From Pyrococcus kukulkanii (GTDB taxonomy: Archaea; Methanobacteriota_B; Thermococci; Thermococcales; Thermococcaceae): a stretch of 64,000 nt of DNA. Shown here in pieces: positions 1 to 64,000 of the stretch; the first letter of the stretch is position 1; each line of letters starts with the position of its first letter. A program made the position numbers and the translations under genes. The DNA lies in the NCBI RefSeq assembly GCF_041647995.1, contig NZ_JARRIB010000001.1, positions 434,001 to 498,000 of the forward strand, given 5' to 3'. The notes below the pieces were generated by a model. That model was not told the DNA's origin. It worked only from the letters and a program-made list of their open reading frames with translations, and did no database searches.

Positions 1-1362
1 CTAGCATGGCCCGCAATAACTGGGAATATCAGCCAAACCCTTCTCAACCTAGTTGATACAATGATAGTCGGCCACGTTAGTGCAATTGCTCTCGGTGCCG
101 TTGGCCTGGGGGGAACGGTTAGTTGGTTTATGTTTCCAATAATGATGGCCGTATCCACAGGAACCCTAGCGGTAGTTGCGAGGAGGGTTGGAGAAGGAAA
201 TTATGAAGAGGCATCGAAGGTCGCGGAACAGAGCATGTACATAGCGTTCATCCTAGGAATTCCCGTAATGCTTTTTGGGATATTCTTCGGGGATGACATA
301 CTCAGGATAATGGGTGCCAAAGGAGAAGTCCTCGAAATAGCATATGCCTACCTTAAAGTGCTCTTTCTGTTTTATCCAATTAGATTCGTTGGCTTTGCAT
401 TCTTTTCCTCTCTGAGGGGGGCCGGGGATACGAAAACGCCAATGCTACTAAATATATTGATGAATGTCATAAACGCCATCCTTGATTATCTCCTGGTGTT
501 TGGAAAGCTAGGCTTCCCCAGGATGGGCCCAGTGGGAGCCGCCTGGGCATCAGGAATAGGAATCACGATCGCATTTCTCGTTGGCCTGTATCTATTTATA
601 GCTCATAAGCTCGTTTTAAAGCCTGTACTGGAGTTGAGGATAAGGTGGGACATAGTAGAGAAGATCCTCAGAATAGGAACACCGACAATGCTGGAAAGAG
701 GCCTTTTTAGCTTTTATAACTTCCTATATATGAGCATAGTTACTAGGTTCGGAAAGATAGCCCTTTCAGCTCACCAAATAGGATTAAGAGTGGAGAGCAT
801 AGCGTACATGCCAGCTTTTGGTTTCAGCATAGCAACATCTGCCCTAGTAGGACAGAGCTTGGGTGCGAAAAAACCCGAACAGGCTGAGAGGGTTGTTAAA
901 GAAGCATTGGTTATGACAACAACCTTCATGAGCGTCATGGCCCTTATACTCACTGTATTCCCAAGGTACCTTGTCGTGCCATTCCTTTCAAGCTCAGATC
1001 CAAATTATGAAGTCGTTAAGAATCTCGCTTCGATATACCTGATAATAGTTGGGATAAGCGAAATTCCACTCGGGGTAACGTTCGTTCTAAGCGGTGCCCT
1101 AAGGGGAGCAGGAGACACTAAAAGCCCCCTCTATGTCACTGCAATCAGCAAGTTACTCTTCAGGATAATTCCATCCTACCTGCTAGGATTTGGATTCGAG
1201 ATTCCAAGCTTTACTATTTGGAAGTTAACTTTCCCTGGATTTACCTTCAAGGGGTTAGGTGTAATAGCGGCATGGGTAGGGATGAGCCTTGAGACGTTTA
1301 TAACCGCAGGGCTCTTCTGGCTAGTGTTCAGAAAAGGCAAGTGGAAGCACATTAAGATTTAG
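1..1362 (+). CDS. MATE family efflux transporter (5' partial)
   Basis: The reading frame is open from the first base, and the first 20 codons (LAWPAITGNISQ...) fit the usual N-terminal helix of the family, so the true start lies outside the window and the ATG at 61 is internal. About 453 residues are visible, with some 12 hydrophobic segments and two copies of the LRGAGDTK signature (near base 412 and 1100), typical of MATE Na+ or H+/drug antiporters with two homologous halves. It acts in the cytoplasmic membrane; the substrate cannot be told. It converges on the HTH regulator on the other strand, overlapping it by 11 bases. Confidence 0.9.
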   Translation, partial: LAWPAITGNISQTLLNLVDTMIVGHVSAIALGAVGLGGTVSWFMFPIMMAVSTGTLAVVARRVGEGNYEEASKVAEQSMYIAFILGIPVMLFGIFFGDDILRIMGAKGEVLEIAYAYLKVLFLFYPIRFVGFAFFSSLRGAGDTKTPMLLNILMNVINAILDYLLVFGKLGFPRMGPVGAAWASGIGITIAFLVGLYLFIAHKLVLKPVLELRIRWDIVEKILRIGTPTMLERGLFSFYNFLYMSIVTRFGKIALSAHQIGLRVESIAYMPAFGFSIATSALVGQSLGAKKPEQAERVVKEALVMTTTFMSVMALILTVFPRYLVVPFLSSSDPNYEVVKNLASIYLIIVGISEIPLGVTFVLSGALRGAGDTKSPLYVTAISKLLFRIIPSYLLGFGFEIPSFTIWKLTFPGFTFKGLGVIAAWVGMSLETFITAGLFWLVFRKGKWKHIKI

Positions 1363-2290
1363 ACTTCAGCTCCTTTATTATTTCGAAGAGCTCGTCAACA
1401 TCCCTAACATCTTCTAACACCCTCTTAGGTATGACAGGAATCCTGCTTATGACTTCAGCCCGAGCATTCTCAAGAACGAACATGCCCTCGCTCTCTATGA
1501 ACTCGGTTATCTGACTCACCAGCTTAGCTCTCTTCAGCGTCGCACTTGTCTTCTTCTCATCTATGCCAGTAAGCAACTTTATCTCCTCATCTTCCTCCTC
1601 TCCCACTGCATTAAATGGAGCTCTCTTGATCTTAATGACATCCATTCCAAGCTTGTGTAGCTCCTCAAATACTTCTTTCTCGAGCTTGCTCTCAGGTTTC
1701 GAGCCTAAGGATACATCCTCAAGCTTTGCCCTTAAGATATCTACTGGCTTAACCAAAGGCTCGTCAAAAATCTCCTCCAGCCTAAGGGCCACTTCAAGGC
1801 TTACGACAGCTTCACCTTTTTCGTACCTCTGCAAGCTCTTCCTTGAGACGCCAACATAAGTAGCGAGCTCCGCAAGGGTATATCCATGCTCCTCCCTAAG
1901 CTTTCTCAACTTTTCCCCATCAATCTTGACGTAAAAACCTCCTCTCTCGGCCATTATAAGAGGGGGCTCTCCCTCCGCGAACAGAGAGTAGAGGGTTCCT
2001 GGGGTTATCGCATAGATGCCGAACCTCTCGTATACAACTCCATCTTCAAGCTCTATATTCTTCGTCTTCAGGCCAACCAAGAGAGGAGACGCCCTGAAAA
2101 GCTTCGCAAGCTTTTTTAAATCCTCGGCCTGCTCCTCCGTGAATTTATCAATATTGGTGAGAGTTTTTATGAAAAGCAGGAGAAGACGCCTAGTAGCAAC
2201 TAGATCAAAGCATCCTCCCCTAAATGTGAGCCTCGCGGTCTCAAATCCAATGCTCTTCAATATCTTCTCAACAACGTTCGCTAGCTCCAT
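1352..2290 (-). CDS. Cro/C1-type HTH transcriptional regulator (archaeal family)
   Basis: About 312 residues. A Cro/C1 helix-turn-helix sits near residues 126-180 (LAELATYVGVSRKSLQRYEKG), behind an N-terminal domain that resembles a nuclease-like fold in this archaeal family, and before a charged C-terminal domain. This matches the widespread euryarchaeal family annotated as putative HTH-type regulatory protein; its target genes are unknown. Start choice: the frame could open at TTG 2308, but a TATA box (TTTATAAA, 2314-2321 on this strand) lies about 25 bases upstream of the ATG at 2290, fitting a leaderless transcript. It converges with the MATE gene. Confidence 0.8.
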   Translation of the reverse strand: MELANVVEKILKSIGFETARLTFRGGCFDLVATRRLLLLFIKTLTNIDKFTEEQAEDLKKLAKLFRASPLLVGLKTKNIELEDGVVYERFGIYAITPGTLYSLFAEGEPPLIMAERGGFYVKIDGEKLRKLREEHGYTLAELATYVGVSRKSLQRYEKGEAVVSLEVALRLEEIFDEPLVKPVDILRAKLEDVSLGSKPESKLEKEVFEELHKLGMDVIKIKRAPFNAVGEEEDEEIKLLTGIDEKKTSATLKRAKLVSQITEFIESEGMFVLENARAEVISRIPVIPKRVLEDVRDVDELFEIIKELKSKS

Positions 2291-2313
2291 CAATTGAATG
2301 TTTGACAAAAAAG

Positions 2314-2321
2314 TTTATAAA
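2314..2321 (-). promoter_or_regulatory. TATA box of the HTH regulator
   Basis: TTTATAAA read on the minus strand, about 24-31 bases before the ATG at 2290. The spacing suggests transcription starts at or next to the start codon (leaderless). Confidence 0.5.
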
Positions 2322-2337
2322 GTTAGCATTTGCCGTT

Positions 2338-2368
2338 CCCTCACACTGCATCATTTTAGTGTGGGTCA
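2338..2368. repeat. Inverted repeat (hairpin) beside a decayed region
   Basis: CCTCACACT and AGTGTGGG are complementary arms around a 10-base loop. It lies between the HTH promoter and the decayed flavoprotein gene. Together with GC-rich sequence at 2388-2540 that has no recognisable coding meaning, it may be the end of an old insertion, but no transposase is visible here. Confidence 0.3.
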
Positions 2369-2387
2369 TCACGGCGATTCTAAGCAT

Positions 2388-2545
2388 TCATGGCAGTAGC
2401 TCAATCCCGTTGCCGGGGGCTTCATTGTCCCACGTTGACGGAAACCCGAGCCCACCAATGCAATGACACACAACGAAACTAATAGAGGTTTCTGCCCCCA
2501 ATAACCTCCCCCTATCAGCCCACCGGCTAGGAGTAGCCTCCCAGG
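2388..2545. other. GC-rich non-coding stretch, possible old mobile-element end
   Basis: This stretch follows directly after the last recognisable flavoprotein codons and is more GC-rich than its surroundings. An open frame crosses it on the minus strand but has no family signature. Thermococcal tnpB-type elements have GC-rich ends of this general style, which is why an element remnant is suspected; this is a guess. Confidence 0.2.
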
Positions 2546-3425
2546 CCCATGGGTAATCAGCCACTCCTCTATCCCTTCGGCGACTCTCTTGTCCTCTCAA
2601 GTAATGGTTGCTCTTATATTCCTGGACCCGAGCCAAAGAATACTCCAGGCTCTTGAGTATCTCCTCATCCACACATGTTATCTCCTAATTGGATTTGTTG
2701 GAATTTGAACTAATAGCGAATGTCAAGTAGTCCGTTGGAACTGTAATTTGATCCTCGGTCTTAATTACACTCCCTTCAACGATCCTTGTCTTGGCAAAAT
2801 TCTACTTCTCTAACACTTTCGTCTCCAATTATCCTCTCAGGGCGGTTACATGTTCAACAAATTTAATAATTCCTTATTAGTCAGCCTTCTAATTCCACCC
2901 TTTGCATAGCTATGCTCCAGTGATCTCCTGCGGGTTACTATAACTTCCCTTGCACCAAAAAGCTGAGCCTGTTTAGTCATACCAACTGCCGCATACCCAG
3001 CTCCAACTACTATTTGTTCTCAAAGTCCGGAAGCTCGCTCTTGGGTAGGTATCCTATTCTTGCCATCTTTATCTTAGCAAGGGCGCCTAAGACATCCATA
3101 AGTCCTGAAAAATCATGCCCAGGAGTCTTAAGGATTCTTGACCTCCATGCACCAGTAGCTATCAGGATCACCTCGAACTCGTTCATGAGCTTCTCCAAGG
3201 AGATGAACTTTTCGGCCCATTCATCACCCAGCTCTTTTCTCGATTTCCTTAGCGCTTCCTTATGAATCTTATTGGAACCCCCACTCCAGAATTCCAAAGG
3301 CAACTGTTCCTCCCGGCTCTGCATATACGTGAACTTCAAAAGCCTTACGCGCTAAATTACAAGCCTCTAAAAGTCCAGCAGATCCTGCACCGATGATCGT
3401 GATCTTAAAAGGTTTAGTTTTCTCT
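2545..3425 (-). pseudogene. Decayed GltA/NfnL-type FAD/NAD(P) oxidoreductase
   Basis: Broken pieces of one flavoprotein can be read in order on the minus strand, in different frames. First an FAD-binding glycine motif (KITIIGAGSAGLLEACNLA, about 3410-3350) and EPGGTVAFGI; then the middle part with LIATGAWRSR (about 3339-3010 is open); then the NAD(P) Rossmann motif VVGAGYAAVGMTKQA (about 3012-2965); then GVFFGSGPG (about 2645-2620) and the tail EDKRVAEGIEEWL (about 2596-2558). Several frameshifts and stops separate them, the N-terminal Fe-S domain is absent, and no intact gene can be built. The intact relative in this window is the NfnL gene at 53960-55390. In a living copy it would oxidise or reduce NAD(P)H. 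Confidence 0.75.
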
Positions 3426-3561
3426 CATCCCTAGGTACAGAACCTCACATTTGCTACCCTTGTCATCTCACATTGATACATCACCAACTTTAAAAACATC
3501 CAAAGTCGGTTTTTGAAAATATTTTAGACAAAGGAGCACTTTTGCCCAGCCAAAACGGAAC

Positions 3562-3569
3562 ACTTTAAT
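3562..3569 (+). promoter_or_regulatory. TATA box of the SDR/membrane protein pair
   Basis: CTTTAATA lies 25-32 bases before the ATG at 3594, with no ribosome binding site between, which fits a leaderless transcript. Confidence 0.45.
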
Positions 3570-3593
3570 AGGAGAAAGCATTAATGAATACGT

Positions 3594-4373
3594 ATGAACG
3601 TCTTAATCACAGCATCATCAAGGGGAATAGGGTTTAACGTTGCAAGGGAGTTACTCAAAAGGGGACATTCCATCGTGATATCCTCCAGCAACATAGATAA
3701 CCTGAAAAAAGCTTATGAAAAACTTAGAGATTTTGGAAATGTTGAATACTTTAAGGCGGACCTCCTCGTTAAAGAGGATCTGAAAAGACTCGTAAAAAAT
3801 GCCTGGGAGGCCCTTGGGAGTATTGATGCCTTAATATGGAATGCCCCAAACGTTAGGTGCGAGCCCTGCATGGTTCATGAAGCTAGGTACATGGACTGGG
3901 CAGAAGCTTCCCTGCTTCATCTTGCCTCCCCAGGATATCTAACAACGCTTTTAGTTCAGGCATGGCTCGAGAAGAAAATGAAAGGGGTAATAATTTATCT
4001 AAGCTCGGCTTCAGTCTTAGAACCAATGCCGCCCCTCTTGCTGGCGGATTCTGCGAGAGCAGGACTGATACAGCTAGCCAAAGGAATATCAAGATCATAT
4101 GGTGGGAGGGGGATAAGGGCGTACACGGTGTTGCTGGGAAGCTTTGACACCCCTGGGGCAAGGGAAAACTTAGCAAAACTTGCCGAAGAGAGGGGCATTG
4201 ATCCAGAAGAATTCTGGAGAAGAGAGGTCGTTGAAAGAACACCCCTTAAGAGAACTGGAAGGTGGGAAGAGTTGGGTGCCCTAATTGACTTCCTTCTGAG
4301 CGAAAATGCCGAGTACATGCTCGGCTCAACGATAGTTTTTGACGGAGCAATGACGAGGGCGGTGAACCTGTGA
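3594..4373 (+). CDS. Short-chain dehydrogenase/reductase with altered active site
   Basis: 259 residues, the usual SDR length. The N-terminus has the cofactor motif TASSRGIG and a Rossmann fold; the catalytic Ser is present in YLSSAS (near residue 139). Where the family has Tyr-x-x-x-Lys, this protein reads ADSARAGL, so the Tyr is replaced by Ala and the Lys by Arg. Such atypical SDRs are known in archaea, and the fold is kept, so this is probably not decay: the C-terminus (GSTIVFDGA) is intact. Substrate unknown. The next gene overlaps its stop by a few bases, so the two are co-transcribed. Confidence 0.8.
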   Translation: MNVLITASSRGIGFNVARELLKRGHSIVISSSNIDNLKKAYEKLRDFGNVEYFKADLLVKEDLKRLVKNAWEALGSIDALIWNAPNVRCEPCMVHEARYMDWAEASLLHLASPGYLTTLLVQAWLEKKMKGVIIYLSSASVLEPMPPLLLADSARAGLIQLAKGISRSYGGRGIRAYTVLLGSFDTPGARENLAKLAEERGIDPEEFWRREVVERTPLKRTGRWEELGALIDFLLSENAEYMLGSTIVFDGAMTRAVNL

Positions 4374-4834
4374 TGTGGGAGAAAATTTTAAGGCCAAAGT
4401 TCCTAGCTAAGAAAGTCAAGGAAGACCCAAACAAGTTCAAATCGATGGGATTTCACGTTATTGAAGTTGTTGGAGAGGGTTATGAGCTTGAAAGTCTCGT
4501 TGAATATTTCATATACTCCACGTTTGGGAAGTACGTGTATATAGTGGAGCACGAAGGCAGGAAATTCCTAGCTAGAGGGGACAAGAAGATAGGAGAAATT
4601 GAGTACCTCGTCAAAGACGAGAAAGGTCTTATGAGGCTCATCCTCAAGGAGGTTAAGAAGAGCACAAAGGCCGCACTGGTCGGGATAACACTAGGGTTTG
4701 CCATGGCGGTTGGAGGGTTAGTTGGCATGTGGAAGCCCGAATTCTCCTTTATTGGAGTTATGTTGGGTGGAGTTCTTGGCTCAGCAATAATGAAGATCTT
4801 CGAATACTACATCATTGGCTACTGTAAGACTTGA
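4370..4834 (+). CDS. Conserved hypothetical membrane protein
   Basis: About 154 residues, not assigned to a named family. Residues 1-100 are soluble and charged; two hydrophobic helices follow near residues 103-120 and 128-145, containing [11 protein letters not shown] between them. The start is GTG 4370 or ATG 4373; both overlap the SDR stop codon, showing translational coupling. It converges on moaC with a 23-base overlap. Confidence 0.6.
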
Positions 4835-5288
4835 CCTTTTCAACAACCCTTACATCCTCAATCCTCGTGTAGGGGTATTGGCCCCTCTCATCCTTCTCTA
4901 CAGCCTTCACCATGTCCCATATCGTTAGTAGTGCCACTGTAGCACCGGTCAAAGCCTCCATCTCAACGCCAGTCTTGTAGTAAGCCCTAACCTCGCATGT
5001 TACCTCAATGTAATCTTCGCCGAACTCGAAGGTTATGTCAACCCCGGTGAGGGGGATTGGATGGCAGAGGGGGATTAGCTCTGGAGTCCTCTTTACGGCT
5101 AAAATTCCAGCTATCTGGGCTGCGGCGAGGACGTTCCCCTTTTCTATTTTCCCTTCCCTGATTAGCTTTACGGTTTCAGGCCTCAACCTTATCCTGCCCT
5201 TTGCTACTGCCCTTCTATAGACGACATCCTTGTGGCCTATCTCGACCATCTTTACACCTTTTTCATCGACGTGTGTTAGCCCCTTCAT
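4812..5288 (-). CDS. moaC: MoaC, cyclic pyranopterin monophosphate synthase
   Basis: 158 residues. MoaC acts after MoaA in molybdenum/tungsten cofactor synthesis, converting the radical-SAM product into cyclic pyranopterin monophosphate. Family motifs are clear: [22 protein letters not shown], and [21 protein letters not shown] with the catalytic region. Pyrococcus uses the pterin for tungsten enzymes such as aldehyde ferredoxin oxidoreductases. The frame is open further upstream, but the family N-terminus ([11 protein letters not shown]) begins at the ATG at 5288. It is divergent from the ATPase gene at 5347, the two promoters sharing about 58 bases. Confidence 0.93.
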
Positions 5289-5346
5289 GTGCTGAAGATG
5301 GAAAAGGGGATAAATAAGTTTGATGACGAATTGAAGGGAAAGGAAA

Positions 5347-6249
5347 ATGTACCTTAGCAAGCTCATAAGCGTTAACGAATTCAGGGGAATAAAAAGGCTT
5401 GCGAGAGAAATAGAGTTTCCAAAGATAACCGTTCTCATAGGGAGGAATAACTCAGGAAAAACAGCCCTACTCGAGGCCCTCTTTATATTGACATCCCATG
5501 ATAAAAGGGATTTTCTTAAGCCCCGTCAATCTGCACTTTCCGAATTTTTCCCTGTCGGATATTCCAAGTTGATTTACTTCTACAGTGGAAAAGCCGAAAT
5601 TTTAGGAATCATCAAGGATAAGGAAGTAAAAGTTAGTATATTCGAAGATAACCGAATAGAGCCACTATCCTTAGATAACCCACCCGAAACCCTTTATATA
5701 GATGCCCAGGGAATCCTACTCTCAGAATTGGGAAGATACCTTAGGGAAAAAGAGAATACCATAGTCAAGGAAGGGCTTCATGTCAAAGTAGCCAAAACGA
5801 TAAGCAAGTGTGTTGACGAGGATTATACCGAGCTAGTTCTAAAGCAGGACGGTTGGTACGTGAGAAGAGAAGACGCTCGCTACGTTAGGGTTGAAGACCT
5901 TGGAAGTGGAGCAAAGAAAGCAATAAAAATAATGCTTGCCGCAGAGTTGCTAAAACCCAAACTCATCCTATGGGATGATTTCGAAGTTGGTATGCATCCC
6001 TCCCTAATCAGAAAAACATTAGAATGGCTTACCCAAGGAGACTGGCAGGCCGTTATCTCAACTCATAGTATAGATGTTCTCTATCATCTCGCGGATCTCA
6101 GTGAGGAGATTGAAGTTGACGGAAAGGTGCTCCTCTTGAGAAGAGAAAACGACGTTCTGTTACACAAAGAGATAACATTCGATGACCTAGAGACTCTAAT
6201 TGATTCGAATGTGGATCCGAGATTGCTTGTAGCTCAACTAAAACTCTGA
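5347..6249 (+). CDS. OLD/RecF-like ABC-type ATPase
   Basis: 300 residues. It has the N-terminus typical of AAA_15/AAA_21 (SMC/RecF-like) ATPases, including the Walker A motif GRNNSGKT at residues 32-39. Further on are a signature-like LGSGAKKA, a Walker B LILWDDFE (DDFE where most have DEPE) and a switch His in STHSIDVL. There is no long coiled coil and no fused nuclease domain; the separate gene 14 bases downstream encodes a TOPRIM-like protein, so the two look like a split OLD-type machine. A purine-rich AAGGGAAAGGA precedes the ATG. The role is unknown; defence and DNA repair are both possible. Confidence 0.8.
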
Positions 6250-6262
6250 GCAGGGAGAAGCA

Positions 6263-6862
6263 ATGAAAGTTATTACAACGGAAACAGGCAAAGAGAAAAT
6301 AGTTGCGATTGCATTAACTGGAGACGGCAGGACTGAGCTAAAAGTTCTTGAGGCAATAGCGCAAAGATATAACGGAAAAGAAAGAGCAATGCTCTTCCCA
6401 AAATCGCCCCTGGGAGGTACCTCAAAGGGAACTAGCATTATTAAGACCGCTGAGTTAGTTGCTAAAATAACAGGGATTACCACAGTGCTCATCATGATAG
6501 ACAGGGAACACGTCCAAGATATCGAAGGTCCTCTTAGAGAAACACTAAAAGACGCTGAAATAGGCCCAGGAAATCCCATTATTGCAAGATCGAAAAACAT
6601 GACAATATTGGTTGTTATCCTGGGGAAGAAAAAAGCTATCGAAGAAAACTTAGCAGAGTTAATAAACCTTGAAGCTGGAAAGCAAGTTGTAGATCCAAAG
6701 CTCCCAGTTAAAGAACTGAAATCTCAAATAAAGTATATTCTAAAAACGGAATTCGGAAAGCCCAAAAGCATAAAGAAGTTTCTTGAAAGGTGCAAAATGG
6801 AGAACATAGAGAGGGCATTCGATGGATTAGCTAGAGCACTAAAGCTCCTCGAAGATTTTTAA
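6263..6862 (+). CDS. TOPRIM-like protein, partner of the upstream ATPase
   Basis: 199 residues. The N-terminal part looks like a TOPRIM-type nuclease fold: an acidic loop [14 protein letters not shown] near residue 18 and a second acidic motif LIMIDREHV near residue 77, the spacing expected for TOPRIM motifs I and II. It resembles archaeal proteins of the DUF3226/DUF4276 type. The C-terminal 70 residues are lysine-rich and helical. It lies 13 bases after the ATPase gene and is presumably co-transcribed. The family assignment is from motif shape only. Confidence 0.55.
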
Positions 6863-6884
6863 ACCCTTTCTTCTCACACATCAC

Positions 6885-8159
6885 GTGCTCCTGCATATAG
6901 GTATTGACGATACAGATTCACCGAACGGGATGTGCACAACCTATCTTGGAGCGCTCCTCTATAGGGAGCTCTCGAGGTTAGGAGAGCCCTTAGATCTCCC
7001 CAGGCTTATCAGACTAAACCCTAACATTCCTTACAAGACGAGGGGAAATGGTGCCGTTGCCCTAACCTTCGAGATTGAAGAGGAGTACATTGAAGAAGCA
7101 AAAACTCTCGTAATAGCGAAGGTTAAAGAGCTCGCCGATTTTTCTCATGAAAACACAAATCCTGGGATAGCCTTCCTTAAAGGTAAAGTGCCCCAGGAAC
7201 TAACAGAATTCTCGTTAAGAGCATTGAGGGAGCACGTTACAATAGAGGAAGCAGAAAAAGTAGCAAAAAAAATTGGAGCTGAAATAGTGAAGTTCAAGCT
7301 CGGCAGGGGAATAATTGGGGCCCTCGCAGCAATTGGCTACCCCCTTGAGAGATATACATATGAGCTCCTCGCATACAGGGACCCCAGAAACAGGGAGAAG
7401 GAAAGAAAAGTTGATAGGGATTCAGTATTCGAGATGGACAGAAGATTTTACCCGTTCACTTATGACAACGTCGATCCCTACAAGGGAACCGTGCTGATAA
7501 CTCCCCACGGGAAGGATCCAGTTCTCGTTGGAATAAGGGGCATTGACGAAGGAAAGGTTCTGCAGGCCTTTGAAGAAGTGAAAATAGAGGAGAAAGTTGT
7601 GATGTTTCAGCTCTACAAGACAAACCAGAGTACCGACAACCACCTAGTCCCAAAGAAGATCAAAGATGTAAAGCTCTACGACAGCGTGATAATCCGAGGA
7701 AAAGTGGCAAGCAGGCACTGGGAAAAAGGAAGGCACGTGTTCTTCGAACTCGAGGATGAAACCGGGAAAATTAGAGTGGCAGCATTTGAGCCAACGAAGA
7801 AGTTCAGGAACTATGTAAGGAAGCTCCTCCCTGGGGACGAGATAATAGTTGCCGGGGGCGTTAAGGAGCATGAAGGAGTTTTAACTGTAAACCTCGAGAA
7901 GTTCTATCCCATAAGGCTTGTCCCGAGGATAGAGCTGAAGAAGCCCAAATGCCCCAAATGTGGAGGAACTATGAAAAGCAAAGGTAACTACCTTAAGTGC
8001 AAGCATTGTGGCTTTAAGATGCCCAAGATATTAATTCCCGTGGAAAAGCCGAGAGATTTAAAGAGAAAGATATATGAAGTTCCTCCAGATGCAAGGAAGC
8101 ATCTCTCAAGACCTCTCGTGTTGCCCGGCGGGGAGGATAGCATTTTAACTGTTCTCTGA
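6885..8159 (+). CDS. tiaS: TiaS, tRNA-Ile2 2-agmatinylcytidine synthetase
   Basis: 424 residues from a GTG start. TiaS couples ATP and agmatine to C34 of tRNA-Ile2 (anticodon CAU) so that it reads AUA as isoleucine. The catalytic N-terminus has [16 protein letters not shown]; further on are [15 protein letters not shown], an OB-fold ([25 protein letters not shown]) and a C-terminal zinc ribbon CPKCGG...CKHCG. An AT-rich TTTTTAAACC precedes it inside the end of the previous gene. It is essential in archaea that decode AUA this way. Confidence 0.95.
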
Positions 8160-8197
8160 TCAAAAACCTTTTATCGAATTCTCCCCACTTCTGGCCG

Positions 8198-9679
8198 ATG
8201 GCTAAATTAAGGAGATTCATCAACATCTCAGATGACATATTCGTAATAAGGAACCTAATAGGAGCGATCCTTCAAGGTGTTGGATTAGCGTATTTAGTGC
8301 CTGTCCTTATCGTGTGGTTTTATCCAGATGAGATAAAGCTCTCGGTGTACTTTGCAATCCCTGGGGTTGCGTGTATACTCCTGGGATACTACCTCTCCCG
8401 CCACATAGAGCAAGTTGAAGACGTAAACTTGAGGCAGGCCATGATGGCTTCAGCCTTCATCTGGCTATTTGCTTCATTTGTAAGTGTCGTTCCTTTTATG
8501 GCCATAGCGAAGATGAGTTTCATAGATTCCTACTTCGAAACCATGAGCGCTTGGACGGGTACGGGGCTAACAATGATGAGCCACCTTGAAAGTTACCCAA
8601 AGATCTTACTCTTCTGGAGAGCGTGGATGCAGTGGTTAGGAGGAATAGGAATAGTCTTGGTTGCCCTGACGGTTCTAATAAGACCCGGAGTCGCTGCCGC
8701 AAGGCTTTATAGGGCAGAGGCAAGGAGTGAGAGGATTTTGCCGAACTTCGTCAACACTGCTAAGATAATCGTGCAGATTTACATGTTGCTAACTATTCTG
8801 GGGATCTACCTGTATTATATAAATGGGATGAGCCTATTCGATGCCGTAATACACTCAATGACGGGCCTTGGAACAGGTGGTATGAGTAGCCACGACCTAA
8901 GCATAGGATACTTCCACTCCCTAGCCATAGAAACAATCACAGTTTTCCTAATGATCTTGGGCGCTACGAATTTTACTGTCCACTACAGGATGTTCGTTAA
9001 CAGATCCCTGAAAGAGTTCTTTAGGGACATTCAGGTTAAGACGATGATAATATTCCTCGCACTAATAATTCCCCTGATGACACTCTCACTGGTCAGGTTT
9101 GGCCATGCTGGACCTATAAGGGCTTTAAGGGAGTCAATATTTCATGCTGTCTCAGCAATTACTTGTACGGGATTTAGTATTTCAGATCTATCCAAGTACC
9201 CGGAGACCGACAAAGTCCTGCTGTCACTTTTAATGGTCATGGGGGGAAGCGCCGGAAGTACGTCGGGAGGAATAAAGCTGATAAGGATAGCCCTAACATT
9301 TGAGAGCCTTAAGTGGACAATAGAACAAGCGATATTGCCAAAAGGTGCCATAATAAGAAAGAAAGTTGCAAACTATGAATTTTCAGAGGAGGAAATTCAG
9401 GAGGTTCTTGGCTTTACAATGACATATTTTGCGTTCTTACTTACAGGGGCCATGTACATGATGCTCAGACTTGGTGCTAAGTTTGCCGATGCTTTGTTCG
9501 AGAGCGCCTCAGCGATAGGAAACGTTGGATTGAGTGTTGGGATAACATCACCAGGACTCCCCCCTGATGTGAAAATCGTGCTAACACTTTTAATGTGGAT
9601 AGGAAGGCTTGAGATATTCCCAACCTTAGTGTTCCTGGTAGGTGTTGCGATGATGCTTCCCAGGAGGGCGGAGAAGTGA
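8198..9679 (+). CDS. trkH: TrkH/KtrB-type potassium transporter subunit
   Basis: 493 residues, a membrane protein with about 10-12 helices and the four selectivity-filter repeats: SAWTGTGLTMMSH, SMTGLGTGGMS, AITCTGFSISDLS and SAIGNVGLSVG. In this family it moves K+ (with Na+ or H+) and is gated by a TrkA-like cytoplasmic subunit, which is not encoded nearby. The stop codon overlaps the GTG start of the next gene (GTGA), suggesting co-transcription with the ABC genes. Confidence 0.92.
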   Translation: MAKLRRFINISDDIFVIRNLIGAILQGVGLAYLVPVLIVWFYPDEIKLSVYFAIPGVACILLGYYLSRHIEQVEDVNLRQAMMASAFIWLFASFVSVVPFMAIAKMSFIDSYFETMSAWTGTGLTMMSHLESYPKILLFWRAWMQWLGGIGIVLVALTVLIRPGVAAARLYRAEARSERILPNFVNTAKIIVQIYMLLTILGIYLYYINGMSLFDAVIHSMTGLGTGGMSSHDLSIGYFHSLAIETITVFLMILGATNFTVHYRMFVNRSLKEFFRDIQVKTMIIFLALIIPLMTLSLVRFGHAGPIRALRESIFHAVSAITCTGFSISDLSKYPETDKVLLSLLMVMGGSAGSTSGGIKLIRIALTFESLKWTIEQAILPKGAIIRKKVANYEFSEEEIQEVLGFTMTYFAFLLTGAMYMMLRLGAKFADALFESASAIGNVGLSVGITSPGLPPDVKIVLTLLMWIGRLEIFPTLVFLVGVAMMLPRRAEK

Positions 9680-10530
9680 ACATCATTGAAGTGGAAAATG
9701 TGAGCTTTAGATATCGAGGCTCTCCAAAATATTCCCTACGGGATATAACACTCTCGATAAAAGATGGAGAATTCATTGGAATCATTGGGAGTAGTGGGAG
9801 TGGAAAATCAACGTTTTGTTTAACTTTAAATGGTATAATTCCTCATTCAATCCAGGGAGAATTCGAGGGAAATGTTATTGTCGACGGAATGAATACTCGG
9901 GAGCATTCAGTTGCAGAATTATCGACAAAGGTAGGCTTGGTTTTCCAGAATCCTGATTCCCAGATATTCAACATGACAGTTCTTGAAGAGGTGGCTTTCG
10001 CCTTGGAAAATCTTGGAATTGAGAGGGAAGAAATGTGGAGAAGAATAAGGTGGGCTCTTAAGCTCGTTGGGTTATGGAACAAAAGGGAAGAGTTTCCCCC
10101 AAATCTAAGTGGTGGGGAAAAGCAGAGACTTGCGATTGCAAGTGTTTTGGTGATGAAACCTAGGGTTCTAGTTCTTGATGAACCTACTTCGCAACTCGAC
10201 CCAGGGGGAAAAAGAAGTGTGTTAAGCCTAGTTAATTTACTCAATAAAGAAGAGAAAATGACGATAGTGCTCGTTGAGCACAATCCAGAGTTCTTACTAG
10301 AGAATGCGGACAGAATATTCGTGTTTGAGAAAGGTATGGTGGTAATGGAAGGTAAACCCGAAGAGATCTTTGAGGACGTTGAGGCTCTTGAGAGGATTGG
10401 CGTTAGAGTGCCCAGTCGGGTTAAAATAGGGTATGAACTTAAGAAGAGAGGGCTTAGCGATAAGGCTGTACTTAAAATAAACGAAATCAGGAGGATCCTG
10501 TATGAAAGTCCCCTGGAGAGGACTGAGTAA
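9676..10530 (+). CDS. ABC transporter ATPase, ECF (CbiO/EcfA)-like
   Basis: 284 residues from a GTG start overlapping the TrkH stop. Walker A is GSSGSGKST, the signature is LSGGEKQR, Walker B is LVLDEPTSQLD, and there is a Q-loop QNPDSQIFNMTVLEEVAF typical of energy-coupling-factor ATPases. The C-terminal end overlaps the next permease by 29 bases. The combination with DppB/DppC-like permeases is unusual, since those normally use DppD/DppF ATPases. Confidence 0.85.
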   Translation: MNIIEVENVSFRYRGSPKYSLRDITLSIKDGEFIGIIGSSGSGKSTFCLTLNGIIPHSIQGEFEGNVIVDGMNTREHSVAELSTKVGLVFQNPDSQIFNMTVLEEVAFALENLGIEREEMWRRIRWALKLVGLWNKREEFPPNLSGGEKQRLAIASVLVMKPRVLVLDEPTSQLDPGGKRSVLSLVNLLNKEEKMTIVLVEHNPEFLLENADRIFVFEKGMVVMEGKPEEIFEDVEALERIGVRVPSRVKIGYELKKRGLSDKAVLKINEIRRILYESPLERTE

Positions 10531-11497
10531 AATCATGGGAATATATCTCGTGGCAGTGCTAGTGACAATAATAATCGCCGGAGCTGCCGGAGCAAAGTTA
10601 GCAAAAAATTACGCTAGCGAGGCCCTCGGCTATATCAAGGCAACAAATCCAGAATTCTACAATACCCTCAAAGAAAACGCTACCAAAATGGGGATCTCTG
10701 TTGAAGAGTATTATTATAGGCTTGTCCTTTCCAGAGTCTCAAAAAGCGATAACGTGCTGTCAATTGGAATAGGAATGTTAAAGAAGAGCAGAGAGTACCT
10801 CCATAACACTCCAAACCTGAACATAGGAGAAGCAGTCAAGGTCACGATCATTATAATCAGCATTTCCCTAATTCTAATTGTCCTCTCAGGCGTTTATATT
10901 GGGCTTAAATTTAGGGGGAGTAAGAGCATTGATATTATTTCGAGATTTTTCGTTGGCATTCCTTCCTGGTGGCTTGGAACGATTTTTATAATAATCCTGG
11001 CAGTGAAATTGGATTTAATTCCACTCGGAAATGCGAAAATATCTCCTTCATACTATATTTTTGCAACTCTAGTCCTAGTATTTATCCACACTTGGGAAAT
11101 TGCCAGCTACGTATCCCACGAATCTATAAAGGAATTAAAGCAGCCCTACATAAATGCCGAAAAGGCTAAGGGGGTACCAGAGAATATCATCTTATGGAGG
11201 CACATCCTTAAGAATATATCAATAGCACTCTCCTCTATTACCTTCCAGAAATTTTCAGATATCTTTATCGATTTCATAGCAGTAGACGTTCTTTTTGGGT
11301 TGGGAGGTTTAGGTTCTCTTTTAAAGCGGAGTTTTATCCGAGAGATAGATCCTCCCTATGGGATTGTCGTCCAGTTTAATTACCATCTATTTTTCGTAGT
11401 CACGTTTATCATGATCCTCCTCTTCATGGCGTTCTCCATGGGGATAGAGGTGATAAAAGGAATCCTGGACCCCAGGGTGAGCACCAATGAAAGGTAA
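10502..11497 (+). CDS. ABC permease, DppB-like with a long outer segment
   Basis: 331 residues. After the first membrane helix (residues 10-30) comes an about 80-residue hydrophilic segment, then five helices. The EAA-type coupling loop is visible (INAEKAKGVPENIILWRHILKN), as in DppB/OppB permeases. AGGAGGATCC sits before the ATG. The long outer segment replaces the short loop of ordinary DppB. It overlaps the ATPase gene upstream and the DppC-like gene downstream, forming one transcription unit. No substrate-binding protein is encoded in the operon. Confidence 0.75.
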   Translation: MKVPWRGLSKIMGIYLVAVLVTIIIAGAAGAKLAKNYASEALGYIKATNPEFYNTLKENATKMGISVEEYYYRLVLSRVSKSDNVLSIGIGMLKKSREYLHNTPNLNIGEAVKVTIIIISISLILIVLSGVYIGLKFRGSKSIDIISRFFVGIPSWWLGTIFIIILAVKLDLIPLGNAKISPSYYIFATLVLVFIHTWEIASYVSHESIKELKQPYINAEKAKGVPENIILWRHILKNISIALSSITFQKFSDIFIDFIAVDVLFGLGGLGSLLKRSFIREIDPPYGIVVQFNYHLFFVVTFIMILLFMAFSMGIEVIKGILDPRVSTNER

Positions 11498-12677
11498 AAT
11501 TGGCATGATCCTAATACTGTGCTTTGTTATCTTCGCACTCTTAGCTAACTTTACTGTAAGCAGAGAAGACTTAGACAATTGGAATAATGCGAATTATTGG
11601 GTTAATAATCCAAAATTAGCTTATCCAACATGGCTATGCCCTCTCTACAAGAAGACGCCCACTATCGAAGCTGAAGTTTTCAATGGAACATTCGTTTACG
11701 AGCACAAGTTTAGGGATCGGCCGAATGATATCCTGTTTTACATTCACGATGGAACAAAGATCGTCGAGATAAAGGTAATAAGGCCCGACGGAAGGATTGT
11801 GATATTCAAAGGAAAAGCTAGGAACAACGTTATTTCTCTAAATTCGGACATGAGGGAAGCAATAATCTCCCAACTCCATATACCTATGGAGAAGGCCATG
11901 CTAAAGACATCAACTTTCTTACTATTCTCTAAGATCCCAGACCTGGACGTGCTGAATGGGAGGTACATCTTCATAGTGAGCGGTGCTGAAAAAGTTAAAG
12001 TTCTGGGAAATTGTTACGGATTCCTAGGGACGGATAGATTTGGCAGAGATATGTGGGTGGGGTTCATCCTCGGGATGAATAACACGTGGATCCTTACGGC
12101 TTTAGTTGTTGGGTTGACCCTCCTCCTGGGGATTACCGTTGGAATAGCCTCAATGTACTCAGAAATAATAAACTGGATGTTAGAGGTGTTGACGGCCTTA
12201 CCTGTCTTTCCTTTTCTCCTTATCCTCACGTGGCTGATTGCAACCCAAGGAGTCGGATATAATGTTCGTGTATCCCCTCTAGAGTTTTCCATGATATTTT
12301 CGTTGCTCACATTTGGAAAATTCGCCAAGACAGTCAGGATGATCTCTCTGAAAGAGAGAGCAATGGAGTACGTGAGGGTCAGCATAGCAATTGGCGGGGG
12401 AGAGACGTGGGTACTTAAAAAGCATATTATGCCCAAGATTTTAGAATTTTCTATAAGACACGTGACGTTTCTAGTTCCTCGAACGATAGCCCTGATCTCA
12501 ATATTTGGGTTCTTTGGTCTTTCTCCTGGGATAAACTGGGGAACCTATATAATTGAGGCCATGAACGAGGGAGCCCTTTATGGGGGCTACTGGTGGTGGA
12601 TAATAGCCCCAATAATTGCAATGGGAGTAATTAGTCTAGGATTCGCAATGCTATCGGAAGAATTGCCGAAATCATAG
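11487..12677 (+). CDS. ABC permease, DppC-like with a large outer domain
   Basis: 396 residues. One N-terminal helix (residues 4-24) is followed by about 160 residues without membrane segments, then FLGTDRFGRDMW, the hallmark sequence of DppC/OppC permeases, and five helices with the EAA-type loop REYVRVSIAIGGGETWVLKKHIMPK-like region (split here: AMEYVRVSIAIGGG, then KKHIMPK). A GGGTGA binding site precedes the ATG, inside the end of the previous gene. The large segment would face the outside and could act in substrate capture, given that no binding protein is encoded nearby; that is inference. Confidence 0.75.
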   Translation: MKGKIGMILILCFVIFALLANFTVSREDLDNWNNANYWVNNPKLAYPTWLCPLYKKTPTIEAEVFNGTFVYEHKFRDRPNDILFYIHDGTKIVEIKVIRPDGRIVIFKGKARNNVISLNSDMREAIISQLHIPMEKAMLKTSTFLLFSKIPDLDVLNGRYIFIVSGAEKVKVLGNCYGFLGTDRFGRDMWVGFILGMNNTWILTALVVGLTLLLGITVGIASMYSEIINWMLEVLTALPVFPFLLILTWLIATQGVGYNVRVSPLEFSMIFSLLTFGKFAKTVRMISLKERAMEYVRVSIAIGGGETWVLKKHIMPKILEFSIRHVTFLVPRTIALISIFGFFGLSPGINWGTYIIEAMNEGALYGGYWWWIIAPIIAMGVISLGFAMLSEELPKS

Positions 12678-12811
12678 GGCCTAATCCCCAGAGTTACGTA
12701 CACCGCTTAGTGATAACATGAACGTGTTTTTTCAAGCACGAGGGAGCTATATGAAAAGTACAGACCAACCCCCTCGTTAAGCTAAGCTTGATTAGGTGTC
12801 TTTCGTCAAGC

Positions 12812-13375
12812 TAAAGTCCTTTTAACTTTAGCAGGAGCATAAAGGACAGAGCAGTTTATAGCATGATAATGGAGGCCTTTAAGGAGGAGAACTTCAACGG
12901 TACGAGGAAGCACTATGAGGCTACCTCTGGAAATGTTGGCATAGCAATGACCGATTTGTCTTTGGTATTTGGCCTTGAATTCGGATCGTACATACAAAAA
13001 AGTGAGCTGGGCGGAACCTCGAGACATATAGCGGGAATAGCAAAGTACCTGAAGGAAAAGTATGGAACCATAATCATTGGTGTTGTCCCAGCCCAAGGGA
13101 GCACTATTCCTGGGACAAAAAGACTTGAAACGAAACCAAAGTGGTTCTTCAAGGTTAAAGTCGATGAAGTAGTTGAAATTACAGAAGAGGAAGCATTTAA
13201 AGGAGTTGTCAAGATCGCACGGAGTGATGGCCTACTAATAGGCAATGAGCTAAGGAGCAGTTGTTGCGACTTATGAAAAAGTAAAGCCTAAAGGAACAAC
13301 GATTCTAATATTCACGGTTCTAATATTCCCCGACGACGGCTTCAAGTACGTTGAGATATTTGAGAGGCTTCCAGC
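12812..13375 (+). pseudogene. Decayed cysteine synthase/PLP beta-family enzyme
   Basis: The pieces are in family order. SIKDRAVYSMIMEAF (from about 12836) carries the PLP-binding Lys motif; EATSGNVGIAM follows; then GGTSRHIAGIAKYLKE and GVVPAQGSTIPGTKR; then EITEEEAFKGVVKIARSDGLLIGNE. After a frameshift near 13255 come GAVVATYEKVKPKGTTILI and IFPDDGFKYVEIFE. The N-terminal substrate domain is missing and a stop lies just upstream of the Lys motif. An internal deletion between EATSGN... and GGTSRH also shortens it. In an intact copy this family makes cysteine from O-acetyl- or O-phosphoserine. Confidence 0.75.
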
Positions 13376-13893
13376 AAAAGCTCAAGGTAAGATCTCCTCT
13401 CGAACCTCTCAACCCCAAGCTCCTTAAGTATATTCTCCAACCTTTCAACGGCTCCCGGAATCTCATCTTTTTCCTTTACTAAGGTTTCAATCTCAATGAA
13501 CTTACCGAGCCCTTCAACCTCGTCTAAGGTTATTGTAACGCCCTTATCAACGTAGTACTTCTCCCTGGTTTTTACTACTGTAAGAATTTCCTTAAAGCCG
13601 AGGGCCTCTAAAAGCTGAGAGTACTTATCAACGTCCTCAATTTCAACTTCAATTTCAAGCCTTGTCTTGGATCTTGGATCTATCTTCGGCCCCTTGTAAG
13701 TTAAAAATGCCTCAAAATGTCCATTAAACCTTTTTATCCTAATCCTCAAGGCTTCATCAGTCTTTGAAAAGTCCCTGCAGGGGTGCTGATAGTAGATATC
13801 CTCGTGGATTTCCTTGCGCATGAACTCAAACTTTTCCCTTACCCTCTCAAATATCTCGTCGGTTGCATACCCCTTAAGTTCCACTTCGTACAT
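13342..13893 (-). CDS. CYTH-domain protein (class IV adenylate cyclase CyaB-like)
   Basis: 183 residues. The N-terminus has the CYTH signature ExExK (EVELKGYA), and the acidic/basic strands of the triphosphate tunnel follow: LRIRIKR, TYKGPKID, RLEIEVEIED, KTREKYY, TLDEVEGLGKFIEIET. Family members are adenylate cyclases or triphosphatases acting on thiamine triphosphate or polyphosphate; which one applies cannot be read. It begins inside the end of the archaemetzincin gene and ends inside the cysteine synthase remnant. Confidence 0.85.
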   Translation of the reverse strand: MYEVELKGYATDEIFERVREKFEFMRKEIHEDIYYQHPCRDFSKTDEALRIRIKRFNGHFEAFLTYKGPKIDPRSKTRLEIEVEIEDVDKYSQLLEALGFKEILTVVKTREKYYVDKGVTITLDEVEGLGKFIEIETLVKEKDEIPGAVERLENILKELGVERFERRSYLELLLEASQISQRT

Positions 13894-14448
13894 GGCCCCT
13901 CCCTATCCTCTCTTCCAACTTCCTTAAACAGCTTTCGCAGTACATCCATGATTTCATATCGGTATCTATAATTGAGTTTGAGAAGTGCATAACGCACTTC
14001 GGATTTGGACAGTGCTCTAAGCCAAAGACATGACCAAGTTCATGCATAGCCTCTTTCAAAGACCTCTCCTTGAGGAGCTTTCTGTCCGGAGGCTCACCAT
14101 AAAACTCCGGATACAGCCTGTACAGTGATATCAGGGCAGCCCCAAACCCAGGATGGGCTATTCCAAATATAAAGTTCAAACCAGGCTCATACAGATCAAC
14201 ATTAACAACTCCAAGAACCGCTAAAGCTCTAAAATCCCTCTTCACAAGGGAGAGAGCGGGGAGAAAAGCCCTACCTAAGAACTGACCCCTGTACATATCA
14301 AAAGCATGGGAGAATGCATCTAGAGATAGGCCACCAATAACCCTAACTTCTATACCGTACCTTGCATAGAATGCCGAAAGATTTGTTTGAAGAAAGGAAA
14401 GAACGTCCCCAGGAACTTCCCCAATGGGGACTATGACTATCATTCCCA

Positions 14449-14449
<1 letters not shown>
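13874..14449 (-). CDS. amzA: Archaemetzincin zinc metalloprotease
   Basis: About 191 residues. The extended metzincin zinc site HELGHVFGLEHCPNPKC is followed by the Met-turn (VMHFSNS) and a second Cys pair (CESC), the four Cys that bind a structural zinc in archaemetzincins. The start overlaps the stop of the M42 peptidase gene (TGATG, ATG at 14449); another ATG at 14443 is possible and gives the common MIVIVPIGEV start. It probably digests short peptides; substrate not known. Confidence 0.9.
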
Positions 14450-15525
<1,076 letters not shown>

Positions 15526-15603
15526 TCAAGGATATTTAAACAATTCGGGATAGCGGACAAAAGTATTAAAACTCTTCATTCATAGATTTCTGGGGGGTTG
15601 AGT

Positions 15604-17059
<1,456 letters not shown>

Positions 17060-17255
17060 TATAATGCTTAATACTTTGTTAGAATAAATACCTTTTCTAG
17101 AAAATGGCTTTGAGAGTGTAATGAAGCTCCTCTCAAGTGCAAAGGACTATTATGCTAGTGAAGAGATCAATTTTGATAGTGCTTATAGGCAATAGGACGC
17201 TGAACGAGCACCAACTCGCATTATTGAAAAGGGAATTAAAAGAACTCGAGATCGT
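17060..17255. other. Intergenic stretch with a possible gene remnant
   Basis: Between KsgA and SAM synthetase (convergent). On the plus strand, 17121-17195 reads a short peptide beginning MKLLSSAKDYYASEE and later in-frame codons to 17260, broken by stops. The helical character recalls HEPN or DUF357-type proteins but is too short to assign. No promoter or terminator is evident. Confidence 0.2.
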
Positions 17256-18461
17256 TTAGAATACGTTAACCTTGTCTTCCAGTATCATTTTCTGGATCTT
17301 AGTTATGTTTGCAAGCCACTCATCGGCTATTGCGTAGGCATCCTTTTCGAATTCCTTGACACTGTGACCCTGCTTCGGAATAACCTGAATGCTGGCAACG
17401 AGAGGCTGGTCAATTGGCTTACCTATCTGGCTGAGTATCCTCACATAAACCTCCTCAACTGGTAGGGCCTTTGCTATATCGTTCGCTATGAGCATTGCAA
17501 GAATGTTGTATATCTTCCCAACGTGCGAAACAGGATTTTTACCGGCAGCGGCCTCCATGCTCATGTGCCTGTTGGGCGTTATTAAGCCGTTAACCCTGTT
17601 CCCCCTTCCAACAGATCCATCATCACCCGCTTCAGCCGACGTTCCGGTAACGGTGATATAGTAAATGTCCTTCTCAGGATCATCAGCCGTGTTAACGTAT
17701 ATGTTGACCTTCCTTGATGTTATGTCTTTGGCCAGTTCCTCAACGGCTTCTCTGATCTTGTCCTTTACCTCCATGTACTCCTTAGGATCTGCAACCTCGC
17801 TGTCAACTATTGCAGCGGCAATCGTTAGGTCAATCTCATCTCCCTTCCTGAGCCCCATAACCTTTATATCCTCTCCAACCGCCGGATTCTCTCTCTTGAA
17901 CTTCTCCCCATTCAGGAGCCTCTCAGTCTCAAGAACTAGCTTCTCGGTCTCTGTCAGTGGTGCAAAACCAACTCCAAATGACGTGTCGTTTGCAAGCGGT
18001 ATTGGGTTCTCCTTAGCCTTGTTAAACACGCTTACAAGATCAACACTCCCCTGACCAATCCTCGAATCTATTACAACATGGTTCTCGACGTCAAGATGCC
18101 TTATATTCTTCTTTAGATAATCTTTTGCAGCCCTTATAGCAACCTCATGGACAGGAAAGAGTTCTTGGTCAACAAGTTCGACCGCCCTTCCAGAGAGTAG
18201 AATGTAAATGGGTTTAACAACTTCACCGCCACCGAACTTTGGATAGGCCCTTCCTCCAACGACCTCTACCTGATCAGTGTTATGGTGGAGAATAACCCCA
18301 TACCTCTTCATGTACTCTCTGCAAAGAGCCCTGCTTACGGCTTCAGCAATTCCGTCAGCTATGCTATCTGGATGGCCGATTCCCTTCCTCTCCACTAGCT
18401 CAACCTTCTGCATTTCAACTGGTGTCCTTACAATCTCTTCTACAACGATGTTCCTGGCCAT
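17256..18461 (-). CDS. mat: Archaeal S-adenosylmethionine synthetase
   Basis: 401 residues. It makes S-adenosylmethionine from ATP and methionine; archaeal enzymes form their own branch, distant from bacterial MetK. Typical motifs: [47 protein letters not shown] and [18 protein letters not shown] 18461 is preferred to GTG 18470 because GGTGAGGTGA lies just before it. A TATA box (AAAATTATATAAG, about 18497-18510 on this strand) lies upstream. It supplies the several methyltransferases and radical SAM enzymes in the window. Confidence 0.96.
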
Positions 18462-18496
18462 GATCGTCACCTCACCAACCCAACGCCCAACTAAAC

Positions 18497-18510
18497 TTAT
18501 ATAATTTTCG
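18497..18510 (-). promoter_or_regulatory. TATA box of the SAM synthetase gene
   Basis: AATTATATAAG read on the minus strand, about 36-50 bases before the ATG, leaving room for a short leader that contains the GGTGAGGTGA binding site. Confidence 0.5.
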
Positions 18511-18614
18511 GCATATAAAATAGCTTCGAATTATTCCCAATAGTTATTAAAGGACAATGTTTAATTAACAGGTCACCGAGATTAGAGCGACCGGGAAAGC
18601 CGGAGGTGAAAGGA

Positions 18615-19478
18615 ATGACAATAGTTGATGTTAGAATTCTCGTTGAAGGAGCAAGTGATGTGGAAGTTGTTAGTAAGGCACTTCAAGGCCTTGCATTGGG
18701 AAGCGAGTACAACATAACTATCTCATCAATTATACCCACGACTAACATAGAGATAGCAAAGAGCGCCGCTGCCGGTGCCGATCTTTTAATTATAGCAACT
18801 GATGCTGATAGAGTGGGCAGGGAATTGGCAGAGAGACTTTTCAATGAGCTAAGCGAGATGGTTGGACATATAGAGAGGATGAAACTCCCCCTTGGACACG
18901 ACTTAGAACACATAGACGTGGAACTTGTAAGAAAGGAATTAAAGAACGCCCTCGTTAGAGCAGGACTTAAGACCCTGCAGAGGCTTCCCGAATACATGGA
19001 GCTTAGGAGAGACTATCTCGACCTAAAGGGGAAGTTTGAAGAGTTGGAAAAAGAAAATGAAGAGTTAAAGAGGAAGGTAGAGGAACTCGAGAAAAAGTAC
19101 CAGGAAGTTCAGGAAGAATTAAAGAGAGCTGAAGCAGAAAATTCAAGACTTATGGAAATCGTCAAGAAGAGAGCAAAAGTTTACAAGCTAGAAGAGAAGT
19201 GGAAGGAATTATTCCCAGGAATTGAACTACCAAGTGAGGAAGTCTTTGATAAAGCAGTGAAAACTCTTGGGTTCTCAGGTAAAGTAATAGTAGGCCAAGG
19301 ATTCGTTTACGCAGAAGACGAAAAGGCATTAGAAGAGCTCTTGAGAACGGTATACTTAACCCTTAAGTTAACTAAAAAGGAAGAGAAGGAAGAAAAGGAA
19401 ATTGAGGTAGTTGAAGGTGGAGAAAAAGTTGAAGAAGAAATTGAAGTCATAGAGACTGAGGGAGAGAAAGTTGAGTGA
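18615..19478 (+). CDS. TOPRIM-domain protein with coiled coil
   Basis: 287 residues. The N-terminal 95 residues are a TOPRIM domain: the catalytic Glu in LVEGASD (near residue 10) and the DxD motif in [12 protein letters not shown] (near residue 64), as in primases, topoisomerases and DnaG-like RNA-binding proteins. A long coiled coil follows (about residues 135-195), then a folded domain and an acidic, Glu-rich tail. GGAGGTG precedes ATG 18615. It overlaps the xerA start by 8 bases, so it is co-transcribed with a recombinase. The role is unknown. Confidence 0.75.
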
Positions 19479-20304
19479 TATTGAGGAATTTGCAACATAC
19501 TTAGAGCTTGAAGGAAAAAGTCTAAACACCATAAGGATGTACACTTACTTTGTTTCAAAATTTTTAGAGGAAGGATATTCTCCGACGGCTCGAGACGCTT
19601 TAAAATTCCTGACCAAGCTTAGAAGAAAGGGGTACTCTATGAGGAGTTTAAACTTAGTGGTACAAGCATTAAAGGCGTATTTCCGATTTGAAGGGCTCGA
19701 CTATGAAGCTGAAAGGCTAAAAAACCCCAAGGTTCCAAAAACACTACCAAAAAGTTTGAGTAGAGAAGAAGTTAGGAGAGTAATAAGCGTTATTGAAAGC
19801 CCAAGGGACAGGTTAATAATTCTCCTGATGTACGGGGCTGGCTTAAGAATATCGGAGCTTTGTAACCTAAGAAAAGAAGACGTTGATTTTGAGAATGGAC
19901 TTCTTAGAGTAAAGGGAGGAAAAGGAGGAAAAGACAGGGTAATACCCTTGCCTAAAGACTTACTTGGAGAAATTAGAAAGTACCTCAAGGCTAGAAAAGA
20001 TGATAGTCCCTATCTCTTCGTGGAGAAAAGAAGAAAAAAGAAAGATAAATTATCTCCAAAAACAGTCTGGCGGATAGTTAAGACATACGGAGAGAAAGCA
20101 GGGATAAAACTGACTCCCCACCAATTAAGGCATAGTTTCGCGACCCATATGCTTGAGAGCGGTGTTGATATAAGGATAATCCAAGAACTTCTTGGCCATG
20201 CAAATCTATCTACAACTCAAATTTACACCAAAGTAACAGCAAAACATCTTAGGGAAGCCGTCGAAAGGGCAAAGCTTATTGAAAACCTTAAGAAGGAGGT
20301 ATGA
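19471..20304 (+). CDS. xerA: XerA tyrosine recombinase
   Basis: 277 residues from a TTG start inside the previous gene. N-terminal SAM-like core-binding domain, then the catalytic domain with Arg ([10 protein letters not shown]), Lys ([10 protein letters not shown]), HxLR ([12 protein letters not shown]), His ([11 protein letters not shown]) and nucleophile Tyr (QIYTKVT). Archaeal XerA resolves chromosome dimers at a dif site. There is no phage gene nearby and the gene sits in a housekeeping operon, which supports a chromosome maintenance role rather than an integrase. No dif site was recognised in the window. Confidence 0.92.
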
Positions 20305-20306
20305 TC

Positions 20307-21215
20307 ATGCTGATCAGAGCCTTCATTCCGGCCCATATAACTGCTTTTTTTGTTCCAATTCTCAAAGAAGAACCACAACTTTCAGGCTCACTAGGAGCTG
20401 GAATAAACTTAGATAAAGGAACTAACGTGTTCCTTAATATCGAGGAAACAAGCCTTGAAAGACATGTTCATGTAACTTTCAATGGAGAACCCGTTAAGAG
20501 GGAGAATGCAAAGATAACTTATCATGTTGCTGAAAAACTTATTCCTGAAGACTTTATTGGAGAAGTTGAGGTGTGGCAGTACTTCGATTTTCCAAACGGA
20601 TATGGCTTCGGTAATAGCGCGGGGGGTGCATTAGGAACCGCACTAACCTTGGCATATAAATTTGGAGTGACATTGCTTCAAGCCGCAAAAGTTGCACATG
20701 AAGCTGAGGTTCTTTACAAGGGCGGATTAGGAGACGTTGTTGCCCAACTGGCAGGCGGGATTGAGATTAGGCTAAAGGAAGGAGGCCCCGGAAAAGCAGT
20801 TGTTGATAACATTTTATGCGATGGATATAAGGTTCTTGTAATTCCCCTTGGGAGACTAGCGACAAAAGATGTGCTCTCTAGTGACATTATAAAGGAAATA
20901 AGGAATAGAGGAAAAGACGCAATCAATAAATTACTTAGGGATCCAAGACCAGAAACGCTGATGCATGAAGCCCGAAGATTTGCCGAGAGTACCGGCTTAA
21001 TGGATGACGAGCTAATAGAGATAGCCAAGGATATAGACAAGGTTCTAAATCTTCCTTCATCAATGATAATGTTGGGAAGAGGGCTCTTTGCCCTTATAAG
21101 GGAAGAAGACGTTGGAAAGGTTAGAAAAGCTGTTCTAGATTTAAACCTGCCATTTGACATAGTTAATATATACTGGGGCAAACCTAGGGTAGGGAGGTGG
21201 ATCGGAAGTGAATAA
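20307..21215 (+). CDS. Pantoate kinase (archaeal CoA pathway)
   Basis: About 302 residues, GHMP kinase superfamily. The ATP loop is GYGFGNSAGGALGTAL; PAHITAFFVPI at the N-terminus and GGLGDVVAQLAGG are typical of archaeal pantoate kinase. It phosphorylates pantoate before phosphopantothenate synthetase, the archaeal alternative to bacterial PanC/PanK. ATG 20307 is preferred to 20301 because AAGGAGGT is too close to the earlier codon. It follows xerA with a 4-base offset in the same operon. Confidence 0.88.
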   Translation: MLIRAFIPAHITAFFVPILKEEPQLSGSLGAGINLDKGTNVFLNIEETSLERHVHVTFNGEPVKRENAKITYHVAEKLIPEDFIGEVEVWQYFDFPNGYGFGNSAGGALGTALTLAYKFGVTLLQAAKVAHEAEVLYKGGLGDVVAQLAGGIEIRLKEGGPGKAVVDNILCDGYKVLVIPLGRLATKDVLSSDIIKEIRNRGKDAINKLLRDPRPETLMHEARRFAESTGLMDDELIEIAKDIDKVLNLPSSMIMLGRGLFALIREEDVGKVRKAVLDLNLPFDIVNIYWGKPRVGRWIGSE

Positions 21216-21423
21216 AGATAGCTTTTTCTGGATCGCTCTCATATTTATCTTTTTATCTGGGTATCTTGGATATAAGAAAAGAAAAATTGAAGCGATATTT
21301 ACTGCAGGGATAGCTGGAGGGTCGGCGCTAGCATTTGGGTTATATGAAAGGATTCCTTGGGTAATATCATTTTTATTCGGGTTCATTGCAACAGCTACTT
21401 TTGAATGGTATAGAAAGCGCTAA
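21208..21423 (+). CDS. Small two-helix membrane protein
   Basis: 71 residues from a GTG start that overlaps the pantoate kinase end; GGGAGGTGG precedes it. Hydrophobic helices at about residues 4-20, 28-45 and 48-63; basic ends. No family recognised. It converges on trm1, overlapping by 4 bases. Co-transcription with pantoate kinase is likely. Confidence 0.55.
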
Positions 21424-22559
21424 ACTTTCCTCATAACATCAACGAATACCTCATATGGAGCATCGGTCTTAATCCCAGTTGGCGAGAAATGGGTTCTAGT
21501 GGCTCTATATCCTTTTTCTCGTAGAGTTTTTATTATCTCCCCAAGTTTCTTAGTCTCTACCTTTATTCTTTTTCCAATTGCATGGGTATCGTAAAATAGA
21601 GGGATATCAAGCTCCTCATGGAGCATATGCAACAACTTTAAAGCCTCCCTGGGTCTGGCTAATTCAATGCCAGATTTGGCGAGTTTAAACATTTCTTCGA
21701 CGATATCTTTATTTTTCAGAGGACCAAGCCAAATTGGCCCATAAGCGTTTGGTTTGGTCGGCAAAAACCCCCTTTCTATTTCGAACCTTCCAGTTTTTTC
21801 GTCAAAGTACACGTATCCAAGATTCTCCAAGCTTTCATCTCCTTTTTTTGCACCATTTCTAAGCCTTACAAATGCTCTAAAGTAGTGGTCTTTATAGTAA
21901 GCAAGCAAGACCTCTATACCAAGGTCATATTTCGCCGCATACCTAGCTATTACCCCAACAAGGATCCTAGTGCCAACTTCATGACAGAGTTCTCCTCTAA
22001 GGGGAACCGCCAAATACTTCCTCAAGCAAGCTTTAGGATGAGCTCCACAAAGGGGAGCACCATCAGTTGCCGTAACTCCCAAAATGCCCTTTCTCTTTAC
22101 GCTCCTTAGCGCGGTATCAAGGAACTCCATCGGAGAACCAAAAGGATCAAGATCTATAAAATGGAAATACCTATGCCTCTCTGCCATTAACCTATTAGCA
22201 TCATCGTGATTTACTACTATCTCCTTCTCTCCTTCAAGAAAAGCCCTATTTCCCCTCTCCTTAAGTTCCCCAGGGAAATTCAAAAGAACATTTCTTTTCA
22301 TTAACTCGTAAGCCTCCATACTTATGTCGTTAAGCCATATCTCTTCTGCAGGGGTTTCTAAGGCAAATCTTATTCCCCTTATACCAGTTGCTGAAAGTGC
22401 ATCGAGAACTATCCTAGGTTTTAATACCTTCAAGAGAAGAACTACAACGTCTCTATTCAGAGCCATCCTGGGATTATAGAAGACCGGAGAATCGTAAATA
22501 CTCTCAGCTTTCGGAACTAAAATCCTAGCTTTGCCTTCAATAACTTCAAAAAGTTCCAT
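21420..22559 (-). CDS. trm1: Trm1, tRNA (guanine-26 N2) dimethyltransferase
   Basis: 379 residues. It methylates G26 of tRNAs to m2,2G using SAM. Motifs of the family: [19 protein letters not shown] (SAM-binding), [15 protein letters not shown] (catalytic, DPFG), and [18 protein letters not shown]. The C-terminus carries [17 protein letters not shown], typical of archaeal Trm1. TGGTGAG precedes the ATG. The L35Ae gene lies 24 bases upstream on the same strand, probably the same transcript. Confidence 0.95.
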
Positions 22560-22583
22560 TTTCTCACCAAAAACAAAGGTTAA

Positions 22584-22847
22584 TCAGAGAATCTCAACGT
22601 AGTCACCAAGGGCCTGACCAGGAAGCCCCTTCTCGAACCTTGCCCTAACTGCTCCCCTAGTACCATGAACCCTAACTATCTTACCTTTAAGGATCTTGCC
22701 ACTTGGGCTCCTCCAGATAACAAGCCTACCAATAAGTTCTGAAGCTTCCTCCCTGCTATTGACGTTCAGAGGCTTAATAATCATGACGTTAGTATGCTGG
22801 TTCTCCTTACTCCTCCTGTAACTTAAAACAACTCCCTTGATCCTCAT
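22584..22847 (-). CDS. rpl35ae: Ribosomal protein L35Ae (eL33)
   Basis: 87 residues. Large-subunit protein found in eukaryotes and some archaea, notably Thermococcales. Motifs: [24 protein letters not shown] and [23 protein letters not shown] 22847 matches the family N-terminus (MRIKG) and has GGTGGTG just upstream; a GTG at 22856 is less likely. A TATA box (ATATTTAAAAG) is seen at about 22881-22892 on this strand, back-to-back with the GAPDH promoter. Confidence 0.93.
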
Positions 22848-22904
22848 CCGCACCACCGGCCATACATAACCTACGTAGCTTTTAAATATTATTCCCAGTC
22901 AAAC

Positions 22905-22917
22905 TCACCGCGAGTGA
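22905..22917 (+). promoter_or_regulatory. TGM-like operator (TCAC-N5-GTGA) upstream of GAPDH
   Basis: TCACCGCGAGTGA is a perfect inverted repeat with a 5-base centre. It matches the core of the Thermococcales glycolytic motif bound by the TrmB-like regulator TrmBL1 (Tgr). It sits before the TATA-like CTTATAGA at about 22928-22935; in Thermococcales that position goes with activation of gluconeogenic genes. In Pyrococcus GAPDH works mainly in gluconeogenesis, so the placement fits. Confidence 0.6.
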
Positions 22918-22968
22918 CTAAACAACGCTTATAGATGGCCCCAAGAAAGTGAAAACTGGGTGAGAAAA

Positions 22969-23973
22969 ATGAAGGTTAAGGTGGGAATTAACGGTTACGG
23001 AACGATAGGAAAGAGAGTCGCCTATGCCGTTATGAAGCAAGATGACATGAAACTCATTGGAGTCACAAAGACAAAACCAGACTTTGAAGCTTATAGAGCT
23101 AAGGAACTTGGGATTCCCGTATATGCAGCAAGCGAGGAATTCTTACCAAGGTTCGAAAAGGCTGGATTTGAAGTTGAGGGGACTCTCAATGATCTCCTGG
23201 AAAAAGTAGATGTTATAGTAGACGCAACCCCAGGAGGAATGGGAGCCAAAAACAAGCCTCTGTACGAGAAAGCAGGAGTTAAGGCCGTGTTTCAAGGAGG
23301 AGAAAAAGCAGAGGTTGCGGAGGTTTCATTCGTAGCCCAGGCAAATTATGAAAAGGCCCTGGGAAAGGACTACGTCAGAGTTGTCTCATGCAACACAACT
23401 GGCCTTGTTAGGACGTTAAGCGCGATTCAGGAGTACATAGACTACGTCTACGCCGTAATGATTAGAAGAGCGGCGGATCCCAATGATATAAAGAGGGGAC
23501 CAATAAATGCCATAAAGCCCACCGTAACGGTTCCCTCTCACCACGGGCCCGATGTCCAAACTGTAATACCAATAAATATAGAGACCTCAGCCTTTGTCGT
23601 TCCAACGACGATAATGCACGTTCACTCGATAATGGTTGAGCTCAAGAAGCCCCTCAAGCCCGAGGATGTTATTAATATATTCGAGAGCACTACAAGAGTC
23701 CTGCTATTCGAAAAGGAGAAGGGCTTTGAGAGCACTGCTCAGATAATAGAGTTTGCAAGGGATCTTCACAGGGAGTGGAACAACCTGTACGAGATAGCGG
23801 TGTGGAAGGAAAGCATAAGCGTTAAGGGTAACAGATTGTTCTACATCCAAGCAGTTCACCAAGAGAGTGATGTGATTCCCGAAAACATTGACGCGATAAG
23901 GGCGATGTTTGAATTGGCCGAAAAGTGGGAGAGCATAAGGAAAACCAACAAGAGCTTAGGGATACTGAAGTAA
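22969..23973 (+). CDS. gap: Archaeal glyceraldehyde-3-phosphate dehydrogenase
   Basis: 334 residues, the usual length for Pyrococcus. It interconverts glyceraldehyde-3-phosphate and 1,3-bisphosphoglycerate with NAD(P). N-terminal Rossmann motif [15 protein letters not shown]; active-site Cys in [27 protein letters not shown] is characteristic of the archaeal branch. ATG 22969 is preferred over GTG 22960 because GGTGA lies upstream. In Thermococcales catabolism GAPOR replaces it, so it serves gluconeogenesis; the TGM-like site upstream supports that. An encapsulin-like gene follows 63 bases later. Confidence 0.96.
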
Positions 23974-23984
23974 CCTCCTTGCCC

Positions 23985-24000
23985 TAAAAATTATTTTAAA
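23985..24000 (+). promoter_or_regulatory. Possible own promoter of the encapsulin-like gene
   Basis: AAAAATTATTTTAAA, an AT-rich TATA-like stretch about 25-30 bases before the first possible ATG (24022). It could drive the gene separately from GAPDH. Confidence 0.35.
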
Positions 24001-24036
24001 GGTGTAGGTAGATATTTCATAATGCGAGTGATTAAC

Positions 24037-24360
24037 ATGGGAAAAGGAAGTTCAGACATAGCAACCCAACTGATAGACCTAATAACGACGGCAATTAATG
24101 AGCTAAGGGAGGAAGGGCTAGAGCCAGATATAATGCTCGTAGGCCCCGACTTTCAAAAGCACTTAACTGAAGACTTGTCAAGACTTGTCAACCTAAGGAT
24201 TTATGTAATTAAAGAACTTGGAGCAGATGCCATAATTGCAGATTCAAAGTATATGGGACAACTAAAAAAGGCTTCAAAAAGAATCTCAATAGAGCCTCTC
24301 CTAGAAGGGGAGGAATGGGAAGAGATAATAAAACAACTTCCAGAAATAAGTGAAGATTGA
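24037..24360 (+). CDS. Encapsulin A-domain-like protein (family 4 type)
   Basis: 107 residues (112 from the alternative ATG at 24022; GTGAT four bases before 24037 favours the later start). The fold expected from sequence is an alpha/beta protein: an N-terminal helix (IATQLIDLITTAINELREEG), GLEPDIMLVGPDFQKHL, a strand pair RIYVIKELGADAIIADSK, and KASKRISIEPL. This pattern agrees with the small archaeal proteins described as family 4 encapsulins, which contain only the A domain of the HK97 capsid fold and sit next to metabolic enzymes, including GAPDH, in hyperthermophiles. Assembly and cargo relation are unproven. It ends just before a convergent gene. Confidence 0.65.
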   Translation: MGKGSSDIATQLIDLITTAINELREEGLEPDIMLVGPDFQKHLTEDLSRLVNLRIYVIKELGADAIIADSKYMGQLKKASKRISIEPLLEGEEWEEIIKQLPEISED

Positions 24361-24363
24361 AAA

Positions 24364-24954
24364 TCATATTATATTCCCAAGCCTTTTCTTTAGCACATAG
24401 CCAAGTCCACCACCTATTATTATCCCTGAAACGGCTTGTACTATATCATTGTAAAACTCCGCAACTGCACCTGCGGGACCATAGAGCAGGTAAGCAACAC
24501 TCACATAACCTATCACCATTACAGCGCCACCAAGGGTAGTAGCAACTAAAATTCTAGCATAGCTTGCATCTCCCTTAGTCAAGTACCCTACGACGATTCC
24601 CTCAGAACCCTTGATTATAAGCGTGAACAGAGCCCAGGAAGGGTATCCCAGGAGATCAGCAAGTGCTGAACCAACGCCTCCAGCAAATCCCCCAATCAAT
24701 GGGCCAAACAGAACTGCCGTGAGCATTATCATGATATCTCCAAAGTTAAGGTAACCCCGGGATGCAGGTATTGGAACTCTAACTACCATCGTCATTACAG
24801 TTACTAAGCCCGCCATTACAGCCGATAACGCTGCTACATTTGCAATTTTAAACTTCTTCCGGTTTATAAATATATATCCAAAGTAGCCTATAGCGACTAA
24901 GGCAACGATAGCCTTAAAGTATGGAACGTAAGCCTGAAGTGTTTCCTCGTTCAT
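24364..24954 (-). CDS. ECF transporter S component-like membrane protein
   Basis: 196 residues, six hydrophobic helices. The segment VPIPASRGYLNFGDIMIMLTA with GFAGGVGSALADLLGYPSWALFT is characteristic of substrate-specific (S) components of energy-coupling-factor vitamin transporters. ATG 24954 has GGTGAT just upstream; longer starts are less likely. The ThiL gene is divergent 66 bases away, so thiamine or a precursor is a reasonable guess for the substrate, but the sequence does not prove it. EcfA/EcfT partners are not adjacent. Confidence 0.75.
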   Translation of the reverse strand: MNEETLQAYVPYFKAIVALVAIGYFGYIFINRKKFKIANVAALSAVMAGLVTVMTMVVRVPIPASRGYLNFGDIMIMLTAVLFGPLIGGFAGGVGSALADLLGYPSWALFTLIIKGSEGIVVGYLTKGDASYARILVATTLGGAVMVIGYVSVAYLLYGPAGAVAEFYNDIVQAVSGIIIGGGLGYVLKKRLGNII

Positions 24955-25020
24955 GGCATCACCCAATGTTAAGCTAAAACTTGATCTAAATATAAAGGTT
25001 AAGTTTAACATGGTGAGAGC

Positions 25021-25932
25021 ATGAAGGAGAGCGAGATAATTAAGATATTCACGTCCGAAATAAAGGATAAAGTACTTGGAGATGATGCAGGATATATTAA
25101 GTTCAATGAAGACTGGATACTAATAACAACGGATATGCTAGTTTGGAGAACAGATGTTCCAAACTTTATGAACCCCGAAGACGCTGGAAGAAAAGTAGTT
25201 ACAATGAACGTCAGTGACATCGCAGCAATGGGAGGGGAACCCAAGGCCTTCTTCTTTTCATTAGGTGTTCCCAAGGATATTGATGAAAATTTACTAAGGA
25301 GAATCGCTAAAGGAATCAAAGAAGGTAGTAGAAGATACAAAATTAGAGTCACTAGCGGGGACACTAACGATGTTAGCGAGATAGTAATAGATGGAGGAGC
25401 ACTAGGAATAGGTAAAAGGCTATTGTTGAGGAGCAACGCAAAGCCAGGAGATGTTGTATGTGTAACTGGTGAATTAGGGAGACCACTCTTGGCACTTATC
25501 CTTTGGTCAAAAGGTGAAGATATTCCAAGAGAAGTTCTTGAAAAAGCAAGAGATCCTCAAGCGAGAGTTGAAGAAGGAAAGATCCTCTCAGAGATAGCAA
25601 ATGCTGCCATCGATATTAGTGATGGATTGTCCAAAGAGTTATGGGAAATTTCAAGGGCAAGTAACGTGAAAATCGTTATTGAAGACGGCTCCTTACCAAT
25701 TCATCCAACGGTTAAAGAACTCTCACCAAATCCCACGGAAATAGCCCTTTCAAGCGGTGAAGAATTTGAGCTTATATTCACAATTCCTCCAGAGAAAATT
25801 CCAGATGTGCCCTTCGATTTTACAGTAATAGGGAAAGTAGAAAAAGGAAGAGGAGTCTACATTAAGGGAAAAGGGGAAATGCCAATCCTTGGCTGGGAGC
25901 ACTTCGCGGGGTTCGGAAATGTTAAGCATTGA
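25021..25932 (+). CDS. thiL: ThiL, thiamine-monophosphate kinase
   Basis: 303 residues. It phosphorylates thiamine monophosphate to the active cofactor thiamine diphosphate. PurM-like fold motifs: LGDDAGYI, TTDMLVWRTDVPNFM, NVSDIAAMGGEPKAFFFSLG, TSGDTNDV, VTGELGRPLLALIL, ISDGLSKEL and SSGEEFELIFT. GGTGAG precedes the ATG. It overlaps the next gene's start by 14 bases and is divergent from the S component. Confidence 0.94.
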   Translation: MKESEIIKIFTSEIKDKVLGDDAGYIKFNEDWILITTDMLVWRTDVPNFMNPEDAGRKVVTMNVSDIAAMGGEPKAFFFSLGVPKDIDENLLRRIAKGIKEGSRRYKIRVTSGDTNDVSEIVIDGGALGIGKRLLLRSNAKPGDVVCVTGELGRPLLALILWSKGEDIPREVLEKARDPQARVEEGKILSEIANAAIDISDGLSKELWEISRASNVKIVIEDGSLPIHPTVKELSPNPTEIALSSGEEFELIFTIPPEKIPDVPFDFTVIGKVEKGRGVYIKGKGEMPILGWEHFAGFGNVKH

Positions 25933-26434
25933 AAAATTCAAAATCAAGGAGAAGGAAGTGACAATCGCAGTACTCTGGGATAATAAGAAGATAGACGGAA
26001 TAGCGTACTCCTTAGAGGGAAACATAGAATTAAGCATAAAGAGGCTATCCAAGTTTCTTGCCAGGAGAGGGGTAAAAGTCAACTTAAAGCTAGTTGATTC
26101 AAAGTATCCAAGCATCGTGTATGAAGTCCTAATAGGAAAAATTAGCAATGCCCAGGGATTTGCACAACTTTCGCTTAGAGGTTTAACGGAGTTCGAGAAA
26201 AAAGTCTACGAGTGGTTAGTGAAAAACGTTAAAAGGGGGCAGGTTATAACGTATAGCGAGCTTGCCAAAGCACTGGAAACATCCCCCCGAGCTATAGGAG
26301 GAGCAATGAAGAGAAATCCCTATCCAATAATAGTCCCCTGTCATCGGGTCATAGGCAAAACTAACCAATGGCTGTACACTCCAAAGCCTGAATATAAAAG
26401 ATTTCTCTTGGAGGTGGAAGGATGGATAAGTTAA
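25919..26434 (+). CDS. ogt: Methylated-DNA-protein cysteine methyltransferase
   Basis: 171 residues. It removes alkyl groups from O6-alkylguanine by transferring them to its own Cys. The active site is IVPCHRVIG near residue 141; VITYSELAKALETSPRAIGGAMKRNP forms the DNA-binding helix-turn-helix (key parts YSELAKAL and AIGGAMKRNP). The start overlaps the ThiL end. The N-terminal domain is typical of archaeal enzymes. The next gene starts within its last codons. Confidence 0.94.
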   Translation: MLSIEKFKIKEKEVTIAVLWDNKKIDGIAYSLEGNIELSIKRLSKFLARRGVKVNLKLVDSKYPSIVYEVLIGKISNAQGFAQLSLRGLTEFEKKVYEWLVKNVKRGQVITYSELAKALETSPRAIGGAMKRNPYPIIVPCHRVIGKTNQWLYTPKPEYKRFLLEVEGWIS

Positions 26435-27438
26435 AGTTATACATAGGATTGCTTGCGGTGGTCGTCCTTGGTATTGCGGGATTTATAATCTGGAAATGGG
26501 GCTTTTGGATGCTAATAAGAATAATTCTAAGCCTCGGATTTCTAGGGTTGACACTGATGCTCGGCTTCTTTTTGGGATTAACTATCTACGCTGAAAGCTG
26601 GAAGTACGCACTAATGCTACTGCCCCTCACAGCAATATCAGCGTACGGAACTTACCTCTCAATTACTTGGCAGAAGCTTAAGATAGTTGGCGGAATTATA
26701 GCATTCTTCATAGTTGCAGTGGCATTTGGAATATGGTACATCAGCGAACCGGACCTAAGCTTAGCAGATAGGTTTAGGAGTGCAGAGAAATTAGAGGAGA
26801 TTGGGAGGTACAAGCAAGCGGCGAGGAAGTATGAGAAAGCCGGAAACTACAAGAAGGCCGCAGAAATGTACCTTAAGCTAGGCTGGCTCGAGAGCGCAGC
26901 GTGGGCATATGAGAAAGCCGGAGAGTATGCAAAGGCTGCCGAGCTCTACGAACAGCTGTACGAGAAGGAGAAGGATACCTACTACTTAAAGGAAGCCCAC
27001 GAGTACTGGAAGAAGGCCGGAGATATGGAGAGAGCAGCAAAAGCTCTAGAGAGATACGCAGAAGAGGAACCATGGTTCTGGGAGGACGTAGCGAAGCTTT
27101 ATGAGGAGCTAGGTAACGAAGAAAAGGCGAGAGAAGCATGGCAGAAGGCCCTGGAGTACTACAAGAAGGAAGCTGAGGAGGAGGGAGTATTCTGGGAGGA
27201 TGTAGGAAATATAGCGAGAAAGCTCGGCATGGAAGACCTTGCCAGAGAGGCCTACCAGAAGTTCTTGGAGTACTGCCTTAAAGAGGCTGAAGAGGATCCA
27301 ATGTGGTGGAAGCACGTTGCTGAAGCTTACGAATACTTAGGGGACAAAGAAAAAGCTGAGGAAGCAAGGAAGAAGTACGAGGAATACAGGCAAAAGATTA
27401 TGAAAGCCAATGAAGAGACTTCAAAATTTCCGAAGTGA
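26422..27438 (+). CDS. Membrane-anchored TPR-repeat protein
   Basis: 338 residues. Three to four hydrophobic helices fill residues 5-105; from about residue 112 to the end there are TPR-like repeats (YKQAARKYEKAGNYKKAAEMY, split; AGEYAKAAELYEQLYEKEKD; EEPWFWEDVAKLYEELGNEEKAREAW, split). GGAGGTGGA precedes the ATG, which overlaps the alkyltransferase end. The repeats face the cytoplasm or the outside depending on helix count; a scaffolding role is likely. No specific function recognised. Confidence 0.75.
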   Translation: MDKLKLYIGLLAVVVLGIAGFIIWKWGFWMLIRIILSLGFLGLTLMLGFFLGLTIYAESWKYALMLLPLTAISAYGTYLSITWQKLKIVGGIIAFFIVAVAFGIWYISEPDLSLADRFRSAEKLEEIGRYKQAARKYEKAGNYKKAAEMYLKLGWLESAAWAYEKAGEYAKAAELYEQLYEKEKDTYYLKEAHEYWKKAGDMERAAKALERYAEEEPWFWEDVAKLYEELGNEEKAREAWQKALEYYKKEAEEEGVFWEDVGNIARKLGMEDLAREAYQKFLEYCLKEAEEDPMWWKHVAEAYEYLGDKEKAEEARKKYEEYRQKIMKANEETSKFPK

Positions 27439-27460
27439 TATTCTTTTTCCTTTCTCCATC

Positions 27461-28426
27461 TTAACTAGTCTTCATGTTGTAAGTGCATGCCATAGGCAAC
27501 GCTGTATCTTGAAAGGGTAGTCCTGGCATTGCATAAGTCTTATTTCCTACTGAGTATACAAGTTTTGGTTGAATAAATAGGCTTCTAACTTTACCATCTA
27601 TCCTCAGGGTTATGACGAAGTATCTTGACTCTTTGGGCGGTATAGTTTTGCTTGATACCAATCTTGATTTGTCTATTTCATAAGGAGTCGAAGCATTATA
27701 CACCTCTATTTTAATTATTCTTACTAAGTTAGAAGGTATCTTAAAGCTCACATTAACGAGCCTAATCGTGGTGTTAAGTGGGTTGTATAACCCAAAACTG
27801 TATTCTACCTCTCTCATTCCTCCGTTAAATTCTAGATTTTCTAGCGAGAACGCTGTTATATTAGGCCTAAGTTCTGGTTCTTCCTTTGCAGTTTCAAATG
27901 TCCAGTTTCCAAGATTTAACGGAATTCTCTGCATGTGGCCTTCCTGAATCCAATGTAGGGTACCTTGCACGTCAAGGAATTTATAACTACCAGGCACTGA
28001 AAGGTCAAGTTGTGAGAAGTTTATTGGCAGGATAATTCCGAGGTATCCATGATAGAACACGGGAATTCTTCTCCCATTGTACGAGGCTGACAGAATAGAG
28101 CTACCAAAGTTCATAGTTACAGTAACAGCTACCGATTGGTTTACGAGAGTCTTTGGATAGCACCAATAAAGCATTACGTGAGCTACTGTGTTATTTGGAA
28201 TCCCATATACATAACTAACATATGGCAATACAAAATTGCTTGAATTTAGGGGTACAACCTCACGTTTTATCTCTGAGCCCTGAAAAGTGTTATTGCTGGC
28301 CTCGATGAAGTGCTGGGACGGACTATTTTCAACTTGAGAGACAATATGTTCAGGCATTCCCCCTTTGTTAAAAAATATAATAAATATGTAAGTTTTTTCT
28401 GATATTTGTACTATTGCCATGTTCAT
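27461..28426 (-). CDS. Hypothetical protein, beta-rich, probably surface exposed
   Basis: About 321 residues from ATG 28426 (another ATG at 28420; the frame is open to 28495 but overlaps the guide-RNA promoter). No family recognised. Many Asn-x-Ser/Thr sites, a beta-strand-like composition and few Cys suggest an extracellular protein, but only a weak hydrophobic stretch (TYIFIIFFN) is seen near the N-terminus and it is not a good signal peptide. It may be N-terminally truncated. The 3' end converges on the TPR gene with 22 bases between. Confidence 0.45.
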   Translation of the reverse strand: MNMAIVQISEKTYIFIIFFNKGGMPEHIVSQVENSPSQHFIEASNNTFQGSEIKREVVPLNSSNFVLPYVSYVYGIPNNTVAHVMLYWCYPKTLVNQSVAVTVTMNFGSSILSASYNGRRIPVFYHGYLGIILPINFSQLDLSVPGSYKFLDVQGTLHWIQEGHMQRIPLNLGNWTFETAKEEPELRPNITAFSLENLEFNGGMREVEYSFGLYNPLNTTIRLVNVSFKIPSNLVRIIKIEVYNASTPYEIDKSRLVSSKTIPPKESRYFVITLRIDGKVRSLFIQPKLVYSVGNKTYAMPGLPFQDTALPMACTYNMKTS

Positions 28427-28475
28427 GCAGATATTCAATTTATACAACTTTAAGTAGTAAAAATAATAGTGATGG

Positions 28476-28482
28476 CTATAAA
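28476..28482 (+). promoter_or_regulatory. TATA box of the H/ACA guide RNA
   Basis: TATAAAC within GGCTATAAACC, about 24-27 bases before the first stem of the guide RNA, the normal archaeal spacing. Confidence 0.55.
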
Positions 28483-28502
28483 CCCTCCTATCCATAATAT
28501 AA

Positions 28503-28720
28503 ATGCCCCCGCAAGCGAGGGCTTGGCCGATTCTTAATGAGGCCAGGTGCGATGCGGGGGTAACAGCCCGGCCTCAGCGAGGTCCCCTCGGGAGGTGCCT
28601 TCCGCGTCACGGAGTGCCGTGACCGGGGGTAACCCTGGCCGGGCACAGGCCCGTCTGGGTTAGCCCGCCTGAGAGTGGCTAAGCCTTCGATGAAGGCGGG
28701 TGTTACGGGCGGGCCACATA
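28503..28720 (+). ncRNA. H/ACA guide RNA with three hairpins
   Basis: A strongly GC-rich island of about 215 bases in an AT-rich genome folds into three consecutive hairpins, each followed by an ACA box. Hairpin I: CCCCCGCA pairs with TGCGGGGG, ACA at 28563-28565. Hairpin II: GCCCGGCC pairs with GGCCGGGC, ACA at 28645-28647. Hairpin III: outer GCCCGT/ACGGGC and inner CCCGCCT/AGGCGGG, ACA at 28716-28718. Hairpins I and III show closing GA...GA pairs next to short stems (GGCCGA...GAGGCC; CCTGA...GAAGG), the K-turn/K-loop where L7Ae binds. Such RNAs direct pseudouridylation of rRNA; Pyrococcus species are known to have three-motif examples. The end runs into the leader of the PIN gene. Confidence 0.8.
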
Positions 28721-28740
28721 CAATAGCAAAGGTGATAGCG

Positions 28741-29352
28741 ATGATACGCTTCGTTCTCGACACCAGCATCTTCGTCAATCCCGATGTAAGGAAGAAGTTC
28801 GGTGAAACTCCTACGGAGGCTATGAAAACGTTCCTGAGTTACGCAGAGAAGCTCTTCGGAAAAGTAGAATTTTACATGCCCCCAGGAATTTACAGGGAGG
28901 TTATGCACTTCGTTGAGGAAGAAGAAGTTTCCCCAGAGCTTGAACTTTATATAATAAAGAAACCCCCAAACGTTCACGACATAAAGATACCAGCTTTCGT
29001 AGTGTACGAGCTAATAGAGGATATAAGAAGGAGGGTGGATAAAGGCCTAAGGGTGGCTGAGAAGGCCGTAAGGGAAAGCGTTCTTGACACGGAAAATGTT
29101 GACAAGGTAATACAAAAATTAAGGAGGAATTACAGGAAGGCCCTTAGAGAGGGAATTCTTGATAGTAAGGAAGACTTTGAGCTAATTCTCCTCGCAAAAG
29201 AGCTCGATGGGATAATAGTTTCTGCAGACGTGGGAATACTAACATGGGCCGAGAAGATGGGCATAAAGTGGGTTGACGCATTTAAATTCAAGGAAGTGCT
29301 AGAAGAGCTCGTCGAGAAGTTCAGAAGTGAAAGTGAAAAGGAAAGGAAGTGA
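28741..29352 (+). CDS. PIN-domain RNA ligase partner protein
   Basis: 203 residues. PIN-type nuclease fold with acidic residues in VLDTSIFVNPD (N-terminus), an acidic middle part and VSADVGILTWAEKMG (C-terminal). It matches the archaeal family annotated RNA ligase partner protein (UPF0278), often found near an archaeal RNA ligase, which is not present here. GGTGAT precedes ATG 28741. An open frame extends upstream into the guide RNA but is not used. It converges on alba, separated by 2 bases. Confidence 0.85.
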   Translation: MIRFVLDTSIFVNPDVRKKFGETPTEAMKTFLSYAEKLFGKVEFYMPPGIYREVMHFVEEEEVSPELELYIIKKPPNVHDIKIPAFVVYELIEDIRRRVDKGLRVAEKAVRESVLDTENVDKVIQKLRRNYRKALREGILDSKEDFELILLAKELDGIIVSADVGILTWAEKMGIKWVDAFKFKEVLEELVEKFRSESEKERK

Positions 29353-29354
29353 GT

Positions 29355-29636
29355 TCAGATCTTCCTCTCGAGAACGATCTCGATGGTTGAGGTGTTTGTA
29401 GTCCTACCATCAGCGGTTGGGAGCTCCTCGGTACCGATCTTAATGTCCTTAACATCAACGGTGTCCTTGAGGAACCTGTTCCTGACGATCTCTGCAACGT
29501 CAACGGCCCTGCTAATAGCCCTACCACGGGCCTTTATAACGACCTCCTTTGCACCCTCGTTGAACTGGGTTATGACGGCTAGGACATAGTTCATAACAGG
29601 CTTCTTTCCGATGTAAACAACGTGCTCCTCAGCCAT
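29355..29636 (-). CDS. alba: Alba, archaeal DNA/RNA-binding chromatin protein
   Basis: 93 residues. Alba dimers coat DNA and RNA. Typical sequence: [40 protein letters not shown] and a C-terminal beta hairpin [13 protein letters not shown]. The Lys of IGKKPVMNY corresponds to the acetylated Lys known in Sulfolobus. GGAGGTG precedes the ATG, and a TATA-like AAAAGTATTTAA lies at about 29684-29695 on this strand. Confidence 0.96.
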
Positions 29637-29683
29637 CTCTTGACACCTCCTGGCTTTTTGTCATCACCCAAATGCTTAAGTTA

Positions 29684-29695
29684 AGTTAAATACTT
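29684..29695 (-). promoter_or_regulatory. TATA region of alba
   Basis: AGTATTTAACTT read on the minus strand about 50-60 bases before the ATG, leaving a leader with the GGAGGTG site. It fits a highly expressed gene. Confidence 0.4.
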
Positions 29696-29703
29696 TTCGG
29701 TTA

Positions 29704-29870
29704 TCAGCCCTCTCCCTCAATCTCTATGACCTTCACATTTATTGGGAGCTCCTTAAGCTCATTAACGGTTCTCTCTGCAACTTTCTGAGATTTGGCCAGT
29801 ATCACAAAGGCAACATCACCCCTGTACCTAACTTTTGGTGAAGCTCATTGTATCTCCTCTACTTTGCAAC
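29704..29870 (-). pseudogene. Small gene remnant upstream of alba
   Basis: The minus strand reads a coherent peptide in one frame: ASPKVRYRGDVAFVILAKSQ, then VAERTVNELKELPINVKVIE and a stop at 29704. In the same frame a TGA stands directly before ASPK and no ATG/GTG start precedes it, except an internal GTG. The upstream codons (KVEEIQ) are also protein-like, so a single nonsense change may have broken the gene, or only a short C-terminal product is made. Family not recognised. Confidence 0.4.
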
Positions 29871-29911
29871 GTGCTTCTCAGGAATGCTTAAAAATGCCAA
29901 AGTGAAGGAAA

Positions 29912-32299
29912 TTATCCCCTAGCCTGTTTGAACTGCTCCTGAATCTTCCTATAGTACTCCATCGTCTCCTTGCTAACTGAAGGCCCTATCTTTTTGAGGG
30001 CCTCCTCGAAGTCCTTCATCGTAACCTTTGCTATCCTCTTGATCTCATCAGCCTTCATGCCCTCCTTGAGTATTCCCTGCTCAAGTGCCCTCCTCATGGC
30101 TATCATTGCAGCCTCCCTACACACGGCCGCTATGTCAGCTCCTGTGTAGCCTTCAGTTCTCTTGGCAAGCTCCTCAAGCTTGACGTCATCAGCTAGCGGC
30201 ATGTTTCTGGTGTGAACCTTGAATATCTCAAGCCTGGCCTTCTCGTCGGGCGCTGGAACCAGGATTAGCCTGTCAAACCTTCCCGGCCTAAGTAACGCTG
30301 GGTCGATTATGTCGGGCCTGTTGGTTGCAGCTATTACCACTACTCCGCTGTTCTCAACGAGACCGTCCATCTCGGTGAGTAGCTGGTTGATTATCCTATC
30401 AGTTACCCTGTTAACATCTGTCCCTCTCCTTGGGGCAATGGCATCGATCTCATCAATGAATATTACCGTCGGAGCTGCTTGCCTTGCTTTCCTGAAGATC
30501 TCCCTGATGTTCTTCTCGCTCTCACCAACCCACTTGCTGAGTATCTCCGGACCTCTAACGGCTATGAAGTTAGCCTCGCTCTCAGTCGCCACAGCTTTAG
30601 CTAGTAAGGTCTTACCAGTTCCAGGCGGTCCGTAGAGGAGGATTCCCTTTGGTGGCGTGATTCCGTAAGCCCTGAACGCCTCCGGATACTTAAGCGGCCA
30701 CTCCACCGCTTCTCTGAGCTCTTGCTTTACCTCTTCAAGGCCTCCTATGTCGTCCCAGTGAACGTTTGGAACTTCAATTAACACTTCTCTCAATGCTGAA
30801 GGCTCAACCATCTTGAGTGCCTCGTAGAAGTCCTTCCTTGTCACCTTGAGCTCGTCCAGGACTTCTCTTGGTATCGTCTCTGCCTCAAAGTCGATCTTAC
30901 CCTCTCTGATTAGCCTCCTGAGTGCAGCCATTGCGGCCTCTCTAGCCAATGCCGCCAAGTCAGCACCAACGAATCCGTGAGTGACCTCAGCAAGTTCCTC
31001 AAGCAGATAGTCTATCAGCTTAGCCTTAACCTCATTGTACAAGTCTTCGTTAATCTCCTTGAGCACCTTTGGAATGTCCTCTTCCCTGCTAATCCTGACC
31101 CTCACTATCGCCTTGTCAATGACATTCTTGAACTTCTCCTCCTTCTTGATCTCTTCGAGTGCCTTGAGCACATCTCCCTTCCTGAAGTCTGGTTCTATTG
31201 GCATTCCTCTTGTGTGGATTTGTAGGATTTCTTTCCTGCCCTGTTTGTCTGGGACGCCAACCTCAATCTCCCTATCAAACCTACCCGGCCTCCTAAGAGC
31301 AGGATCCAAAGCATCAGGCCTATTCGTCGCACCAATGACGATGACCTTGCCTCTTGACTTAAGGCCATCCATTAATGCAAGTAACTGGGCGACAACTCTC
31401 TTCTCGACTTCTCCAGTAACTTCACTCCTCTTCGGTGCTATTGCGTCAATTTCGTCTATGAAGATTATTGCTGGAGCATTCTCCTCAGCCTCCTTGAACA
31501 CCTCTCTAAGCCTCTCTTCGCTCTCTCCATAGTACTTGCTCATTATCTCTGGCCCATTGATTGCAATGAAGTAAGCGTTCGCCTCATTAGCCACAGCCTT
31601 AGCAAGTAAAGTCTTACCCGTCCCTGGGGGACCATAGAGAAGAACACCCTTTGGTGGTTCGATGCCGAGCTTCTCGAAGAGCTCTGGGTGCTTTAACGGG
31701 AGCTCTATCATCTCCCTAATCTTCTCTATAACGTCCTTGAGGCCACCGATGTCCTCGTAGGTAACTCCAGTAGTCATTCTTTTCTCAACTTCCTTAACGG
31801 GCTTCTCGCTCACGTTGAACTCCGTGAACTCCGTAATCTGAACAACACCACTTGGCTGGGTTGCGGTAACCACAAACGTTAGCTCCTGACCGAGAACTCC
31901 AATCCTAATGTAGTCTCCCCTAACTACCGGCCTACCAATGAGCCTCTCATGCAACCACTCGACGAAGTCCCTGCCAAACCTTATTGGCTCAGTTGGGGCC
32001 AAGGTAACCTTCTTAGCCTCCCTGACCTCAGCCTTCCTGACTATAACCTCGTCACCCAAGCCAACGCCAGCGTTCTTTCTGATAGTGCCATCCATCCTGA
32101 TAATCCCAAGACCCTCGTCCTCCGGGTAAGCAGGCCATGCAACCGCTGCAGTATTCTTCGTACCAATGATCTCTACTATGTCACCCGGCGAAATCCCTAG
32201 TTCTCTCATAGCCTTCCTATCAATTCTAACAATGCCCCTACCAACATCCCTCTGATAAGCAGAAGCCACCTTGAGCTTAATCTCCTTCCTCTCAGGCAT
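29912..32299 (-). CDS. vat: CDC48/VAT AAA+ ATPase
   Basis: 795 residues. Protein-unfolding hexamer that feeds substrates to the archaeal proteasome. N-terminal double-psi barrel domain (residues 1-185), D1 with Walker A GPPGTGKT and Walker [16 protein letters not shown]2 with the same Walker A and [14 protein letters not shown]. Between the D1 ATPase core and its helical lid there is an extra charged helix-rich insert of about 65 residues ([20 protein letters not shown] ... LIDYLLEEL), as in other Thermococcales but absent from Thermoplasma VAT. The tail EQFKQARG lacks the usual HbYX proteasome-docking motif. A Phr-type operator overlies its promoter. Confidence 0.96.
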
Positions 32300-32316
32300 T
32301 TCGCATCACCTCGCTA

Positions 32317-32341
32317 TTTTCTTTACCAATGGTTACTAAAA
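32317..32341 (-). promoter_or_regulatory. Phr heat-shock operator of VAT
   Basis: Minus strand reads TTTT-AG-TAAC-CATTG-GTAA-AG-AAAA. It matches the Phr operator style TTTA-N2-TnAC-N5-GTnA-N2-AAAA described in Pyrococcus furiosus for the hsp20 and AAA+ ATPase genes. It lies between the TATA box and the start codon, where binding would block transcription until heat shock. Confidence 0.75.
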
Positions 32342-32350
32342 TCATGTCTC

Positions 32351-32362
32351 TTTATAAATTTT
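32351..32362 (-). promoter_or_regulatory. TATA box of VAT
   Basis: AAAATTTATAAA on the minus strand, about 52-63 bases before the ATG at 32299 and just upstream of the Phr operator. Confidence 0.6.
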
Positions 32363-32408
32363 TCGATCGAATACCTTGACCAAAAAAGAAACTTCTAAAG
32401 GAAGAAGA

Positions 32409-32912
32409 TCACTCGATCTTAACCTCGAATCCTTCTCCTTCTTTCTTTGTTGGGTGCTTCTTCGGAATCCTGATCTCAAGGACACCGTTATTGTACCTTG
32501 CCTTAGCCTTCTCTGGGATTACCTCCTCTGGTAACCTAATGACCCTCCTGTATCCTGTGTAGTACCTCTCGATCCTCACTGCTCCCTCCTTCTCAAGCTC
32601 CTTCTCCCTCTTCACCGTGGCCTCAATGTATACTGCATCATCGGTTACCCTCACCTTTATGTCTTCCTTCTTAACTCCTGGGAGCTCAGCTGTAATCACG
32701 AACTCATCCCCCCTGTCGAATATGTCGACGAATGGCTCCCTCCAGACCTCGCCAATCCTCTCCTCGTAGTACTCTGGCTCGCTCCATCTCCTGTAAGTCC
32801 AGAACCTTGGCCTGCTGAAGAACTCGTCGAACATTGCGTCAATCTCCTCCTGAATCTCCCTTATCAAATCAAACGGATCCCATATGTCCCACCTTCTCCT
32901 CCTTACAACCAT
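32409..32912 (-). CDS. hsp20: Hsp20 small heat-shock protein
   Basis: 167 residues. Holdase chaperone forming large oligomers. N-terminal region RRRRWDIWDPFDLIREIQEE; alpha-crystallin domain from about residue 58 (FVDIFDRGDEFVITAELPGV) to the strand YNNGVLEIRIPKK; C-terminal tail with FEVKIE. ATG 32912 is preferred over GTG 32921 because GGGGTGA lies upstream. Its promoter carries a Phr operator, the same type as at VAT, and both genes lie in the same orientation. Confidence 0.96.
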   Translation of the reverse strand: MVVRRRRWDIWDPFDLIREIQEEIDAMFDEFFSRPRFWTYRRWSEPEYYEERIGEVWREPFVDIFDRGDEFVITAELPGVKKEDIKVRVTDDAVYIEATVKREKELEKEGAVRIERYYTGYRRVIRLPEEVIPEKAKARYNNGVLEIRIPKKHPTKKEGEGFEVKIE

Positions 32913-32934
32913 CTTCCTCACCCCCTCTCACCTT

Positions 32935-32958
32935 TTTTGTTACCAATAGTTATTAAAA
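32935..32958 (-). promoter_or_regulatory. Phr heat-shock operator of hsp20
   Basis: Minus strand reads TTTT-AA-TAAC-TATTG-GTAA-CA-AAAA, a near-perfect Phr-type inverted site. It lies between TATA and start codon, as expected for a repressor released at high temperature. Confidence 0.8.
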
Positions 32959-32966
32959 TGTCATGG

Positions 32967-32974
32967 CTTTTAAA
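32967..32974 (-). promoter_or_regulatory. TATA box of hsp20
   Basis: GTTTAAAA on the minus strand with the BRE-like purine run GAAAG before it, about 55-62 bases before ATG 32912. Confidence 0.55.
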
Positions 32975-33019
32975 CCTTTCGGCAGGTACGTTAAATAGTC
33001 CTGATTACATAACTCGGTT

Positions 33020-34305
33020 AGCTGACCTCCTCCCCACCCTAAAGGACGGGGGTTCCCACAGGGAACACCCTCCGCACGGTCGCCCGTGGTCGTCGGGCAG
33101 GTTGGCGTCATCGGGCACGGCCAGAGTGCCCTCACTACTAGGTGAAAATGCATAAAAACCTAACGCAAAAACACGGTGAGTGCGTGAGATGAAGCTCACG
33201 CTAAAGATGAAAATGAGGTCACTAACGAGGAATAAGGAGTGGATGCTGGAACAGTCCATAGAAGCATTCAAGGCCTGCGTAAACGATTGGCTTAGTGCAA
33301 TTGCCCAACTCGGAGAGAAGCCAAACAGAGGTAACCCACACCGCTTTGCCTACAGGAGGATTAGGGACAGATACCCCCAACTGCACAGTAACGTTGTCCG
33401 AGATGCTATGAACTTAGCAATTGAAATTTATCGTTCTTGGCTCAAGAACGGGGGAGAATTTCCAGAGTTCCACTCCGATGTTATTTACTTCAAGGGCGTT
33501 GATGTAAAGATAGAGAACAACGGGCTGGTCGTCCCGCTGATGGGTAAAAGAGTTTACTTACCCCTATACGTTCCAAAGAAATTCAGAAAGTATCTCCAAT
33601 ACAAGCATGGTAGGGTGGCAATAAAACGCATTGGTAGGGACTGGTATGCATTTGTCTCTGTCAACGTTCCAGAAAAGGAACCAATAAAGCCAATCGGTGC
33701 GATTGGCGTGGACTTGGGATACTACAACTTGTTAGTGGCAAGTGATGAGAAAGGGAGGGAAGTTATGAGAGTTCAGGGGGACGTGCTAATAGAGCATAAG
33801 GAACACTTGGAGAAGCTTACTGCGAGAAGGCAAAGGAGGCTTATGAAAAAGTTTGGCATCTATGCTAAGACTAACCATAGGGATAGGAGGTTCGTTAGTG
33901 ACCTGAACCACAAAATCGCTAAGGAGCTCGTTCTAAGGGCAAGGCAATTGAACAGGGTAATTGTCTTGGAAAATCTAAAAGGTCTGAAGAGCCAGAGAAG
34001 GCCGAAACCGCTAAGGAAAATCTTGCACCGCTGGAGCTATGCAGACCTTATATCGAAGATTGTTTACAAGGCAAAGCTATATGGAGTGCCGGTAATTTTC
34101 GTGAGCCCAAGGGGCACCTCAAAAACGTGCTCGAACTGCGGTTATTATGTTAGAGCTTTCAAGGATGAGAGGGTGTTTAGGTGTCCAAAATGTGGTTTTA
34201 TAGCTGATAGAGATTTGAATGCAGCAAGAAATATTGCCAAAAAAGGTTTAGAAGAATTGAGGAAGCAGGCTTTCCTCCCCGCCCTAAAGGGCGAGGCTTC
34301 CAGCC
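33020..34305 (+). mobile_element. IS200/IS605-family element carrying only tnpB
   Basis: The left part (33020-33188) is GC-rich with foldable repeats (CTCCCCACCCTAAAGGACGG near 33030), and the right end (about 34270-34305) has the similar CTCCCCGCCCTAAAGGGCGA. These two matching end sequences bracket tnpB, with no tnpA, so it is an IS1341-type stand-alone tnpB element. The exact left boundary and the target motif were not fixed. It sits between hsp20 and a PfkB kinase gene and its right end abuts that gene's ribosome binding site. The downstream guide RNA (omega-RNA/reRNA) would span the 3' part of tnpB and the right end. Confidence 0.8.
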
Positions 34306-34319
34306 CACAAAGGAGGTGA
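33189..34319 (+). CDS. tnpB: TnpB RNA-guided nuclease (IS605 OrfB)
   Basis: 376 residues from ATG 33189. TnpB is the RNA-guided endonuclease ancestor of Cas12. The RuvC acidic triad is complete: Asp175 in GVDLGYYN, Glu261 in VLENLKGL, Asp342 in ADRDLNAARN. The zinc ribbon has CSNCGYY and CPKCGF (residues 314-335). No frameshift is visible. The final codons translate the right end of the element and the stop TGA lies beyond it, inside the ribosome binding site AAGGAGGTGA of the kinase gene. A TATA-like GCATAAAAAC is at about 33150. Confidence 0.92.
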   Translation: MKLTLKMKMRSLTRNKEWMLEQSIEAFKACVNDWLSAIAQLGEKPNRGNPHRFAYRRIRDRYPQLHSNVVRDAMNLAIEIYRSWLKNGGEFPEFHSDVIYFKGVDVKIENNGLVVPLMGKRVYLPLYVPKKFRKYLQYKHGRVAIKRIGRDWYAFVSVNVPEKEPIKPIGAIGVDLGYYNLLVASDEKGREVMRVQGDVLIEHKEHLEKLTARRQRRLMKKFGIYAKTNHRDRRFVSDLNHKIAKELVLRARQLNRVIVLENLKGLKSQRRPKPLRKILHRWSYADLISKIVYKAKLYGVPVIFVSPRGTSKTCSNCGYYVRAFKDERVFRCPKCGFIADRDLNAARNIAKKGLEELRKQAFLPALKGEASSPQRR

Positions 34320-34323
34320 TTAG

Positions 34324-35205
34324 ATGGAGCTCGATGTAATCTGCATGGGAAACCTCAATTACGACATAACATTCCTGATGGAGAAGTTTCCGAAGTTCCA
34401 CGAGAAAGTTAATGCAAAATCAGTGTATACGGGGCTTGGAGGTTCCGCAGGGAATACGGCAAGCTGGCTGGCAAGCTTAGGACTTAGAGTGGGATTCATT
34501 GGGGCCGTGGGCAATGACGATTTTGGGAGGCTTCACTTGGAGTACTTCAAGAAGGTGGGTGTAGACGTCACGGGAATTAAGATCGTTGATGACGCGACGG
34601 GAGTTGCGGTTATGATGGTGAAGGGAGAGGACAAGAGGATAGTCAAGTACCCTGGGGCAAACAGGTTTAAAGAAGTGAATGAGGAGTACTTGAGTAAAGC
34701 GAGGCACCTTCACCTCTCCTCTAACCCCATAGAGCTCGTAAGGGATGCTGTTGAGAAGGCGAAAAGGTTGGGATTAACGGTTTCATTTGATCCTGGAGAA
34801 ATGGAAGTTCCCCAGGATATCGAGGAGAAGCTCGACATTTTGATGATGAACGAGGACGAGTTCAAGAGGAAGTATGGCAACTTAGAAAGGATAAAGGATG
34901 TTAAGGCAAGGATAGCTATAGCAACTCTAAATGGCGGTGGAGCCCTCGTGAGGGATGAGAGTGGAGAGGTGCATGAAGTAAGGGGATTATCGGCTAAAGC
35001 CGTTGATACAACCGGAGGTGGAGACTCATTCAATGCGGGCTTCATATACGGCTTCCTCAACGGATGGGACGTTGTAAGCTCGGCCAAGCTTGGGATGCTC
35101 TTAGCTTATTTAACGGTTCAAGAAATAGGGGCAAGAACAGCTATCAGGCCCCTTGACGAAATAAGGAAAATCGCTAGAGAGCTTAAACTTGGAATCCCCC
35201 TTTAG
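34324..35205 (+). CDS. PfkB-family carbohydrate/nucleoside kinase
   Basis: 293 residues. Ribokinase fold: N-terminal [15 protein letters not shown], PfkB signature 1 [20 protein letters not shown], and signature 2 [16 protein letters not shown] with the catalytic Asp and anion hole (GGGD instead of the common GAGD). The sugar or nucleoside substrate cannot be told; Thermococcales have several such kinases. AAAGGAGGTGATTAG precedes the ATG and overlaps the end of tnpB. The start lies close behind the inserted element, so its transcription may now come from the element or from an upstream promoter. Confidence 0.85.
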
Positions 35206-36020
35206 TAGCTCTTTAGACCTACTTCCCTTGCCCTCTTCTCGCTCCACTTATACCCCAAATATCCCAGAATGACATACACAAGGGATATCACGGCCAAATA
35301 ACCTATTTTATCCAAACTTTCAGCTAATCCATGGGCAACTACACTTCTCACGGCCTCTGTGGTTGGGGCATACGGAAGAACTAGTGCCAAAAGTCTGAGA
35401 GGTCTCGGCAGAATCTCCACGGGATACATGGCACCGCTGAGCGCAAAAACCAGCATTTCCATAACGTTTATGAAGGGCCCAGGATCCTTTAGGTAAAGCA
35501 CTATTCCAGCTACAGCCATGCCGAGACCTATCATGCCAACAGAGCCGAGAAGGAGAACCAAAAGTCCCTTCAACAAGCCAGAAAAGCTTAAGGTTAAGTC
35601 AAAGATAAAATAAAAGAGTGGAACGTAAATAGCAAGGTACAGGAAGTTTAAAGCTAGCCTAACTAGGACGTTCCCCAGGAAGAAGGTTATCCTCATCATC
35701 GGGGCGGCAAATGAGTACTCAAGGGTTCCGGCGTAGAGTTCATCAACTATGCTCCACACGAAGCCACTCATAAATGTGAGGCCAAACGCCAGAACCATGA
35801 AGCCCAAGACCGCAAATGTTAGGTAGTCAGAGTAGCCTGTAAGCCTTGCTAAGGCCTCAGAGGTTCTCTTCCCAGTAAGACCTAACCCTATCAGCAAGGC
35901 GTTCGCTACGAAAAAGAGCCCCATCGCTATATCGCTGACAAACCATACTTTGTAGCTCACGAACACCTTCCAACTCTTCCTCGCAACGCCCATTAAAGCC
36001 CTAAGCTCAGTAGCCTCCAT
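35202..36020 (-). CDS. ABC-2 type transporter permease
   Basis: 272 residues, six hydrophobic helices. ABC-2 family exporters have [20 protein letters not shown] (substrate-gating region) and the motif [20 protein letters not shown], both present here. It overlaps the second permease by 14 bases in an operon with an ATPase gene. The two permeases would pair into a heterodimer. Substrate (drug, lipid or polysaccharide) not identified. Confidence 0.87.
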
Positions 36021-36810
36021 AACCCATCATCCTCGTCACTCTTTCTGCCCACTTAAATATGGCCAAGCTTATCATCCAATACAGCGGAATTAGGAACAGC
36101 ATCCATGCTATATCTTGGGAAACGCTAGAGTATGGGTAGCCAAGGAAAAGCCTTCTGACAGCGTTTGTTGCATGAGTTAGGGGAATTAGAGAAGAGATAG
36201 CCCTTACACCCTGGGGCAGGGTAGAGAGAGGGAAGAAAACTCCAGAGAGGAAGAGGATAGCGAACTCGAGGATATTAGCTAGAGGTCCTATGTTCTTGAG
36301 CATCATAACTAGCCCAGAGAACATGAGACCAAAGCCAAGGAAAGCCAAAAAGGAGAGAAACAAAACCGGAGCAACCTTAACTACAGTAATCAGACTTATC
36401 GGTATGTGAAAGGTTAGAACACCGAATAAGAAGACGGCGAGCATTAGCATGGAGTCCATTAGCATCCAAGCTATGGCGAGGCCAAGAACCATCTTCAATA
36501 TCCCAGTTGGAGATGCAACGTTACTCTCGAATGTTCCCCTCTGAAGCTCCCTCCTTATTCCCCACACCGACGCCTCCATCGGCGAAACGGAGACCCACCA
36601 TAACGTGTAGCCTATGAGAACGTACGTCGGGTAATCACCCACACCTGTCGAGGCCTGAAGGAGGGAAGAAAATCTACCCCCAAGGATGGCTTGGCCAAAG
36701 TATATGAACTGAACTAGGAACACTATACCAACTAACAGAGAACTGATAACTCTCAGAGGATACCGGAAGAACATCCTGAACTCCTTGTCAATTATCGCAA
36801 GTAAGCTCAA
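36007..36810 (-). CDS. ABC-2 type transporter permease
   Basis: 267 residues from a TTG start that overlaps the ATPase stop codon (TTGA). Six helices; GTFESNVASPTGILKMVLG and SGVFFPLSTLPQGVRAISSL parallel the same regions of the other permease, so the two are paralogues. Only a weak binding site is visible, consistent with translational coupling to the ATPase gene. Confidence 0.87.
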   Translation of the reverse strand: MSLLAIIDKEFRMFFRYPLRVISSLLVGIVFLVQFIYFGQAILGGRFSSLLQASTGVGDYPTYVLIGYTLWWVSVSPMEASVWGIRRELQRGTFESNVASPTGILKMVLGLAIAWMLMDSMLMLAVFLFGVLTFHIPISLITVVKVAPVLFLSFLAFLGFGLMFSGLVMMLKNIGPLANILEFAILFLSGVFFPLSTLPQGVRAISSLIPLTHATNAVRRLFLGYPYSSVSQDIAWMLFLIPLYWMISLAIFKWAERVTRMMGYGGY

Positions 36811-37763
36811 TCCCTCAGCCCCCTCCCTGTGAGCTTTATGAAAACGTCCTCAAGGGTCGGCTCCTCAACTTCGACCGAGAGAACTTTGGCGTTTCTCTTA
36901 ACTAGGAACTCAACTAGCTTAGGGATATCTTCCTCATCGAGGCTACCCCTCAGAACCGTGATCCCGTTTCCCTCAGACACCTTGGCCAAGCCAAACGGAT
37001 TGTCCTCAGGGTAGTTTCTCACCTTAACTTCAACTATCGTCTCATCTTTGACGAGCTTCTTCAGGCCCTCAGGAGTGTCCAGTGCTATTATCTTCCCGTG
37101 ATCTATGATAGCTATCCTGTCGCAAAGCTCTTCAGCTTCGTGCATGTAGTGGGTTGTCAACAAAACGGTCTTCCCCTCTTCCTCGACGAGCCTTTTAACG
37201 AGCTCCCTAACGAATATCGCGCTCTGAACATCCAGACCTAAAGTCGGTTCATCCAGAAAGAGAACCTCCGGGTCATTTATTAAGGCCTTAGCTATAGCTA
37301 AGCGCTGTTTCATACCTCTCGAGTAGTTCATAACAAGGTCATTCCTCCTCTCCCACAAACCTACCATCTTGAGGAGTTCCTCAATTCTCCTCTCGGCCTC
37401 GCGCTTCGGGACGTAATATATGCTGGCAAAGTACCTCAAGTTTTCGTAGGCTGTAAGCCTCCAGTAGAGGGTTCTCTCGCCCTCAGCAACAAGGTTTATC
37501 CTCCTCCTTACTTCCCTTGCCTCCTTAACCACATCGTAACCTAAAACCTTGGCCTCGCCAGAAGTTGGCTCAAGTAGAGTGGTTAGGATCTTTATTGTCG
37601 TTGTTTTACCTGCACCGTTAGGACCCAGTAGGCCAAATAACTCTCCCCTTCTAACGGTGAAGCTTATCCCCTTCAACGCTTCAAACCACTCAACATTTCT
37701 GAAGGGAAGGGGGATCTTCTTTGGGTAGAGCTTCCTGAGATTTTTCACTTCGATTGCTTTCAT
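36807..37763 (-). CDS. ABC exporter ATPase (drug/ABC-2 type)
   Basis: 318 residues. Walker A is GPNGAGKTT, signature YSRGMKQRLAIA, Walker B VLFLDEPTLGLD, H-loop TTHYMHEAEELCD. The C-terminal domain ends in VEEPTLEDVFIKLTGRGLRD, typical of DrrA/NodI-like exporters. The frame is open upstream to 37868 but the family N-terminus starts at ATG 37763 (MKAIEVKNLRKLY). First gene of the three-gene exporter operon. Confidence 0.92.
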   Translation of the reverse strand: MKAIEVKNLRKLYPKKIPLPFRNVEWFEALKGISFTVRRGELFGLLGPNGAGKTTTIKILTTLLEPTSGEAKVLGYDVVKEAREVRRRINLVAEGERTLYWRLTAYENLRYFASIYYVPKREAERRIEELLKMVGLWERRNDLVMNYSRGMKQRLAIAKALINDPEVLFLDEPTLGLDVQSAIFVRELVKRLVEEEGKTVLLTTHYMHEAEELCDRIAIIDHGKIIALDTPEGLKKLVKDETIVEVKVRNYPEDNPFGLAKVSEGNGITVLRGSLDEEDIPKLVEFLVKRNAKVLSVEVEEPTLEDVFIKLTGRGLRD

Positions 37764-37797
37764 AACGCTAAGAAAATTGAATAAGAGATTAAAAGAA

Positions 37798-38583
37798 TTA
37801 CGCACTATTTTCCGTCCTTCTAAAGGATAAGGTGTGAGCCCCCTTGTCAGCTGATATTTTAAACTCATAGGTGCTAGGCTCGAAGTCTGGATTTGGCGAT
37901 TTAAGAATGCTCATGGTCTCAATCAACTCACCATCCCCAACTCTTGAGTGAAAAACTATAACGACATCACTTAAACCGGAGACCCAAGCGACAAACTTCC
38001 TTGAAACTACATCAACGTTCAGGAGCAATATTGAGATTATATTCCTCTTCCTATACATCTTCGCTAAATATGCCACCTCAGAGTTCAGCAGTTTTAGCGT
38101 GGCATTCTCCCCAAACAACGTGACAATGCCATCAAGGGTGTGAATAAGTTTCACTATCCTCCTCTCGCCTGCAATTGGATAAATCTTGTCCTCATACACC
38201 CATTCTATCTTGGGATTCAACGTCTCCTCTGTCGGATTAGGTACCGTAAGGATGTACTCATCATCATATGGAGGAATTTCGTACTTCGACCCAAATACAT
38301 CTATTATTCTCAACTTTTTCTCATGCTTAGCCAGCCTCTGCAGATTAAGACCAACGAAAGATGCCCTAGAAATTAACTTTATTACTGGGAGGCTGTAATT
38401 ATGAATCACGCCAAAAGAGTCCCTAAATAGCATGTTCTTAAATATTTCAAAACCAAGCGCCCATCCCAGGGAAAATGCATCGTACATTATAGAGATTGTT
38501 GCCCCTCTAATTACGCCTCCTCCAATCGCCCTATCAATTTCTTCAATATCAATAGGGAGAGGAGAGAAAAACTCAACATCCAA
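37798..38583 (-). CDS. KaiC/RecA-like protein with degenerate P-loop
   Basis: 261 residues from a TTG start with GGGGTGA upstream. The N-terminus resembles KaiC-type ATPases (GGGVIRGATISIMYDAFSLG), but the P-loop GxxGxGK(S/T) is replaced by YDAFSLG, so ATP hydrolysis is doubtful. The rest follows the RecA fold pattern with strands such as IISILLLNVDVV and SDVVIVFHSRV. It lies 6 bases after the chemoreceptor gene in the same operon and may be an adaptor or regulatory partner. Confidence 0.6.
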   Translation of the reverse strand: MDVEFFSPLPIDIEEIDRAIGGGVIRGATISIMYDAFSLGWALGFEIFKNMLFRDSFGVIHNYSLPVIKLISRASFVGLNLQRLAKHEKKLRIIDVFGSKYEIPPYDDEYILTVPNPTEETLNPKIEWVYEDKIYPIAGERRIVKLIHTLDGIVTLFGENATLKLLNSEVAYLAKMYRKRNIISILLLNVDVVSRKFVAWVSGLSDVVIVFHSRVGDGELIETMSILKSPNPDFEPSTYEFKISADKGAHTLSFRRTENSA

Positions 38584-38589
38584 TATAAT

Positions 38590-40095
38590 TCACCCCTCAA
38601 CCTTTATAAACTCAATGGCCCCCCTGAGCTCCTTAACTATGTTCCTGAGATCGAGTATATTCCTCTTCACTTCCTCTAGGGATGAGGCCTGCTCCTCTGC
38701 ACTTGCACTAACTTCCTGGGCACTTGCAGTCATTTCCTCGGCACTTGCTGCCAAGTTCTCAAGGGCTTTCTTGGCGTTCTCAACATGCTCCTGGGTGTTG
38801 GCGATTTCTGACTTAACGGCACTAAGCCTCTCCTCCACATCATCGAGCAGTTCCCCAATATTCATTAAGTAGCTGACAGTCTCCCTCAGGAAGTCAACTG
38901 AGTTATCCACAATCTTAGCTCCCCTTTCTGTCTCCTCAACGGCCCTCTCAACTTTCTCCTGTATTTCCCTTAGAATGGATCTTATCCTATCAGCTGCTCC
39001 CTTGCTTTCTTCAGCTAAGTTCCTAACCTCCTGGGCTACAACGGCAAACCCTCTTCCATACTCACCAGCCCTAGCTGCTTCTATGGCTGCATTCAATGCT
39101 AAGAGGTTTGTTTGCTCGGCTATATCAGCTATCGTGTTTATTATCTCACCAACGTTCTTACTCATCTCAGCTACTTCTTGGACCGCGTCCCTAATGACTT
39201 TCATAGCCTCCTGAATGTCCCCCACTTGGGTAATCGCTTTCTCGCCCTTCTCCTTCCCCTCTCTCGCTATCGAAATTACCTCATTGACTACTCCGCTGAA
39301 CTCCTCCATGGCATCAACGGTCTTCTGAGTTACATCAGCGGTTATGTTCATTCCATCCATTATCATGCTGATGTTCTCCTGTTGCCTCTGAGCTTCAGTG
39401 CTAACCTGCTGAATTGCCTCGGCCACCTGATTTACTGCCTCCGTGATTTCTGAGGCAATCCTAGTTAGCTCATCAGCCCTCTTCTCAAGCGTTAGGGCAA
39501 GGTCCTTTACGGTCTTCATTAGACTTCTTAGTTGTGTTATCGTTTTCCTCATTGAATTAAGTATACTCTCAAAGTCACCCTTAGCATGCAAAGTTATATC
39601 GTCTCTCACATCTCCTTCAGCTATCTTCTCCATTCTCTCCGTTATTACTTCAAGCGTCCTAAGGACATCCTGAGATATAGACTTGAATGCCTCAAGTAGC
39701 TTTCCTATCTCGTCCCTTTCCTCATACCTAATTTCCCCTATCATTTGCCTGGCCCTACTCAATCTTCCCTGGGCTATATTCTCCGCCACCCTGGCCATCT
39801 TACTCACAGGGTCAAGCGCAGATTTCATTAACCAATAAGCTACTACTCCGGAGCCAGCCGCAACTGCAACCATGGCCCCTATGCTAACCCACAATGTCTT
39901 CTTCAGTTGGGACAAAGCAGAACTCATGCTTGATTGTACAGCCTCTACTGAGCCCCCTGACCTTACTATCTGCATTGTCTTCGCTAAGTTATCGTAGAGG
40001 TCAGAGATAGCAATGTTTTCAATTATTATTGCCGTAACAACGACCAAAATTAGGGGAAGAAATATTGAAAGCGTGAGTCTCCTTTTGAACTCCAT
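38590..40095 (-). CDS. Methyl-accepting chemotaxis protein
   Basis: 501 residues. TM1 (about residues 9-28), a short outer segment of about 40 residues, TM2 (about 70-92), HAMP domain ([20 protein letters not shown]), then a long coiled-coil signalling domain whose conserved hairpin tip reads [19 protein letters not shown] and [20 protein letters not shown]. The outer region is too small for a normal ligand-binding domain. It starts directly after the DUF257 gene. Receptor input would pass to CheW/CheA, which are not in the window. Confidence 0.93.
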
Positions 40096-40758
40096 TTATT
40101 CCTCCACCTCCCATATTGTACCGCTATTTCCTTTAAGGCTTGGAAAGACGCTCTTACTTACAACAAACGACTTTCCGTCATTAGTTAGCTTCAAAACTAT
40201 TGGAAAGATCATCTTTAGCATTGAAATTACTTGAAGAGAAACATTCCTCATAGAATCAAGGTTAATGAAAACGATGTCCCTAATGTCCTTGCTCTTCGTG
40301 ACAACGTACTCCCCAATATCATGAACCTGTTCAATGAGCTCTTTCTTTTCAAATATGTTCATTATGTTCTCTATCCCAAGCTGCACGTTTACAAAGAAGC
40401 CATTATGATGCCCTACATTATCTAGCACCTTCCCCAGGGCTTCCTCGTACAGGGTCTTATATACTGGGTACGCCGAGATTGGGATCTTATAGACCACGTT
40501 GCCGACGCTTATCTTTCCTCCAACCTTTATCACTGGAACATTATCTATTAGATCTGTGTTCATGCCCAAAAGTTCTGCTTGATACTTATATATCGGAAGG
40601 GTGTCGAGGAAATCTGTAATTATAATGAGAGCCTTCTCCTTGTATTTTTCCGTGATCCTCTGCAGTATTGTAAACACCGTCGGGCCGAGTACGTCCTCAG
40701 ATGTATACTCAACCAATATGCTTATCTTTTCCTTTCCAAGCATATCTGATACCTGCAT
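40096..40758 (-). CDS. DUF257 protein in the chemoreceptor operon
   Basis: 220 residues. Same family as the protein at 44007-44621: parallel segments are LVEYTSEDVLG/IIEYPSTFPAH, IITDFLDTL/VIDDFFGVG and VIKVGGKIS/VKIGPGKIS. DUF257 is known only from Pyrococcus/Thermococcales and has no known function. The start at ATG 40758 has GGTGAG before it. It is the first gene of the DUF257-MCP-KaiC-like operon. Confidence 0.75.
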   Translation of the reverse strand: MQVSDMLGKEKISILVEYTSEDVLGPTVFTILQRITEKYKEKALIIITDFLDTLPIYKYQAELLGMNTDLIDNVPVIKVGGKISVGNVVYKIPISAYPVYKTLYEEALGKVLDNVGHHNGFFVNVQLGIENIMNIFEKKELIEQVHDIGEYVVTKSKDIRDIVFINLDSMRNVSLQVISMLKMIFPIVLKLTNDGKSFVVSKSVFPSLKGNSGTIWEVEE

Positions 40759-41036
40759 AGCTCCCTCACCACCCGTCACATAATATAACAATTACATCGA
40801 GAATTTTAAGTTTTGTGTGCATTTTTGTTCAAAACTTATACGACAAAATGTTACATCTCTCGTTATTATTCTAACAAATATTCAGCACTAACAAAATCTG
40901 TTGATAATGAGGATATGGCCATTAGATTAATACTTTATTTCAGAAAAATACACAAAATAATCCAATATTAACGCATTATGAAGTGCGATTTTCGAACTAC
41001 CCCATAAAATAAACAGAATTTAAAAGTTAGGTAGAT
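40759..41036. other. AT-rich intergenic region
   Basis: About 280 bases, very AT-rich, between the DUF257 gene (start) and the zinc-ribbon/HTH gene (end). It should contain the chemoreceptor operon promoter; AATTTTAAG at about 40801-40811 is a possible TATA element on the minus strand. No gene or repeat was recognised. Confidence 0.35.
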
Positions 41037-41450
41037 CTATTGGTCATTTAGTAATAATTCTAATAGTTTATTGAAATATTCCTTATTCTCGATAACCTTT
41101 CTGTACAATCTAACGACAGTTGGATACTTCAAGTCAACTACCGCCATAATAGTTGATGGAGTAAATTTCAAGTACAATGCAAGGTACGCTATGAGTACTA
41201 TTCGCCTCAATGAATGAACACCGCTCAGAGGAGTCCCATCAAGCTCGTTAAATGTCTTCCCACAATTTTTGCATTTAAACCTCCTGACCTCAAACCCATT
41301 CCGCCTCTTTATGAATCCTATCTTGACTATCTCCGATGATCCACAATAGGGACACCTAACCTCATCCCTTAGTTTCCTAACTGCCTCCATTACCTCTCTA
41401 TCTGTAAGTGAGAGCAACCTTTGAACATCAAGAATTACTTCTTCCCTCAT
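41037..41450 (-). CDS. Zinc-ribbon and HTH protein (InsA/transposase-like)
   Basis: 137 residues. A zinc ribbon (CPYCGSSEIVKIG ... CKNCGKTFN) is followed by a C-terminal HTH-like part (FTPSTIMAVVDLKYPTVVRLY). This arrangement is found in the N-terminal zinc-ribbon/HTH part of IS1-like and related transposases and in archaeal regulators derived from them. The catalytic domain is absent. ATG 41450 has AAGGA upstream; a TATA box (AAATTTATAAA) lies at about 41496-41506 with a 12-base A run between. It is either a co-opted regulator or a transposase fragment. Confidence 0.6.
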   Translation of the reverse strand: MREEVILDVQRLLSLTDREVMEAVRKLRDEVRCPYCGSSEIVKIGFIKRRNGFEVRRFKCKNCGKTFNELDGTPLSGVHSLRRIVLIAYLALYLKFTPSTIMAVVDLKYPTVVRLYRKVIENKEYFNKLLELLLNDQ

Positions 41451-41478
41451 TTTTCCTTGTAAATTTTTTAAAGATCCG

Positions 41479-41490
41479 TTTTTTTTTTTT
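41479..41490. repeat. Homopolymer run of 12 T (A on the minus strand)
   Basis: Twelve consecutive T lie in the leader of the zinc-ribbon gene, between its TATA box and start codon. Such runs are prone to length change during replication. Confidence 0.7.
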
Positions 41491-41548
41491 GGTTGGAAAT
41501 TTATAAACATTTGGTTGCGCACCTTGGCAAATATCCTAACACCTCGGT

Positions 41549-42067
41549 CTACATTGCGACTATCCTGATCAGCCTTATTATGTCCTTAACTTCCAGTATA
41601 CCATGTACCTTTCTCTCTTCATCAATGACGGGCAAATGGTGTTTTCCAGTTTCAATCATGAGCTTTATGGCATGGCCAAGGGTATCATTGACGCTAATCG
41701 TTATGGGTCTTTTTACCATCACATCTGCAACCCTAGATGCCCTCGTAAAGGCATACCTCTTAAGCAACCCAAAACCCACAACGGAGTACTTCCTGGGGGG
41801 AACAAAATAGCTCAACAAATCTTTCATTGTTATAAAGCCAATTAATCTATCCCTTTCATCAACAACCACTGCGGACGTCTCTTCGCTTGTGAACATTCCT
41901 ATGAGCTCAAAAATTGGGATTTCGGGACGAACCTTTAGGAACTCCTTATCCATAACTATCCTTACGGGAACTTTTGATATGTACTTTATGTTATGGCTCA
42001 GTTCTTTCTTCCTAGCTAATAGGATAAGTTTCCTCTTACCCATTATCCTTGCAACCTTCCTTTCCAT
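41549..42067 (-). CDS. CBS-domain protein
   Basis: 172 residues with two CBS motifs (about residues 35-95: VRPEIPIFELIGMF ... AVVVDERDRLIGFITMKDLL; and 112-170: ITISVNDTLGHAIKLMIETGKHHLPVIDEERKVHGILEVKDII, split). CBS pairs bind adenosine nucleotides or SAM and act as sensors. The start codon is 2 bases after the NreA stop and has GGGGGTTT before it, so the two form an operon. Confidence 0.85.
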   Translation of the reverse strand: MERKVARIMGKRKLILLARKKELSHNIKYISKVPVRIVMDKEFLKVRPEIPIFELIGMFTSEETSAVVVDERDRLIGFITMKDLLSYFVPPRKYSVVGFGLLKRYAFTRASRVADVMVKRPITISVNDTLGHAIKLMIETGKHHLPVIDEERKVHGILEVKDIIRLIRIVAM

Positions 42068-42069
42068 CC

Positions 42070-43293
42070 CTAAACCCCCAGAAAATCCTCAATACTTCTC
42101 TGTCTTAATTGCCTAATCAACCAACTCCTGTCTAAGTACTTACCTAAAGGATGTTGTAGTATTCTCCTAATCTCATTTAAAGCTTCCGTAAGTGTTTCAA
42201 AAGTTTGAGGAATATTTTCTAATGCCTTTCTTACCCCAACCCGAACCTGCCATACGCCAAGCGGGGCGTAATAGGCCGGTGTAACCTCCCTAAATACTAT
42301 CGCACTTGCCTGCCTTTTTCTTCTCCTCAAATACTCCAAGACGCTTAACCTTGCAGCGTAATAAGCCCCACTTGTCTCTTCAGCGTACCCCTTTATTCCC
42401 CTGAAGTCCTCATAGTCATGAATCACGGAAGGCTCATCACTACCAAAAAGGGAACCTTTCAGCCAGACCTCAAGGAGCTCAAAGGCATACATCCTGGGGA
42501 TTAAAAGGACTATGTACCTATTGCCCAGGAATTCGTGAAAGTACAACTCATACTCCTTTATAGGTTCATAATCAAGGATGATCTTTCTAAGGTAACTACC
42601 TATTGTGTCCTGGACTGCAGTAATGCTCCACCTTGTAGGCACTAACTTTTTCCTAACCCCAAGTAATCCAGCGGACAATAGCCTTATTATGTAATACTCA
42701 TCAAAACCCGCCTCATATAAAGTTATTATCGCATCCTTGACCTTAAGTTCGTCGCTAACCACATAATCAACTTTCCTAGGTACCTTTGGGTTATCAACAA
42801 TCTCAAATTTCCTTAGTATTCCCCTAGGCCCCAGTGGAGGTGCGAATTCACTCGGAAGAACCTTAATGACTGGTTTTCCTTTTAAGAGGACTTCACTATC
42901 CACGGGCTTAGAAGACAATGCCAACTCCTGAATACTTTCAATTAGCCTCCCAGATTTCCTTACATCAACATCAGCCTTTACTTGACCCATAACCAGGAGA
43001 GACCTATACCTTAGTACGTCCCCTATCGTGACGTTCTCCCAGGAGTTCGGATTATCTAGGTGAGATGTCTCACCCTCTATTGGGGGAACCAGTGGGCCAA
43101 GTCTTACCTTCGGATATCCATATTCTCCAACAAAAATGCTTGGTGGGGATGAACCGAAAATGTCCTCCCTATTTATTAAGGGAGTGACCTCTCGAACTGC
43201 CCTAAATCTTTCCAGAATGGGACAGACAGGCCTACCACAAAGGAGTTTCCTACCTTTACATACCGCACAAAGCTGAGAGTTAACCCTTATCAT
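42070..43293 (-). CDS. nreA: NreA-type archaeal DNA repair protein
   Basis: 407 residues. N-terminal zinc finger CAVCKGRKLLCGRPVCP, conserved SIFVGEYGYPKVRLGPLVPP, and a C-terminal PCNA-interacting (PIP) motif QRSIEDFLGV at the very end. In Haloferax NreA proteins act with UvrABC and PCNA in repair of DNA damage. The enzyme activity is not known. ATG 43293 matches the family N-terminus. Confidence 0.9.
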   Translation of the reverse strand: MIRVNSQLCAVCKGRKLLCGRPVCPILERFRAVREVTPLINREDIFGSSPPSIFVGEYGYPKVRLGPLVPPIEGETSHLDNPNSWENVTIGDVLRYRSLLVMGQVKADVDVRKSGRLIESIQELALSSKPVDSEVLLKGKPVIKVLPSEFAPPLGPRGILRKFEIVDNPKVPRKVDYVVSDELKVKDAIITLYEAGFDEYYIIRLLSAGLLGVRKKLVPTRWSITAVQDTIGSYLRKIILDYEPIKEYELYFHEFLGNRYIVLLIPRMYAFELLEVWLKGSLFGSDEPSVIHDYEDFRGIKGYAEETSGAYYAARLSVLEYLRRRKRQASAIVFREVTPAYYAPLGVWQVRVGVRKALENIPQTFETLTEALNEIRRILQHPLGKYLDRSWLIRQLRQRSIEDFLGV

Positions 43294-43403
43294 ACGATTA
43301 ATACTTCCCCCTCTGGAGAATTTAACCTTTCGGTGTCCAATGGAAAACGATATAAGCTGAGTAAACTAATCTTTCATTGAGAAAACTCCCAAGGGTGTGG
43401 AAA

Positions 43404-43646
43404 ATGGTTAGGGCGTACGTTTTGTTGACAATTGAGATAGGAAAAGTCCAGAAGGTTATTGAGGAGATTAAGAAGATACCAGGAGTTACAAAGGCAGATG
43501 CCGTTACTGGCCCCTACGACGCTATAGTTCACATAGAGGCCTCAGACTTGGGAGAGTTAACAAGGAAGATACTCCACGATATCCATAACATTGATGGAGT
43601 TATAGACACAACCACAGCAATTGTCGTCGAAATTGAAGAAGAGTAG
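43404..43646 (+). CDS. Stand-alone Lrp/AsnC RAM domain protein
   Basis: 80 residues. It consists of the C-terminal effector-binding (RAM) domain of Lrp/AsnC regulators only (AYVLLTIEIGKVQKVIEEIK, VTGPYDAIVHIEASDLGEL) and no HTH. Such proteins form rings or decamers and may bind amino acids or modulate full-length Lrp proteins. ATG 43404 follows GGGTGTGG. It converges on srp19 with no spacer. Confidence 0.85.
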   Translation: MVRAYVLLTIEIGKVQKVIEEIKKIPGVTKADAVTGPYDAIVHIEASDLGELTRKILHDIHNIDGVIDTTTAIVVEIEEE

Positions 43647-43949
43647 CTATTTCTTTCTCTTCCTAAGCTCTCTGATTTTCTGAGCAACAAGTTTGAGTGT
43701 TTTTGCCTTTCCATAGGGGCTATCTACGATGAGCATTCCATAGGTCCTCAAATCTTCATCTACCCCAGATAACCTCGGGTTTAGTTTATCTCGCTCAATC
43801 TCAATTACTTTAACCCCAATCATCTCTAAGGCATCAATTATTTCATCTAAAGAGGGATTATCAACCGCAATGTTCCTAGGGACTATCCTTCCATATTTTT
43901 TGGTGAGCCTAGCATCAAGCTCAGAGGGCCAAACAACAAATTTTCCCAT
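43647..43949 (-). CDS. srp19: SRP19, signal recognition particle protein
   Basis: 100 residues or so. Binds SRP RNA and orients it for SRP54 docking. Motifs: FVVWPSELDARLTKKYGRIVPR and VDEDLRTYGMLIVDSPYGKAK-like region (key part: DSPYGKAKTLKLVA). ATG 43949 with GGGGGA upstream is preferred to a TTG at 43964. Confidence 0.93.
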   Translation of the reverse strand: MGKFVVWPSELDARLTKKYGRIVPRNIAVDNPSLDEIIDALEMIGVKVIEIERDKLNPRLSGVDEDLRTYGMLIVDSPYGKAKTLKLVAQKIRELRKRKK

Positions 43950-44006
43950 TTTAAAATCCCCCAAACTTTAAAAATTTCATGGGTTTAAAATCTTTGGGGA
44001 GCAAGT

Positions 44007-44621
44007 ATGGAACGTGGCATCATAGCTAAAATGATCATAGATGAAATAAAGAATGGAGATATAGCGATAATAGAATATCCTAGTACATTTCCCGCTCACG
44101 AACTTCTTTGGGACAACTTAGTCATGAGTTTTATTGAAGACTTTGAGGTAGTCATAGACGATTTTTTTGGTGTGGGGGATATACTTTTCAGAACGTACAT
44201 AAGGAGAGTCTCCCCTGAAAAGTACAAGAGGGTAATGGAGAGGATAATGGGGAATGTTAAGGCAGTTAAAATCGGGCCTGGGAAGATTAGCTATAGTGAA
44301 ATAGTTGAAGAAATTCCTCTCACGTATGAGCTCTCAGAATTTATTAAGTTGTACTACCCAGGAATAAGGGAAATCCTTGCTAAGTCATCAAAGAGGGTAG
44401 TATTCATCACGGTAGGACTTGCCGAGTACTTATATTTTGGAGGGGAGAGGGCTCTAGAGACAATTCTGCTAAGTAGAAGTGTTCTACCAATAGAAGACTG
44501 GACCTCAATATACCTCCTGAACTTGGATCTGGCCCCTGAAAAGAGCGTTGCAGCCTTAGAAGAGATAAGCCCATTGGTAATATATGCCTCAAATAAGGGA
44601 GTTCTGGTGAAGAAGGGATGA
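44007..44621 (+). CDS. DUF257 protein
   Basis: 204 residues; a paralogue of the DUF257 protein at 40096-40758 (see parallels there). Alpha/beta composition with strands such as IAIIEYPS, VVIDDFFG, VKIGPG and RVVFITVGLAEYLYFGG. Function unknown. GGGGAGC precedes the ATG and a TATA-like TTTAAAATC lies in the leader. It overlaps the trmI start (ATGA), so the two are co-transcribed. Confidence 0.8.
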   Translation: MERGIIAKMIIDEIKNGDIAIIEYPSTFPAHELLWDNLVMSFIEDFEVVIDDFFGVGDILFRTYIRRVSPEKYKRVMERIMGNVKAVKIGPGKISYSEIVEEIPLTYELSEFIKLYYPGIREILAKSSKRVVFITVGLAEYLYFGGERALETILLSRSVLPIEDWTSIYLLNLDLAPEKSVAALEEISPLVIYASNKGVLVKKG

Positions 44622-45379
44622 TTAAGGAAGGAGAGAAAGTAGTTCTCGTTGATCCAAGGGGAAAAAGGTATTTAGTCACCGTTCAAAGCAGGGATTTCCA
44701 CACCGATCTGGGAATATTAAAGCTGAAGGAGATAATTGGCAAGGAGTACGGAGAATCAATAAAGAGTCACAAAGGACATGAGTTCAAAATTCTAAAGCCC
44801 AGGATAGTGGATTATATAGATAAAATGAAACGGGGCCCTCAGATAGTCCATCCAAAGGATGCGGCATTAATAGTTGCATATGCAGGAATTTCTCCAGGGG
44901 ATTTCATAGTAGAGGCTGGAGTGGGAAGTGGTGCTCTAACGCTATTCTTGGCTAATATAGTCGGTCCCCAAGGGAGGATAGTCAGCTACGAAATAAGGGA
45001 GGATTTTGCAAAGCTTGCCAGGGAGAACATAAAGTGGGCAGGTTTTGACGATCGAGTAACGATAAAGCTGAAAGACATATACGAGGGTATAGATGAGGAG
45101 AACGTTGATCACGTAATTTTAGACCTGCCCCAACCGGAAAGGGTCGTGGAGCATGCAGCAAAAGCATTAAAGCCAGGAGGATTCTTCGTTGCCTACACTC
45201 CCTGCGCTAATCAGGTGATAAGGCTTAGAGAGAAGCTGAGAGAGTTTAGAGATGTGTTCATGAGGCCAAGAACCATTGATGTAGTAATTTTTGAGCAAGA
45301 GGTAAAGAAGGAGTGCATGAGACCTACAACCACAATTCTTGCCCACACGGGCTACATAACGTTCGCCCGAAAGGTATGA
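44618..45379 (+). CDS. trmI: TrmI, tRNA m1A57/m1A58 methyltransferase
   Basis: 253 residues. In Pyrococcus TrmI methylates A57 and A58 in the T loop; the A57 product is an intermediate to 1-methylinosine. SAM loop VEAGVGSGALTLFLA, catalytic HVILDLPQPERVVEH, and the C-terminal NPTT-like region KKECMRPTTTILAHTGYITF. The ATG is within the DUF257 stop. The C-terminal region ends next to a C/D sRNA. Confidence 0.96.
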   Translation: MIKEGEKVVLVDPRGKRYLVTVQSRDFHTDLGILKLKEIIGKEYGESIKSHKGHEFKILKPRIVDYIDKMKRGPQIVHPKDAALIVAYAGISPGDFIVEAGVGSGALTLFLANIVGPQGRIVSYEIREDFAKLARENIKWAGFDDRVTIKLKDIYEGIDEENVDHVILDLPQPERVVEHAAKALKPGGFFVAYTPCANQVIRLREKLREFRDVFMRPRTIDVVIFEQEVKKECMRPTTTILAHTGYITFARKV

Positions 45380-45448
45380 TCAGACGAGAGGGGGCTCATC
45401 ATCGAGATTGTAACCGCTCTCAGGGTACCGTGAAGATCATCATCCAAG
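45378..45448 (-). ncRNA. C/D box guide sRNA (minus strand)
   Basis: On the minus strand the order is: C box ATGATGA (45443-45437), 13-base spacer TCTTCACGGTACC, D' box CTGA (45423-45420), C' box ATGATGA (45402-45396), 12-base spacer GCCCCCTCTCGT, D box CTGA (45383-45380). Size (about 70 bases) and box order fit Thermococcales 2'-O-methylation guides. The first spacer is complementary to 23S rRNA sequence GUACCGUGAAG, and the second to ACGAGAGG of the sarcin-ricin loop region, both conserved. The D' to C' distance (17 bases) is a little long. The tRNA-Val gene is on the opposite strand with shared promoter space. Confidence 0.75.
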
Positions 45449-45455
45449 AGAAAGG

Positions 45456-45466
45456 TTTATAATTTG
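45456..45466 (+). promoter_or_regulatory. TATA box of tRNA-Val
   Basis: GGTTTATAATT, centred about 30 bases before the tRNA start at 45491. Confidence 0.6.
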
Positions 45467-45490
45467 GATTTAAAGGTAATCCATGGGCAT

Positions 45491-45567
45491 GGGCCCGTGG
45501 TCTAGTTGGTCATGACGCCGCCCTTACGAGGCGGAGGTCCGGGGTTCGAATCCCCGCGGGCCCACCA
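45491..45567 (+). tRNA. tRNA-Val (anticodon TAC)
   Basis: GGGCCCG pairs with CGGGCCC in the acceptor stem; discriminator A and encoded CCA follow. The anticodon arm CCGCC-CTTACGA-GGCGG gives anticodon TAC, reading GUA and related valine codons. T arm CGGGG-TTCGAAT-CCCCG is perfect. No intron. 77 bases including CCA. Confidence 0.97.
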
Positions 45568-45590
45568 AATTCTGTTCTATGGTGAAATGT

Positions 45591-45800
45591 ATGAAAGTTA
45601 GGTACGATCTAAAGAACAAATACATCCTAATTAGGGAGGGAGAAGTTACCGATACTGACGAAGTAGCGGAAGATGTTTGGGTAGAATACAATGAGAAAGG
45701 GGATATAATGGGAATAGAGATTTGGAACGCTGAAATATCAAACAAGCTTCTTTTTGAGAACCAGAAAAACTACAAAACTCAATATACCCAAAGACACTAG
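45591..45800 (+). CDS. DUF2283 small protein
   Basis: 69 residues. The first 48 residues fit DUF2283 (YDLKNKYILIREGEVTDTDEV ... YNEKGDIMGIEIWNAE), a beta-rich small protein family with unknown role, found in some toxin-antitoxin-like pairs. Residues 49-69 run over the end of the antisense cellulase remnant and look non-native. GGTGA precedes ATG 45591; the tRNA is 23 bases upstream. Confidence 0.7.
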   Translation: MKVRYDLKNKYILIREGEVTDTDEVAEDVWVEYNEKGDIMGIEIWNAEISNKLLFENQKNYKTQYTQRH

Positions 45801-47248
45801 AAGCATTGCAAAAATTTTAGGATTTCTCTCAGATATCGTTGGTCGGGAAGTTGTAGTTATCGGAGTATTCGGCTCTATTACAGAAAGATACAAGTCTTTC
45901 CTCATGGTTTCATTTCCCTTCTTGGCGACTATGTAAAGGTTAATGCTCTCGTTTAACGTCAAAATTATTTCCCCTTCGTTGGACTTAGCGAAGTTAGAGT
46001 CAATTATCTCTCCATTCGTGTACCAGTATATCGTCACTTTCTCTCCTTTATCAAACACCTGCCCGAGGTGTTCTTCTTCAAGATTATGAAGAGTGGCTCA
46101 TTAAAGTTAGACCTAGCTGCTTTTATTATCCTGTAGATAACTCTCATTTTCTCCCAATTCACTGTTTTCCAGTCATCAAGGAATATTCCGCCAGTATCGC
46201 CACTTTCGGGATTTAGACACCAGTAAAAGAAGTTGTAAATTCCCTTTTTGATTAATCAGTCGGAGAAAGCATCCTGCCAGACTTTGTCCTTACCAGTGTA
46301 TTTCCCACCCCACTCCCCAATAACGAGGGTATAGTTGAGGCTCGTCAAGTAACCGAAGTGCGTCTCCCATATCTGAGGCATGTTCTTGGGGAAGTCTGGG
46401 GAATCGAAGTAGGGCATGTTGTAAACGCTGGGCCCATAAACGTGAGGAGAATAGACTACCTTGTCCCTGGGTAACCTAATGGGATAGTACTTGACTCCCA
46501 TTAAGTTCTCTCCCCAAAATGTCCACCAGCCTTTCTCCTTCATCACCCTATCAATCTCAGGAACGTGAGTATACTGGATCCCCTCAACGAAAATCAGCCA
46601 GTGAGGAGCAACTTTGAGTATAGCCTTGCCAGCCCTCTCAGTAAACAACCTAAAATCTGTATTATCTCCAGTTCCCCAAAATGCCTCATCGTGAGGTTCA
46701 TTCTTTATGTCGGCCCCAATAACGTTTGGATACCTCCCGAACTTCTTCGCTAAAAACACCCAATCTTGGATGTACTGCTCTTCGCTGTAGTTATCGGTGT
46801 ACCACAAGGGCTCAATTTCAGTGTAGCCAATCCTATGATAGTCAAGGAGCACGTAAATGCCAAGTCTATTGGCCTCTTGAATTATCTTTTCCATTATCTC
46901 CAAGCCAGTTAGGTTTCTTAAATCAGGGTTTAACTCATAGTTTATCATGTTAGGATTGGGCATCGCACCGTGAATGGTTTCACTACAGAAGGGAAGCCTA
47001 ATAGCATTAAAACCAAGCCTCTTAACGTCTTTGAGGATATTTTTCCAGTTTCTGACGTTTAAGCCATAAACGATGTGATCCTTAAGCTCAAAACCAAACC
47101 AACTAACCCCAAACAGGTAGATTCTCTCCCTTTCTCCGGTTGTCATGTTAACTTTGTATATGTTACCATTAACTGCCTCATAGTAAATAGGAGATGCAAA
47201 AACTGGGGTCGACACAATGTAATATAATAATTCATGATTCCTTTTCAC
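45738..47248 (-). pseudogene. Broken GH5 endoglucanase (cellulase) gene
   Basis: From GTG 47248 the frame encodes the GH5 catalytic core: LFGVSWFGFE, IRLPFCSETIHG, LLDYHRIG, acid/base Glu in GADIKNEPHDEAFWG, HWLIFVEGIQYTHVPE, VYSPHVYGPSVYN and the nucleophile Glu in VIGEWGGKYTGKDKVWQD. At 46256-46258 a TGA stands where the family has Trp (D-stop-LIKK versus DWMIENK). The same frame continues to FFYWCLNPESGDTGGI and LDDWKTVNWEKM, then near 46070 a frameshift leads to a frame (46058-45738) with VFDKGEKVTIYWYTNG, a Thr/Pro linker and a membrane anchor FAMLLVSLGILSFVVFLVL. The signal peptide also looks weak. It resembles the Pyrococcus horikoshii endoglucanase EGPh. Confidence 0.85.
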
Positions 47249-47318
47249 TAATAAAATGTCGATGCCAGATCAGAAAAAACTTTAAAGGTGATACTCCAAC
47301 CCATGGAGGGGTTTCGCC

Positions 47319-47583
47319 ATGAGGAGGGATCGACTTTGCTAAACTCCCAAGGTCTGCCATTCTAGTACTTCAAGCGTTAGAGAGACCAATGTCTTCTAAA
47401 GAGCTGGCAAAAGCAACGAACCTTTCTGAAAGAACCGTTCGCCACGCATTGAAGGTTTTAAAGGATTCTGGTATGATCAGAGAAATCTACCTCTTAGAAG
47501 ATGCTAGGAAAAGATTATATGCACTAAATCCTGGGCTTAAATTAGAGCACATTCATGACGGAATCAAGATTAGTGCGCTCTAG
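47319..47583 (+). pseudogene. Winged-helix/MarR-like regulator, 5' frame unclear
   Basis: From 47323 the frame reads GGIDFAKLPRSAILVLQALE, then RPMSSKELAKATNLSERTVRHALKVLKDSGMI, a clear winged helix with recognition helix NLSERTVRHAL. A TGA stands right before it. The ATG at 47319 (with GAGGAG overlapping) is in another frame and would stop after eight codons, so a single-base shift between 47319 and 47330 is suspected. If real, only the shorter product from ATG 47389 (64 residues) would be made. TATA-like AACTTTAAAGG lies at about 47278-47288. Confidence 0.55.
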
Positions 47584-48039
47584 CTCTTCTTCAAATTTTA
47601 TGCCCAGTTCGAGGATCTCTTCAGGTGTTATAGTTACTCCATCTTCGGCATTTATTCCTGGGCAACTCTCATCGTAATAGAGCCAATATTTTACTCCATT
47701 AACCTCTACAGGCTCTTCACCTTCAACTCCAAGGGACTTCCTTGACACCATAAATGGGTAGATCCTACAGATAAGGGGCCTGTGTGGGTGAACTTTACAC
47801 TTCCCCGTCTCGGGATCGTGGAAGATGCAACCAAGATCCCACTCCCTAACCGATAGGACGAACCTTATCTTCCCATTCTCTATTGAAAAAGTTAAGAATC
47901 CCTGGGGATCGTAGCCAGCTTTAATTAGCCTCTCAATGTCCTTGTAGGTTAGATAAACATGCCTACCCCTGCAACAGTCTAGGCAAAAGAGGCACTTGAA
48001 CTTAACAGGCTTAAGGAATGGCTTAGGCCTGAACCTCAA
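47542..48039 (-). CDS. YkgJ-type CxxxCxxCC cluster-binding protein
   Basis: 165 residues from a TTG start overlapping the previous stop (TTGA). It has the pattern CLFCLDCC near residue 16, GCIFHDPETGKCKVHPHRPLICRIYPF (key Cys/His: GC, KC, HPHRP, CR) near residue 70-96, as in proteins of the zinc/iron-chelating CxxCxxCC family. Such proteins are thought to bind an iron-sulfur or zinc site; role unknown. It follows a small helical protein gene in an operon and converges on the winged-helix gene. Confidence 0.8.
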   Translation of the reverse strand: MRFRPKPFLKPVKFKCLFCLDCCRGRHVYLTYKDIERLIKAGYDPQGFLTFSIENGKIRFVLSVREWDLGCIFHDPETGKCKVHPHRPLICRIYPFMVSRKSLGVEGEEPVEVNGVKYWLYYDESCPGINAEDGVTITPEEILELGIKFEEELERTNLDSVMNVL

Positions 48040-48290
48040 GCCCTATCCTCCCTAACCTTTTCTTGAGCGACTATCATCAACCCCTGCCCCAGGAGGAACA
48101 TTGCATAGCCAAATTCATTTCTCTCCTTGTACTTCGAATCTATCATCTCCATTATCCTACTAACGCTGTCAAGCTTCCCCTCCAAGAGAAGGAGGATCTG
48201 CTTTGTTACGAACATCTTTATCTCTTTAGCCTTCCATTCTGAAATTCCAATGGCCTCATTAACCGTTTCACTATCATGCTTGAACTCCAT
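48036..48290 (-). CDS. Small helical hypothetical protein
   Basis: 84 residues from ATG 48290 (GGTG just before). Helical composition (VNEAIGISEWKAKEIKMFV, LLEGKLDSVSRIMEMID). Family not recognised. It overlaps the CxxxCxxCC gene and is 53 bases downstream of elp3, so the three may be one transcript. Confidence 0.6.
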   Translation of the reverse strand: MEFKHDSETVNEAIGISEWKAKEIKMFVTKQILLLLEGKLDSVSRIMEMIDSKYKERNEFGYAMFLLGQGLMIVAQEKVREDRA

Positions 48291-48342
48291 ACCGAGCACC
48301 ACTTAGGATTCGTTCCTGGGTTTATCACCTTTTCTAGGTATA

Positions 48343-50112
48343 TCAAGTGTTAAGGTGGGCATCAAACTTATCGCTCTTTCCGTAGTCCGCGTAAGCCCTG
48401 TCGAGCCTCTTGCTCACGTAGGGCCCGTCCTTCCTGTAGCCGAACCTACGGTAGTACTCCCTAACTCCAACCCCGCTTATCACGAGAATCTTCTTCGCAT
48501 CGAACTCTTCCCTCGCTATCCTCTCAGCCTCAGCCAACAGCTCCCTGCCGTAGCCCCTGTGTTGCCACTCGTACTTGGGCTTCTCCCCTATTGGAACCAG
48601 AGGACCATAAACGTGGAGCTCCCTGACTATGGCTGAAGGACAGCAGTTTATCTCCTTTCTGTGAGCCTTTTCGCTCGGGATCCTCAGGCGGAGGAAGCCT
48701 ATGAGGATGTCGTTCTTTACATCCTCAAAGCTGAGGAATATCTCCGTTCCGCCTGCAGCCTCGTAATCTTCCCTCAGCAGCTTGATGTGCTCTACCTCGG
48801 GAATCTTCCCGAACTTCTGCATCTGATGTCCAACTTCCCTGAACCTTATCTCCCTCGGCCTTATTCCCCTCCTAACTAGTTCCTCAAAGACGAGCTGCCC
48901 GAGGTTGGAGTGCTTAACCCCAGCAACTATCAGGTGAGCGGGAATGTCCCTTTGGATCCTCATGACCCTGACCCACTTTGGGAAGATCTTATAGGCCTCG
49001 ACTAAGAGCTCAAGGGCTTCCTGGGTTGTGTAGGGCCTGTAAAGACCGGCCTTGTACCAAGCGTACAGGGGAGCATCCCTAGTAACAAGCGTTGGATAAA
49101 TTTTCAACATGTCAGGCCTGAACTTTGGATCCTCAAAGATCGTTTTAAAGGTGTATAGATCCCTCTCAAAGTTGCTCCCAGGAAGGCCTGGCATTATGTG
49201 GTAGTTAATCTTCAACCCAGCATCCCTCAACAGCTGCGTGGCCTTAACTATCTCTTCAACTCCGTGACCCCTCCTCGTCCTCTCATGGATGAAGTTGAAT
49301 ATAGTCTGCACTCCAAGCTCAACCCTCGTCGTTCCAAAGGCGAGCATTCTGTCTATCTGCTTCTCAAAGGCCCAATCTGGCCTAGTTTCGATAGTTAAGC
49401 CAACCATCCTAACTTTGGCCTTCTCGTTCTTCCTCTGCTCATCCTCAAGATAGTAGTAGGGCTTCCTATGAGTCCTCTCCCAGGCCTTCTTAAACTTAGG
49501 GTCCTCTTCAAATACGGACTTGTCTTTCTGAAGGATAAGCCTTACAAGCTTCTCCTCAAGGTTCTCTATATCCTTGAAGTAGGGGAAGTCGTTCATCGCC
49601 TTAAAGGCGCACTTGATGAACCACTCCTGATAGTCCAAGTCAACGGCAGGGAAAGTTCCTCCCTGGATTATCACCTCGACCTTATCAATTGGATGACCGA
49701 TGTCGTAAAGCTGCTTGAGCCTCGCCATCATGATTATGTACGGATGATAGCCGTACTGGGCAGCCCTCAAGGCCGATGGCTCCTTCCCGGTGTAGCTTTG
49801 GGGAGAGCCCACGGCAGGGCCTCCAGGACAGTAGATACAGCGTCCATGGGGACATGGGAAGGGCTTTGTCATCATGGCAACTACAGCAACTCCGCTGATG
49901 GTTCTAGTGGGCTTCTTCTTTAGGAGATCCCTGAACTCCTCCCTTCTATCTTTAGGAAGTGCCCTCCAGATTTCAGAGTTCCTGGGTAAGCGTGGAAGGT
50001 GATACTTCCTAGAGACCTCTATCTTGAGCTTGTTTAGCTCCTCTCTATCCTTAATCTCGCCACGTAAAAGGATCCTCACGATCTCCTCCACGGCTTTCTC
50101 AAACTCACCCAT
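48343..50112 (-). CDS. elp3: Elp3, tRNA U34 carboxymethyltransferase/acetyltransferase-like
   Basis: 589 residues. Archaeal Elp3 uses radical SAM chemistry and acetyl-CoA to make cm5U-type modification at tRNA wobble uridine. Radical SAM Cys are in CPHGRCIYCPGG, the core has KVEVIIQGGTFPAVD and GLTIETRPDWAFE, and the C-terminal GNAT acetyltransferase domain has RGYGRELLAEAERIAREEF and YYRRFGYRKDGPYVSK. GAGGTG lies before the ATG. The full-length two-domain form is present. Confidence 0.95.
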   Translation of the reverse strand: MGEFEKAVEEIVRILLRGEIKDREELNKLKIEVSRKYHLPRLPRNSEIWRALPKDRREEFRDLLKKKPTRTISGVAVVAMMTKPFPCPHGRCIYCPGGPAVGSPQSYTGKEPSALRAAQYGYHPYIIMMARLKQLYDIGHPIDKVEVIIQGGTFPAVDLDYQEWFIKCAFKAMNDFPYFKDIENLEEKLVRLILQKDKSVFEEDPKFKKAWERTHRKPYYYLEDEQRKNEKAKVRMVGLTIETRPDWAFEKQIDRMLAFGTTRVELGVQTIFNFIHERTRRGHGVEEIVKATQLLRDAGLKINYHIMPGLPGSNFERDLYTFKTIFEDPKFRPDMLKIYPTLVTRDAPLYAWYKAGLYRPYTTQEALELLVEAYKIFPKWVRVMRIQRDIPAHLIVAGVKHSNLGQLVFEELVRRGIRPREIRFREVGHQMQKFGKIPEVEHIKLLREDYEAAGGTEIFLSFEDVKNDILIGFLRLRIPSEKAHRKEINCCPSAIVRELHVYGPLVPIGEKPKYEWQHRGYGRELLAEAERIAREEFDAKKILVISGVGVREYYRRFGYRKDGPYVSKRLDRAYADYGKSDKFDAHLNT

Positions 50113-50222
50113 TGGAACACCTCTCAGCCCAAGTTAAGCATTAGCTTTAAAGTGTTTGCTTTACAACAATTTACAACGAAAAGTTTAAATTAAAGTAACT
50201 TATCATGATCTGAGGGGCATCA

Positions 50223-50864
50223 ATGAAAATAGAGGTACTTGTTATATTATTTATGTTAGTTGTAGGGTTTAGCGGGTGCATCTCAACTGAAACTCCAACT
50301 ATGACTCACACCACCCCGGAAAATACTACTACACAGCAACTAACGACTACTAAGCTCGATAAAATCTGGGTGTATGTGAATAACTCCGAATATAATGTAA
50401 CTATCCTGGTTCCAGTAAATATTGCAAAAGAAGTCGAAGAACTTTTAGCCAATATAATAATTGAACAGATAGATATCGCCGCAAAGGAAGGATATAGTGG
50501 AGCTGGATTTAGAGTGTACGTATTGAAATTCCCCAAGGTTCCCGAGTCTATAAAGTTACGAGTGGATTTCAGTCCAGTACTCAATGGTACAATTGTCACA
50601 TCAAACACTATCCCTTCGATTGGCATTGTTTACGATGGGAAGGTTTACTCCGGAAATATTACGATAAAAAAGCCATTAAGGAAAACTAAAGCAGATTATC
50701 AACTCAAATTTAGCGAAATAAAGAACAGGACAAGGCTAGGAACTATTTTCACGCTAGGGGTTGAGGTTGAAGTCTTCGTGGAGAAAACAGGAGATAATGA
50801 GTGGAAGATATTCGCAGTATGGAACAACGAAACCGTCGGAGGAATATACTATTCACGTGGATAG
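50223..50864 (+). CDS. Secreted lipoprotein-like hypothetical
   Basis: 213 residues. Signal sequence IEVLVILFMLVVGFSGC with a lipobox-like VGFSGC, then a Thr/Pro-rich linker (TPTMTHTTPENTTTQQ) and a soluble domain of about 160 residues with beta strands. Archaeal lipoproteins are anchored at the outer face of the membrane. No family recognised. GAGGGG lies before ATG 50223, TATA-like AAGTTTAAATTAAAG at about 50180. It converges on the SDR pseudogene, overlapping by 12 bases. Confidence 0.75.
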   Translation: MKIEVLVILFMLVVGFSGCISTETPTMTHTTPENTTTQQLTTTKLDKIWVYVNNSEYNVTILVPVNIAKEVEELLANIIIEQIDIAAKEGYSGAGFRVYVLKFPKVPESIKLRVDFSPVLNGTIVTSNTIPSIGIVYDGKVYSGNITIKKPLRKTKADYQLKFSEIKNRTRLGTIFTLGVEVEVFVEKTGDNEWKIFAVWNNETVGGIYYSRG

Positions 50865-51644
50865 AAACCCACCATCGACCAGAATTATTGCCCCGTTGAC
50901 ATAGCTCGCCAGATCGCTTGCGAGGAACAGGATAACTCTAGCTACTTCATCGGGATCTCCAAACCTTCCCATTGGAAGCCTTGCGTTGAAGTTGAAGGAG
51001 ATCGCAATCTTCTCCATGTCAAACTTCATTATCGCCTCTTTCTTCAGCCTTTTTACTCCTTCAGTCTCTATTCCTCCCGGAACAACGACGTTCGCCCTTA
51101 TCTTCTTCCCGTACTCTCTGGCTATTGCCCTGGTTAGTGCCACAACGCCAAGCTTTGAGGCATCATAGTGAACCAAGCCCTTGGCAAATGGGAGGAAGGC
51201 CTCTATTGAGCTGACATTTACTATCACTCCCCCACGCTCCTTCCTCCTTCTCACGAAGTGCTGGCACATCTAGAAGACGGAGTCAAGGTTTATCGCCATG
51301 ACCTTCCTGTAAAAGGCTTCATCAACCTCAAGGAAGTCCTTAAACCAGTAAACTCCCGCATTGTTCACGAGGACATCTGGCTCCCTACCTTTAAGCTGCT
51401 CCCAGAGGAGGTCTATCTCTTGTTTCTTTGACAGGTCAATCCTGAATGTTTCAACATTGACACTGAATTTCTCCTGAATTCTCTCCCTGACGAGGTTAAG
51501 ACCCTCTTCGTTTATGTCCGAAAGGTATAAGTCAGCTCCAGCCTCGGCAAACCTGAAGGCTGTTGCTTTACCTATTCCCGAGGCCGCACCTGTTATTAGG
51601 GCAGTCTTCCCGGAGAGCGAGATGAGCTCATGGAGTGGGTTCAT
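50853..51644 (-). pseudogene. SDR oxidoreductase interrupted by an in-frame TAG
   Basis: About 263 codons in one frame from ATG 51644. Cofactor motif TGAASGIGKATAF, NNAGVYWF, catalytic Ser in NVSSIEAF, Tyr/Lys in HYDASKLGV, and C-terminus NGAIILVDGGF all fit classical SDRs. The only break is TAG at 51270-51272, where the family has a hydrophobic residue (SVF-stop-MCQHFV). No frameshift. Either a recent pseudogene, a sequencing error or readthrough; pyrrolysine genes are not known in Thermococcales. Confidence 0.8.
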
Positions 51645-51707
51645 GGGATCACCTAAAGTATATAATAAGGTTAGGGTTATCTAAACATTATGGACTTTTG
51701 ACACTGG

Positions 51708-51850
51708 GCTTTCCTCAGCTACTCCTGGGAATACCTAACGAGCAGATCCTCCACTATGTACCTCTTTCAATAAAGCCCTCCCAATGGCCTCCATAAAATC
51801 CCTTGGCTCATCTTCAAAGATCTTCGACAAAGGAAGATAGCACACCTTTC
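51708..51850 (-). other. Unassigned coding-like stretch
   Basis: On the minus strand a frame reads KLSQLNELGKVCYLPLSKIF, EDEPRDFMEAIGRALLKEVHSG and a stop near 51707, overlapping the end of the flavodoxin gene in another frame. It looks like the C-terminal part of a protein, without a start. A frameshift at the end of the flavodoxin or a remnant are both possible. Confidence 0.3.
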
Positions 51851-51855
51851 CTAGT

Positions 51856-52356
51856 TCATTTAGCTGGCTTAGCTTTGGGGTTCTCTTCCTCGGCTCTGCT
51901 ATTCTCAATACGAAACGTAGGTATTAGCTTTCTTTTTCCTCCGAATATTTCGGCTAGCTCACGGCCCCAGGAATAGGCCTCCTTAATTGTCCTGGAGTTT
52001 TCCTTCCTTATCCATCCCCTAAAGATCCTCTCATCAATGATATCACCTTTAATCCCCCTCTTAACGAGGTTGAGGTACCTAAACTCCGCATACCTCTTCC
52101 CCAGCACTCCAAAGATATCAGCCATGCAAACCACAAACACTGCAACTACCTTCCCTTTTAGGCCATCATTCCTCCGAATGAACTCCAAGACTTCAGGCAG
52201 GGGCTTTTCGTAATATATCGGGGTTCCGAGGACTATGAAATCCTCCAACTCCTCCGGCCACTCTTTTCTGAGATCTACTACAATATCCCCCAGACCTTCA
52301 GCAATAGCCTCAGCTATTCTTTTTGTTGATCCCCTTCTAGTTGAAACTACTATCAT
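51856..52356 (-). CDS. Flavodoxin-like protein
   Basis: 166 residues. Flavodoxin fold of the Flavodoxin_5/HemG type: phosphate loop STRRGSTKRIAEAIA, VLGTPIYYEKPLPE and VAVFVVCMADIF. It likely binds FMN and carries electrons or acts on a small substrate. It is divergent from the nicotinate phosphoribosyltransferase gene, with about 60 bases between. The C-terminal 20 residues (AEEENPKAKPAK) may be altered by a frameshift (see the stretch downstream). Confidence 0.8.
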   Translation of the reverse strand: MIVVSTRRGSTKRIAEAIAEGLGDIVVDLRKEWPEELEDFIVLGTPIYYEKPLPEVLEFIRRNDGLKGKVVAVFVVCMADIFGVLGKRYAEFRYLNLVKRGIKGDIIDERIFRGWIRKENSRTIKEAYSWGRELAEIFGGKRKLIPTFRIENSRAEEENPKAKPAK

Positions 52357-52418
52357 TGATCATGCATGGGTGTGGGAAGTCTTAAAGGTTCCTGAGGATA
52401 TTTATTGTGGTGGTGGTC

Positions 52419-53588
52419 ATGAAGTTCTACATAGCCAGCGAAGAGGATATAAAGGCCGGAAAGACAACGGATATATACTTCATAAGGACAAAGAAGATCC
52501 TTGAGGCGAAGAACATTCACAAGAAAGTTTTTGCAGATGTAACAACCACGTCACTCCCAAAGAACTGGAAGTGGGGAGTTCTCGTTGGAGTTGAAGAAGT
52601 TGCGAAACTCCTCGAAGGATTGCCCGTGAACGTTTACGCGATGCCAGAAGGAACAATATTCCATCCATATGAACCCGTTCTTCAAATTGAGGGCTACTAT
52701 GAGGATTTCGGGATTTACGAGACGGCCTTATTGGGAATGTTGAGTCAAGCAAGTGGAATTGCAACTGCGGCATTAAGAATTAAGATTGCTGCAAAGTTCA
52801 AGCCCGTATACTCCTTCGGGATTAGACACATGCATCCAGCAATAGCCCCGATGATAGATAGAGCAGCGTTCATAGGTGGTTGCGATGGTGTTTCTGGCGT
52901 TTTAGGGGCAGAGATGATGGGAGAGAAAGCAGTAGGAACTATGCCTCACGCACTGATAATCACCGTTGGAGACCAAGTAAAGGCATGGAAGTACTTCGAT
53001 GAGGTAATAGAAGAGGAAGTTCCCAGGATAGCCCTAGTCGATACTTTTTATGATGAAAAGGTTGAGGCTGTAATGGCCGCGGAAACCCTTGGAAAGAAGC
53101 TGTTTGCAGTAAGGCTCGACACCCCAAGCTCAAGAAGAGGTAATTTCCGAAAAATCATTGAAGAAGTTAAATGGGAGTTAAAAGTTAGGGGCTACGACTG
53201 GGTCAAGATATTTATCTCGGGCGGATTGGACGAAGAGAAGATAAAGGAGATCGCTGATGTCGCGGATGCATTTGGAGTTGGAGGGGCAATTGCAAGCGCA
53301 AAGCCCATTGACTTCGCCTTAGATATAGTCGAAGTCGAAGGGAAGCCAATGGCAAAGAGAGGCAAGCTTAGCGGAAGAAAGCAGGTTTATCGCTGTGAGA
53401 ATGGTCACTACCATGTTATTCCAGCAAATAAGAAGCTTGAGAGATGCCCGGTATGTGGAGCAAAGGTCGAGCCCCTGCTTAAACCGATAGTAGAAAACGG
53501 TGAGATTGTAGCGGAGTTTCCAAAGGCTAGGGAGATCAGGGAGTACGTACTAGAACAGGCCAAGAAGTTCAACCTAATAATAGAATAG
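52419..53588 (+). CDS. pncB: Nicotinate phosphoribosyltransferase (archaeal type)
   Basis: 389 residues. It makes nicotinate mononucleotide from nicotinate and PRPP for NAD salvage. Motifs: FADVTTTSLPKNWKWGVLVG, YSFGIRHMHPAIAPMIDRAAFIGG (split, HMHPAIAP), GTMPHALIITVGD and ISGGLDEEKI. The C-terminal Cys motif YRCENGHYHVIPANKKLERC plus CGAK forms a zinc ribbon as in the Thermoplasma enzyme. ATG 52419 is preferred because GGTGGTGGTC lies in front. Confidence 0.9.
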   Translation: MKFYIASEEDIKAGKTTDIYFIRTKKILEAKNIHKKVFADVTTTSLPKNWKWGVLVGVEEVAKLLEGLPVNVYAMPEGTIFHPYEPVLQIEGYYEDFGIYETALLGMLSQASGIATAALRIKIAAKFKPVYSFGIRHMHPAIAPMIDRAAFIGGCDGVSGVLGAEMMGEKAVGTMPHALIITVGDQVKAWKYFDEVIEEEVPRIALVDTFYDEKVEAVMAAETLGKKLFAVRLDTPSSRRGNFRKIIEEVKWELKVRGYDWVKIFISGGLDEEKIKEIADVADAFGVGGAIASAKPIDFALDIVEVEGKPMAKRGKLSGRKQVYRCENGHYHVIPANKKLERCPVCGAKVEPLLKPIVENGEIVAEFPKAREIREYVLEQAKKFNLIIE

Positions 53589-53604
53589 AAATAAAGAAAG
53601 GAGG

Positions 53605-53823
<219 letters not shown>

Positions 53824-53959
53824 CTAACGTAAGCCTAGGTAAATATAAACCTTTCGTAATCTTTTCGAATTTTTCTGCCAATTTTTATCTAAAACAAAAA
53901 GTTAAAATCCGCAAGTTGGAAATTAGGGAAACCTAAGATGGTTAAATAATAGAAGGGGA

Positions 53960-55390
<1,431 letters not shown>

Positions 55391-55395
55391 TTACA

Positions 55396-56259
55396 TCACC
55401 CCCTAGCTTTAAGCTCTTCTAGATACTTCTCTAATGCAATTCTCTCCATTTTAGAATAGAACCCAACCCTCTGAATTAACTCGTCCCAATCAACCTGGTA
55501 AGCATCGAACTCAGGCCCATCAACACAGGCAAACTTCACTTCTCCTCCAACTCTTACTCTACAAGCTCCACACATTCCAGTCCCATCAACCATTATAGGA
55601 TGGAGGTCAACTCTCATTGGAATGTCAAACTCCTTAACTACTTCAAATACGGCCTTTTGATCTCCTGGAGGGCCTACCATAAACACAAGATCCCAGTTTT
55701 CATGCTCCAGAAGCTCCCTAACTTTCTCCACGAGTCTCTTAGTCACATATCTCATGTTGGTCCTGAGATCAAGATTCTGATTCAGTTTCACTGGCTCAAC
55801 TATATGCCTTGAAACGGCCTTTTCGAGATAGTCTTTGAGAATTACCATAGGTTCAAAGGTTACGTGTAATGTCGTTACGTCATTTCCAATCTCCTGCCAC
55901 GCCTTAGCTATAGGATAAACCTCAACTATACCTACATAAGCACCGATTGCAAGTACCTTGCCAAACTTCTCCATTGGAGCGGGATTGCCCAACGGACCGG
56001 CAACATTTAGTAGGGAATCTCCTTCGCTGAGTTCAAGGGCCATTCTCATCGTAGTCTTTCCCCGTGTGAATACTACTAGTACTATCCATCCTTCATTCCT
56101 GTCCCACATCACAGGAGTTAGAGGGATTCTCTCACCATTTTGGAATGCCCTAACGATAACAAACTGACCCGGTTGGACTTTTCTGGCAACATGGGGAGCA
56201 TAGATTTTATACCAGGTATTTCTCATCGCAATTTCTCTCTTCTCAAGGATCTTGTACAC
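55396..56259 (-). CDS. sudB: NfnS/SudB: small subunit with FAD and [2Fe-2S]
   Basis: 287 residues from a GTG start that has GGAGGTG six bases in front; the frame extends further upstream but the family N-terminus starts here (YKILEKREIAMRNTWYKI). Ferredoxin-NADP reductase fold with FAD region RIPLTPVMWDRNE and the C-terminal cluster DGTGMCGACRVRVGG...CVDGPEFDAYQVDW. The Cys pattern CGAC binds the [2Fe-2S] or [3Fe-4S] cluster. The stop is 5 bases before the start of the large subunit. Confidence 0.93.
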   Translation of the reverse strand: MYKILEKREIAMRNTWYKIYAPHVARKVQPGQFVIVRAFQNGERIPLTPVMWDRNEGWIVLVVFTRGKTTMRMALELSEGDSLLNVAGPLGNPAPMEKFGKVLAIGAYVGIVEVYPIAKAWQEIGNDVTTLHVTFEPMVILKDYLEKAVSRHIVEPVKLNQNLDLRTNMRYVTKRLVEKVRELLEHENWDLVFMVGPPGDQKAVFEVVKEFDIPMRVDLHPIMVDGTGMCGACRVRVGGEVKFACVDGPEFDAYQVDWDELIQRVGFYSKMERIALEKYLEELKARG

Positions 56260-56461
56260 TATGAACACCTCCGTTCGAATGAACATTTTTGAACATTACA
56301 TTAGATTGTGAACGTTTTGTGCTTATAAAATTATTGTAAACAAAAGGTGAAAGATATGAAGCCCCTAAAAGGAAACGCCAGAAGGATTTTTGATAGGTAT
56401 CCAAAACTGTGTATAATTTTCTTTCAAACGAAAATCTATTAAGTGAACTTCCAAGGCTGAA

Positions 56462-57742
56462 ATGATGGTGAAAGTCCATATTGAAAATTACGGTTGCGCG
56501 AGAAACAGGGCAGATGGAGAGATGATGGCTGCTCTCCTCTACTTAGCAGGATACAAGCTAGTTGATGCAGCCGATGAAGCAGAAATAGTTATTGTGAATA
56601 GCTGTGCTGTCAAAGATCCAACGGAGAGAAAGATAGCAAGAAGGATTAGGGAACTCCTAGATAGAGGAAAGAAAGTTATAGTTACCGGATGCCTCCCTCA
56701 CGTTAACCCCGAAATCATAGATGAAAGAGTTTCTGCGATATTGGGAGTTAAGAGCATAGATAGAATTACCCAAGCAGTTGAGTACGCTTTAAGGGGAGAG
56801 AAGCTAATAAGTGTTCCCGATTGGAGGAAGAGAAATTTGGATAAGCTTGACCTCCCCAGGTTGTCCCCAAGAGGTGTTCACTTTATAGTGCCGATAGCTG
56901 AAGGTTGCCTGAATGCATGCACGTACTGTGCAACGAGACTTGCCAGAGGAGTCTTAAAGAGTTATGCCCCAGAAAAAGTTGTTGAATGGGTGAAATGGGC
57001 AATTAGACAAGGATACAAGGAGATATGGCTTTCAGCAGAAGATACCGGATGTTATGGTTTTGACATAGGAACCAACCTAGCTAAGCTTTTAGAGGAGATA
57101 ACTGCAATAGACGGAGAATTCAGGGTAAGGGTTGGAATGATGAACCCAAATCACGTCATAAAGTTTCTTGACGAACTTATAGATGCTTACAAGGATGAGA
57201 AAGTCTATAAATTTTTACACTTACCCGTTCAGAGCGGGGATAATGATATCCTGAGGAGAATGGGAAGAAATTATACCGTGGAAGAGTTCGAAGAAATAGT
57301 CAGGACCTTTAAAAGGGAATTTCCAGACCTAAACTTACACACCGATATAATCGTAGGCTTTCCTGGAGAGACAGAGGAAGCATTTCAAAGAAGCGTTGAA
57401 CTAATAAAGAGAATTAAGCCAGATAAGGTTAACGTTTCAAGGTACTCCCCAAGGCCAGGAACTGTAGCAGCTAAATGGAAACAGCTTCCTGGATGGCTCA
57501 TAAAGGAAAGGTCAAGAATAATGCACAGAATAAGGTTACAGATTAGTTATGAGATTAACAAAAAGTACATTGGGAGAAGGCTAAGGGTTCTTATTCATGG
57601 GAAAGGGAAGAAAGGAAACGTGGATGCCGTTACGATGAATTACAAGCATATAATTTTACCCCAAGGAGAAAAAGGCAAATTCGCAGAAGTAAAAGTTAAA
57701 GGAGCAACTTCAACGTATCTTTTAGGCGAGATAGTAAGCTAA
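56462..57742 (+). CDS. MtaB-type tRNA methylthiotransferase (ms2t6A)
   Basis: 426 residues. N-terminal MTTase domain with three Cys (YGCARNRADGE, NSCAVKDPTE, TGCLPH), radical SAM CNACTYCATRLARG, and a C-terminal TRAM domain (GRRLRVLIHGKGKKG ... STYLLGEIVS). Archaeal e-MtaB adds a methylthio group to t6A37 in ANN-decoding tRNAs. Probable start ATG 56462. It is divergent from the NfnS gene. Confidence 0.92.
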   Translation: MMVKVHIENYGCARNRADGEMMAALLYLAGYKLVDAADEAEIVIVNSCAVKDPTERKIARRIRELLDRGKKVIVTGCLPHVNPEIIDERVSAILGVKSIDRITQAVEYALRGEKLISVPDWRKRNLDKLDLPRLSPRGVHFIVPIAEGCLNACTYCATRLARGVLKSYAPEKVVEWVKWAIRQGYKEIWLSAEDTGCYGFDIGTNLAKLLEEITAIDGEFRVRVGMMNPNHVIKFLDELIDAYKDEKVYKFLHLPVQSGDNDILRRMGRNYTVEEFEEIVRTFKREFPDLNLHTDIIVGFPGETEEAFQRSVELIKRIKPDKVNVSRYSPRPGTVAAKWKQLPGWLIKERSRIMHRIRLQISYEINKKYIGRRLRVLIHGKGKKGNVDAVTMNYKHIILPQGEKGKFAEVKVKGATSTYLLGEIVS

Positions 57743-57782
57743 GGTTTTTAATAATTTATTCCAATTTATTCTGGTGGTGAGA

Positions 57783-58247
57783 ATGGCTAAGGGGCTTCAG
57801 GCTCACAACATCAGGATAAGAACGTTCATCCATGCAACTGAGGATCCTGAAAAGGTACTTGAAGCCCTTGAAACGTTATTCCCCGAGGACATCTCCGCCA
57901 AGGATGTGGACTTTGAAGTCATCGAAACTGAAGGATACTTCGGTAATCCCATCCTAGTCGTTGATGCAGAACTAAGACACTCAAGAAACGTAAGGAAGTT
58001 TCTCGAAAATTTAAGGAACATGCTCAGCGAAGAAGATAGGAGGTACCTTTGGGAGCACGCGGAGGAAAAGGTTGACGAGACTGGAACGTTTTACATAAGG
58101 TTTGATAAACAGAAAGCCTACTTAGGGGAGGTAAAAGTTAGCGAAGGAGAAGATGTAATCCATGTGAGGATTAAGGTAAAGGCGTTTCCCATGAAAAAAG
58201 AGAGTGTTGTCAAAGCAGTGAAGGAATGGCTGGAGGGTGGGGAGTGA
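57783..58247 (+). CDS. Putative RNA-binding protein (exosome-linked family)
   Basis: 154 residues from ATG 57783 (GGTGGTGA in front). The family (archaeal COG1325) is described as RNA-binding and found near RNase P and exosome genes. Conserved parts here are [40 protein letters not shown] and [11 protein letters not shown]. It overlaps the next gene, the RNase P subunit, by 4 bases (GTGA). Confidence 0.8.
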
Positions 58248-58867
58248 AATGGATTGAAATGGACATAAGGAATGAGGAGGCGTTCAAATTAGCCAAAGAA
58301 TGGTTTGATGAAGTTATTTTTTCCTATGAAGTTCCCCCAGGAAGCCTCGACAAATTAACTTTAAGGGAACTTAAAGAAAGATATGGAAAAGTTGCAATAA
58401 CATTAATCAATCCAAAACCAAGCTTAGTCAAAGAAGTTATTCAGAAGTTTAAGCAGGACTATTTAATTTACGTCGAATCAAAAGACCTTAGGATTGTTAG
58501 ATATTCAATTGAAAGGGGTGTCGATGCAATTATAAGTCCCTGGGCAGGAAGAAAGGATGCAGGGATAGACCATGTCCTAGCAAGATTAATGGCAAGAAAA
58601 AACGTGGCCCTAGGGTTCTCCCTAAGACCACTACTTTATGCAAGCCAATACGAGAGGGCAAACATGCTAAGGTTTATGAGAAAGGCATGGGAACTTGCCA
58701 ACAAATACAAGCTCAGAAGATTCTTAACATCCTCATCCAAGAGCAAGTGGGAAGTCAGAGAACCAAGGGATCTTGCAAGTTTGGGGATAATCTTAGGCAT
58801 GGACATGCCACAAGCAAAGGCATCTCTCTCTATGTATCCAGAACTCACTCTAAAAAGGCTTAAATAA
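58244..58867 (+). CDS. rnp3: RNase P protein component 3 (Rpp30)
   Basis: 207 residues from GTG 58244 (212-213 from the alternative ATG 58226; annotated homologues use a longer N-terminus such as MVGGGGVKFIEMD). TIM-barrel fold; key parts [40 protein letters not shown] and [20 protein letters not shown]. It is one of the protein subunits that help RNase P RNA process tRNA 5' ends. Confidence 0.92.
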
Positions 58868-58912
58868 GATTAAGGTAATACAATTCAAGCTAAAGCAAGG
58901 GAGGGTGGAGGG

Positions 58913-60094
58913 TTGGACATAGATCTTCTCATGTCAACTCCAGAGGAGCTTGAGAGGGAAGGGTACAGGTACATCAAGGAAGGTAAAATTAAGGACGGCG
59001 TTAAAATGCTTGTGAGGGCAGCTAAGGGGTATGAAGAAAAAAAGGACATCCAAAAAGCAGCAGGTTTATACAAAGAAGCTGGAATACTATTGAGAAATAA
59101 GCTGGGATTGTATGAACAGGCAAAGCCCATAACATTAAGGGCAGCATACCTTTACTTACGGATAATAGAGAGGGAAATTGATAAATCAGAAGTCAATTTG
59201 GATAAGTTGACTAACTCATGCCTAAGTGTAATAGAGGCATTCACGTTTCTTGGAGATCAAGAACACGTTAGAAAATACGCTGAAGAATTTGCTAAAATGT
59301 ACGAAGATTTAGGCTCAAGCTACGAGGAAGCAGGGGAAACCGAGTCAGCAATAGTAGCATATGAATCAGCTTATAGGTATTATGATCTCCTCTCAAATAA
59401 GGAAGGAATAGAAAGAATAGCCGGAAGATTGGTAGAAATCTATGGAAAGATTGCAGAGGACGCAATTTCGAATGAGATGTACGAAGAGAGCGCAGAAGCC
59501 TTCGAAAGGGTAGCCAATTATATAAAGGCCATATTCGGGTATGATGAAAGGTACAGGGAACTAATGGAGACAGCAGGAAAACACTACGAAAAAGCCAGCA
59601 AATTGGCATACGCTGAAGGTGACTTGGAAACCATGACAAGGCTTCTACTTAAAGCTCAGTATGCATATCTGCTCGCAAGAAATTTTAACAGAGCCAATCT
59701 TATTGGAGTGAACTTGATTAAGATGCTCAATCAAGTTATTGAAACATACAGGAGTTCAGGAAGATTTGACATAGTAGGGGATAAGCTCATTGAACTAGCA
59801 GAAGCGCTAGTGGGGTTAGGAAAGTTTGAGAACGCAATGAAAGTTTATAGAGAGGCATTGGAGGAAACCGGGGGCAGGATCGATATAAGGGCTAGGATAA
59901 GGACGAGTATTATAAAATATATCGCGGCAAAAGAAATGAAGTTAGAGATGCTAAAAATACTTGACGCTATTGCCTTCCTAATGAAGCATGCTAAGTTCCT
60001 TGATGCTATAGAATTAGCAGAAGAGGCAATAAGAAAATATGAAGAAGGAGAAAAAGTATTAAAGGCTATGTACCAAGCAGAGGGACTCAAGTAA
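58913..60094 (+). CDS. TPR/SNAP-like repeat protein
   Basis: 393 residues from a TTG start with GGTGGAGGG upstream. Many helical repeats: REGYRYIKEGKIKDGVKML, AAGLYKEAGILLRN, SSYEEAGETESAIVAYESAY and AMKVYREALEETGG. The pattern recalls alpha-SNAP-like or TPR solenoids that mediate protein contacts. No catalytic motif. It is separated from rnp3 by 45 bases and overlaps the glycosyltransferase at its 3' end by 8 bases. Role unknown. Confidence 0.75.
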   Translation: MDIDLLMSTPEELEREGYRYIKEGKIKDGVKMLVRAAKGYEEKKDIQKAAGLYKEAGILLRNKLGLYEQAKPITLRAAYLYLRIIEREIDKSEVNLDKLTNSCLSVIEAFTFLGDQEHVRKYAEEFAKMYEDLGSSYEEAGETESAIVAYESAYRYYDLLSNKEGIERIAGRLVEIYGKIAEDAISNEMYEESAEAFERVANYIKAIFGYDERYRELMETAGKHYEKASKLAYAEGDLETMTRLLLKAQYAYLLARNFNRANLIGVNLIKMLNQVIETYRSSGRFDIVGDKLIELAEALVGLGKFENAMKVYREALEETGGRIDIRARIRTSIIKYIAAKEMKLEMLKILDAIAFLMKHAKFLDAIELAEEAIRKYEEGEKVLKAMYQAEGLK

Positions 60095-61235
60095 ACCATC
60101 TCTCAATAAGATAGCTCTTCTCCTTTAAGAATGTCCTAGCTCTTTCTCTGATAAGTCTTTCGGCCTCTATTGTAGTCATATCCACAGTCTTTATTACGAA
60201 ATCAGCTGTCTTAGCAAAGTAGAGAGGTATCAAAGGTTCTGCATTTTTTATAACTCCATTCTTGTAGGCCACTGCACCATCAAAGAGAGCCCTTGCCCAT
60301 AACTCATCTGGGAATTCGAAGCTTTCAAGAGCCTTCACTACGCCATTAAACGTTTCTCCACTAAGAATCTTTCTCAAAATATCCTTTTCTTTCTCAAATA
60401 GTTCTTTTGATTTCCGTTTTAATAATTCAAGGGTTACTTTAACTTCTTCAGGCTCCCCTCTAACTTCCTCTCCCCAAGTCTCAACAGCCCTTATCTCCTT
60501 AACATCTCTCCAAACTTTTTCATATCTCTTCATTAACATGAACAGGGTACCAACGACTTGGTTAAACATTGGACCCAGGGAAGCAGCAGGATCCTTTGGA
60601 TTGTGTATCTTCATCCCCAGGCTTACCTGAACTACTTTCTTCTTGTTGGCGATGGCTGTCGTCGTGAGGAATATGTCAACTCCAAACCTAGCAACGTCAG
60701 TCTTCCACACTTCCTCGTCCTTGAGGTACAGGTCTATCATCTTGGCGCTTATGCCAAAATCTCCACCAATGGGTTGCCTTATGTCGTACCCATACAGGGA
60801 GGCTGTCATTGGATAGGCGATGTTGTTGGTTATGGTTCCATCCCACTTGTGTCTCAGGTAGAGGGGAGCAACGAAATCGTAGCCCTTTTCAATTGGCTCA
60901 GCAAACTTATATATCCACTCTGGGGTTATACTTCTCAAATCACTATCAACGAAGACTACTGCATCAGCATCCCTTTCTCTCGCAAATTCCATGATCTCCT
61001 TCATAGCACTGCCCTTTCCAGGAATTGGCCACTTGTAGACAAAGCTGTGAACCTCAACACCTTGAGGAACCTTTGTTGAAAGGACAACATCTCTCGTTCC
61101 ATCCGTGCTACCACCATCTGCATTAACTATAATTCCTCCACCAAAGTACTTCTTAAGGCCTTCAGCAGCTTGCTTTACAACGTACCCTATGGTGTCAGCG
61201 TTGTTATAGCTCGGAATTCCAACGACCACCTTCAT
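60087..61235 (-). CDS. Family 2-like glycosyltransferase (GT-A fold)
   Basis: 382 residues. N-terminal GIPSYNNADTIGYVV, DGGSTDGTRDVV and a DxD-like metal site FVDSDLRSITPEW are typical of GT-A enzymes using nucleotide sugars; the middle QPIGGDFGISAKMID resembles glucosyl-3-phosphoglycerate/mannosylglycerate synthase-like proteins. The likely product class is a glycosylated small solute or lipid, not proved. ATG 61235 is preferred to TTG 61241. The dehydrogenase pair is divergent. Confidence 0.8.
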   Translation of the reverse strand: MKVVVGIPSYNNADTIGYVVKQAAEGLKKYFGGGIIVNADGGSTDGTRDVVLSTKVPQGVEVHSFVYKWPIPGKGSAMKEIMEFARERDADAVVFVDSDLRSITPEWIYKFAEPIEKGYDFVAPLYLRHKWDGTITNNIAYPMTASLYGYDIRQPIGGDFGISAKMIDLYLKDEEVWKTDVARFGVDIFLTTTAIANKKKVVQVSLGMKIHNPKDPAASLGPMFNQVVGTLFMLMKRYEKVWRDVKEIRAVETWGEEVRGEPEEVKVTLELLKRKSKELFEKEKDILRKILSGETFNGVVKALESFEFPDELWARALFDGAVAYKNGVIKNAEPLIPLYFAKTADFVIKTVDMTTIEAERLIRERARTFLKEKSYLIERWFT

Positions 61236-61431
61236 TTTCAACCACCTCCACTCTTATCTCCTCCTAAGAATTTTAAAACTTTTAGTAACTAAATTGAGCA
61301 TTAAGGAAAGTCGGGATTAATTGAGCTTTTCATGCTAATACAGCCGTATTTATCATCTATATTTGACATTCAAAAATGACCGTCACTTTTTTTAACCTTA
61401 AGCCTCTCTAAATAGTTACAGGTGAGCGGTC
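61236..61431. promoter_or_regulatory. Divergent promoter region of glycosyltransferase and dehydrogenases
   Basis: About 195 bases with TATA-like AATTTTAAAAC near 61269 (minus direction) and CTAAATAG near 61406 (plus direction). A TGAC...GTCA repeat occurs at about 61364-61385 (TTGACATTCAAAAATGACCG, then GTCAC), possibly a regulator site for the dehydrogenases. Confidence 0.35.
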
Positions 61432-62457
61432 ATGCCAGAGAGACTCAAAGTCGGCGTGATAGGCTGTGGAAACATCTTTAACCTAGCCCACAAGCCAGCA
61501 CTAAAGGCCATGAGGAAAACGATAAAGGTAGTAGCGGTAATGGATATAGACGAGGAAGCAGCAAAAAAAGCAGGGAAAGAGCTCAATGCTAAGGTCTTCA
61601 CGAACTTAGATGAGTTCCTAGAGCAAGAAATGGATGTTGTTGAGATATTAACTCCAACGTACACACATGCAGAGCTCACAATAAAAGCGCTGAAGGCTGG
61701 CAAGAATGTAATAGTCGAGAAGCCAATAGCATTAACGGTAGAGGAAGCGGAAAAAATGATTAAGGAGGCAGAGCAACAGGGGCTTAAGCTTTTTGTTGGC
61801 CACGTAAGGAGGTTCGACAAGAGATGGAGACAAATAAAAGATGTGATAAAATCCAGGAACATTCTACCAATGCAGATTAGGAAGACCGAAGTGCAACACC
61901 TACCATTTCCCGCCGACTACTGGTACTGGGATGAGAGCAAGAGTGGCGGAGTTATCACAGATCTCGGCGTTCACGTGACAGACTTCCTGAGATGGTTTTT
62001 TGAGAGTGAGCCCGTTGAGGTGTTTGCAATAGGAAAAGCGATAAGAGGAGAGGCAAGAGTAAACAAGACTTACGATCATGTCGTCATGTTCATAAAGTTC
62101 GAGGGAGACAAAACCGGAATAGCTGAAGTGAGCTGGAGCTATCCGCTACCGGCTAAGTACGGCGTCTTCTACCACCACCTTGATATAATAGGGAAGAACG
62201 GGAGGATAAGGTACACCCCACTGGATACTCCAGTCGTGGGAGTTGTAAAGAGCACATTCGAGATGCCAAGGTTCTCACCAATGCTGTCAACGTTTCCCGA
62301 AGCATTTGAGGCTGAGCTTAGACACTTCTTTGAATGCATAAAGAGTGACTGTGAACCCGTTGTTACAGCAAAAGATGCTCTAATAGCTTTATACATAGCG
62401 GAAAAGGCGAGAGAGAGCATTAGAAAGGGCGAGCCCGTTAAGTTGGAGGTGATGTGA
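61432..62457 (+). CDS. Gfo/Idh/MocA-family dehydrogenase
   Basis: 341 residues. N-terminal NAD(P)-binding VGVIGCGNIFNLAHKPAL and the family catalytic motif EKPIALT with Lys; GGVITDLGVHVTDFLRWFF includes the conserved His. These enzymes oxidise sugars or inositols. AGGTGA precedes the ATG. It forms a pair with a paralogue immediately downstream (2-base gap). No clear substrate. Confidence 0.88.
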   Translation: MPERLKVGVIGCGNIFNLAHKPALKAMRKTIKVVAVMDIDEEAAKKAGKELNAKVFTNLDEFLEQEMDVVEILTPTYTHAELTIKALKAGKNVIVEKPIALTVEEAEKMIKEAEQQGLKLFVGHVRRFDKRWRQIKDVIKSRNILPMQIRKTEVQHLPFPADYWYWDESKSGGVITDLGVHVTDFLRWFFESEPVEVFAIGKAIRGEARVNKTYDHVVMFIKFEGDKTGIAEVSWSYPLPAKYGVFYHHLDIIGKNGRIRYTPLDTPVVGVVKSTFEMPRFSPMLSTFPEAFEAELRHFFECIKSDCEPVVTAKDALIALYIAEKARESIRKGEPVKLEVM

Positions 62458-62458
62458 T

Positions 62459-64000
<1,542 letters not shown>

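Follow-up and report, generated by a model that had tools for sequence, protein, structure and literature searches.

A split ABC-ATPase and TOPRIM-like gene pair in Pyrococcus kukulkanii, a probable ATPase-gated defence nuclease

A paired ATPase and TOPRIM-like gene between moaC and tiaS

In a 64,000-nucleotide stretch of the Pyrococcus kukulkanii genome (hereafter the window), a small RecF/OLD-type ABC ATPase gene is followed directly by the gene for a TOPRIM-like protein that matches no family in the libraries tried. By analogy with PARIS and Gabija, the pair most likely encodes an ATPase-gated, metal-dependent nuclease that would act in defence against mobile elements. We put the probability of this reading, a split two-gene ABC-ATPase/TOPRIM system in which the ATPase gates a two-metal nuclease acting against invaders, at about 0.58. 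We read the pair as a new split ATPase/TOPRIM subtype, which would work like PARIS, AbiL or PDC-M38 and belongs to none of them by sequence.

The features of the locus are as follows.

5289..5346, plus strand: intergenic region between the divergent moaC and the ATPase gene, a putative promoter region (sequence)
5347..6249, plus strand: RecF/OLD-type ABC ATPase, 300 aa, proposed sensor or gate subunit (Pfam, PADLOC, model, Foldseek)
5440..5463, plus strand: Walker A, GRNNSGKT, residues 32–39 (alignment of 23 ATPases)
5962..5985, plus strand: Walker B, LILWDDFE, residues 206–213 (same alignment)
6058..6069, plus strand: H-loop, STHS, residues 238–241 (same alignment)
6205..6246, plus strand: conserved C-terminal tail with a D-P-R motif (same alignment)
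6263..6862, plus strand: TOPRIM-like partner, 199 aa, proposed nuclease, outside all library families (model, Foldseek)
6317..6337, plus strand: partner motif I, TGDGRTE, residues 19–25; family pattern G(D/N)Gxx(E/D) (alignments A7 and A9)
6494..6511, plus strand: partner motif II, MIDREH, residues 78–83 (alignment of 12 relatives)
6623..6646, plus strand: third acidic motif of the partner (IEE), residues 121–128 (alignment of 12 relatives)
6885..8159, plus strand: tiaS, tRNA(Ile2) agmatidine synthetase, a neighbour (NCBIfam TiaS, 6.6e-238)

Both open reading frames (5347–6249 and 6263–6862) are intact, and 13 bases (gcagggagaagca, 6250–6262) separate the ATPase stop from the partner start. 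An earlier note on this DNA had reported these positions, this spacing and the motifs GRNNSGKT, TGDGRTE and IMIDRE, all of which we recovered. The host genome comprises 2.05 Mb in 9 contigs. Upstream, the intergenic region contains an AT-rich, TATA-like stretch (ataaataa) and a ribosome-binding-like stretch (GGGAAAGG) 5' of the ATG, and most of it is retained in the deletion scars of two relatives (G028 and G026).

Pfam and NCBIfam confirmed the identities of the flanking genes given in the earlier note: moaC lies upstream and divergent, and tiaS starts 22 bases 3' of the partner gene on the same strand. tiaS is possibly co-transcribed with the pair, but it is a neighbour outside the pair's system, since it occurs with or without the pair. 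The genes around the pair are moaC, tiaS and trkH, and no recognised defence gene was found among the neighbouring genes of the locus, in line with the earlier remark that the pair lies outside a known defence island. In G030, the gap between moaC and tiaS holds a CRISPR-like array (L076:5948-6591), in which a roughly 30-nt unit (GTTCCAATAAGACTAAAAAAGAATTGAAAG) is present ten times at a spacing of 66–74 bases.

The ATPase subunit

The window ATPase passes the Pfam cut-offs for AAA_21 (66.3 bits, 6.3e-18) and AAA_15 (57.6 bits, 2.2e-15). In PADLOC it draws more than 120 overlapping matches, the best being AriA, AbiLi (1.3e-18) and PDC-M38A (9.7e-18). A better-scoring relative, the ATPase of G108, matches AbiLi at 5.2e-27 over residues 7–353 of 361 and PDC-M38A over its full length at 1.1e-23. 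The model (pLDDT 80.4) is closest in Foldseek to PtuA and to the SMC and Rad50 heads.

The window ATPase contains the Walker A and Walker B motifs and the H-loop. Its Walker B sequence, LWDD, carries Asp at the position of the catalytic Glu usual in ABC ATPases, a substitution common to nearly all relatives. Each lineage carries a C-terminal D-x-R tail (DPR, DVR or DLRG), which also occurs in the ATPases paired with DUF3226 proteins and in those of a related set of pairs that we call type 2. The D-P-R tail is a possible docking site for the TOPRIM partner.

The partner protein and its acidic residues

The partner has no family match in Pfam, NCBIfam, PADLOC or PHROGs, including DUF4435, DUF4276, RloB and DUF3226. 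Weak Pfam matches (Complex1_51K at 0.0056, RhoGEF67_u2, BLUF) and a match to a designed PDB protein (0.0037) were incoherent among relatives and were dismissed as chance. The partner model, built on an alignment of five sequences, has a pLDDT of 79.9 and a pTM of 0.79. Its best PDB match is PH0156 (2p62; Foldseek E 1.2e-3, probability 0.99, TM 0.47), followed by the OLD TOPRIM domain 6njx (E 0.041, probability 0.66). Among viral models, the best TM belongs to a RloB-like protein (0.50, E 0.046), and the other matches are poor. DUF3226 and RloB are families that we take to be TOPRIM-like. A TOPRIM-like fold is therefore likely, at moderate confidence, since three different TOPRIM-type families lead the fold matches, each match alone not being strong.

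The conserved acidic pattern of the partner family is G(D/N)Gxx(E/D), DxEH and IE(E/D), and its order matches that of EGxTD, RDxD and ELE in DUF3226. D80 and E82 are invariant in all 12 aligned relatives, as is E127; position 128 is E or D, and position 25 is acidic in all relatives aligned. The TOPRIM superfamily is marked by a Rossmann-like fold, a Glu in motif I and DxD in motif II; TOPRIM proteins are among the top fold matches of the partner, which has D or N at the Glu position and DxE where DxD is expected. Motif I is Asp or Asn, never Glu, with Asn in G424, G425, G434 and G436. The acidic centre is moderately supported, and catalysis by the partner seems plausible from these residues, less than assured because motif I carries Asp or Asn instead of Glu; the Asn of several relatives may weaken it.

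Aligning the partner family to the DUF3226 profile with hhalign was negative (probability 3%), the PDC-M38B profile was matched by one partner relative only (E 0.04), and no RloB sequence for comparison was found in 151 archaeal genomes. Membership of DUF3226 or DUF4276, raised earlier, is not supported.

Distribution and gene order

Of 115 genomes searched in the phylum, six carry the partner, and two of these belong to one species; strong ATPase homologues occur in exactly these six genomes, directly adjacent. Counted by species, the carriers make up 5 of about 93 Thermococcales. Outside the phylum, the partner is present in Methanococci (G337 and G424, a label inferred from gene content), in G297 and in two groups, one of G197, G338 and G399 and the other of G280, G425, G433, G434 and G436. 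In all, the pair recurs with one gene order in Methanococci and no fewer than three further archaeal families. Wherever the DNA could be read, the gene immediately 5' of the partner is that of the ATPase; this leaves aside G338 (contig end) and G280 C2 and G150 (fragments), where the ATPase is unreadable. The pair is not a chance association: within the phylum, strong ATPase homologues and the partner are restricted to the same genomes and adjacent, and their order recurs across archaeal families.

The earlier note had posed tandem conservation and patchiness as alternatives, and the pair displays both. It had also named a partner lacking a TOPRIM fold, or genes failing to co-occur, as grounds for abandoning the idea; the predicted fold is TOPRIM-like at moderate confidence, and the genes co-occur in other genomes. 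Searches of plasmid, phage and viral-contig collections found no relatives of the pair. Bacteria were covered by one genome-contig scan with a single query sequence, sensitive to close relatives only.

Gain, loss and selection

In most Thermococcales lacking the pair, a GNAT gene lies directly 5' of tiaS. In G108 the pair sits exactly in this GNAT–tiaS gap, the partner stop overlapping the tiaS start; in G052 it occupies the gap with one more gene; in G042 it directly follows the GNAT gene, tiaS being at another location; and in Pyrococcus it lies between moaC and tiaS. These shared surroundings point to an old locus. The GNAT gene upstream in G108 and G042 was considered as a third component and rejected, as it stands beside tiaS in most pair-less genomes.

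In three other Pyrococcus species, this position 5' of tiaS is marked by a deletion scar (the label Pyrococcus for the relatives G025–G032 is suggested by the gene order they share with the window). In G028 and G026 the final partner codons survive (...LKLLEDF-stop), and G032 retains the ATPase N-terminus (IMPIKALMGIHEFRGIKR) followed by the partner C-terminus with a stop. A reversed-sequence control for the remnant search gave zero matches, and no convincing remnant was found beside tiaS in 60 further Thermococcales genomes. A recent insertion in the window's genome was rejected for Pyrococcus, given that G028, G026 and G032 keep remnants at the same place. DNA identity between window positions 1–10887 and L072 (G028) is about 84% left of the deletion point and about 95% right of it, and this jump suggests a recombination boundary at the pair.

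Decay is seen elsewhere as well. Frameshifts interrupt the partner gene in G066, G337 and G399, and G297 combines a truncated ATPase with a partner gene that is largely left but contains a stop. Some of these genomes are drafts and may contain sequencing errors. The G425 ATPase has one stop. In the near-complete genome G337 (L057:6700-7396), the frameshifted partner stands beside an intact ATPase, reflecting either decay or sequencing error. Intact pairs are under purifying selection, since dN/dS is about 0.08–0.18 where computed: for the ATPase, about 0.08 (G042/G066), 0.10 (G337/G424) and 0.12 (G197/G399), and for the partner, 0.18 (5' part) and 0.08 (G433/G434), rough values with dS near saturation in several comparisons.

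In the ATPase tree, Methanococci fall among Thermococcus-type sequences and Pyrococcus lies outside, and monophyly of the Thermococcales ATPases is rejected (p-AU 0.0097), in a tree with long branches. This conflict implies transfer, and the most economical history is an early presence of the pair, followed by many losses and one or more transfers between phyla.

Comparison with known split and fused systems

The earlier note had proposed a split pair, possibly of the OLD type. This held for the architecture, which is OLD/PARIS-like, and failed for membership of OLD, GajA or PARIS, as the partner matches no profile. As in PARIS (AriA and AriB, OLD class 4), ATPase and TOPRIM are split over adjacent genes. 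PARIS has been defined by AAA_15 of at least 32 bits or AAA_21 of at least 27 bits, with an adjacent or fused DUF4435 of at least 27 bits (PMC9122126). The window ATPase, at 57.6 and 66.3 bits, lies above both ATPase thresholds, but a DUF4435 partner is absent, with zero matches for the window protein or for 8 of 8 relatives. An assignment to PARIS through the PADLOC AriA match was rejected as resting on a generic profile: the match is unspecific because two of the AriA models are close in length to Pfam AAA_15 and AAA_21, the families that define PARIS (PMC9122126). OLD class 1 and GajA combine the same two domains, whereas here they are unfused, in two open reading frames with a stop between. 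Unlike Gabija (GajAB), the pair has no UvrD/PcrA-like helicase (GajB) next door, the neighbours being moaC, tiaS and trkH. The partner also differs from those of Septu and retrons in lacking an HNH (PtuB) or RT profile match; the PtuA fold matches of the ATPase arise because the ATPase fold is common to both.

The resemblance to AbiL (AbiLi with AbiLii/RloB) lies in the full-length AbiLi match of the G108 ATPase (5.2e-27), in the AbiLi-type window ATPase (1.3e-18) and in the RloB-like model that gave the partner its best viral TM. In gene sizes and gene order, AbiL resembles the pair. The window partner, however, has no match to RloB (PF13707) or to an AbiLii profile.

The neighbouring type, the PADLOC candidate PDC-M38 or ATPase+DUF3226, has an AAA_21-type ATPase (317–363 aa) directly upstream of a TOPRIM-like protein of about 240 aa, and PH0156, the best structural match of the window partner, is the DUF3226 partner in this type. 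The window ATPase is of the PDC-M38A type (9.7e-18), but its partner is neither DUF3226 nor PDC-M38B by sequence, with neither Pfam detection nor a profile–profile match. The two types further differ in partner motifs (EGxTD/RDxD in DUF3226 versus G(D/N)Gxx(E/D)/DxEH), in ATPase tails (DLRG versus DPR...L(K/E)(I/L)) and in the tree, where their ATPases form separate clades. A search of the available literature for DUF3226 or PDC-M38 found nothing relevant.

Proposed mechanism and alternatives

By analogy with PARIS and Gabija, ATP would cause the small RecF-like ATPase to dimerise or oligomerise, and the ATPase would bind the TOPRIM-like protein of about 200 aa and hold back its activity. In response to a foreign trigger, which could be nucleic acid, a viral protein or a viral state, the ATPase would change and free or align the TOPRIM subunit; acting as a two-metal nuclease, this subunit would then cut nucleic acid (DNA or tRNA), and cleavage would stop the invader or the infected cell. 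PARIS joins an ATPase and a TOPRIM protein, is triggered and cleaves tRNA (PMC9122126, PMC12409363), and Gabija is an ATP-regulated TOPRIM nuclease (PMC10568477). Complex formation, gating and nuclease activity are extrapolated from these systems; the defence role we infer from the architecture and the gain and loss behaviour, since the pattern of gain, loss and decay agrees better with a conflict system than with a maintenance function.

Chromosomal maintenance, by a RecF/RecR-like or Cran1-like module of ATPase and TOPRIM in DNA repair or the cell cycle, is unlikely. The Rad50 and SMC heads among the ATPase fold matches, the purifying selection and the stable chromosomal position beside housekeeping genes would suit it, and Cran1, an archaeal OLD-family clade, is an ATPase-nickase essential for the cell cycle rather than an antiviral protein (PMC12796447). 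But the Cran1 clade is vertically conserved and tracks the species tree of its own order, whereas the pair's ATPase conflicts with such a tree across phyla, and the pair is present in so few of the Thermococcales species, with deletion scars in close relatives and frameshifted copies elsewhere. A repair role is unlikely because the pair has been repeatedly lost. Frequent decay of a two-gene operon is also what a toxin–antitoxin-like or selfish module would show, in which the small protein is toxic, the ATPase restrains it and the two are kept by addiction; the Pfam description of AAA_21 mentions the AbiEii toxin, and the intact ATPase beside a frameshifted partner in G337 is the direction of decay that such a pair allows. 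This seems quite improbable to us: either PARIS gene can be deleted without toxicity, which excluded a toxin–antitoxin system there (PMC9122126), and in G297 it is the ATPase that is cut down with most of the partner gene left, although that partner also has a stop.

The motif I changes from D to N in four relatives, and DxE in place of DxD, raise the question of whether the partner is a catalytically inactive pseudo-TOPRIM that serves as an adaptor between the ATPase and something else. The invariance of D80, E82 and E127 and the always acidic position 25 argue otherwise, and we think this rather unlikely. Very improbable is a tRNA-directed nuclease functionally tied to tiaS, beside which the pair sits in three genera. 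The overlap with tiaS in G108, the 22-base distance in the window and the cutting of tRNA by the AriB TOPRIM (PMC12409363) would fit, but nearly all pair-less genomes have tiaS, the pair lies away from it in G042, G066, Methanococci and other families, and one old locus accounts better for the shared place.

A broader form of the defence reading remains tentative and rather doubtful. The pair might represent a new class of split, OLD-like immune systems in archaea, transferred between archaeal phyla. In it, an ATPase would gate a nuclease from a TOPRIM-like family not recognised before, whose metal centre is altered (G(D/N)Gxx(E/D), DxEH) and which differs from AriB, RloB, DUF4276 and DUF3226.

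PARIS (class 4), the split ATPase/TOPRIM immune system that has been characterised, comes from bacteria. A recent survey confines class 4 to bacteria (PMC12796447); an older profile search had placed PARIS in bacterial and archaeal genomes (PMC9122126). The split architecture is already known, and the same genome holds sister ATPase+DUF3226 pairs. What is new is a split pair, neither PARIS nor DUF3226, over several archaeal lineages, with a partner family missed by the libraries tried, defence-finding ones included. The pair is small (about 500 aa in total) and presumably thermostable, offering material for structural and biochemical work, and the natural deletion scars in close Pyrococcus relatives allow strains with and without it to be compared.

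Related pairs

The window's genome (G000) also carries an ATPase+DUF3226 pair at C1:628 kb (L170, 627500-630500), whose partner matches 2p62 at 4e-45 as well as Pfam DUF3226. A second, more divergent pair of this kind lies at C2:39-42 kb (L178:810-2531) and forms a long branch in the ATPase tree. In several Thermococcales (L170, L171, L175, L179, L180), a transporter permease gene precedes the ATPase+DUF3226 pair and an ABC-transporter ATPase gene follows it, so that the pair stands inside a transporter operon; the permease looks to be of the tungstate/molybdate type.

Three type-2 pairs were seen: in G114 (L043:5917-7673), G436 (L186:1200-2902) and G280 C17 (L187:3306-5068). Their partners are homologous to the partner family (hhalign E 7e-12, probability 97.5) and their ATPases form a sister clade, but the partners are longer (225–241 aa), with an extra N-terminal part. 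The G114 pair adjoins ParA-like genes, possibly on a mobile element.
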